This document shows positions 1-42,991 of a stretch of DNA of 42,991 bases, one piece after another (positions within the stretch are counted from its first letter, which is position 1; each line of letters begins with the position of its first letter). A program made the position numbers and the translations under genes. Under the pieces are notes generated by a model, which was not told the DNA's origin, searched no databases, and worked only from the letters and a program-made list of their open reading frames with translations. Where the stretch lies: assembly GCA_018653315.1 (NCBI GenBank), contig JABIAL010000034.1:1-42991 (forward strand), read 5' to 3'. Source of the stretch: a bacterium. Its GTDB lineage: Bacteria > Patescibacteriota > Patescibacteriia > UBA1558 > GWA2-36-10.

Positions 1-2
1 AC

Positions 3-695
3 TATAGCGCCGCAGCACGAGCTTATGAAAAAGCTGGTGATATAGCTAAGGCTAAAGACACGTGGATAAAGGCAGCAAAAGAATTCGAAACTGATAAGAA
101 TTACACTGAAGCAGCAGAAGCTTATGAAAAAGCTGATGATACAGCTAAGGCTCAAGAGATTTGGGCAAAGCTAGCAAAAGAATTCGAAGCTGATAAGACT
201 TATAGCGCCGCAGCACGAGCTTATGAAAAAGCTGGTGATATAGCTAAGGCTAAAGACACGTGGATAAAGGCAGCAAAAGAATTCGAAGCACGAGGTGCTT
301 ATTTGTACGCAGCAGAAGCTTGTGTAAAAGCCGGTGATACAGCTAAGGCTCAAGGAGCATGGAGAAAGCTAGCAGAAGCTTGTGTAAAAGCTGATGATAC
401 TCCAAATGCAGCAGAAGCTTATGAAAAAGCTGGCGATACAGTTAAGGCTCAAGAGATTTGGGTAAAGCTAGCAAAAAAATTCGAAGCCGAAGGTAACTAT
501 TTGTACGCAGTAAGAAATTATGAAAAAGCTGGTGATACAGCTAAGACTCAAGAGATGTGGAGAAAGCTAGCAGAAGAATTCGAAACTGATAAGAATTACA
601 CTGAAGCAGCAGAAGCTTATGAAAAAGCCGGTGATACAGCTAAGACTCAAGAGATGTGGGTAAAGCTAGTAGAAGCTTATGAAAAAGATGGTTAT
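3..695 (+). repeat. 99-bp in-frame tandem repeats (about 7 units)
   Basis: 3-89 is identical to 201-287 (offset 198 = 2 x 99); further degenerate units follow to about 695. Confidence 0.85.
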
Positions 696-740
696 ATAGC
701 TATGGCTAAAAAAATACGGAGAAAGCTAGTAGAAGCATAG
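3..740 (+). CDS. TPR/SNAP-like 33-aa tandem-repeat protein, 5' end truncated by the window edge
   Basis: Frame 3 is open from position 3 to the TAG at 738-740. Translation is a 33-aa (99-nt) repeat of type 'Y..AAeAYEKAGDtAKAqe.W.KLAkeFEadkn'. The supplied ORF begins at an internal TTG (303). Confidence 0.85.
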   Translation, partial: YSAAARAYEKAGDIAKAKDTWIKAAKEFETDKNYTEAAEAYEKADDTAKAQEIWAKLAKEFEADKTYSAAARAYEKAGDIAKAKDTWIKAAKEFEARGAYLYAAEACVKAGDTAKAQGAWRKLAEACVKADDTPNAAEAYEKAGDTVKAQEIWVKLAKKFEAEGNYLYAVRNYEKAGDTAKTQEMWRKLAEEFETDKNYTEAAEAYEKAGDTAKTQEMWVKLVEAYEKDGYIAMAKKIRRKLVEA

Positions 741-770
741 TAAGTTTTAGATAAAACACTTCAACCCCCT

Positions 771-797
771 AAATCCCCCTTAACAGGGGGATTTTTT
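771..797 (+). terminator. Intrinsic terminator after the repeat protein
   Basis: aaatccccct-taac-agggggattttttg hairpin plus T run. Confidence 0.85.
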
Positions 798-813
798 GTT
801 AGGATGTTTCTAG

Positions 814-2517
<1,704 letters not shown>

Positions 2518-2522
2518 AAAGA

Positions 2523-2555
2523 GAACCTCGATGACGATTGGGGTTTTTTTTATTT
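2523..2555 (+). terminator. Intrinsic terminator after pyrG
   Basis: aacctcga-tgacga-ttggggtt (with G-U pairs) followed by a T run. Confidence 0.6.
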
Positions 2556-2620
2556 TACAAAATTTATTAGTTATGTTATGCCTAATAAAGATAAACGTTC
2601 TTAAACAGGAGGATATATAA

Positions 2621-2860
2621 ATGAATAGTACTGAACGTAAAGATCTGCAAAAGGTAACTGCTACTTGGTTCTGGTTCGCTACTGCGGCTGTGCTAGTAAT
2701 GATAGCATCTTTTATTAAGGCCTTATTCGTAGTATTCAACTCAGATGGTATTGATTGGTTTGCGATAGGATTTTTTGCAACGCTTGCGATACTATCTGCT
2801 CTAGCAGTGGCTTATTGTCGGAAACAGTATGCGATGAACAAGAAAGAGCTGGAGGGTTAA
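2621..2860 (+). CDS. Small two-TM membrane protein
   Basis: 79 aa with two hydrophobic segments; perfect SD 'aggagg' upstream of ATG; followed by its own terminator. Confidence 0.75.
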   Translation: MNSTERKDLQKVTATWFWFATAAVLVMIASFIKALFVVFNSDGIDWFAIGFFATLAILSALAVAYCRKQYAMNKKELEG

Positions 2861-2878
2861 GCTTATGTTGAGCAAGGT

Positions 2879-2914
2879 AAAGGTGGGGTGATTGAGTTCA
2901 TTCCACCTTTTATT
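2879..2914 (+). terminator. Intrinsic terminator
   Basis: aaaggtgg...ccacctttt hairpin with T-rich tail. Confidence 0.7.
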
Positions 2915-2915
2915 A

Positions 2916-2944
2916 TTGACAATTTAGTTAAAAAATAGTATCAT
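2916..2944 (+). promoter_or_regulatory. Sigma70-type promoter of tRNA-Gln
   Basis: TTGACA (2916-2921), 17-nt spacer, TATCAT (2939-2944), 18 nt before the tRNA. Confidence 0.7.
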
Positions 2945-2961
2945 GATTTCGTTATTTATGT

Positions 2962-3035
2962 TCGGAGATCGTCTAATGGTAGGACACCTGGTTTTGGTCC
3001 AGGCAATCGGGGTTCGATTCCCTGTCTCCGAGCCA
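2962..3035 (+). tRNA. tRNA-Gln (anticodon UUG), CCA encoded
   Basis: Acceptor TCGGAGA/TCTCCGA; anticodon arm CCTGG-TTTTGGT-CCAGG; T arm CGGGG-TTCGATT-CCCTG; 3' G+CCA. Confidence 0.97.
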
Positions 3036-3041
3036 AACGAA

Positions 3042-3160
3042 TGAAATGAGTGCAGGTTCGGATTTAATAAATCTGAGTCGAAGACGAGGCTCCTAAGATG
3101 CTGGGCAATAGCGCAGCGCTCCGAGCCATTCGACTCACTGCGTTCGCTCATGGTCTGCGA
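3042..3160. repeat. GC-rich structured intergenic element; its core is repeated inverted at the window end
   Basis: Nested inverted repeats: tgagtcgaa (3074-3082)/ttcgactca (3129-3137), ggctc (3089-3093)/gagcc (3123-3127). 3094-3128 matches the complement of 42946-42980 (34/35). Confidence 0.8.
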
Positions 3161-3179
3161 CCAAAGTGGAGTTAAATTT

Positions 3180-3201
3180 CAGCCTTTTGGCTGTTTTTTT
3201 A
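3180..3201 (+). terminator. Intrinsic terminator
   Basis: cagccttttggctgttttttt. Confidence 0.75.
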
Positions 3202-3241
3202 ATTTATGTAAAATTTATCTTATGCTATACTATCTGGACTT

Positions 3242-4999
3242 ATGCAGTATTTGACTAGAGAAACATTTAAAATATTTTGGAAACATTTATGGAAATATAA
3301 ATGGTCTGTTTTAATTATTTTATTTTCTGTAATTTTTGCCTCTTTAGCAAATATCGTTGCTCCTTTATTCTATAAACAATTTTTTGACATTTTAGTTAAT
3401 ACTAGTGCTGACAGGGAGACGGGTGTATTGTTTGCTATTTTAGGAAAAATTTTGTTAGTTTATTTTTTGAGTTGGATAGCTAAGCGAATAACTACTTTTG
3501 TTATGGCTTATTTCCAGTCAAATGCTATGGCGGATTTGGCTAATAATTCTTTTGCTTATTTGCATAAACATTCAATTTCATTTTTTAATAATAATTTCGT
3601 TGGCTCTCTAGTAAAAAAATCTAATAGATTTGTTCATGCTTTTGACATGGTAACAGGTTTATTTGTTTGGGATTTATTACCAATTTTTGTAAATACTTCG
3701 GCGATTATTATTATCTTAGGAAGAAAAAATATATGGCTTGGTTTAGGTATTTTATTGTGGGTATTAATTTTTATTTCAATTAATTATTTTTTTAGTTTAT
3801 ACAAATTAAAATACGACACTAAAAGAGCGATTATAAGTTCTAAAGTAACAGGGGTATTAGCAGATACAATCACAAATAACCTAAATGTTAAATTATTTAA
3901 TGGTTACGCTCGAGAAAATAAGCTATTTAAAAAAGTAAACGGCGAGTTTCAAAAAATATTTCAGTTTACTTGGAATCTGAGTAATTATTTTGAAGCTGTT
4001 CAGGCTATGCTTATGGTTATCCTAGAGATCGCTGTAATGTCTTATGCTGTTACTTTATGGCAAAAAGGTTTGATTACTATTGGAGATTTTGTTTTGTTAC
4101 AAACTTATCTTTTGAGCATGATTATGCGCTTATGGAATTTTGGTAGAATAATTCGTAGGTATTATGAAAATATGGCCGAAGCTGAAGAAATGACGGAAAT
4201 TTTGGTAGCAGAACATGAAATTCAAGATATTAAAATGGCAAAGAAATTAAAGCTAACAAATGGACAGGTTAGATTTGAAAAAGTTAATTTTAATTATAAT
4301 CAAACTAGAAAAATAATTTCAAATTTTGATTTGACTATAAAGGCCAAAGAAAAAGTTGCCATAATCGGCTCTTCTGGTTCAGGTAAGTCTACCTTGGTTA
4401 ATCTGTTATTAAGAAATCATGAATTATCTAGTGGTAATATTTTTATTGATGATCAAAAAATTAATAGAGTCACTCAAGAGTCTTTGTGGAAAAATATTGC
4501 CCTGGTGAATCAGGATTCAATTTTATTTCATCGTAGTTTACAAGAGAATATTGGCTATGGACAAATAAAAGCTTCTAACGCAGAAATTATAAAAGCAGCT
4601 AAGTTGGCCCATGCTAATGATTTTATTAATAATTTTCCTGAGAAATATCAAACTTATGTTGGTGAGAGAGGAGTGAAGCTTTCTGGCGGTGAACGTCAGC
4701 GAGTAGCTATTGCTAGGGCAATTTTAAAAGATGCTCCAATTTTAGTATTAGATGAAGCTACTTCTTCTTTAGATTCAGAATCAGAAGGATTAATTCAAGA
4801 TGCTTTAATTAATTTAATGAAAAATAAAACAGTAATTGTAATTGCTCATAGGTTATCAACTATTATGAAAATGGATAGGATATTAGTTTTAGACCAAGGA
4901 CAAATTGCAGAGCAAGGAACTCATAAAGAATTAATAAAAAAATCAAATGGTTTGTATAAAAGACTTTGGGAAAAACAAATTGGAGGGTTTATTAGTTAA
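3242..4999 (+). CDS. ABC transporter, fused permease and ATP-binding protein (MsbA/exporter type)
   Basis: N-terminal TM domain; Walker A 'GSSGSGKST', signature 'LSGGERQRVAIARA', Walker B 'ILVLDEATSSLD', H-loop 'IVIAHRLST'. Confidence 0.95.
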   Translation: MQYLTRETFKIFWKHLWKYKWSVLIILFSVIFASLANIVAPLFYKQFFDILVNTSADRETGVLFAILGKILLVYFLSWIAKRITTFVMAYFQSNAMADLANNSFAYLHKHSISFFNNNFVGSLVKKSNRFVHAFDMVTGLFVWDLLPIFVNTSAIIIILGRKNIWLGLGILLWVLIFISINYFFSLYKLKYDTKRAIISSKVTGVLADTITNNLNVKLFNGYARENKLFKKVNGEFQKIFQFTWNLSNYFEAVQAMLMVILEIAVMSYAVTLWQKGLITIGDFVLLQTYLLSMIMRLWNFGRIIRRYYENMAEAEEMTEILVAEHEIQDIKMAKKLKLTNGQVRFEKVNFNYNQTRKIISNFDLTIKAKEKVAIIGSSGSGKSTLVNLLLRNHELSSGNIFIDDQKINRVTQESLWKNIALVNQDSILFHRSLQENIGYGQIKASNAEIIKAAKLAHANDFINNFPEKYQTYVGERGVKLSGGERQRVAIARAILKDAPILVLDEATSSLDSESEGLIQDALINLMKNKTVIVIAHRLSTIMKMDRILVLDQGQIAEQGTHKELIKKSNGLYKRLWEKQIGGFIS

Positions 5000-5058
5000 T
5001 TATTTGCTATTTTATTGAATAAGACATACAATTATGATCTAAATAGATAAATAAAAGT

Positions 5059-5565
5059 ATGGGAAATTTTAATAGAGACAAAAGATCAGGCGGTGGTCGT
5101 GATAGAGGTGGCTTTGGCGGAGGACGAGGTCGTGATAGAGGTTTTGGTGGCGGTGGTCGTGATCGCGATAGTCGTCCAACTATGCATCAAGCAGTTTGTG
5201 ATGGTTGTGGTGATGATTGCGAGGTGCCATTTCGCCCAACTAGTGGCAAACCTATTTTTTGCAGTAATTGTTTTAAGAAAGATGATAATAGACCACAGCG
5301 TGATAATAGACCGAGACGTGATGATAGGTCATCAGATCGCGGTCAGAATAATGAAAAGTTAACTGAGTCTATAAATAATTTAAATAAAAAATTAGATCAA
5401 ATTTTAAATATTTTGCAAATTCCAGTTTTAGAAAATAAAGAAGTTAAGGTAAAAGTCAGTAAGACTAAGACTAAGGCTGCTAAAGAAAAAACTAAAGTTA
5501 AAATCAAGGCAAAGGCTAAACCAAAAGTTAGTAAAGCTAAAAAAATAGCCAAAAAGAAAAAATAA
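5059..5565 (+). CDS. RGG-rich / CxxC-x17-CxxC zinc-ribbon / lysine-rich-tail protein
   Basis: N-terminal 'GGGRDRGGFGGGRGRDRGFGGGG', zinc ribbon 'CDGCGDDCEVPFRPTSGKPIFCSNC', heptad-like segment, C-terminal poly-basic tail. Confidence 0.85.
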   Translation: MGNFNRDKRSGGGRDRGGFGGGRGRDRGFGGGGRDRDSRPTMHQAVCDGCGDDCEVPFRPTSGKPIFCSNCFKKDDNRPQRDNRPRRDDRSSDRGQNNEKLTESINNLNKKLDQILNILQIPVLENKEVKVKVSKTKTKAAKEKTKVKIKAKAKPKVSKAKKIAKKKK

Positions 5566-5574
5566 TATTTACTT

Positions 5575-5603
5575 ACACCTCACTTTAAGTGGGGTGTTTG
5601 TTT
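5575..5603 (+). terminator. Intrinsic terminator
   Basis: acacctcac-ttta-agtggggtgt followed by T-rich sequence. Confidence 0.7.
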
Positions 5604-5665
5604 ATATTGAAAAAAAGCCTGAAATATGGTATTTTAAAGCCAGTATTATATTATAATAAATTTTT

Positions 5666-7264
5666 ATGGAATTATCTCCAGATATTGTAAAATTATATCA
5701 AAATTTGGATCGTATTTACCAAAAAAGAAAAGCTATTAAAGAGGATGAAAATAAGATTGAAGTAGAGGATATTACTTCAAGAGTTACTTTTGTTTATGAA
5801 AAATTACGTAATAGTGTAGATTTTAAAGAAGCGCATTTGTTGCGTCGTTTTGCTATTGAGAGAAATTTACGTCGTCGTTTGATTATCGAAACTTTAAAAC
5901 CGCAGATAGCTAAAAATTTAATAAATGATTTGATTCGAGGACATTATTTAGATAATAATGCTATTCCAGAGGTAATAGTTTTGGAAGTAGCTAAAATTAT
6001 TAAAAAATATAATGAACTTTTTGTTTTATTAAATGATCTTTATAGCGGAAAAGAGCGTAAACATTTTTTTGATTGGATTATAGGCATAGAGGCTTGTGAG
6101 ATAGATATGTTATTAACGCCAGAAAATGTAGAAGATAGCGTAATTGAGGCTATGTACAACATGACTAAAACACGTATCAAATTTAGTGGGGATACTTTGA
6201 AAACCAGAGAGAAGAATATTCAACTTTATATTGCTATTCATAAGTCAATCGTTAAATCAGATAATACTATTATTTCTTATCATTTATTTAATTTATATTT
6301 TCCAGATTGGTTACAAGCAGATGCTAATTTAATAAAATTAGTGGCTACAAATTTTTCGGCAGTATACAAAACAATTCAAGGACATTTAAAACACCCGTAT
6401 CAAAGAAAGTTATTTTTGTCTGTTAGTGAAGAGGTAGTTACTTTCAAAATTTTACATGAATTAATTTTACAAGAAGAGGAAAATATCTCTACATTATTAA
6501 CTCACCCAGATGATTTATTAGCCTCAGCTAAGATTTTGATTAACAAAAAATATAAGTTTATTCGTAAAAAAATTAGCCAGAGTTCTTTGCGGGCTATTAT
6601 ATATATATTTGTTACCAAAATGACCTTGGCTTTGGTTTTGGAATTACCATATGAAGTTTATATTTTGCAAGAAATAAATTATATTCCGATTACTATTAAT
6701 ATAGTTTTTCCTCCATTATTGATGTTTTTAGTAGCCTTGACTATTATACCGCCTAGTAAAGAAAATACAGCTAAAATTTTGGATAATCTAAAAGATATTG
6801 TTTATAATAATCCAGCTAAGTCTATTTTATGTAAATTAAATACCAAATATCGTCAAAATTGGAGTTTTAAAATCTTTTATTATTCCATGTTTACTATTTT
6901 ATATATTATAGTTTTTGGCGCAATTATTGTTGGTTTGCGTAATTTAGAATTTAATTTATTAAGCGGGGCATTATTCTTATTCTTTTTAACCATGGTTAGC
7001 TTTTTTGCTTTAAAGATTCGTAATACAGCCAAAGAATACAAAGTGTTACAACGCAAGGTTGGTTTGATAGCATTCTTTATTGATTTCTTTTCTTTGCCAA
7101 TTGTCTCAGCCGGTCGTTGGTTGTCAACTAAATTTAAAAAGATTAATGTTTTTGCTTTTGTGATGGATTATATTATCGAAGCACCGTTTAAAATTTTTAT
7201 TGCTATCTTTGAAGAATGGTTAGGCTTTTTGAAAGACCAAAAAGATAATATGTATCATGAATAA
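5666..7264 (+). CDS. Uncharacterised membrane protein: long helical N-terminal part, about four C-terminal TM segments
   Basis: 532 aa; hydrophobic stretches such as 'FKIFYYSMFTILYIIVFGAIIVGL'. No family recognised. Confidence 0.85.
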   Translation: MELSPDIVKLYQNLDRIYQKRKAIKEDENKIEVEDITSRVTFVYEKLRNSVDFKEAHLLRRFAIERNLRRRLIIETLKPQIAKNLINDLIRGHYLDNNAIPEVIVLEVAKIIKKYNELFVLLNDLYSGKERKHFFDWIIGIEACEIDMLLTPENVEDSVIEAMYNMTKTRIKFSGDTLKTREKNIQLYIAIHKSIVKSDNTIISYHLFNLYFPDWLQADANLIKLVATNFSAVYKTIQGHLKHPYQRKLFLSVSEEVVTFKILHELILQEEENISTLLTHPDDLLASAKILINKKYKFIRKKISQSSLRAIIYIFVTKMTLALVLELPYEVYILQEINYIPITINIVFPPLLMFLVALTIIPPSKENTAKILDNLKDIVYNNPAKSILCKLNTKYRQNWSFKIFYYSMFTILYIIVFGAIIVGLRNLEFNLLSGALFLFFLTMVSFFALKIRNTAKEYKVLQRKVGLIAFFIDFFSLPIVSAGRWLSTKFKKINVFAFVMDYIIEAPFKIFIAIFEEWLGFLKDQKDNMYHE

Positions 7265-7718
7265 TAAAGAGTTTTATTTGATTGCTCATAATATACGTAG
7301 TTTATATAATGTCGGAACTATATTTAGAACAGCTGATGCCCTAGGAGTGGATCGGCTGTTTTTGACTGGCTACACAGGCTGTCCACCACGTAAAGAAATA
7401 TCCAAAGTAGCACTAGGCGCGGAAGATTCAGTTCCTTGGAAACATTATAAAAATACAACTCATTTAATTAAAAAATTAAAAGCTGAAGGTGTTCAAATTA
7501 TTGCCTTAGAGAAAAATAATAAATCTATAAATTATTTAGATTTTAAGCCAAAGTTTCCAGTGGCTTTGATTTTGGGACATGAAATAGAAGGTGTTTCGTC
7601 TCAATTATTAAAACAGGCCGATAAAACAATCAGCTTGCCAATGAATGGCATTAAGGAATCATTGAACGTCGGTGTAGCGATGGCGGTAGCTGGATACCAC
7701 GTAATTAGTCAAAAATAA
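7257..7718 (+). CDS. SpoU/TrmH-family RNA 2'-O-methyltransferase
   Basis: 'LIAHNIRSLYNVGTIFRTADALGVDRLFLTGYT', 'ALILGHEIEGVS', 'SLPMNGIKESLNVGVAMAVAGYHV' (SPOUT motifs 1-3). Overlaps the upstream stop by 8 nt. Confidence 0.93.
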   Translation: MNNKEFYLIAHNIRSLYNVGTIFRTADALGVDRLFLTGYTGCPPRKEISKVALGAEDSVPWKHYKNTTHLIKKLKAEGVQIIALEKNNKSINYLDFKPKFPVALILGHEIEGVSSQLLKQADKTISLPMNGIKESLNVGVAMAVAGYHVISQK

Positions 7719-7756
7719 TTCGTGCTCATATTGCTAGAATATGCTATAATAATTTT

Positions 7757-7984
7757 ATGAATTTGCATGCAATTATTGAAATCATTTTTACTATAGTGTT
7801 GATTTTATTTTTGTTGTTAATGGTAATTGGTATCATGACATTTATTACCTTAATCGAAGAGTTACGACAACTAGATGTTAATATACAAACTCGTTTTGTT
7901 TTTATCGCTGGCATGGCCGGCGTTTATTTATTTTTATTAAGAGCAATGGTTAATAAATTTAGAGAATTTCATCGTTATATTTAA
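7757..7984 (+). CDS. Small two-TM membrane protein
   Basis: 75 aa, hydrophobic; TATAAT box just upstream. Confidence 0.65.
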   Translation: MNLHAIIEIIFTIVLILFLLLMVIGIMTFITLIEELRQLDVNIQTRFVFIAGMAGVYLFLLRAMVNKFREFHRYI

Positions 7985-7987
7985 TTT

Positions 7988-8977
7988 ATGAGAAAAAATA
8001 TAGTAACTACAATCGGCGGTGCGACACAAGATATCATGTTTTATACAAATGATATGGTTTTGGTGGATAATAAAGATGATTTATTAAGACAAAAATTAAT
8101 TGGTTTTGAATATGGTGCTAAAGTATATAGTGAGCAGGTTTATTTTACTTTTGGTGGTGGTGGGGCTAATGCAGCGGCAAATTTTGCTGGCTTAGGCATC
8201 AAAGCACAAACTATTTTAGCAGTTGGTCAAGATTTGGTGGGCCATGCTATTTTAGCGAATTTACAAAATAGAAAAATTGACACTCGTTTAGTGCAAAAAC
8301 ATTCTAAATATAATTCCGGTATATCTTCTATCATTAATGTGGGTTCTTTTAATGAACATGTTATTTTTGCTTATCGGGGAGCTAATAATCACATAGATTT
8401 AAGTGAAAAGATAGTCAGAAAAATAAATACGCCTTGGGTTTATCTGACCTCATTAGCTGGTAAATCAGCCAAGAGTCTTAATGTTTTGTTTGCTCATTGT
8501 CAGAAAAAAAATATTCAAGTAGCTTGGAATCCGGGTTCTAATCAATTGAAGTTAGGTTTAAAAAAATTAGCTAAGTTTATTCAAGTGACCGATGTATTTG
8601 ACGTAAATCGTGATGAGGCATTAGAATTATTAGTTGGCGTGAATAAAGATAAGGTAAAAAATAACATTAGATTTATTTTAAAAGAATTACATAAATGGGG
8701 ACAGAAATATACAGTGGTAACTGACGGTCCTAAAGGAGCTTATGTTTACGATGGAAAGAAAGTTTATTTTAAAGCAGCTTTTAAGAAAAAAGGTATAAAT
8801 ACTACTGGAGCTGGTGATTCTTTTGGTTCTGGATTAGTAGCTGGACTGATAAAATATCATGGTAATATTGAGAAAGCCTTAAGGCTAGGTATATATAATA
8901 GTAATTCAGTTGTAATGAAGATTGGTGCTCAAGAAGGTATTTTGACTGCTGGAGATTTAAAGAAGTATAAACTGTAA
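7988..8977 (+). CDS. PfkB-family carbohydrate/nucleoside kinase
   Basis: 'FTFGGGGANAAANFAGLGIKAQTILAVGQDLVG' and C-terminal signature 'NTTGAGDSFGSGLVAGLI'. Confidence 0.93.
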   Translation: MRKNIVTTIGGATQDIMFYTNDMVLVDNKDDLLRQKLIGFEYGAKVYSEQVYFTFGGGGANAAANFAGLGIKAQTILAVGQDLVGHAILANLQNRKIDTRLVQKHSKYNSGISSIINVGSFNEHVIFAYRGANNHIDLSEKIVRKINTPWVYLTSLAGKSAKSLNVLFAHCQKKNIQVAWNPGSNQLKLGLKKLAKFIQVTDVFDVNRDEALELLVGVNKDKVKNNIRFILKELHKWGQKYTVVTDGPKGAYVYDGKKVYFKAAFKKKGINTTGAGDSFGSGLVAGLIKYHGNIEKALRLGIYNSNSVVMKIGAQEGILTAGDLKKYKL

Positions 8978-8983
8978 ATTTTT

Positions 8984-9550
8984 ATGAAAAAAGTTACAGT
9001 AGAAGTTTCTGCTCGACATATTCATCTTTCAGATAAAGATTTAGTTAAATTATTTGGTAAGCAATATTCTTTGCATCAGAAAAATAATTTATCTCAATCA
9101 GATCAATTTGCAGCTAAAGAAACCTTAGTAATTAGTGGTTCAAAAAATAAATTATCTAGAGTGAGGATACTTGGACCAAATAGGGTTAAAACTCAAGTTG
9201 AATTGTCACTTAGTGATTGTATTTATTTGGGAATTAAGCCAGTTTTACGATTATCAGGAGATTTGAAAGGATCTAGTGATATTTTATTAATTGGTCCAAA
9301 AGGCAAATTAAGAATAAAACATGGGGCGATTGTAGCTAAACGACATTTGCATATTTCTAAAACTCAAGCTAAAGAATGGAAATTAAAAAATAAACAAAAG
9401 ATTTCCGCTTCAATCAAAGGAGAGAGGTCAATAATATTTAATAACATTATTGTACGAGTAGGAGATTTTGTTACTAGATTGCATTTGGATACCGATGAAG
9501 CCAATGCAGCTGGTGTTGATAAAAATACGATTGCTTATTTAGATATTTAA
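8984..9550 (+). CDS. PduL-type phosphate acyltransferase (phosphate propanoyltransferase family)
   Basis: 'VEVSARHIHLS', 'RVRILGPNRVKTQVELSLSD', 'GAIVAKRHLHIS', 'LHLDTDEANAAGV': the duplicated His-containing beta-barrel motifs of PduL. Confidence 0.9.
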   Translation: MKKVTVEVSARHIHLSDKDLVKLFGKQYSLHQKNNLSQSDQFAAKETLVISGSKNKLSRVRILGPNRVKTQVELSLSDCIYLGIKPVLRLSGDLKGSSDILLIGPKGKLRIKHGAIVAKRHLHISKTQAKEWKLKNKQKISASIKGERSIIFNNIIVRVGDFVTRLHLDTDEANAAGVDKNTIAYLDI

Positions 9551-9554
9551 TTTT

Positions 9555-9968
9555 ATGTTAAATAAATTAGCACAAACAAATGAAATAGTAGATAATTTGG
9601 TTAATTCCGAAGCTAAGTTACAAGAATTAAACAAGGAATTAAACGAAGTAATTATTGAATATAATGCATTGACACAAAGTGTAGAATCAATGTCTTTTTT
9701 TAATTTTGATAATGTTTATTTTTGGTTTGTTATTTGTGGTTTATTACTTCTAGTTTTTGGTTTTTGCTTTTTATTACTTGAATTAAAAGGAGGAAAAAAT
9801 AAATCTGCTAAATCAAGTGAAGCAAAAAAAAGTTTAGCAGTTGAACCAATAAAAACTAAAAAAATAAAAAAGAACACAGCTAAAATCAAAGAGATACAAA
9901 AAGTTGATTCAAAAACTGTGAAAAAAACTAATAAAGTTTTTAAAGTTGCTGTTCGTAAAGTAAAATAA
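9555..9968 (+). CDS. Single-TM protein with N-terminal coiled coil and lysine-rich tail
   Basis: Coiled-coil-like N-terminus, TM 'VYFWFVICGLLLLVFGFCFLLL', basic C-terminus. Confidence 0.7.
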   Translation: MLNKLAQTNEIVDNLVNSEAKLQELNKELNEVIIEYNALTQSVESMSFFNFDNVYFWFVICGLLLLVFGFCFLLLELKGGKNKSAKSSEAKKSLAVEPIKTKKIKKNTAKIKEIQKVDSKTVKKTNKVFKVAVRKVK

Positions 9969-10039
9969 ATTAGATTAGCCAAAAACTAAATTTGTTGTTA
10001 AAATATAGGCCAGGTTAACTGGTTTTTTATTATGAGTTT

Positions 10040-11737
10040 ATGAATAAATCTTGGGCAGAACCACAAGTTATAGATAAGAAAATAATAGAACAATTTCCTG
10101 AGCTACCGCCAACAGTAGTGCAGTTGTTACATAATCGTAATTTAACTACTCAGGAAGAGATAGATGAATTTTTATCTCCTGATTATAGCAAGGATATTCA
10201 TGATCCTTTTTTATTTAATGACATGAAAAAGGCTTGTCAGCGTATCCAAAAAGCTATTGATAAGCAAGAAAAAATCATTATTTATGGTGATTATGATGCT
10301 GATGGCGTTAGTTCAGCAGTTATTTTAACTACAGTGCTTAATAAATTAGGAGCTAAGGTAGATGCTTATTTACCACATCGGGAAAAAGAAGGTTATGGTT
10401 TAAATGAAAATGCAGTTAAAGAATTAGCAAAAAGTGATGTTAAATTATTAATTACTTGTGACTGTGGTATTAGCAATAGAGATGAGGTTAAGATAGCAAA
10501 AGATAATAATCTTGATGTAATTGTCACGGATCACCATGCAATACCAGAAAAATTGCCAGATGCTGTGGCAATTATTCATCCTCAGATAAGTGGAGAAAAA
10601 TATCCTTTTAAATTTTTAGCTGGTGGTGGCGTGGCTTTTAAATTAGCTCAAGGTATATTAAGATCTTCTAAATTAAACGAAGAAGAGGAAGAGAAAACAG
10701 AAAAATGGTTATTAGATATAGTGGCCATTGCTACAGTAGCCGACATGGTGCCTTTGCTAGGAGAAAATAGGACTTTGGTGAAATATGGTTTGATGGTTTT
10801 GAGAAAAACACAAAGATTAGGTTTACAGAAGATGATAGATGTAGCTAGCATTGATCGTGAAAAAATAGATGCGGTGACTATTGGTTTTGCTTTAGCGCCA
10901 CGCATTAATGCTGCTGGAAGAATGGATCATGCGAATTTAGCTTATTATTTATTAACTGAGACTGAAGATGATAAGGCACTTGAATTAGCTAAAACTTTAA
11001 ATCAATCAAATTTAGATCGTCAACGAGTGACAGAAGCTACATTTAGAGAGGCTAAAAATCAAAAAGTGGATTTAACAGATAGATTATTAGTTTTTTATCA
11101 GCCGGATTGGCCAGCTGGTTTAACTGGTTTAGTAGCTTCAAAGTTATCACGTCAACATAATCGTCCTTGTTTAGTTTTGACTAAAGTTGAAGACAACATA
11201 GTTGGTTCAGCTCGGAGTATTAAGGCTTTTGATGTGACAGCTGCTTTGGTAAAAAATAGTGATCTTTTATTACGTTTTGGTGGACACCCTCAAGCAGCTG
11301 GTTTTTCTTTAATAGAAGATAATTTGGAAAAGTTTAAACTGGAGATGAAAAAATTAGCTAATGATACTTTGACAGATGATAATATGCAGGCGCCATTGGA
11401 TATTGAATTAGCTATTGATTGGTCAGAAATTAATTGGTCTTTGGTAGATATACTGAATAAATTCGAACCATATGGTCAAAGTAATCCCGAACCAAACTTT
11501 TTATCTCGTGGTATTTTAATTACTCAGGCTAAACGAGTCGGTAAAGATCTTAAGCATTGGAAATTAGAATTAGTAAAACAAGATAAAAAGTTTGGAGCAA
11601 TTGCTTTTGGTTTAGGGAAAATGGATTTAGCTATTGGACAGAGAATTGATTTGGTTTATAATTTAAATATTAATCAATGGAATGGTAGCCGATCCATTCA
11701 ATTAAAAATTAAAGATATACAACAATCCTTCGGCTAA
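10040..11737 (+). CDS. recJ: Single-stranded-DNA-specific exonuclease RecJ
   Basis: DHH motif 'IIYGDYDADGVSSAVIL', 'VIVTDHHAIP', 'RINAAGRMDHA', DHHA1 'GSARSIKAFDVTAAL...LLRFGGHPQAAGFSL'. Confidence 0.96.
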   Translation: MNKSWAEPQVIDKKIIEQFPELPPTVVQLLHNRNLTTQEEIDEFLSPDYSKDIHDPFLFNDMKKACQRIQKAIDKQEKIIIYGDYDADGVSSAVILTTVLNKLGAKVDAYLPHREKEGYGLNENAVKELAKSDVKLLITCDCGISNRDEVKIAKDNNLDVIVTDHHAIPEKLPDAVAIIHPQISGEKYPFKFLAGGGVAFKLAQGILRSSKLNEEEEEKTEKWLLDIVAIATVADMVPLLGENRTLVKYGLMVLRKTQRLGLQKMIDVASIDREKIDAVTIGFALAPRINAAGRMDHANLAYYLLTETEDDKALELAKTLNQSNLDRQRVTEATFREAKNQKVDLTDRLLVFYQPDWPAGLTGLVASKLSRQHNRPCLVLTKVEDNIVGSARSIKAFDVTAALVKNSDLLLRFGGHPQAAGFSLIEDNLEKFKLEMKKLANDTLTDDNMQAPLDIELAIDWSEINWSLVDILNKFEPYGQSNPEPNFLSRGILITQAKRVGKDLKHWKLELVKQDKKFGAIAFGLGKMDLAIGQRIDLVYNLNINQWNGSRSIQLKIKDIQQSFG

Positions 11738-11780
11738 CGCTCTCTTCGAGCCTGAGCCTCAGAGCCGAAGGCAGGATGAC
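11726..11780. repeat. Dispersed palindromic repeat of the 'tccttcgact..gctcaggatgac' type
   Basis: CCTTCGGCT (11727-11735)/AGCCGAAGG (11763-11771) inverted repeat, then caggatgac; related units at 15351-15376 and around 3129-3150. Confidence 0.7.
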
Positions 11781-11803
11781 TTAAAAATTATATATAAAAT
11801 GTT

Positions 11804-12208
11804 ATGAAAGCTAAATTATTTACTGATGGTGGATCACGAGGTAATCCGGGCCCATCTGCTATTGGTGGTGTTTTATATGCCGATGATGATAAAATTATCG
11901 ATACTTTTTCTGAATACACAGGAGAGGGGACGAATAATCAAGCTGAATACAATGCTTTGTTAACTGGTTTAGAATTAGCTCAAGAGCATGAGATAGATGA
12001 GATTGATTGTTTTTTAGATAGTGAATTAGTGGTTAAACAATTAAATAAAGAATATAAAGTAAAAGATACAGAATTAGCTAAGATATTTGTTAAAATTTGG
12101 AATTTAAGTCAAACTTTTAAAAAAATTACTTATTCTCATGTTCGTCGAGAGTTTAATAAAGAAGCAGATGCGCAGGTTAACAAAGCTTTGGATAAAGAAT
12201 TAAGCTAG
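11804..12208 (+). CDS. Ribonuclease H family protein (RNase HI-like)
   Basis: 'LFTDGGSRGNPGPSAIGGVLY', 'NNQAEYNALLTGLELA', 'DSELVVKQLN', 'HVRREFNKEADAQVNKALD'. Confidence 0.93.
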   Translation: MKAKLFTDGGSRGNPGPSAIGGVLYADDDKIIDTFSEYTGEGTNNQAEYNALLTGLELAQEHEIDEIDCFLDSELVVKQLNKEYKVKDTELAKIFVKIWNLSQTFKKITYSHVRREFNKEADAQVNKALDKELS

Positions 12209-12228
12209 TATTAGCTATTTTGTAGATA

Positions 12229-12257
12229 TTGACAAATATTCAAATTAGTATTAAAGT
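12229..12257 (+). promoter_or_regulatory. Sigma70-type promoter of a candidate ncRNA
   Basis: TTGACA (12229-12234), 17-nt spacer, TAAAGT (12252-12257). Confidence 0.65.
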
Positions 12258-12263
12258 ATCTAG

Positions 12264-12550
12264 GTTATTTAGTACATTGGAATTAGAAATTGAGAGTAAA
12301 GGACTTCGAAGAGTCTTGGGGCACTGGCCGTGTGCGAGTGCTTGTCAGAAGAATGGCGCAAATATCATGTTGGTAATTAGGACGCAAAGGGGGCGAGTGT
12401 ATCGGCCCATTACACACTTTGGGTTTGAAAAAGGCTAACTATACCAGGCCTTGGAAGAAGACGCGTTATCAGGCATCTGACTAAACCCTGGTTTTGTACA
12501 CTTTTACTTTCATTATGCCTCGCTTGGATCATTACTGAGCGAGGTTTTTT
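12264..12550 (+). ncRNA. Candidate structured non-coding RNA; very weak SRP-RNA-like core
   Basis: Own promoter and terminator; elevated GC against the neighbouring genes; several possible helices; no convincing protein. Boundaries estimated from promoter and terminator. Confidence 0.6.
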
Positions 12551-12553
12551 ATT
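12518..12553 (+). terminator. Strong intrinsic terminator of the candidate ncRNA
   Basis: CCTCGCT (12518-12524)/AGCGAGG (12538-12544) followed by TTTTTTATTT. Confidence 0.85.
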
Positions 12554-12607
12554 TATAAAATACCCCCACTGTCCTGACGGTATTTTAAATAATTAGCATT
12601 GATTTTT

Positions 12608-13642
12608 ATGTCGAAAAATGTTATATTTTATTCGATGTCAGTCGATTTTTCTTGGCCAATTTATGGTCACCAACAACAGATAAACTTTTTGCAAGAAAGT
12701 ATCCGCCAAGATAAATTGGCTAATACTTATTTGTTTTATGGTCCACGTGGTTTAGGAAAAAAATTAGTAGCCTATAATTTTGCTAAGAGCTTATTTTGTC
12801 AGGCTGAAGATAACAAACCTTGTAAAAAATGCGATGCTTGTCGGCAAATAGATAAAGGTGTTTTTGCTGATTTGCATATTTTAGGTAAAACTCAAGATGA
12901 ATTATCTGCTGAAAGTGTTAAGGGATTTTTAGCTAGATTGTCTCTGACTACTTCTTATGGCGGACATAAATTAGCTATTATACAAAAAGTAGAAAGTATT
13001 AATTTATTTTCGGCTAATGCACTATTAAAAATATTAGAGGAACCACCAAAAAATACCACAATTATTCTAGTAGCTGATCAAATACATAGTTTACCAGCCA
13101 CTATCATCTCTCGTTGTCAGTTATTAAAATTTCGTTCTTTGGACAAAGAGTCTATTCAAGAGTGGTTAAAATCTTTTGATTTAACAGAGATAGAAAAAGC
13201 TACTATTTCCAATTTATCTTTTGGTAAACCAGGATTAGCTTTAGAATATATGGAAGATAAATTAGATAATTTCAAAGAAAAGTGTGAATTTTTATTAAAA
13301 TTATTAGATAACGATACCTTGAGCGCTCTACAAAGCTTGGATCATTGGTTTACAGCTTTAAAAAAAGAATACCCAAGCTATAAAATTTATGAATTAGGTG
13401 AGCAGACCAAGCAATATTTACATTTGTTGGAGTTAATTTTAAGGGATATTTTATGGCTAAAATTAGGGCGTCAGCCGATTAATACTATTTTTGAAGAACA
13501 ATTAACGTTGTTAGCCAAACAGTATCAACCAGGAATATTGTTAAAGAATTTATTAAATATAAATAAAATAAAAAAACAACTAAAACAAAATGTTTCCCCA
13601 CTAACTTTGTGGGAAAATCTAGTTTTAGATTTTAAATCGTAA
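12608..13642 (+). CDS. holB: DNA polymerase III delta'-like AAA+ clamp-loader subunit
   Basis: 'HQQQINFLQESIRQDKLANTYLFYGPRGLGKKLVAYNFAKSLFC', Cys4-type 'CKKCDACRQI', 'ANALLKILEEPPKNTTIILVADQ', 'SRCQLLKF'. ATG at 12608 or the later ATG of 'MSVDFSWPI' is more likely than the TTG at 12599. Confidence 0.9.
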   Translation: MSKNVIFYSMSVDFSWPIYGHQQQINFLQESIRQDKLANTYLFYGPRGLGKKLVAYNFAKSLFCQAEDNKPCKKCDACRQIDKGVFADLHILGKTQDELSAESVKGFLARLSLTTSYGGHKLAIIQKVESINLFSANALLKILEEPPKNTTIILVADQIHSLPATIISRCQLLKFRSLDKESIQEWLKSFDLTEIEKATISNLSFGKPGLALEYMEDKLDNFKEKCEFLLKLLDNDTLSALQSLDHWFTALKKEYPSYKIYELGEQTKQYLHLLELILRDILWLKLGRQPINTIFEEQLTLLAKQYQPGILLKNLLNINKIKKQLKQNVSPLTLWENLVLDFKS

Positions 13643-13646
13643 ATAT

Positions 13647-14786
13647 ATGTTGATGTTAAAAAACAAATTAACCAAGCTTAGTGTACTAATTTTGATTCTG
13701 CCGATATTTTTGTCTGGCTGTATTTCAATAACTAGTAAAAATGAAATAAGTTTGGGAGGATTTTTTTTAAGTAATACTCAAGGGGATGAATGGGGACATC
13801 GTACAAATGTCTATGTGTCAAATAATGAACCAAGAACATTTGCCGGAGCTAATATCACTAAGATAGCTTTTGACCCACAGGATAAAGCGGCTATTTATCT
13901 AGGCACACAAAATAGTGGTTTATTTTATAGTTACAATTATGGCATTGGCTGGGTTAATGCTTTGACTTATGCCGGTACGATAAATGATATTGTGGTTCAT
14001 CCAAGAAATAAATGTATTGTTTATGTGGCTGCTCATAACAAAATTTGGAAGACAGAAGATTGTTCGCGTACTTGGTCTGATATTTATTTTGAAGCTCGTC
14101 CAGAACAATATGTCACTTCTTTAAATATAAATCATGCTAATCCAGATATTGTTTATGCTGGTACATCTAGTGGTTCATTTTTACGTAGTTTAGACAAAGG
14201 AAATTCTTGGGATGTTTTATGGCGTTTTAGTAATAATGTAAAAGAAATTATTGTACAGAATCATAGTGATAGCAATATTATTTATGCCATTACACAAGGT
14301 AAGGGAGTTTTTCGTAGTTCTGATGGTGGAGAGGATTGGGAAGATTTGATGAAGCTACCAGTTTACAAATTAGAAAATGTTACTGAAGATGGTCGTATCT
14401 TCACTGCTATTAAACAAGATGACGAAGGTTTGCCGTTTTTTAAGATTAGTGGGGTTAAAATATCGGTAGCAGCTGACAGTGATCGTAGTCAGCCCGATGC
14501 CTTGATTTATGGTAATAGAATTGGTATGTTTAGATTCATGGGTAACCATTGGGAGCAGTTTAATTTATTAACCCCAAATAAAAAAGAAACAATATATTCA
14601 GTAGTGGTAAATCCTTTGGATGGCGATGATATATATTACGGTACATCAAAAGCCTTGTATCATACAGTTGACCGAGGGGCAAATTGGATAATAAAAGAAT
14701 TACCAACTAATAGAGTAGCTGGTGAACTAGCTTTTTCTCCGGATAATCAATTTTTATATTTAGGAGCCTATAAAATAAGTAAATAA
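13647..14786 (+). CDS. Lipoprotein with BNR/Asp-box (sortilin/Ycf48-like) beta-propeller repeats
   Basis: Lipobox 'LPIFLSGC'; repeats 'TEDCSRTWSDIYF', 'SLDKGNSWDVLW', 'SSDGGEDWEDL', 'TVDRGANWI'. Confidence 0.85.
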   Translation: MLMLKNKLTKLSVLILILPIFLSGCISITSKNEISLGGFFLSNTQGDEWGHRTNVYVSNNEPRTFAGANITKIAFDPQDKAAIYLGTQNSGLFYSYNYGIGWVNALTYAGTINDIVVHPRNKCIVYVAAHNKIWKTEDCSRTWSDIYFEARPEQYVTSLNINHANPDIVYAGTSSGSFLRSLDKGNSWDVLWRFSNNVKEIIVQNHSDSNIIYAITQGKGVFRSSDGGEDWEDLMKLPVYKLENVTEDGRIFTAIKQDDEGLPFFKISGVKISVAADSDRSQPDALIYGNRIGMFRFMGNHWEQFNLLTPNKKETIYSVVVNPLDGDDIYYGTSKALYHTVDRGANWIIKELPTNRVAGELAFSPDNQFLYLGAYKISK

Positions 14787-14787
14787 T

Positions 14788-15351
14788 TTGAATTTTATGC
14801 ATACCATGATTGAGAGCAATAAAGCTCATTATGATAAGACAATTGAATTTTTAAAGACTGACATTGAATCTTTACGTACTGGTAGAATTTCACCAAGTTT
14901 GGTAGAGACTATCAAAGTAGAGTCTTATGGTACTGTTTCTGATTTAGTACAATTAGCCTCTATTTCTGCACCAGAACCGCAGACTATTGCTATTAAACCG
15001 TGGGACAAGGGTATTTTAAAAGATATAGAACGGGCATTAATGTCTTCTGATCTTAATGTAAATCCAGTTGTGGATAGTGATTTGGTTCGTTTAAATTTCC
15101 CTGCTTTGACAGAAGAAAGTCGTAAAGATTTAGTAAAAATTCTTCATAAAAAACTTGAGGAAACTCGTATTACTTTAAAATCTCAGCGAGAAAAAATAAA
15201 AGATACTGTGGTTAATGCTGAAAAAGCCAAAGAAATCACGGAAGATGATAGATTTCAAGCTCTGAAAGAATTAGATGAGATGACCAAAGAGTATAATGAA
15301 AAAATAAAACTACTCGGCACTGAAAAAGAGCAAGAAATCATGAAAGTATAA
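14788..15351 (+). CDS. frr: Ribosome recycling factor
   Basis: 'LRTGRISPSLVETIKVESYGT', 'PWDKGILKDIERALMSSDLNVNPVVDSDLVRLNFPALTEESRKDLVK'. Confidence 0.96.
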   Translation: MNFMHTMIESNKAHYDKTIEFLKTDIESLRTGRISPSLVETIKVESYGTVSDLVQLASISAPEPQTIAIKPWDKGILKDIERALMSSDLNVNPVVDSDLVRLNFPALTEESRKDLVKILHKKLEETRITLKSQREKIKDTVVNAEKAKEITEDDRFQALKELDEMTKEYNEKIKLLGTEKEQEIMKV

Positions 15352-15376
15352 TCCTTCGACTAGCGCTCAGGATGAT
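15351..15376. repeat. Short palindromic dispersed repeat directly after frr
   Basis: atccttcgactagcgctcaggatgat: ATCCT/AGGAT inverted ends, same family as 11726-11780. Confidence 0.7.
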
Positions 15377-15399
15377 AATTATAAATTAAAAAATAAAAA

Positions 15400-16503
15400 A
15401 TGTTAACGTTTATATCATTTATAGTCATATTAGGTTTTTTGGTACTAGCTCACGAGCTAGGCCATTTTGTCAGTGCCATAAAATTAGGAGTAGAAGTGGA
15501 AGAATTTGGCATTGGTTTCCCACCGCGTTTATTTTCTATTAAAAGAAAAGGAATAGTTTATTCTATTAATTGGATTCCTATTGGTGGTTTTGTTAAAATA
15601 AAAGGTGAGAGTGGAGAAGAGGTGAAAAATCCAAAAAGTTTTGCTGCCCAAAAAACTTGGAAAAAATCAGTTATTTTATCAGCTGGAGTTTTGATGAATT
15701 TTGTAGTGGCTTTTATATTTTTATCACTTGGATTTTTTATTGGTTTACCACAGGCATTAGATAAAGATGCGCCTATGGACAAGGTACAAGATCGTCATGT
15801 GATGATCATGGAGGTTGCACCGGGTTCTGCTGCTGAAGAAATAGGACTACAAATTGGTGATAATATTTTGGCTATGAATCAACGAGAAGTAGTTGATTCA
15901 GAATTTATTTATAATTTTTTAACTGCTAATGGCACCCAAGAATTAAATTTATCTATTGAAAGAAATAAAGAGATTTTAGAGCTTAAGGCAACGCCAAGAG
16001 CGCTAAATGAAGGAGAAACACCTGTTTTGGGAATTGGCATGTTAGATACCGGTATAGTAGAGTATGGTTTTTTTAGTAGTATTTGGCAGGGAGCCAGAGG
16101 TACGGTTTTGATGACGGGGCGTATTTTTTCTGCCTTTTACCACCTGTTAGCCGATATTATTACTACTGGTAAAGTATCAGCTGGCTTAGCGGGCCCTGTA
16201 GGAGTTGCAGTTATTACTGGACAAGTGGTACGATTAGGATTTGTGTATGTTTTAAATTTTGCTGCTATTTTATCTTTGAATCTAGCAGTTTTAAATATTT
16301 TACCATTTCCAGCTTTAGATGGTGGACGTCTCTTGTTTGCTTGGATAGAGAAAATTCGAGGTAAAAAAATTACTCAAAAAACAGAAGCTATGATTCATAA
16401 TAGTGGTTTCGTGCTTTTGATGGTTTTAATTATATTTATTACGGGAAGAGATTTTGTTAAATACGGTGGTCAAATTTGGGACGGGATTAAAAATATTTTT
16501 TAG
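15400..16503 (+). CDS. rseP: Site-2 intramembrane zinc metalloprotease RseP
   Basis: 'LAHELGHFVSAIKLGVEVEEFGIGFPPR' (HExxH), PDZ region 'APGSAAEEIGLQIGDNILAMN', 'LNLAVLNILPFPALDGGRLLF'. Confidence 0.96.
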   Translation: MLTFISFIVILGFLVLAHELGHFVSAIKLGVEVEEFGIGFPPRLFSIKRKGIVYSINWIPIGGFVKIKGESGEEVKNPKSFAAQKTWKKSVILSAGVLMNFVVAFIFLSLGFFIGLPQALDKDAPMDKVQDRHVMIMEVAPGSAAEEIGLQIGDNILAMNQREVVDSEFIYNFLTANGTQELNLSIERNKEILELKATPRALNEGETPVLGIGMLDTGIVEYGFFSSIWQGARGTVLMTGRIFSAFYHLLADIITTGKVSAGLAGPVGVAVITGQVVRLGFVYVLNFAAILSLNLAVLNILPFPALDGGRLLFAWIEKIRGKKITQKTEAMIHNSGFVLLMVLIIFITGRDFVKYGGQIWDGIKNIF

Positions 16504-16505
16504 TT

Positions 16506-16787
16506 ATGAAATTTATCATTAAAAAAGAGCAATTAAATCTTTTGACTATGATGAGACGTGCTGGTTATAGTCCAAGTTCTAGGAATGACAGTTTTATTCG
16601 TCGAGCAGGTAATGGAGCATTTCCAAGATTTCATATTTACATTGATGATGATAATGATTCCTGGCAATTAAAAATACATTTAGATCAAAAAGGAGCTTGT
16701 TATACTGGCCACACGGCTCATAGTGGAGATTATGATGGTGATGTTTTACAAGCTGAACAAGAACGTATTATAAATTTATTAAAGTAA
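16506..16787 (+). CDS. Small uncharacterised protein between rseP and proS
   Basis: 93 aa, complete ORF packed between genes; 'FHIYIDDDNDSWQLKIHLDQKGACYTGHTAHSGDYDGDVL'. Confidence 0.8.
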   Translation: MKFIIKKEQLNLLTMMRRAGYSPSSRNDSFIRRAGNGAFPRFHIYIDDDNDSWQLKIHLDQKGACYTGHTAHSGDYDGDVLQAEQERIINLLK

Positions 16788-16790
16788 TAT

Positions 16791-18035
16791 ATGTTGCAAT
16801 CAAAATTATTTGGTAAAACACGTAAGGATATTTCTCAAGATGAGAAGAGTGTTAATGCTGAATTATTAACTCGAGCAGGATTTATATCTAAACAAATGGC
16901 CGGGGTCTATAGTTATTTGCCTTTAGGTTTAAAAACTTACCGTAAAGTTGAACAAATTATTAGAGAAGAAATGGATGAAATTGGCGGTCAAGAAGTATTA
17001 TTACCAACCTTACAAGCCAAGTCGCTTTGGGATCAAACAGGTAGATGGGAAGAACTTGAGCCAATAATGTATCAATTTACTGATCATCATGGCACAAAAA
17101 TAGGCTTAGGCGCTACTCATGAAGAAGTGATCACAGACATTGTTAAGCAATATGTTAACTCTTACAAAGATTTACCCATCTATCTTTACCAAATTCAAAA
17201 TAAATTTAGAGATGAAAAACGAGCGAAATCTGGTTTGTTGCGTGGTCGGGAGTTCGTAATGAAAGATTTATATAGTTTTCATGATAGTGAAGAAGATTTG
17301 AATAAATATTATAAAATAACTCATCAGGCTTATCTAAAAGTTTTTAAGCGCTTAGGTTTAGAGGCTTTTTCTGTGGAGGCTTCTGGTGGCGCAATGAGTA
17401 AACATAATTCTCATGAATTCATGGTTAAGACTGAAGCTGGTGAAGATATAACTATTTTATGTAATAGTTGTGCTTGGGCTCAAAATAAAGAAATTGCTAA
17501 TGTAAAAGCTGGTGACAAATGTCCAGATTGTGGTAAAAAAGTTGAAGAAGCCAAAACTGTTGAAGCTGGTAATATTTTCCATTTAGGCAATACTTATTCC
17601 AAAGGTATGGACTTGAAATTTACCGATAAAGATGGTAAACAAAAGGAAGTAATTATGGGTTCTTATGGAATTGGCTTAGGTAGAGTAATGGGCACTATTG
17701 TTGAAGCTAGTCATGATAAAGATGGTATTATTTGGACTAAAACTACCACTCCTTATCAGGTGCATTTGTTAAATCTTGCAAAAAGTGATAAAAGAAAGAA
17801 AGAAGCTAACAAGTTTTACATGAGCCTTAAAGAGGCTGATATTGATGTTTTGCACGATGATAGAGATATTTCTTTTGGTAAAAAGTTAAAAGACGCTGAT
17901 TTAATAGGGATTTGTTTACAAATTATTATTAGTGATAAGCAAGAAGAAATAGAGTTTAAAATTCGGGCAGATAAAACAACTAGTCTAATATCAATAAAGA
18001 ATGTAATTGATGAAGTTAAAAAATATTACAGCTAA
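16791..18035 (+). CDS. proS: Prolyl-tRNA synthetase, short form without the INS editing domain
   Basis: Motif 1 'LLTRAGFISKQMAGVYSYLPLGLKTYRKVEQIIREEMDEIGGQEVLLPTLQ', motif 2 'FRDEKRAKSGLLRGREFVMKDLYSFH', motif 3 'GSYGIGLGRVMG'; about 414 aa with only a short linker between motifs 2 and 3. Confidence 0.95.
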   Translation: MLQSKLFGKTRKDISQDEKSVNAELLTRAGFISKQMAGVYSYLPLGLKTYRKVEQIIREEMDEIGGQEVLLPTLQAKSLWDQTGRWEELEPIMYQFTDHHGTKIGLGATHEEVITDIVKQYVNSYKDLPIYLYQIQNKFRDEKRAKSGLLRGREFVMKDLYSFHDSEEDLNKYYKITHQAYLKVFKRLGLEAFSVEASGGAMSKHNSHEFMVKTEAGEDITILCNSCAWAQNKEIANVKAGDKCPDCGKKVEEAKTVEAGNIFHLGNTYSKGMDLKFTDKDGKQKEVIMGSYGIGLGRVMGTIVEASHDKDGIIWTKTTTPYQVHLLNLAKSDKRKKEANKFYMSLKEADIDVLHDDRDISFGKKLKDADLIGICLQIIISDKQEEIEFKIRADKTTSLISIKNVIDEVKKYYS

Positions 18036-19087
18036 TGTTTAAAAAACTTTTCGGACAATTTTCTAAAGACATGGGAATCGACTTAGGTACGGCTAATACT
18101 TTGGTTTATGTAAAAGACCAAGGTATTGTAATTAATGAAGCTAGTGTAGTGGCGATTAATACTCGTAATGATAAAATTGTGGCCGTTGGTGATGACGCTA
18201 AAATCATGTTAGGTAAGACCCCACAACATATAAACGTTGTTCGTCCTTTGATTGACGGAGTAATTTCTGATTTTGAGGTTAGCGAAAAAATGATTAAACA
18301 TTTTATTAATAAAGTTCATCGTGAATCAATGACTTTCGTTCCTCGGCCAAAAGTAATGGTAGCAATACCTTTGGATGTAACAGAAGTAGAAAGAAAGGCA
18401 GTGGAAGATTCTGTGATGGGCGCTGGTGCTAGCGAAGTATTTTTGATTGAAGAGGTGGTAGCGGCTGCTATTGGGGCTGGATTACCTATTCAAGAAGCAA
18501 CTGCTAGTATGGTAGTGGATATTGGTGGTGGCACAACAGAAATTGCGGTTATTTCTTTAGGTGGGGTGGTTTCTTGGAAATCATTAAAATTAGCTGGTGA
18601 TAAATTAAATGAGGCAATTATTCAATATGCTCGTGATAAATTTAATATTTTATTAGGTGAACGAACAGCAGAAAAAATTAAATGTCAGATTGCATCTGTT
18701 TTACCATTGGACGAGCCAATCGATACTACTATGCGTGGTCGTGATTTATTAACTGGCTTGCCAAAAGAAATAAAAATCACCGATGCTAATATTCGAGAAG
18801 CGATAGCTAGACCAATTAAATTGATTGTAGAAAATATAAAAACAACTATTGAGAATACGCCACCAGAATTAGTAGCTGATCTTTATGAACGCGGTATGAT
18901 TTTAACAGGCGGAGGTGCTTTACTAAAGGGACTTGATGTTTTAATTCACCAAGAAACCAAAATGCCAGTGCATATAGCTGATGATCCACTTACAGCAGTA
19001 GTTCGTGGTACGGGAAAAGTTTTAGACGATTTAGATAATTTGAAAGAAATATTATTACCATCTACCAAAGATTTAGGTTTAACATAA
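18035..19087 (+). CDS. mreB: Rod shape-determining protein MreB (paralogue 1)
   Basis: 'MGIDLGTANTLVYVKDQGIVINEASVVAI', 'MVVDIGGGTTEIAVISLGGVV', 'GMILTGGGALLKGLD'. Confidence 0.96.
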   Translation: MFKKLFGQFSKDMGIDLGTANTLVYVKDQGIVINEASVVAINTRNDKIVAVGDDAKIMLGKTPQHINVVRPLIDGVISDFEVSEKMIKHFINKVHRESMTFVPRPKVMVAIPLDVTEVERKAVEDSVMGAGASEVFLIEEVVAAAIGAGLPIQEATASMVVDIGGGTTEIAVISLGGVVSWKSLKLAGDKLNEAIIQYARDKFNILLGERTAEKIKCQIASVLPLDEPIDTTMRGRDLLTGLPKEIKITDANIREAIARPIKLIVENIKTTIENTPPELVADLYERGMILTGGGALLKGLDVLIHQETKMPVHIADDPLTAVVRGTGKVLDDLDNLKEILLPSTKDLGLT

Positions 19088-19091
19088 AAAA

Positions 19092-19832
19092 ATGTTAAGA
19101 CGAAATTTACAAATTTTTTTACTGTTCTTGGCAGCTAGCTTGTTGCTAATTTTTTTTAAGGAAGGTCAAATTTTTGATTTTGGTTTTGTGATGCGACAAT
19201 TACCGGCTCCACAAAAAGTAGCCAATCAATTATTAAATCCACCAGATGATTTGGCAGAGTCTTATAAAGAATTATTAGTAGAAAACAGTCAATTACAATT
19301 ATTAGAAGAAGAAAATAAAAAACTTAGAGAGTTATTGGATTTTACTCAGACTACTGAGCATGATTTAGTTGTCGCTAACGTTGTTAGTAGGGATTTTATT
19401 AATCAAAATTTATTGATTATTGATGTTGGTAATGCTGAAAATATTGGCATTGGTCAAGCGGTGGTAGTAAATAACGGAATTGTTATTGGTAAAATCATTG
19501 ATGTTATGCAAGATGCGGCTGTAGTTAGATTATTAACTGATAATGGAAGTAAATTAGCTGTTAGTTTAGGAGATCAAACTTTAATATCTGGTTTATTATC
19601 TGGTTCCCTTGGCCTGGGTATGTCTTTGCAGTACATTCCACAAGACACAGAGCTAAAAAAGGGTGATATTTTATTCACATCAGATTTAAATGAGCTAATA
19701 CCAGGTGGTTTAGTTGTTGGTCAAGTAGAAGAGGTTGAGTTTTCTGAAGGAGAATTATTTAAAAAAGCATCTATCTCACCTTTGGTCGACTATAACACAC
19801 TATCCTTGCTTAGTGTCATTGTTTCCTTATGA
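19092..19832 (+). CDS. mreC: Rod shape-determining protein MreC
   Basis: N-terminal TM, coiled coil, 'VVANVVSRDFINQNLLIIDVGNAENIGIGQAVVVNNGIVIGKI', 'VRLLTDNGSKLAVSL'; TGA stop overlaps the mreD start. Confidence 0.93.
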   Translation: MLRRNLQIFLLFLAASLLLIFFKEGQIFDFGFVMRQLPAPQKVANQLLNPPDDLAESYKELLVENSQLQLLEEENKKLRELLDFTQTTEHDLVVANVVSRDFINQNLLIIDVGNAENIGIGQAVVVNNGIVIGKIIDVMQDAAVVRLLTDNGSKLAVSLGDQTLISGLLSGSLGLGMSLQYIPQDTELKKGDILFTSDLNELIPGGLVVGQVEEVEFSEGELFKKASISPLVDYNTLSLLSVIVSL

Positions 19833-20335
19833 AATATTTAGCAACTTTATTTATTTTTGTCCTAGCTCATTCACTATATTCGTTATTTAATTTACACGAA
19901 TGGCATTTCGTACAGCCTTTTTTGATTGCGGTAATTTTTTTATACTTAGCTGTTGATGATATTTGGTTGCATTATGGTTTCGCATTTTTAGCTGGTATGT
20001 TAATGGATGCGTATAGTGCTAATTTTGGCTTATATACTATTAGTCTTTTGACTACTGTATTTGTCTTAAAATTTTTACACTCAACTGTTTTTACTTCCAA
20101 AAATACAGGAACAATTATTGCCTTAGCTTTTATTTGTCAGGCTAGCTTTTGGTTAATATTAATTTTATCATATTTTGCTTTACCGTATAATTTTTTGAAT
20201 GTTTCTTGGAGTATGCTATGGTCTATTGTCATATTTTCGGTAATTGATTCTTTATTGATTATTTTTCTTTATATTTTGTATTTTAATATTTGGTTAAAAC
20301 GTAAAGCATCACTACAAGATAATTATCATTTTTAA
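19829..20335 (+). CDS. mreD: MreD-like rod shape-determining membrane protein
   Basis: Multi-TM protein between mreC and PBP2 with ATGA overlap; 'FAFLAGMLMDAYSANFGLYTIS'. Confidence 0.85.
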   Translation: MKYLATLFIFVLAHSLYSLFNLHEWHFVQPFLIAVIFLYLAVDDIWLHYGFAFLAGMLMDAYSANFGLYTISLLTTVFVLKFLHSTVFTSKNTGTIIALAFICQASFWLILILSYFALPYNFLNVSWSMLWSIVIFSVIDSLLIIFLYILYFNIWLKRKASLQDNYHF

Positions 20336-22234
20336 ATGAAAGACGATCCATTTAAAATTCAAGAAGGCTCGGTAAAAGATAGTAGGCTTAAAGGTTTTTC
20401 CAAAAGTCGTCATTCAGGAGACTATGTAGATTTTGCCTGGGCTAAGAGTGCACAAACAATAGGTAAGTTTTTTGCTGATGAAAAAGTTAATCGTTTATTT
20501 TTTATTTTATTAATTTTATTAGGAATTTTATGGGGCAGAGGATTTTATTTACAGATAACAAAGGGGGAATCATTTCGCAGTGTAGCAGAAGGTAATCGTT
20601 TACGAGAAGAGTTAATTGTATCGAATCGGGGATTGATTTATGATAGATTTGGTAATTTATTAGTCAAAAATGTTTCGCATTTTTTTCTTTATTTGTCGCC
20701 ACGTAATTTGCCAGAAGAAATAAATGATCGAGAAAAACTTTTTGTTAAGCTAGAAGAATTACTAGATATTAATATAGAAGAGATCAAGGAGGAAATAAAT
20801 AATAATTCAAAACGAGACAATGTATTGATTTACGAAAATATTCCCTATGAAGAAGCAATGCAATTAATATTGTTGTCAGAAACAAATCAAGAATTATCAG
20901 TGTCATATGAGCCACGTCGTCAATATTTTGATTATTTGGGCTTAGCTCATGTTATTGGTTATTTAGGAGATGTGACAGAAGATGATTTGGGGCAAGATGA
21001 ATATACACATAATGACCGAATCGGTAAAACTGGATTGGAGTTGAAGTATGAAAATATTTTACGAGGACAGGATGGTTTACGGCAAATAGAAGTAGATGCT
21101 TTAAATAGAGAAAAAAATATTATTGCTTGGAAAGAGCCAATTGATGGAAATGATTTATTTTTGACGCTTGATGCTAAAGCACAAAGTAAATTGCATGAGA
21201 TCATGACTGACAATGCACGAAAATATGATAAACCAAAAATGGCCGCTGTTGTCTTAGATGCAAATGACGGAGGGGTGTTAGCAATGATGAGCCTACCAGT
21301 ATATGATAATAATATTTTTACTTCTAGTTTAAATAGAGAGGATTATAATAAAATTATCACTGATCCGACGACGCCTTTATTAAATCGCACGATAAATGGT
21401 ACTTATCCATATGGCTCTGTTTTTAAGCCAATAGTTGCAGCAGCAGCCTTAGAAGAAGAAATTATCAATTCTTCATTTACTGTAAATAGTACTGGTGGAG
21501 TACAAATAGGTAATAGTTTTTTTCCTGATTGGCGTGCTTCTGGGCATGGTAAGACAAATATCAAGTGGGCCTTGGCAGATTCTGTTAATACATTTTTTTA
21601 TACTATTGGTGGTGGTAACAATCAATGGCTAGAAGAAGGTCTTGGTATTAATAAAATAATAAAATATGCCAAAAAATTTGGTCTAGGTCAAATAACTGGT
21701 ATAGATTTGATTTCCGAGGCTGATGGTTTTTTACCAAGTAAAAATTGGAAAGAAAAAACTTTAGACGAAAGGTGGTATCTGGGCGACACATATAATTTAT
21801 CTATTGGGCAAGGATATTTGTTAGGAACTCCTATTCAAACGGCAGTATTTATGTCTTATTTTGCTACTGGCCAAGCATATCAGCCACACTTTATAAAATC
21901 TACAAAATCTGCTATTGAAAATCAAGGATATAAATCAAAGCTAGTCTTGGAAAATTTATTAGATAATGATAATCTAAATATTATCCGAGCTGGACTTAGG
22001 GAAACAGTCAAAACTGGCACAGCCACAAGTTTACAGTCAGTAGCAGTAGATGTAGCCGGAAAAACTGGCACAGCTCAATTTAATCGCAATAAAACACCAC
22101 ATTCATGGTTTACGGGCTTTGCTCCATATGATGATCCGCAAATAGTAATAACAGTGTTAGTAGAAGAAGGTGGTGATCGTGGTTTGGCAGTTACTGTAGC
22201 TCGTCAATTTATGGAATGGTACTTTGAGAGGTAG
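20336..22234 (+). CDS. mrdA: Penicillin-binding protein 2
   Basis: 'NRLREELIVSNRGLIYDRFGNLLVKNV', dimerisation domain, 'YPYGSVFKPIVAAAALEE' (SxxK region), 'SVN', 'GKTGTAQ' (KTG). Confidence 0.95.
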   Translation: MKDDPFKIQEGSVKDSRLKGFSKSRHSGDYVDFAWAKSAQTIGKFFADEKVNRLFFILLILLGILWGRGFYLQITKGESFRSVAEGNRLREELIVSNRGLIYDRFGNLLVKNVSHFFLYLSPRNLPEEINDREKLFVKLEELLDINIEEIKEEINNNSKRDNVLIYENIPYEEAMQLILLSETNQELSVSYEPRRQYFDYLGLAHVIGYLGDVTEDDLGQDEYTHNDRIGKTGLELKYENILRGQDGLRQIEVDALNREKNIIAWKEPIDGNDLFLTLDAKAQSKLHEIMTDNARKYDKPKMAAVVLDANDGGVLAMMSLPVYDNNIFTSSLNREDYNKIITDPTTPLLNRTINGTYPYGSVFKPIVAAAALEEEIINSSFTVNSTGGVQIGNSFFPDWRASGHGKTNIKWALADSVNTFFYTIGGGNNQWLEEGLGINKIIKYAKKFGLGQITGIDLISEADGFLPSKNWKEKTLDERWYLGDTYNLSIGQGYLLGTPIQTAVFMSYFATGQAYQPHFIKSTKSAIENQGYKSKLVLENLLDNDNLNIIRAGLRETVKTGTATSLQSVAVDVAGKTGTAQFNRNKTPHSWFTGFAPYDDPQIVITVLVEEGGDRGLAVTVARQFMEWYFER

Positions 22235-22304
22235 GTTTGCTAAAATCTGAGAAATAGGTCAGAATAAGAATATATTATTAATAACAAAATAAAAAGAATT
22301 AAAC

Positions 22305-22760
22305 ATGGACAGAAAAATATTAACTCCCGAAGGTTTAGAAAAACTTAAGGAAGAATTAGAACATCTAAAAAATATTAAACGTAGAGAAGTAACTGAACGT
22401 ATCAAGACTGCTAAGGCATTTGGTGATTTATCTGAGAACGCTGAGTATCAAGAAGCTAAAGATGAGCAGGCTTTTGTTGAGGGTAGAATCATTGAATTAG
22501 ACAATATTACAAAAACAGCTGTAGTGGCTGATAAAAAAGATATAGATATAGTACAAGTTGGTTCACATGTCAAAGTAGAAAAAGAAGATGGAGTTTTTGA
22601 ATTTACTGTTGTTGGTAGCACGGAAGCTGATCCTGCTAATGGAAAGATATCAGTCGAGTCTCCATTGGGCAATGCTTTTATTGGTAAGAGCAAAAATGAT
22701 GAGCTTGAAGTAAATCTACCAATTGGTGTAGTTAAATATAAAATATTAGATATTTCATAA
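22305..22760 (+). CDS. greA: Transcription elongation factor GreA
   Basis: 'LTPEGLEKLKEELEHLKNIKRREVTERIKTAKAFGDLSENAEYQEAKDEQAFVEGRI'. Confidence 0.97.
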   Translation: MDRKILTPEGLEKLKEELEHLKNIKRREVTERIKTAKAFGDLSENAEYQEAKDEQAFVEGRIIELDNITKTAVVADKKDIDIVQVGSHVKVEKEDGVFEFTVVGSTEADPANGKISVESPLGNAFIGKSKNDELEVNLPIGVVKYKILDIS

Positions 22761-23774
22761 ATGTTTATTAAAAAAATTGGCATTGATTTAGGCACAGCTT
22801 ATACCCTGGTTTATATTCCTAAACGAGGCATTGTTATCAATGAGCCTAGTGTAGTGGCAATTTCTGTTTTTGATAAAAAAGTAATGGCCGTTGGTGATGA
22901 AGCCAAAGATATGATTGGTCGTACTCCTGATTCTATTGTCGCCTCACGACCGTTAAAAGATGGTGTTATCGCCGACTATAGAACCACTGAAAGCATGTTG
23001 CGTTATTTTATAAACAAGGCTGTTGGTGGGATGAAAATATTTCGCCCAGAAGTAATGATTGCAGTACCAGCTGGCATTACTTCGACTGAAAGGCGAGCGG
23101 TGATTGACGCTACTTTAAATGCTGGAGCTAAAGCGGCATACATTATTCGTGAACCGATCGCAGCTGCTATTGGCGCAGATATACCCATTGGTTCTGCTTC
23201 TGGTCATATGATTGTTGATATGGGTGGCGGAACATCAGAAATTGCTGTGATTTCTTTAGGTGGTATTGTAGCTAATAGTTCGGTAAAAATTGGTGGTAAT
23301 AAATTTGATGCTGCTATTGGAGAATTTATTAAGAAGAAATATAATTTAGCAATTGGTGAACGAACAGCTGAAGATGCAAAAATTAAAACTGGTTCAGCTC
23401 AATTTTTGGATAAAGATGAAAAATTATTCATGGATGTCAAAGGACGTGACATGATTACCGGTTTACCACGTACTATTACTATTAATTCAGATGATATAAC
23501 AGAAGCATTACAAAATGAACTGCAAGGCTTAATTTCAGCTGTAAAATCGGTATTATATCAAACACCCCCAGAATTGTCGGCTGATATTATGGACAAAGGC
23601 ATGGTTTTGTCTGGTGGAACATCATTATTACGTAATATGGATAAATTATTAGCTCAAGCAACTGGCGTACCAGCTTATACAGCTGATGATTCTTTATTAT
23701 GTGTGGCTAGAGGAACTGGTATTGCTTTAGAAAATCTAGAGTCTTATAAGCGTAGTATTTTGTCAGCAAAATAA
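22761..23774 (+). CDS. Second MreB/Mbl-like actin homologue
   Basis: 'IGIDLGTAYTLVYIPKRGIVINEPSVVAI', 'MIVDMGGGTSEIAVISLGGIV', 'GMVLSGGTSLLRNMD'; clearly paralogous to 18035-19087. Confidence 0.95.
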   Translation: MFIKKIGIDLGTAYTLVYIPKRGIVINEPSVVAISVFDKKVMAVGDEAKDMIGRTPDSIVASRPLKDGVIADYRTTESMLRYFINKAVGGMKIFRPEVMIAVPAGITSTERRAVIDATLNAGAKAAYIIREPIAAAIGADIPIGSASGHMIVDMGGGTSEIAVISLGGIVANSSVKIGGNKFDAAIGEFIKKKYNLAIGERTAEDAKIKTGSAQFLDKDEKLFMDVKGRDMITGLPRTITINSDDITEALQNELQGLISAVKSVLYQTPPELSADIMDKGMVLSGGTSLLRNMDKLLAQATGVPAYTADDSLLCVARGTGIALENLESYKRSILSAK

Positions 23775-23775
23775 T

Positions 23776-24876
23776 ATGTCTATCATTGGACTAGAAGCAA
23801 CTCGTGCTAATAGAAAAGACAAGACAGGAACTGAATGGTATGCTTGGCATTTATTAGAGCAATTTAAAAAAATAGATAAAAATAATAAATTTATTGTTTA
23901 TTATAATAAAACTTTAGTCGGTGATATAAAATCTTGTCCGACTAATTTTATTTTACGGCAACTAAAATGGCCATTTAGAAAATTATGGACTCATTTACGT
24001 TTAAGTTTTGAATTAATTTTTAATCCAGTAGATAAATTTTTTGCTAGTAATGCAGTGCCATTATTTACTCGTGGTGAAGTGACGGTGACAGTTCATGATT
24101 TGGGTTTTTTTCGTCAACCAAAACTTTATCATCCTTTAGAAAAAATTTATCATAAAGTTTCGCATCGCTTAGCAATTACTAGAGCTAATAAAATTATTGC
24201 TGTTTCTCAAGCTACAGCCAATGATATTATAAAATACTTTCCTAAAGTCAAAAATAAAATTAAAGTTATTTATAATGGTTGGGATCAAGAAAAATTTAAA
24301 CCAGTTAGCGAGGAGATTAAAACCCAAATTAAAAATAAGTATAATTTACCAGCTAAATTTATTTTATATATTGGCCGGATAGAGACTAAAAAGAATATTC
24401 AAAATTTAGTTAAGGCCTTTGCATTATTAAAAGATACAGATTACCATTTAGTATTAGCTGGTCGCCCTGGTAATTTTGGTTACGAAGAAATATTAGCTTT
24501 AACTAAACAAGAGGAAATTAAAGATAGGATACATTTGTTGGGGTATGTTGAAGCAGAGGATTATCAGAAATTAATAGCAGCTACAAATTTTTTTATTTTC
24601 CCTTCAAAGTTTGAAGGTTTTGGTATTCCAATTTTAGAAGCTATGGGTTGTGGGGTGCCAGTGCTTAGTTCAGATATTCCAGTGTTGAAAGAAGTAGGCG
24701 GAAAAGCGGCGATTTATTTTAATCCTAATCAGCCACAGGATATAGCAGATAAACTAGATAATTTTATTACAGATAGACAATTACAGGTAGAAATGATAAA
24801 TTACGGTAAAGAACAAGCTGTTAAATTTTCTTGGACTAAATGTGCTCAAGAAACTTTAGATTATATTTTAGAATAA
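23776..24876 (+). CDS. GT4-type glycosyltransferase
   Basis: 'VTVHDLGFFRQPKLYHPLEK', 'KIIAVSQATANDIIKYFP', 'FILYIGRIETKKNIQNLVKAF', 'FPSKFEGFGIPILEAMGCGVPVLSSDIPVLKEVGG'. Confidence 0.94.
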   Translation: MSIIGLEATRANRKDKTGTEWYAWHLLEQFKKIDKNNKFIVYYNKTLVGDIKSCPTNFILRQLKWPFRKLWTHLRLSFELIFNPVDKFFASNAVPLFTRGEVTVTVHDLGFFRQPKLYHPLEKIYHKVSHRLAITRANKIIAVSQATANDIIKYFPKVKNKIKVIYNGWDQEKFKPVSEEIKTQIKNKYNLPAKFILYIGRIETKKNIQNLVKAFALLKDTDYHLVLAGRPGNFGYEEILALTKQEEIKDRIHLLGYVEAEDYQKLIAATNFFIFPSKFEGFGIPILEAMGCGVPVLSSDIPVLKEVGGKAAIYFNPNQPQDIADKLDNFITDRQLQVEMINYGKEQAVKFSWTKCAQETLDYILE

Positions 24877-24903
24877 TGTTTTTTCAAATACATGGAGGGC
24901 ATC

Positions 24904-25077
24904 ATGTCTTGGTCTTGGAAAATGGCGTTCATTGTAATAGTCGTTTTAGCCTATGGGCTATTCGGCAAAATAGATGGACAATATGGTGAATTTATAAAAC
25001 CTTCTTGGATGAAGAAAAAGGAAAAGAAAATCATCAAGAAAAAAGAGAAAAAACCAAAGGAGGAGGAAAAACATTAA
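24904..25077 (+). CDS. Small N-terminally anchored protein with highly charged K/E tail
   Basis: ggaggg SD (24894-24899) precedes ATG 24904 (the ORF-track ATG at 24892 overlaps the SD); TM 'MAFIVIVVLAYGLFG'; terminator follows. Confidence 0.7.
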   Translation: MSWSWKMAFIVIVVLAYGLFGKIDGQYGEFIKPSWMKKKEKKIIKKKEKKPKEEEKH

Positions 25078-25112
25078 AAACCCCAATATTTCATAACAAT
25101 GGGGTTTTTTAA
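25076..25112 (+). terminator. Intrinsic terminator
   Basis: aaaaacccca...tggggtttttt hairpin. Confidence 0.8.
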
Positions 25113-25141
25113 TTGACAATATATATAAAATATGTTATAAA
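25113..25141 (+). promoter_or_regulatory. Sigma70-type promoter of RNase P RNA
   Basis: TTGACA (25113-25118), 17 nt, TATAAA (25136-25141). Confidence 0.75.
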
Positions 25142-25157
25142 ATAGCAGAAGCTTAAA

Positions 25158-25594
25158 TTAACTGAGATGATCGCCCGCCTTCGCTTTCCACTTCGTAAAA
25201 AGCTATGGCGTGGCTGAGCCTTTATAATAAAGGGCTTGCCACGCCATAGCACAAAACGGAGTTGAGTGCGAAGGCGGGAGGATAAAGTCCGAACACCAAT
25301 AAAAAGGTAGTTGGTAACGCCAACCGGCTGATAAAGTGATTTATCGGTCAGAACAAGTACAACAGAAAATATTCCTTCTTGAGTGAAGGCTGCAAAGCTG
25401 AATCGAAAGATAAGGGTGAAATGGTTAGATAATGAGCTAACCCGCTAATTTGGTGACAAATTAGAAGAGGCAAACTTTAGCTGGTGCAAGACCAAATAGG
25501 CCCCTTACGGGGCGGGTAGGTTGCTTGAGACTATGGGCGACTGTAGTCCTAGATAGATGATCATCCTTGACAGAATTCGGCTTATGAGGTTAAT
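25158..25594 (+). ncRNA. rnpB: RNase P RNA, class A, with extended P3
   Basis: P1 ttaact/ggttaa; P2 gatgatc/gatcatc; CR-I GAGGATAAAGTCCG; 'gtaacgcc', 'aagggtgaaatggtt', 'aagaggcaaac', 'gcaagaccaaataggccccttacggggcgggtaggttgcttgag', 'cctagatagatgatcatccttgacagaattcggctta'. Confidence 0.96.
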
Positions 25595-25676
25595 TTAGGC
25601 TTTTTTTATTACCTAAATTTTAGTTTACTAAAGCATATAGAGGTGCTATCATAAAAACAATAAAAACATTTTTTTC

Positions 25677-27065
25677 ATGAAAAAAGCAGACATTATCATC
25701 AATCTTATTCTAGTGCCATTAGATTTTATTTTGCTGTGGGCAGCTGCTTTGTCAGCTTATTATTTTCGTTTTTCTGAAACAGTAGCAAGCTATCGGCCAG
25801 TTTTTTATGAAATGCCAATTTTAAATTATTTGCATTTAGTCTGGCAAGTATCACTACTTGGCATGTTAATTTTTGCTATTTTAGGCTTCTATGGCATGCA
25901 AGATAAAAAATTAGTAAAAGAACTACCAAAGGTATTTATAGGCGTATCATTTTTGGTAGTTGTTTTAATTTTATTTATTTTTCTACAACGTGAGTTATTC
26001 TCATCCCGTTTTATTATTATTTTAGCTTGGGCGCTTGCTATTTTATATTTATCTATAGCAAGAATTTTTATTGTATTAATACGAAATACTTTTTTTCAAA
26101 AAGGATGGGGTTTAGCTAGAGTTATTGTTTTAGGAGGTAGTGCCACTAGACAAGTTATTGTTAATGAATATAAAAATAATCCTCGTTTAGGTTTTAAGGT
26201 TGTTGATGTATTTTATGATTTAGCAAAGTTACAAGAAATTGATAAGGTTCAAAAATTGATTACTGATAAAAAAATTGATTATATTATTCAAACTGATTCT
26301 ACTATTTCAAAAGATCAAGCTCTTGATTTGCTTACTTTTTGTCAAGAAAATCATCTTAGTTTAAAATACGTCGCTAATTTATTTCAAGCTCAAAGTTTGC
26401 ATCTAAATTTAGGCAGTATTGCTGGTTTACCTTTGATAGAGATACAAGGTACGCCGCTTGACGGTTGGGGTAAGGTAGCTAAACGTATTTTTGATTTTGT
26501 TGTTTCTTTTGTTTTACTAACTGTCTTGTCGCCACTGTTTTTATTATTAGCTTTTTTGGTAAAATTTAACTCTAAGGGCTCTGTATTTGTTAGTCTATCT
26601 CGAGTGGGCATGAAAGGAAAAATGTTTAAGATGTATAAATTTCGTTCGATGATTAAAAATGCTCATGAATTAAAAGCTGAAATGATGAAATATAACGAAA
26701 GATCAGATGGTCCTTTGTTTAAAATGAAAAATGATCCTCGTATTACTTCAATTGGTAAAATATTAAGAAGAACTAGTCTAGATGAGTTGCCGCAATTATT
26801 TAATGTTTTAATTGGAAATATGTCTTTAGTTGGGCCACGTCCACATGAGCCAGAAGAAGTATTAAAATATCAAAAAGGTTACAAAAAATTATTAGGCATC
26901 AAACCAGGTATCACTGGCATGGCTCAAGTATCCGGACGTTCAAATTTGTTGTTTGCTGAAGAGGCTAAATTGGATGTTTTTTATATTGAAAATTGGTCTT
27001 TATTATTAGATATGATTATTTTATTAAAAACACCGTTTATAGTTATTAAAAAAGAAGCTTGTTAA
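25677..27065 (+). CDS. Exopolysaccharide polyprenyl glycosylphosphotransferase (WcaJ/WbaP-type sugar transferase)
   Basis: Four N-terminal TMs plus CoA-binding-like domain, then 'KRIFDFVVSFVLLTVLSPLFLLLAFLVKF', 'KMYKFRSMIKNAHE', 'LRRTSLDELPQLFNVLIGNMSLVGPRPHEPEEV', 'KPGITGMAQVSGRS'. Confidence 0.95.
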   Translation: MKKADIIINLILVPLDFILLWAAALSAYYFRFSETVASYRPVFYEMPILNYLHLVWQVSLLGMLIFAILGFYGMQDKKLVKELPKVFIGVSFLVVVLILFIFLQRELFSSRFIIILAWALAILYLSIARIFIVLIRNTFFQKGWGLARVIVLGGSATRQVIVNEYKNNPRLGFKVVDVFYDLAKLQEIDKVQKLITDKKIDYIIQTDSTISKDQALDLLTFCQENHLSLKYVANLFQAQSLHLNLGSIAGLPLIEIQGTPLDGWGKVAKRIFDFVVSFVLLTVLSPLFLLLAFLVKFNSKGSVFVSLSRVGMKGKMFKMYKFRSMIKNAHELKAEMMKYNERSDGPLFKMKNDPRITSIGKILRRTSLDELPQLFNVLIGNMSLVGPRPHEPEEVLKYQKGYKKLLGIKPGITGMAQVSGRSNLLFAEEAKLDVFYIENWSLLLDMIILLKTPFIVIKKEAC

Positions 27066-27068
27066 TTT

Positions 27069-28151
27069 ATGTCTAAAATAGCTTTTGCTCATGATCATTT
27101 GTTTCAAAAGGGTGGCGCCGAAAGAGTTTTGGCTACTTTGGCTACTTTGGATAGCACCGCGCCTATTTATACTCTGATTAATAACAAAGAAATAACTAAA
27201 GATTTATTTGATCAACAAAGAATACATACATCTAATCTGCAAAATATTCCCGGAATAAATAGTTTATTTCGTTATTTTTTATTACAGATGCCAAAAACTT
27301 GGGAGCAAACAGATTTATCGGAGTATGATGTAGTGTTAAGTTCGGCTTCTGCTTTTGTTAAAGGTTTAAAAACATCTGACAAAACAAAACACATTTGTTA
27401 TTGTCATGCCCCTACGCGTTACTTATGGGGAGATAAAGATGAATATCTTGGCAACTTACCAACTGGAAGATTATTAAAAATTATTTTGCCTTATTTTTTG
27501 AAAAAAATGCGAGCTTGGGATTATACTAAGGCTCAAAATATTGATATATTTGTAGCTAATTCAAATTTTATTGCTAAAAAAATTCAACAGCACTACCATC
27601 GTCAAGCCAAGGTGGTTTATCCATCTATTAAAATTAATGATTTTACAATTGCTGATGAAATAGAGGATTACTATTTAATTGTTAGTCGTTTACGTCCATA
27701 TAAAAAAGTCGATATGGCCATTGAAGCTTTTAATAATATGCGCTTACCTCTAAAAATTATTGGCACAGGTAGTGAAATGAACAGATTAAAAAAAATGGCT
27801 GGTAGTAACATTGAATTTTTAGGAGAATTACCTGATCAAGAAAGAAATCATTATTTATCTCGTTGCCGAGCATTTCTATATCCCCAAGTAGAGGATTTTG
27901 GTATCACTGCTTTAGAGGCTATGGCTTCAGGTCGCCCAGTTATTGCTTATGCTAAAGGTGGCGCTTTAGAGACAGTGATTGATGGAGTGACTGGTATTTT
28001 TTTCCAACATCAAAATTGGGCATCTTTAACTCATGCTGTTTTACGTTTTCAGACATTAGATTTTGATTCTAAGCTGATTCATGAATATGCTAAAAAATTT
28101 GACGAGACAATTTTCTTAGCCCAGATGAAAGAGTTACTTAATCAAGTATAA
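27069..28151 (+). CDS. GT4 glycosyltransferase (WbaZ-like)
   Basis: 'AFAHDHLFQKGGAERVL', 'HICYCHAPTRYLWGDKDEYLG', 'YYLIVSRLRPYKKVDMAIEAFN', 'DFGITALEAMASGRPVIAYAKGGALETV'. Confidence 0.94.
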   Translation: MSKIAFAHDHLFQKGGAERVLATLATLDSTAPIYTLINNKEITKDLFDQQRIHTSNLQNIPGINSLFRYFLLQMPKTWEQTDLSEYDVVLSSASAFVKGLKTSDKTKHICYCHAPTRYLWGDKDEYLGNLPTGRLLKIILPYFLKKMRAWDYTKAQNIDIFVANSNFIAKKIQQHYHRQAKVVYPSIKINDFTIADEIEDYYLIVSRLRPYKKVDMAIEAFNNMRLPLKIIGTGSEMNRLKKMAGSNIEFLGELPDQERNHYLSRCRAFLYPQVEDFGITALEAMASGRPVIAYAKGGALETVIDGVTGIFFQHQNWASLTHAVLRFQTLDFDSKLIHEYAKKFDETIFLAQMKELLNQV

Positions 28152-28164
28152 AATATCTAACGGG

Positions 28165-29283
28165 ATGAACATAGGAATTGATATTAGAGCCTTATCTCCA
28201 GTAAAACGTAGTGGTGTTGGCAATTACGTTTTTCATGCTATTGAACATTTGATTAGCAATGATCAAAATAATCAATATTATTTGTTTAGTTCTGGTTGGC
28301 GAGCCAGTGATTATCTTCCAGTAGAATTATCAGCTGATAATATTCATCATGTTCACTATAAAACTTCTAATAAACTTTTTAATTTAAGATTATTATTAAA
28401 CATTGCTCCTAAAATAGACAAGTTATTTCCTGTAAAATTAGATCTTTTCTGGTTACCTAATATTAATTTTCTTAATTTGAGCAAAAATTTACCAATGATT
28501 TTGACAGTTCATGATTTATCTTTTTTACATAGTAAGCATTTTTATTCTTTAAAACGAAAATGGTGGCACACATTAATTAATGTTAGACGTTTAGTTGATC
28601 GTGCAAATAAAATTATTGCTGTTTCAGATAATACAAAAAGAGATATCATGAGATTTTTTACAGTAGCAGAGGATAAGGTAAAAGTTATTTATCCTGGTGC
28701 TTCAGTAAAACAGATGGACAAAGTAAAAGCGGATAAGTTATTAGCTAAACACAATTTACCGGCTAAATTTTATCTTTTTTTAGGCACTTTAGAGCCCCGA
28801 AAAAATATAGCCGCAATTATCAAGGCTTTTGACAAATATCATCAAGAATATCCAGACACTTATTTAGTGTTAGTTGGTAACAAAGGGTGGGTTTATCAAA
28901 AATTATTACGTAGTATTAAAAAGAGAACTTATATTAAATACTTAGGTTTTATCCCTAGCCCGATCAAAGATGCTTTGTATTTCTCTTCTCAAGGCTTAAT
29001 TTGGCCATCTTTTTATGAAGGTTTTGGATTTCCGCCCTTAGAAGCTACTTTTCATGGCCGGCCAGTAATTACTAGTTATAAAACTTCACTGCCAGAAATT
29101 ATGCGGTCTCAAGCTTTATATGTTGATCCGTACAATTCAGCCGAAATTTATCAATTATTGAAGTCACTAAGAGAAGATAAAGATTTATTAGCAAATATTA
29201 AAAATAGTAGCCAAGGATTTTTTATGCCAGTTTGGTCTAAACAAGTTAAAAAAATTATTAAACTATTTGAAGAATGCGTATAG
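28165..29283 (+). CDS. GT4 glycosyltransferase
   Basis: 'NIGIDIRALSPVKRSGVGNYVFHAIEHL', 'FLGTLEPRKNIAAIIKAFDKY', 'FYEGFGFPPLEATFHGRPVITS'. Confidence 0.94.
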   Translation: MNIGIDIRALSPVKRSGVGNYVFHAIEHLISNDQNNQYYLFSSGWRASDYLPVELSADNIHHVHYKTSNKLFNLRLLLNIAPKIDKLFPVKLDLFWLPNINFLNLSKNLPMILTVHDLSFLHSKHFYSLKRKWWHTLINVRRLVDRANKIIAVSDNTKRDIMRFFTVAEDKVKVIYPGASVKQMDKVKADKLLAKHNLPAKFYLFLGTLEPRKNIAAIIKAFDKYHQEYPDTYLVLVGNKGWVYQKLLRSIKKRTYIKYLGFIPSPIKDALYFSSQGLIWPSFYEGFGFPPLEATFHGRPVITSYKTSLPEIMRSQALYVDPYNSAEIYQLLKSLREDKDLLANIKNSSQGFFMPVWSKQVKKIIKLFEECV

Positions 29284-30374
29284 TTTTAGATTTAAGAATA
29301 TATGGTCCACGTTTTGGTGGCTTAGGTAGGTATAATCAAAAATTGTTGGAGTTTTTGGTTAAGCATGATCAAGATAATCAATACATTGTTTTATTTAAAA
29401 ATAAAATTAAGATTGATTTACCAGATAATTTTCAGATTGAAATAGCGCCGTATCATTGGTACTCTTTGGCTGAGCAAATATTTTTACCACGTTTGTTAAG
29501 AAAATTAAAACCAGATTTAGTGCATTTTCCTCATTTTAATGTACCAATTTTTTATCGCGATAAGTTTGTGGTGACTATTCATGATCTGATCATGACCAAG
29601 TTTCCTAGTGTTAGGACTAGCACTTTAAGCAAGTGGTTTTTTGTTTTGAAAAGATTGGCTTATAAAATAACTATTAATTCGGCTATTAAAAGGGCAAATA
29701 AAATTATTGCTGTTTCTCAATTTACAGCAGATGATATAAAGCAATATTTTAAATTATCTGAACAGCAGGCGCAGAAAATAAAAGTAGTACATGAAGGATT
29801 TACACAAGCAGTAGCTAATGACAAAGAAAAGAAAAATTTGCCTAATAATTTTTTGTTATATGTAGGTAATGCTTATCCACATAAAAATTTAGAATTTTTA
29901 ATTAATGCTTTTGCTGAATGGCAAAAAGAGCATCTAGATTTTCATTTAATTTTAGTTGGTAATAAGAATTATTTCTATCAAAGATTAGAAGAATACGTTC
30001 AAAATAATTTTTCAAGCATCAAAGATAAAATAATTTTTCCTGGTTTTGTGCCAGATGAAGAACTAGTAACATATTATAAACAGGCCAAGATTTATGTTTT
30101 TCCTTCTTTGTATGAAGGTTTTGGTTTACCACCATTAGAAGCAATGGCGTATGCTTTACCTGTTTTATCTAGCAAAAGTTCTTGTTTGCCAGAAATATTA
30201 GGTGATGCAGTTTTGTATTTTAATCCGAAAGATAAAAAAGATTTTAGAATTAAATTAGATCAGATTTTAACTGATCAAAACAAAAGAGAAGCGTTGATCA
30301 AACGAGGTTCTGAACAAATTAAAAAATATTCTTGGGATAAAATGGCCAAAGAAATTATAAATATTTATAATTAA
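29274..30374 (+). CDS. GT4 glycosyltransferase
   Basis: 'RIVLDLRIYGPRFGGLGRYNQKLLEFL', 'LLYVGNAYPHKNLEFLINAF', 'LYEGFGLPPLEAMAYALPVLSS'. Overlaps the upstream gene by 10 nt. Confidence 0.94.
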   Translation: MRIVLDLRIYGPRFGGLGRYNQKLLEFLVKHDQDNQYIVLFKNKIKIDLPDNFQIEIAPYHWYSLAEQIFLPRLLRKLKPDLVHFPHFNVPIFYRDKFVVTIHDLIMTKFPSVRTSTLSKWFFVLKRLAYKITINSAIKRANKIIAVSQFTADDIKQYFKLSEQQAQKIKVVHEGFTQAVANDKEKKNLPNNFLLYVGNAYPHKNLEFLINAFAEWQKEHLDFHLILVGNKNYFYQRLEEYVQNNFSSIKDKIIFPGFVPDEELVTYYKQAKIYVFPSLYEGFGLPPLEAMAYALPVLSSKSSCLPEILGDAVLYFNPKDKKDFRIKLDQILTDQNKREALIKRGSEQIKKYSWDKMAKEIINIYN

Positions 30375-30427
30375 TAAAAATCTTTGTTATTAATCAAAAA
30401 TCTGTTATAATATAGTCAAGATTTATT

Positions 30428-32869
30428 ATGGTGGCTAAGAAAAAAATAAAACAAAAATCTAAAGCAGATTTTAAAGAATTAAAGCACAGTTTAGTTGATG
30501 AGCTAGACGATTTTTTGTTTGATAATAATCTTCCAATTAAAGAAAAAAATGCTGCTTTTACCGAGCTTGATCGCTTAATCAAACAGGATTTAACGGAAGC
30601 AACTTTATTGATTGATAGCTATAAAAAAGTTAATAAATTAACCGAAGCTAAATCAATTAAGTCTAAAATTAGAACCTCTAAAGTAAAACAATTAGATGCT
30701 GATCAAGTAAATCAATCAGGAAATGTTTTAGATTTACGTCAACAAAAACCTCTTAAAAAACCACGAAAAAAACTTTTTTCTTCTACTTGGAATAAAAAAA
30801 TAAAGATACATTTAGCTAAAACAAAATTTAAAAAAGTAAAAATATCAGAAAAAAAAATAACTTTACCTAAATTTAATTTAGGCATCAAGCATCTTGGCTT
30901 ACGTTTGGCAATGTTTGCTGTTTTAGTAGCGGTTATTCTTTTACCTATTAGGGGTTTAATGGTTTTTGGACAATTTCAAGCAGATAAGGGTGTTATATTT
31001 GAATTAGGTAAGAGTGGTTTAGCTAATTTACAATCAGGTATACTTTCGGCATCTGAAAATTCTCATACTCAAGCCGATGCTGATTTTGAACAAGCATTAC
31101 AAAACTTTAATGCGATTAAGGGTATTTTAAATGAATACGAATCATGGATGTTAACAGCGGGTAGTAAATTACCTTTAATTGGCACTCCAATATCATTAAG
31201 TACTAATTTATTAGAAATAGCTAATAATATTTCACAAGCAGCTGTTAGTTTAAATAAAAAATTACAAAATAACGAAAGTGTTACAGAGCACATAGCCTTT
31301 ATAGACAAACAAATAGAATTAACTTTGCCATATTTACAAACAGCAGCAAAGGATTTAGGGAGAATTAATACCGCTAAGTTACCGGAAGAATTACAAGAAT
31401 ATTTTATAGTTTTACAAGCAAACTTACCACAATTAACCGACAGTTTGGGTAATTTACAAGAAGTTTTTGATGTTTTATTAGAGGTTTTGGGTCATGATCA
31501 AGAAAAACGTTACTTGGTCTTATTCCAAAACAATAATGAAATTAGAGCTACTGGCGGTTTCATTGGTAGTTTTGCTTTATTGGATATTTATCAAGGTAAA
31601 ATTAAACATCTAGAAGTGCCTAAAGGTGGTATGTATGATCTAGAAGCTGGCCAAACTGTTAAAATTAAAGCACCACAAGCATTATCTTTAATTAATCCAT
31701 ATTTTAATATTTGGGATGCTAATTGGTGGCCAGATTTTCCTACTTCTGCTAAAAAAATAAATTGGTTTTATCAAAATTTTGGTGGCTCAGCTATCGATGG
31801 TATTATTGCAATTAATGCAGATGTGCTACAAGATTTATTACAAGTTGTAGGTCCAATAGATTTACCAGATTATAATTTAGTTGTTTCAGCTGATAATTTT
31901 TTTGAAGTAATTCAAGAAGAGGTTGAGTTTAATTATGATAAAGAAAGCAATACACCGAAGGCTATTATTGCTGATTTAACGCCATTAGTTTTAGAAAAAT
32001 TATTAACTAGTAAAGACAAGCAAAAAGATTTGGTAAAAGTTTTAGTTAACCAGTTAGCTAGTAAGGATATCCAAATTTATCTTAACGATAGTAAAATTCA
32101 GGCAAAAGTGCATCAATTTGCTTGGTCAGGCGCTGCTTTAGATAGTCAAAAAGATTATTTACAAGTAGTTAACACTAATATTGCTGGCGGTAAAACAGAT
32201 AATGACATTCAGCAAAACATTGATCATCAAGCTGAAATTTTAGCTAACGGAGAAATTATTAATACCGTTAGAATTACTCGTACTAACAATGGTCGTTCCG
32301 ATAATCCTTTGTCTGGCTTCGAGGGTGGTAATGTTAGTTATCTTCGTTTTTACGTACCAAATGGTAGTGAATTTATAGAAGCAGTTGGTTTTGATCAATT
32401 ACCAGAAGGATACTTTCATTCAGTCGATGCTGGAACCATGGAGGATGAAGATATTTTAGCCGAAGAAGAAAAAATGATTGATGCTAATTCAAATACAGAA
32501 ATTTATCAGAGTCTGAATAAAACCGTTTTTGCTAATTGGTTAGCTTTGAAACCAGGAGAAACTAAAACAGTAGCAATTAAATACAAATTACCTTTTACTC
32601 TTGACGTTAGTGATCCGTTAATAAATAATTGGTGGCAAAAATTATTTAAGGGGGATATCCAATTAGATAATTATAGTTTATTGGTTCAGTCTCAATCGGG
32701 CAGTAAAAATACAATTTTAAATTCATCTATTTTATTGCCAGATAATTTAAGGGTAGTCTGGAATAAGGCTATAAGTGATCAACAGATGAGTGTTAATAAT
32801 AAAGTAGTAACATATACAAACAAACTTATTGGAGATCAATATTTTGGTTTTATTGTGACAACGAAATAA
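30428..32869 (+). CDS. DUF4012-family membrane-anchored protein
   Basis: N-terminal basic cytoplasmic region, one TM 'LGLRLAMFAVLVAVILLPIRGLMVF', 'LVLFQNNNEIRATGGFIGSFALLDIYQGKI', 'WWPDFPTSAKKINWFYQ'. Confidence 0.88.
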   Translation: MVAKKKIKQKSKADFKELKHSLVDELDDFLFDNNLPIKEKNAAFTELDRLIKQDLTEATLLIDSYKKVNKLTEAKSIKSKIRTSKVKQLDADQVNQSGNVLDLRQQKPLKKPRKKLFSSTWNKKIKIHLAKTKFKKVKISEKKITLPKFNLGIKHLGLRLAMFAVLVAVILLPIRGLMVFGQFQADKGVIFELGKSGLANLQSGILSASENSHTQADADFEQALQNFNAIKGILNEYESWMLTAGSKLPLIGTPISLSTNLLEIANNISQAAVSLNKKLQNNESVTEHIAFIDKQIELTLPYLQTAAKDLGRINTAKLPEELQEYFIVLQANLPQLTDSLGNLQEVFDVLLEVLGHDQEKRYLVLFQNNNEIRATGGFIGSFALLDIYQGKIKHLEVPKGGMYDLEAGQTVKIKAPQALSLINPYFNIWDANWWPDFPTSAKKINWFYQNFGGSAIDGIIAINADVLQDLLQVVGPIDLPDYNLVVSADNFFEVIQEEVEFNYDKESNTPKAIIADLTPLVLEKLLTSKDKQKDLVKVLVNQLASKDIQIYLNDSKIQAKVHQFAWSGAALDSQKDYLQVVNTNIAGGKTDNDIQQNIDHQAEILANGEIINTVRITRTNNGRSDNPLSGFEGGNVSYLRFYVPNGSEFIEAVGFDQLPEGYFHSVDAGTMEDEDILAEEEKMIDANSNTEIYQSLNKTVFANWLALKPGETKTVAIKYKLPFTLDVSDPLINNWWQKLFKGDIQLDNYSLLVQSQSGSKNTILNSSILLPDNLRVVWNKAISDQQMSVNNKVVTYTNKLIGDQYFGFIVTTK

Positions 32870-34456
32870 ATGTGGTCAAATATTTGGCAAAAAATAAATA
32901 ACACCGTGGCGGGCGGCGCAATGCTTATTGCCTGTTTTTCTTTTTTATCAAAAATATTTGGTTTACTACGTGAGCGCTTAATCGCTCATTATTTTGCAGC
33001 ATCAGCAATATCAGATGTTTATTACGCGGCTTTCCGTTTACCAGATTTAATTTTTAACACTTTAGTTTTAGGCGCTTTGACTTCGGCTTTCATTCCAGTT
33101 TTTCAAAAAGTTTGGCAGAAAAATAAAGAAGATGGTTTAAAATTAGCTAGTTCAATTTTAAATCTATTTTTATTAATAGTTGGTGGCCTAGTAATTATCG
33201 CTTGGATTTTTGCACCACAAATAATGCAGTTATTTACACCTGGTTTTTCTGAATGGCAGTTAATAAAGGTAGTTCAGTTAACCAGAATAATGCTTTTAGC
33301 TATATTATTTTTTGTGGTGTCCAATGTTATTGGTGGCATTTTGAATTCTTGGAAGAAATTTTTTAGTTTTTCACTAGCAGCTAGTCTTTACAACATTGGT
33401 ATTATTATTGGTATTATTTGGTTTTATCCAATTTTAGGACTTAATGGTTTAGCTTGGGGAGTATTTTTGGGTGCGGCTTTGCATTTATTAACTCAATTAC
33501 CAGAGGCAATTAAGAATGGTTGGCGTTATTATTTTATTTTAAAAATAGATCAACCGTTGAAAAGAATTTTAATATTAATGTTGCCGCGAACCCTTGGTTT
33601 GGCTGCCGGACAAATAAACTTAGTAGTAATTACCGTGGTTGCTTCAACTTTGTCTGCTGGCAGCATTGCTGTCTTTAATCTAGCTAATAATCTACAAAGC
33701 TTGCCGATTAGCTTATTCGCAGTTTCTTTGGCAATTGCTGTATTTCCCACTTTCACACAAGCGGTTGTTAATGAAGATAAAGAATTATTCACGAGACATT
33801 TTTCCGCTAGTTTGAGAAGAATTTTGTTTCTATTAGTGCCATTGTCTATTTTTATTTTAATTTTAAGAGCTCAAATTGTTAGAATTATCTTAGGCAGTGG
33901 AGCATTTGATTGGTCTAATACTTATTATGTTGCTCAGACTTTGGGATTTTTTGCTTTGTCTATCTTTGCTCAAGGATTGATTCCATTGTTAGCTCGGTCA
34001 TTTTATGCTTTTGAAGATACTAAGACGCCGATGGGCATTAGTTTATTTAGCATAGCTTTAAACATAGTCTTATCTTTGTGGTTAGCTAAAGGCTTAGGAG
34101 TAATGGGATTAGCTTTGGCGTTTTCTATCTCTAGTATTATAAATATGTTTTTACTTTATATTTTTCTTCATAAAAAAGTATCGAATTTGGATGATCATAG
34201 AATATTTATTTCCATTATTAAAATTACGTTTAATGCAGTATTATCTGGCACAATAGTGTATTTGAGTTTGCAAATTTTAAATAATTGGGTTAATATGCAG
34301 ACCTTCTTAGGTATTTTTATTCAAGGTGTCGGCGCTGCTATTTTGGGCGGAATTTGTTACTTTGTCTTAGGAATAATACTAAAACTAGAAGAAGTAGATT
34401 TAATTAAAAAAATCTTAAGCAAAACATTAGCATTATTTAAAAATGGAACTAAATAA
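32870..34456 (+). CDS. murJ: MurJ/MviN-family lipid flippase
   Basis: 'AGGAMLIACFSFLSKIFGLLRERLIAHYFAASAISDVYYAAFRLPDLIFNTLVLGALTSAFIPVF', multi-TM. Confidence 0.94.
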   Translation: MWSNIWQKINNTVAGGAMLIACFSFLSKIFGLLRERLIAHYFAASAISDVYYAAFRLPDLIFNTLVLGALTSAFIPVFQKVWQKNKEDGLKLASSILNLFLLIVGGLVIIAWIFAPQIMQLFTPGFSEWQLIKVVQLTRIMLLAILFFVVSNVIGGILNSWKKFFSFSLAASLYNIGIIIGIIWFYPILGLNGLAWGVFLGAALHLLTQLPEAIKNGWRYYFILKIDQPLKRILILMLPRTLGLAAGQINLVVITVVASTLSAGSIAVFNLANNLQSLPISLFAVSLAIAVFPTFTQAVVNEDKELFTRHFSASLRRILFLLVPLSIFILILRAQIVRIILGSGAFDWSNTYYVAQTLGFFALSIFAQGLIPLLARSFYAFEDTKTPMGISLFSIALNIVLSLWLAKGLGVMGLALAFSISSIINMFLLYIFLHKKVSNLDDHRIFISIIKITFNAVLSGTIVYLSLQILNNWVNMQTFLGIFIQGVGAAILGGICYFVLGIILKLEEVDLIKKILSKTLALFKNGTK

Positions 34457-36218
34457 AATCAGAAATTTTTGTATTATTGCACATATAGATCACGGTAAAT
34501 CTACTTTAGCTGATCGGATGTTAGAAGTAACAAATACGGTTGACGAGCGAAAAATGAAGGCTCAATTACTCGATCAGATGGAATTAGAGAGAGAACGTGG
34601 AATTACCATAAAATTACAACCAGCTCGTATGAATTGGAATGGTTTTATGTTAAATCTTATTGATACCCCAGGTCATGTTGATTTTAGTTACGAGGTATCT
34701 CGTTCATTAGTTGCTGTTGAAGGCGCTGTATTATTAGTGGATGCGGCTCAAGGTGTAGAGGCTCAAACATTGGCAAACTTATATTTAGCAGTTGAGCAAG
34801 ATTTAACTATTATACCAGTCATTAATAAAATTGATTTACCAGCGGCTAATATAGAAAAAGTAAGTAAAGAAATAATTAGTATCTTAGGTTGTGAAAAAAA
34901 AGATATTCTTTTAGTGTCAGCAAAAACTGGACAAGGTGTAACTGATGTTTTACAAGCGATAATGGATAGAGTGCCAGCACCTGATAAAAAAAAAGATGAA
35001 TTACAAGCATTAGTATTTGATTCTACTTATGATGAATATCGTGGTGTGGTTATTTATGTGCGTTTATTTGGCGGTGATCTAAAAAAAGGTGACAAGATAA
35101 GATTTGCAGCAACTAATGAACCAACTGAGGTTTTGGATGTAGGATTTTTTAAGCCAGACTGGGTTAGTATTGATCGACTTAATAATGGTGAGATTGGTTA
35201 TTTGGTAACTGGTGTTAAAGATTTAAAACAAGCCAAAGTAGGTGATACTATTATTAAGCAAGATTCTGATACTCCAGCCTTAATTGGTTACGAAGCTATT
35301 AAACCAATGGTCTATGCCGGTATTTTTCCTCAAGAGGGGAATGATTACCAAAAACTACGCGATGCTATCATGAAATTAAAATTAAGCGATGCTAGCTTAG
35401 AGTATGAACCAGCGAGTTCTCAAGCTTTGGGATTCGGTTTCCGTTGTGGATTTTTAGGCTTACTTCATTTAGAAATTTTTCAAGAAAGATTAAAGAGAGA
35501 ATACAATCTTGAATTAATAGTAACCACTCCAACCGTAGCTTACAAAATTTATATGTCCAGTGGTGATGAAATTATTTTAACCACTCCTTCGGACATGCCA
35601 GATCCAAGTCAGATTGAACATACCGAAGAACCTTATGTTGATATAGAGGTTTTGTCACCAAAAGAGTATATTGGTGATTTAATGTCTTATATTATTGAGC
35701 AAAGAGGAATTGCTAAAAATACAGAATATCTTGATGAAAATTTAGTAATTTTAAAATATCATATTCCTCTTAGTCGTATTTTAGTAGATTTTTATGATAA
35801 TATAAAAAGCATTTCTTCTGGCTATGCTTCTTTAAATTATGATTTAGCTGGTTATGAAAAATGTGAGTTAGTAAAATTAGATATCTTAGTAGCCGAACAA
35901 ATAGCTGAGGCTTTAACTATTTTGGTTTATAAAGATCAAGCTCATCAAATCGGTAAAAGAATTATAAATAAATTAAAAGATGTTTTACCACGCGCTCAAT
36001 TTGTTATAAAATTACAAGCAGCAGTTGGCGGTAAGATTGTAGCCGGCGATAAACTCTCTGCTTTAAGAAAAGACGTGACAGCAAAACTCTATGGAGGTGA
36101 TGTGACTCGTAAACGAAAACTATTAGAAAAACAGAAAAAAGGTAAAAAAAGAATGGCCAAAGGTGGCAAAGTGGTCATTCCTCAAGAGGCTTATTTGGCT
36201 ATTTTAAAGAAAAATTAA
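34443..36218 (+). CDS. lepA: Elongation factor 4
   Basis: 'IRNFCIIAHIDHGKSTLADRMLE', 'ERERGITIKLQPARM', 'LIDTPGHVDFSYEVSRSL', C-terminal 'GKKRMAKGGKVVIPQEAYLAILK'. Confidence 0.98.
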   Translation: MELNKIRNFCIIAHIDHGKSTLADRMLEVTNTVDERKMKAQLLDQMELERERGITIKLQPARMNWNGFMLNLIDTPGHVDFSYEVSRSLVAVEGAVLLVDAAQGVEAQTLANLYLAVEQDLTIIPVINKIDLPAANIEKVSKEIISILGCEKKDILLVSAKTGQGVTDVLQAIMDRVPAPDKKKDELQALVFDSTYDEYRGVVIYVRLFGGDLKKGDKIRFAATNEPTEVLDVGFFKPDWVSIDRLNNGEIGYLVTGVKDLKQAKVGDTIIKQDSDTPALIGYEAIKPMVYAGIFPQEGNDYQKLRDAIMKLKLSDASLEYEPASSQALGFGFRCGFLGLLHLEIFQERLKREYNLELIVTTPTVAYKIYMSSGDEIILTTPSDMPDPSQIEHTEEPYVDIEVLSPKEYIGDLMSYIIEQRGIAKNTEYLDENLVILKYHIPLSRILVDFYDNIKSISSGYASLNYDLAGYEKCELVKLDILVAEQIAEALTILVYKDQAHQIGKRIINKLKDVLPRAQFVIKLQAAVGGKIVAGDKLSALRKDVTAKLYGGDVTRKRKLLEKQKKGKKRMAKGGKVVIPQEAYLAILKKN

Positions 36219-36310
36219 ATAATAGCGCTACCAAAGGTCATTAATATCATAGATAGAATGATAAAAATTGACAAGACAAGCCAAACTCTTTTTATTGTTT
36301 TTTTCTTCAT
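36215..36310 (-). CDS. Candidate 31-aa micro-protein with one TM segment
   Basis: Minus-strand ATG at 36310 to TAA at 36215: MKKKTIKRVWLVLSIFIILSMILMTFGSAII. Below the ORF-track length cut-off; fills the lepA/PH-protein gap. Confidence 0.45.
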   Translation of the reverse strand: MKKKTIKRVWLVLSIFIILSMILMTFGSAII

Positions 36311-36339
36311 ATTGATAATATATTGTTAAATTTATTTAT

Positions 36340-36795
36340 ATGAGTCATTTTAACAAATTTTTAGACTTTAATGAAGAGCTACGTTTAATTATCAAATTAC
36401 GTAGTAAAAATTTATTTTTTTATATTATAGTGTTTATTGGATTTCCGGCTGTGTTTTTCATGCTTTATCCAATGAGTATTCGTGGTAGACAAGGTTTTGC
36501 TTTATGGCTAAGCCTTATTTTTATTTTACTTATAATAATCTATAGAATTTTATTTAAACAAATGGATTGTTATTTATTGACTACTCGTCGTTTACTGCAT
36601 TTAACATTAAAAAACAAAACAGATTATCAAAAGAAAGGAGTAATTTCTTTAGCTAAAATTAGGAAAATAAAGAAAAAAGGCTTACATGACATTTGTTTGC
36701 AAACTAAAAAAAGAAATTTTATCTTAACTAATATTCAAAATAGAGATTTGATTTATAAAAAATTAATAAAAACTAGACAAGATTTTGTTAATTAA
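36340..36795 (+). CDS. Membrane protein with PH-like (bPH2/YdbT-type) domain
   Basis: Two TMs followed by 'YLLTTRRLLHLTL...YQKKGVISLAKIRKIKKKG'. Confidence 0.7.
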   Translation: MSHFNKFLDFNEELRLIIKLRSKNLFFYIIVFIGFPAVFFMLYPMSIRGRQGFALWLSLIFILLIIIYRILFKQMDCYLLTTRRLLHLTLKNKTDYQKKGVISLAKIRKIKKKGLHDICLQTKKRNFILTNIQNRDLIYKKLIKTRQDFVN

Positions 36796-36847
36796 AGCAA
36801 AATTTGGTATAATATATTTATAATTATCTAATTATTTTATTAGAACT

Positions 36848-37327
36848 ATGCCAGACAATCAAGTAGCACCAAATTTTGAGCAACCAACAGTGGCGCCAGA
36901 GGCAACTAAAGTTCCTGAACAAGTAAATCAAGCGCCAGAACAAGCAGCCGAGCAACAAACAGAAACAAAGGCGCCAGAACAAGCACTAAAACAAGTTAGT
37001 GATGTTGTTTTACCATCAGTCGCACCTGCTCCAATTCCAATACCCCAGGCAGAGGTTCAACTTAAACAGGTAGAAAACATCCTATCGCAAGGCTTAGAAA
37101 GTGTTTTTTTGACTATGGATGCAAGTTCTCAAATAGCTTTTAAGCAAAAAGGTGAGCAAACAGCCAAAGAGATACAGGGATTATTGGCAGGTGGTAAGGC
37201 TAAAATAAAAAAAGTTATTAGCTTAATTATGAATTGGTTAAGAATTATACCTCAGGTTAATAAACATTTTTTGGAACAAGAAGCTAAAATTAAAGCTGAT
37301 GAAATAATGAGGCTTTATAACAAGTAA
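36848..37327 (+). CDS. Uncharacterised protein with P/Q/E-rich N-terminus and helical C-terminus
   Basis: Complete ORF 8 nt upstream of the ATPase gene; TATAAT box upstream (near 36811). Confidence 0.75.
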   Translation: MPDNQVAPNFEQPTVAPEATKVPEQVNQAPEQAAEQQTETKAPEQALKQVSDVVLPSVAPAPIPIPQAEVQLKQVENILSQGLESVFLTMDASSQIAFKQKGEQTAKEIQGLLAGGKAKIKKVISLIMNWLRIIPQVNKHFLEQEAKIKADEIMRLYNK

Positions 37328-37334
37328 TAATTTT

Positions 37335-39785
37335 ATGGAGATTCAACTATATTGGTTTGTATTGATAATTTTAGGACTATTAGTGTTGATAACGCTAATA
37401 GTGTTATTATTTTTGTTTAAGAAAAAGGTGAACAAAAATGTTAGTTTAGATTTATTGTTAGTAAAAATTCCAAAATACTCCAAAGGCGAAAAAGAAGAAT
37501 TAAGCAAAGATTACATCACCAATACATTGAGTAAAGTAGAAAATTTATTTACCTCACTAGCTGCTTTAAAAGCAGATAAAAAATATGGAGCAAGAGAAGA
37601 TTTGTTTTCTTTTGAGATAGTAGCTAAAGAAGAATTAATACATTTTTATGTAGCTATTCCTAAAAAATATCGAGAATTTTTTATCCAACAACTACAAGCG
37701 GTATATCCCAATGTTTATTTCGAAGATGCTGAAGATTATAATATTTTTCAATCAAAAAGTTTTATTAAAGCAGGTAGCTTAAAATTTAACAATGACGTGG
37801 CCTTGCCAATTAAAACTTATCCTAGTTTTGCTAATGATCCCTTAGAAAGTATTACTAATGTTTTGAGTAAATTAGGCAAAGAGGAAGCAGCAGTAGTGCA
37901 ATATGTTTTTCGTTCAGCTCCTAAAAAATGGCATCATCGGGCTAGAACAATTATTAAAAACATGAACAAGGGTGAATCATTTGAATCAGCAGTAGATAAA
38001 GCTAAGGGGCTCACCTTTTTAAATCTTTTAGGTAAAACGTTTGGGTTTTTAATTGATGCCGTTACTACTCAAAGTAAAAATAAAGAAACCAATACCAATA
38101 TAAATGAAGATCGACATCAGGCATCTGCCATGGAGCAGGAGGCTAGTAAAATGATCGAAGAAAAAACATCCAAGCCTGGTTTAGATGTTAATGTTCGTGT
38201 TGTTGTGGCTGCTAAAGAGCAAGTAAGAACTGAAGCTGTATTGCAAGATATTTTGAATAGTTACACTCAATATAATATTTATGAATTTGGTAATAGTTTT
38301 AAGGCTGTTATACCAACAAAAGATCATGATTTAATTAATAGCTTTATTTATCGGCAATTTATAGATAAATATCGTTTAGTTTTAAATTCAGAAGAAATGG
38401 TTAGTGTAATTCATCTACCATTAACTACTACTGAAACGCCAAATATTTCTTGGCTTGAAGCCGTTAAAGCGCCATCACCAGCAAATATGCCTACCGAAGG
38501 TTTGATTTTAGGTAAAAATCTTTATCGTGGCAAAGAAAGTTTAGTGCGTATAAAAAATGCCGATAGAAGACGACACATGTATATTATTGGACAAACAGGT
38601 ACTGGTAAATCTGTGTTACAAGAAAGTTTAATTATTCAAGATATTAAAGCTGGTAAAGGCGTTTGTGTAATTGATCCGCATGGAGATTTAGTAGAGACTG
38701 CTTTGACTAATGTACCAAAAGAAAGGGTCGAAGATGTTATTCTATTTGACCCTACAAATTCTGATCGACCTTTAGGTTTAAATATGTTGGAATACGATAC
38801 AGAAGAGCAAAAAACTTTTGTGATTAATGAAGTGTTGGCTATTTTTGATAAATTATACGATCTAAAAGCAACAGGTGGTCCGATGTTTGAACAGTACATG
38901 CGTAATACCATGTTATTAATCATGGATGATAAATCAAAAGGAGCGACTTTATTGGAGATTCCAAAAGTATTGGCTGACGAAGAGTACAGAAAAGCTAAGC
39001 TTGCTACGTGTACAAATAGATTTGTTAAAGATTTTTGGGAAAAAGAAGCACAAAAAGCTGGCGGTGATGCCTCTTTAGCTAATATGGTTCCTTATATTAC
39101 TAGTAAATTAACACCATTTATATCTAATGATTTACTTCGTCCTATTATTTCTCAAAGTAAGAGCGCTTTTAATTTTAGAGAGGCGATGGATAATAACAAA
39201 ATTATCTTAGTCAATTTGTCCAAAGGTAAACTTGGTGAAATGAATAGTAATTTATTAGGAATGATTGTGATTGGTAAATTATTATTTGCTGCTATGAGCA
39301 GAGTTGATTTACCAGAAGATCAACGTAAAGATTTTTATCTTTATATTGATGAGTTTCAAAATTTTATTACCGATAGTATTTCCATAATTTTATCTGAAGC
39401 GCGTAAATATAAATTAAGTTTAGTTTTAGCTCATCAGTTTATAGCTCAGTTAGTAAAAAATGGCGACACTGGAGTACGCGATGCTATTTTTGGTAATGTT
39501 GGTACAATTATATCCTATAGAATAGGTGTAGAGGATGCTGAGACCATTGCCAAGCAAATGGCTCCGGTTGTTTCTGAATATGACTTAATCAATATGCCAA
39601 AATACACCTGTTATATTCGTCTTTTAATAGATAATGCTGCGCCACCGGCTTTTAACTTTAACCCAATTATGGCTGAAAAAGGTAATTTTGAGCTAGCAGC
39701 AGCAATTAAAGAGCTCTCATCCTTGAAATATGGTCGAGATAAGCAGCAAATAGATGCTGAGATTGATAGGAGAATGAGCGTGTAA
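37335..39785 (+). CDS. TraD/VirB4/HerA-like membrane-anchored secretion or DNA-translocation ATPase
   Basis: N-terminal TM, Walker A 'IIGQTGTGKSVLQESLI', 'GVCVIDPHGDLVETAL', Walker B 'FYLYIDEFQNFIT', 'SLVLAHQFIAQL'. Confidence 0.9.
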   Translation: MEIQLYWFVLIILGLLVLITLIVLLFLFKKKVNKNVSLDLLLVKIPKYSKGEKEELSKDYITNTLSKVENLFTSLAALKADKKYGAREDLFSFEIVAKEELIHFYVAIPKKYREFFIQQLQAVYPNVYFEDAEDYNIFQSKSFIKAGSLKFNNDVALPIKTYPSFANDPLESITNVLSKLGKEEAAVVQYVFRSAPKKWHHRARTIIKNMNKGESFESAVDKAKGLTFLNLLGKTFGFLIDAVTTQSKNKETNTNINEDRHQASAMEQEASKMIEEKTSKPGLDVNVRVVVAAKEQVRTEAVLQDILNSYTQYNIYEFGNSFKAVIPTKDHDLINSFIYRQFIDKYRLVLNSEEMVSVIHLPLTTTETPNISWLEAVKAPSPANMPTEGLILGKNLYRGKESLVRIKNADRRRHMYIIGQTGTGKSVLQESLIIQDIKAGKGVCVIDPHGDLVETALTNVPKERVEDVILFDPTNSDRPLGLNMLEYDTEEQKTFVINEVLAIFDKLYDLKATGGPMFEQYMRNTMLLIMDDKSKGATLLEIPKVLADEEYRKAKLATCTNRFVKDFWEKEAQKAGGDASLANMVPYITSKLTPFISNDLLRPIISQSKSAFNFREAMDNNKIILVNLSKGKLGEMNSNLLGMIVIGKLLFAAMSRVDLPEDQRKDFYLYIDEFQNFITDSISIILSEARKYKLSLVLAHQFIAQLVKNGDTGVRDAIFGNVGTIISYRIGVEDAETIAKQMAPVVSEYDLINMPKYTCYIRLLIDNAAPPAFNFNPIMAEKGNFELAAAIKELSSLKYGRDKQQIDAEIDRRMSV

Positions 39786-39805
39786 ATTATCAACAATTAA
39801 CTATA

Positions 39806-39834
39806 AAACGTCTATTGAAAAATGGACGTTTTTA
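39806..39834 (+). terminator. Intrinsic terminator after the ATPase gene
   Basis: aaaacgtctatt-gaaa-aatggacgttttt. Confidence 0.8.
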
Positions 39835-39884
39835 TGTTATGTTTAGATTATAAAAATATAAACGAAGTTAAAATAAAAATAAAA

Positions 39885-40505
39885 ATGTCAGACGCTAAAA
39901 AGGTCAAAGAACTAGAATCTTTGGTTTACAATTTAGAACTGGAGCTCAAAAAAACCAAGGTAATCTTAGGTGAATTAGGTGGTAAAAAAACTAAAGATGC
40001 TGTTAATTATAGTCTAAAAGCTGCAGAAATTGGCCAAGAATTTCAAGATGAAGAGGGTATGGTAGTTGAAGGAGTATTTGATGGTCAGGTAATGATCGGA
40101 CCAGATGGTAAGCAATATTCAGTGCCAGCAAATTATGCTTCAAAATCAAAATTAGTTGAAGGAGATATTTTAAAGTTAAATATTGGCAATAACGGAGCCT
40201 TTGTATTTAAACAAATAGCCCCAGTAGAAAGACAAAGATTAGTTGGTCATTTAGTCAAAGAAGAAAGTAGTGGAGATTTTGTAGTTCTGGCTGGTGACAA
40301 AGTATTCAAAGTGCTATTAGCTAGCATTACTTACTTCAAAGGAGAAGAAGGGGACGAGATAGTAATCTTAGTACCAAAAGATGCTGATAGTGAATGGGCT
40401 GCCGTAGAAAATGCTATTAAGCAAAAATCAAGTACAAATCAAGATAAAAATACAAATAAAATAAATGAAGTTTTAGATGAAAATGAATTAGAAATTGATT
40501 TATAA
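39885..40505 (+). CDS. Uncharacterised coiled-coil plus beta-rich protein upstream of dnaX
   Basis: Start re-assigned to ATG 39885 (MSDAKKVKELESL) because the ORF-track ATG (39822) lies inside the terminator hairpin; 'VMIGPDGKQYSVPANYASKSKLVEGDILKLNI'. Confidence 0.85.
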   Translation: MSDAKKVKELESLVYNLELELKKTKVILGELGGKKTKDAVNYSLKAAEIGQEFQDEEGMVVEGVFDGQVMIGPDGKQYSVPANYASKSKLVEGDILKLNIGNNGAFVFKQIAPVERQRLVGHLVKEESSGDFVVLAGDKVFKVLLASITYFKGEEGDEIVILVPKDADSEWAAVENAIKQKSSTNQDKNTNKINEVLDENELEIDL

Positions 40506-40511
40506 ATATCC

Positions 40512-42008
40512 ATGTCTGAAGTCATTTACCGAAAATATCGACCAAAACTTTTTAAAGAAGTTGTGGGACAAAGGCCGATTAAAGTAACTTTGCAAAGTGA
40601 AATATCTTCTGGCCAAGTTGCGCACGCTTATTTGTTTGTCGGACCCAGAGGAACGGGCAAAACTACTTTGGCCCGTCTTTTTGCACGTTCATTAAATTGT
40701 TTGGATAAAAAAGAGACCGAGAGCGAACCATGTAATAAATGTCAGGCTTGTCAAAATTTTTTGAATAACCAGACTTTGGACGTAATAGAAATTGACGCCG
40801 CTTCTCATACTGGAGTAGAAAATGTACGAGAAAATATCATTGCTAATGCTCAAGTGCCACCGTTTAACAAAAATGGCTACAAAATATTTGTGATTGATGA
40901 AGTGCACATGCTTTCCAAATCAGCTTTTAATGCACTGCTTAAAACTTTGGAAGAACCACCGAAACGAGTAATTTTTATTTTAGCTACTACTGAAATTCAC
41001 AAGGTACCTGAAACAATTATTTCTCGTTGCCAACGTTTTGATTTTAAAAAAATCCCACTAGCCGATGTGGTAAAAAGATTGACTGAGATTATAGAATGGG
41101 AAAAAATAACTATCGATGATAAGGTTTTAACACAAATTGCTCGTCGCTCCGAAGGTTGTTTGCGTGATGCTGAATCATTATTAGGTCAAATAATTGCTTT
41201 ATCGCAAGGACAAGTAACTGACGACTTGATTTCTTTGGTCTTGCCACGTAATAATTGGTTGGAGATTGATGTATTAGTAGAAGGTTTACGAATGCATAAT
41301 TTACCAGCTGTTTTGAATCAGATAAATAAATTAGTTGCCGAAGGAGTAGACATTGATAATTTAACAGCCGATTTATTAGAATATGTCCGTCAGATTATGC
41401 TTTATCAGATAATAGGCGCTGATTTTCATCTAGAATTTGATGATCATTTTATAGAAGCAATCAAAAAACATGCTGCTAATTTTCCGCTGGCTGACATCTC
41501 TCGATTATTAAATATTTTATTGAGTAAAACCCAAAGCCAACAAGCTGTAATTATCGATCAATTACCCTTAGAATTGGCCTGTGTCGAGTTTTTATTGGCT
41601 ACAGCTACTGATATGGTATCTGAATCAAATAAAACCAATAAGGTAACTGCTACGTCAGCAACTGTTAGTAAGGATTATGAGTTATTACAAAAAAAATGGT
41701 CAGAATTAATAGCAGCTTTAAAACCATTGAATTCATCTATTGCTGGTTTTGTACAAACAGCTCATCCATTAGAAATACAAGCTAATCAAGTTACTTTGGG
41801 CTTTGAGTTTCCTTTTCATATTGAACAATTAGATAAACCGAATATAAAAGCAGAAATAGCAAAATCTTTAAGTTCAATTTTAGGTCGAAATATTACAGTG
41901 ATCTTAAAAATAGATGAAAATTTTAAGACTAATCAACAAAATTTTAAAGGCCGTTCAGAGGAAGGAGTAGATGATGCAGTTGATACTTTTGGTGGAGAAG
42001 TTTTATAA
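40512..42008 (+). CDS. dnaX: DNA polymerase III subunit gamma/tau
   Basis: 'YRKYRPKLFKEVVGQ', 'HAYLFVGPRGTGKTTLARLFARSLNC', Cys4 'CNKCQACQNF', 'DVIEIDAASHTGVENVREN', 'KIFVIDEVHMLSKSAFNALLKTLEEPP'. Confidence 0.97.
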   Translation: MSEVIYRKYRPKLFKEVVGQRPIKVTLQSEISSGQVAHAYLFVGPRGTGKTTLARLFARSLNCLDKKETESEPCNKCQACQNFLNNQTLDVIEIDAASHTGVENVRENIIANAQVPPFNKNGYKIFVIDEVHMLSKSAFNALLKTLEEPPKRVIFILATTEIHKVPETIISRCQRFDFKKIPLADVVKRLTEIIEWEKITIDDKVLTQIARRSEGCLRDAESLLGQIIALSQGQVTDDLISLVLPRNNWLEIDVLVEGLRMHNLPAVLNQINKLVAEGVDIDNLTADLLEYVRQIMLYQIIGADFHLEFDDHFIEAIKKHAANFPLADISRLLNILLSKTQSQQAVIIDQLPLELACVEFLLATATDMVSESNKTNKVTATSATVSKDYELLQKKWSELIAALKPLNSSIAGFVQTAHPLEIQANQVTLGFEFPFHIEQLDKPNIKAEIAKSLSSILGRNITVILKIDENFKTNQQNFKGRSEEGVDDAVDTFGGEVL

Positions 42009-42011
42009 AAT

Positions 42012-42043
42012 AAAAATCAGGCTTAATGCCTGATTTTTTATTG
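42012..42043. terminator. Bidirectional terminator between convergent dnaX and hydrolase genes
   Basis: aaaaatcaggc-ttaat-gcctgattttt, symmetric A and T tracts. Confidence 0.88.
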
Positions 42044-42051
42044 GGAATTAA

Positions 42052-42831
42052 TTAGAGAATTTCTTTAGCTATCCAATTATCAAAAATATTCTTTATTTCC
42101 TTTAAGTGCTCCAGATCTTTAAAAGTATGAGGTCCATTTTTGATAATATGCATTTCTTTTTTTGCCGGCAGTTTATCGTATAATATTTCATGATGTTTAA
42201 TAGGTGTGCTATTGTCTTGATCACCGACAATAAGTAGCATGGGCATTGTTAATTTTTGAACCTGTAGCAATAAATCATATTTCAACCTATCCGTCATGTG
42301 TGACCATTTAAGTTTCTTGGTTATTCCTGGCTGTGAAATACTTTCTGTAATGCGCCAACCAGTTTTTTCCCATTCTTCAGCAATGTTTACATGTTTCTCA
42401 GTCGTTGCACTCAATTTACCAGAAATAACTGTCGAGATAGGCGCTAGACCTTTAACTTTATTAGGGTGATTCTCAGCGTATAAAGCTGTACAAATACCAC
42501 CAAGACTGTGGCCCATTAAACAGAATGGTTCTTGATACCAACTTTGTTTTTCTGCCCAGTTTATAACATCTTCTAAATCGGCATAATAATTCGTAACCGT
42601 AGCATCTTCATAATTACCACCGCTTTCGCCTTTGCCAAGTGTGTTGGTAGTGTCAAAGATAATTGTCGTAAATCCAGCATCTTTAAATGCTTGAGCGATG
42701 GCTTGAAGATGAGGTTGTTCTTTAAAACCCCCTAATCCGTGCATAATGAAAGCCAAGCCTTTTTGATCTGCAGTTTCTTCAATGATTATAGAAATATTTT
42801 GATTGTCTCTATTTTTTATTATTTTTTTCAT
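42052..42831 (-). CDS. Alpha/beta hydrolase (serine aminopeptidase S33-like)
   Basis: 'GLAFIMHGLGGFKEQPHLQAIAQAFKDAGFTTIIFDTTNTLGKGES', 'CLMGHSLGGICTALYAENHP', 'PMLLIVGDQDNSTP', 'GPHTFKD'. Minus-strand TTGTTT-N16-TATAAT just upstream. Confidence 0.92.
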   Translation of the reverse strand: MKKIIKNRDNQNISIIIEETADQKGLAFIMHGLGGFKEQPHLQAIAQAFKDAGFTTIIFDTTNTLGKGESGGNYEDATVTNYYADLEDVINWAEKQSWYQEPFCLMGHSLGGICTALYAENHPNKVKGLAPISTVISGKLSATTEKHVNIAEEWEKTGWRITESISQPGITKKLKWSHMTDRLKYDLLLQVQKLTMPMLLIVGDQDNSTPIKHHEILYDKLPAKKEMHIIKNGPHTFKDLEHLKEIKNIFDNWIAKEIL

Positions 42832-42888
42832 AGATTTATTATAGCAGAATAAATAGATAAAACAAAAACAGCCTTTTAAGCTGCTACG

Positions 42889-42980
42889 TTCGTTTGGCTC
42901 GGGGACCCTTCCAGGATCGCTCGCTCTCCATTTATTTTTATATTGTGGCTCGGGGCGCTGCGCTATTGCCCAGCATCTTA
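42889..42980 (-). repeat. Second, inverted copy of the GC-rich intergenic repeat
   Basis: 42946-42980 is the reverse complement of 3094-3128 (34/35); 42889-42902 is the reverse complement of 3028-3041 (14/14). Confidence 0.85.
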
Positions 42981-42991
42981 AGCTATGTTTG

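Follow-up and report, generated by a model that had tools for sequence, protein, structure and literature searches.

Long GC-rich gaps between the genes of AT-rich genomes are an accepted signature of structured non-coding RNA genes, and small and structured RNA genes have been found by searching such gaps (PMC8632094). The island described here, located between rnhA and holB in a bacterium of the Patescibacteriota, is likewise a long intergenic gap, GC-rich against an AT-rich genome and without a credible ORF, and it also has its own promoter and intrinsic terminator. It differs from the genes found by that approach in that it is present in one genome only, without a consensus structure or covariation. 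Two well-known RNAs, 6S RNA (RF00013) and tmRNA (RF00023), are broadly similar to the island in size. A closing helix is common to 6S RNA and the island, but 6S RNA is an extended rod opened by a central bubble, whereas two branched junctions are predicted for the island, which is not matched by the RF00013 model. The island shares with tmRNA a closing helix near the ends and a possible pseudoknot loop; in contrast to tmRNA, it lacks a tRNA-like domain and CCA and ends in a terminator. The bacterial SRP RNA (RF00169) has a few apex letters in common with the island (ACCAGG..GGAAG..AGGCA), but its model gives no match and its partner, Ffh, is missing from the genome. SRP subunits have been reported as absent in many CPR bacteria (PMC8080830).

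Genomic Context and Composition

The window analyzed here is the whole of contig JABIAL010000034.1 (42,991 nt) and belongs to a genome of 881 kb in 39 contigs, which is 96.6% complete (G000). The rnhA gene stops at position 12,208, and the promoter of holB is located at 12599-12627. The 390-nt gap between them constitutes the island (12209-12598, forward strand). When calculated over 100 nt at a time, the GC content rises from 0.23 to 0.53 and then falls to 0.27, which confirms the observation of the preliminary description that a GC-rich island lies between the two genes. The 240-nt stretch starting at 12270 has a GC content of 0.45, the highest of the segments sampled in the window (mean of the 240-nt segments, 0.32). 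This value is comparable to that of the segments with RNase P (0.44) and tRNA (0.43), and the island as a whole resembles the gaps that hold these RNAs in being long and GC-rich within an AT-rich genome.

With a probability of about 60%, we consider the island to be a separate gene, specific to this lineage, that encodes a structured non-coding RNA of ~285 nt. The proposal made earlier, of an unannotated structured RNA miscalled as an ORF, is supported by the promoter and terminator pair, the GC content, the absence of a coding signal, and a well-defined predicted fold.

Other features of the window were also noted. A tandem array with a period of 99 nt occupies positions 12-774, near the contig end, and its copies are 68-79% identical to the reference copy. 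A palindrome, CCTTCGGCT...AGCCGAAGG, overlaps the recJ stop codon (11728-11775) and appears REP-like by eye.

Transcription Signals

The island carries a sigma-70-type promoter, TTGACA-N17-TAAAGT, at 12229-12257 on the forward strand. It was found exactly as described before and agrees with the consensus at 10 of 12 positions. The promoter alone proves nothing, because 10 sites of equal quality are present on the forward strand of the window and about 11 in shuffled sequences. An intrinsic terminator was also found on the same strand (12517-12552). It had been reported as a 7-bp stem at 12518-12553, but its stem actually comprises 11 pairs, six of them G-C (12517-12545), and is followed by a T-rich tail. 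Strong terminators are rare, with 0.1 expected per 43 kb and several observed in the window. The island contains the only promoter in the 43-kb window that is followed by a terminator at a distance of 200-400 nt, while 0.05 such pairs are expected from shuffles. The combination of promoter and terminator was not reproduced in any of 1000 shuffles of the island gap.

From these signals, we infer that RNA polymerase starts near 12264 at the sigma-70-type promoter and stops near 12550 at the intrinsic terminator. The predicted transcript would be ~285-290 nt long (12264-12552, forward strand), with both ends deduced from the positions of the promoter and the terminator. Judged by its sequence, the island has the arrangement that defines a small RNA gene, i.e., a putative promoter and an intrinsic terminator of its own flanking an apparently non-coding body.

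Secondary Structure Prediction

The minimum free energy (MFE) calculated for positions 12285-12515 was -73 kcal/mol, compared with -60.0 ± 4.2 kcal/mol in dinucleotide shuffles (z = -3.1). For the whole predicted body of the RNA (12264-12516), the z-score was -2.2, and for a fixed 240-nt frame starting at 12270 only -1.5. The fold-energy evidence is considered moderate, since the score depends on the frame chosen; some other stretches of the window, located outside known RNAs, have a lower z-score than this 240-nt frame. The mean positional entropy of the body (12264-12516) was 0.47 compared with 1.07 in shuffles, 1.7% of which were equally low, and the low energy and low entropy were reached jointly in 0.67% of shuffles. 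Subjected to the same test, the RNase P RNA encoded in this window showed a z-score of -2.85 and an entropy of 0.74. Compared with this known RNA, the island is somewhat less exceptional in energy and somewhat sharper in its predicted fold.

The body of the RNA would form a compact domain, in which a 9-bp closing helix leads to a first junction with hairpins, and an 8-bp inner helix leads to a second, three-armed junction. The closing helix P1 pairs 12291-12299 with 12504-12512 (pair probability 0.80-1.0), and its 3' strand ends four bases 5' of the terminator stem. A helix of this length spanning at least 200 nt was found in 3.3% of shuffles. It is followed by hairpin A (AGGACTT-CGAA-GAGTCTT, 12300-12317; 0.42-0.92), helix P2 of 8 bp (12330-12337 with 12494-12501; 0.71-0.85), and hairpin C (12338-12359; 0.72-0.78). 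An arm composed of P3 (12369-12374/12434-12439), P4 (12380-12389/12417-12426), and P5 (12390-12396/12402-12408) is predicted with probabilities of 0.86-1.0. The arm P6 (12443-12492; 0.79-0.96) includes the segment previously likened to the SRP RNA apex, for which there was no SRP match. All these elements are on the forward strand, and most of the inner pairs have a probability above 0.75.

The helices suggested earlier from the sequence fared differently. The pairing of 12314-12327 with 12444-12458 is missing from the MFE fold. The segments GTGTA and TACAC (12397-12401/12411-12415), as well as GGGTTT and AAACCC (12421-12426/12483-12488), are indeed complementary, but the fold favors other pairings, which exclude these and have probabilities above 0.85. 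The GTGTA sequence would form the apical loop of the arm, with TACAC as its alternative partner. A pseudoknot between them coexisting with the full P5 hairpin was rejected by reasoning, as its connecting loops, at 0 and 2 nt, would be too short.

Homologue Searches and Origin of the Island

A BLASTN search of 54 genomes revealed no homologue of the island in the family, among the matches listed. In a local control, BLASTN recovered tmRNA across genera of this family, the best E-values ranging from 1e-17 to 1e-28. Recurrent short matches at query positions 205-233, together with several others, resembled shared motifs. Eleven of the short matches were fetched, and Rfam identified nothing in any of them. 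Inspection of the sequence of six of them gave no sign of an RNA homologue; in the three of these six whose ORFs were listed, the matches fell within or next to coding frames. We attribute the short matches to chance, although for L070-L074, five of the eleven, Rfam was the only check. Among 384 genomes of the phylum, BLASTN found no homologue and a few matches of 20-31 nt. The search against phages yielded none, and the search against plasmids yielded one 32-nt match, located in a formyltransferase gene. No similar island was present at 25 rnhA loci from GTDB; the most similar named rnhA genes came from Falkowbacteria, Uhrbacteria, Magasanikbacteria, and others. A one-sequence covariance model (R1) recovered only the island itself from 36-37 genomes of the order, and its unfiltered use on 17 rnhA-holB loci gave noise only. 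The conservation of the island in the rnhA-holB gap of relatives, which the preliminary description proposed to examine, was therefore not observed by BLASTN or R1 in 35 relatives.

The host genome groups with the sister genomes G001, G008, and G017 (support of 100/100 for the four). The rnhA-holB gap is ~390 nt in the host and approximately 3, 3, and 59 nt, respectively, in these closest relatives compared, where the insert is absent and the holB promoter appears soon after rnhA. The host lineage probably acquired the island after diverging from the sister genera.

The same gap was inspected in other genomes. In both G010 and G011 it contains an ORF on the opposite strand, a small one in the latter, and in G019 a promoter-like sequence with a small ORF. 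These loci (L038, L041, and L044) carry different small cassettes with short ORFs and palindromic repeats. A sub-threshold Rfam match to whalefall-1 RNA (30.6 bits; gathering threshold 37) was found in the G011 gap (L041, 1041-1101, minus strand), where it overlaps a palindromic repeat. The rnhA-holB gap thus looks like an insertion-tolerant site that takes other small cassettes. The gap of G009 (L049, 1333-1497) contains a perfect TTGACA-N16-TATAAT promoter and three hairpins, with a T run after the last one (z = -5.8). The last hairpin is absent from the results of the terminator scan, as its loop is longer than the scan permits, and its designation as a terminator is our own reading. We regard this unit as another candidate for an RNA gene in the rnhA-holB gap. 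It resembles the island in having a promoter, hairpins, and a T run at the same site, but it is ~130 nt long and unlike the island both in sequence and by the R1 model. An independent origin is likely.

The main rival to the RNA gene is a neutral or decaying insertion, e.g., what is left of a small cassette or mobile element, with a promoter and a terminator present by chance and a fold that serves no purpose. It holds this position because the island has one member only and no homologue for covariation. The occurrence of the island in G000 alone, among the genomes searched, fits such an insertion, as an element of a single genome can be recent neutral DNA; unrelated cassettes in the gap of G010, G011, and G019 and the moderate fold statistics are in line with it as well. 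On the other hand, the promoter, the closing helix, and the terminator are intact and ordered, the fold entropy is low, and the GC content is raised, although neutral DNA in this genome would be expected to drift to AT. We find a neutral insertion unlikely, yet it is the alternative to be taken most seriously.

An RNA gene could also be given a bolder interpretation, in which the island RNA would be the founding example of a previously unknown class of large structured RNAs, acting as an RNP scaffold or a ribozyme and restricted to one genus of Patescibacteria. A single member is too few to show any family, and we consider this proposal speculative and distinctly improbable.

Relation of the Island to holB

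The called start of holB, TTG at 12599, belongs to the -35 box of the gene's own promoter (TTGATT-N17-TATATT, 12599-12627, forward strand), and ATG at 12635 is the likely start. Since holB has its own promoter, it would not need the transcript of the island. This bears on the reading of the island as a leader or attenuator, in which a structured RNA and a terminator would set the read-through into holB in a riboswitch-like manner. The terminator does lie just 5' of holB. However, the holB promoter is located downstream of it, and a similar sequence is present in relatives without the island. Moreover, a strong antiterminator was not seen (at most GCGAG/CTCGC of 5 bp, by eye), and the island matches no Rfam riboswitch family. 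Attenuation of holB is very unlikely, and the island RNA would probably not regulate this gene. Because the island has its own promoter and terminator, and holB its own promoter, the RNA most likely acts in trans, as a folded molecule that would bind a protein or another RNA.

Coding Potential

The 69-aa ORF called at 12229-12438 (forward strand) has the TTG of the -35 hexamer as its start, ahead of any transcription start site. Its codon score (z = 0.77) is low compared with 2.8-7.2 for slices of the same length from real genes of the window; the codon model was trained on these same genes, which somewhat favors them as controls. The score did not exceed 1.5 in any of the six frames of the island. 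A Pfam search of the ORF gave no family, the best E-value being 0.29, which fails the cut-off. The earlier description of an ORF that starts on the -35 TTG and lacks protein character was borne out. Conserved, synonymous-biased coding of 12229-12438 was named there as evidence against an RNA gene; the random codon score gave no coding signal. A small-protein gene, whether of 69 aa with its start at TTG 12229 or of 53 aa starting at TTG 12277, would be compatible with the open frame and with small ORFs in or at the equivalent place in the relatives G010, G011, G019, and G020. Besides the codon score and the lack of a Pfam family, the overlap of the start with the -35 box and the absence of a visible Shine-Dalgarno sequence speak against it. 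We regard such a gene as highly improbable and the ORF as spurious.

Comparison with Housekeeping RNAs

A strongly diverged or partial housekeeping RNA other than that of SRP was considered, since, of the 36 group genomes, 30 have a tmRNA (RF00023) above the Rfam cut-off but G000 has none. ARAGORN detected no tmRNA in the window, Rfam gave no tmRNA match in the island, and the island has a terminator at its end but no tRNA-like 3' end or CCA. Neither the tmRNAs of three relatives nor the window's RNase P RNA resembled the island more than shuffles did. The lack of tmRNA in G000 may result from an assembly gap, given the 39 contigs and 96.6% completeness. The suggestion of a 6S-like RNA did not gain support either. 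The RF00013 model found nothing in the island or in any of the 36 group genomes (0/36), and both the MFE and the centroid folds are predicted to be branched, unlike the extended rod and central open bubble of 6S RNA. The chance that the island represents 6S RNA or tmRNA is very small.

The Rfam scan for SRP, 6S, and tmRNA families, proposed in the preliminary description, gave no match in the island; at the gathering threshold and at E ≤ 10, the only hit was a chance match to PK-SPCSV, with no SRP family. The RF00169 model had no match in any of the 36 group genomes or in 290 genomes of the phylum, the latter searched with stricter filters that lose weak matches. The M domain is the part of Ffh that holds the SRP RNA. 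This domain (PF02978) was detected in none of 34 genomes (G000 and 33 relatives) and in all 14 control genomes. The SRP GTPase domain of Ffh and FtsY (PF00448) was not found in G000, and in relatives it gave weak partial matches only, one of them just above the cut-off. A divergent SRP RNA, suggested by the short letter likeness of 12442-12481 to the apex of 4.5S RNA, can be practically dismissed in view of these results and of the lack of a match to this segment in relatives of the family, among the matches listed.

Conclusions

The tempting reading of the island as a missing SRP RNA is removed, as neither SRP RNA nor the Ffh M domain was detected in the order. If the island is indeed an independent gene for a structured RNA, it would mean that these reduced genomes still gain RNA genes, here in the form of a compact, self-contained gene acquired in one lineage. 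The island would then offer an initial entry point to the lineage-specific regulatory RNAs of Patescibacteria.
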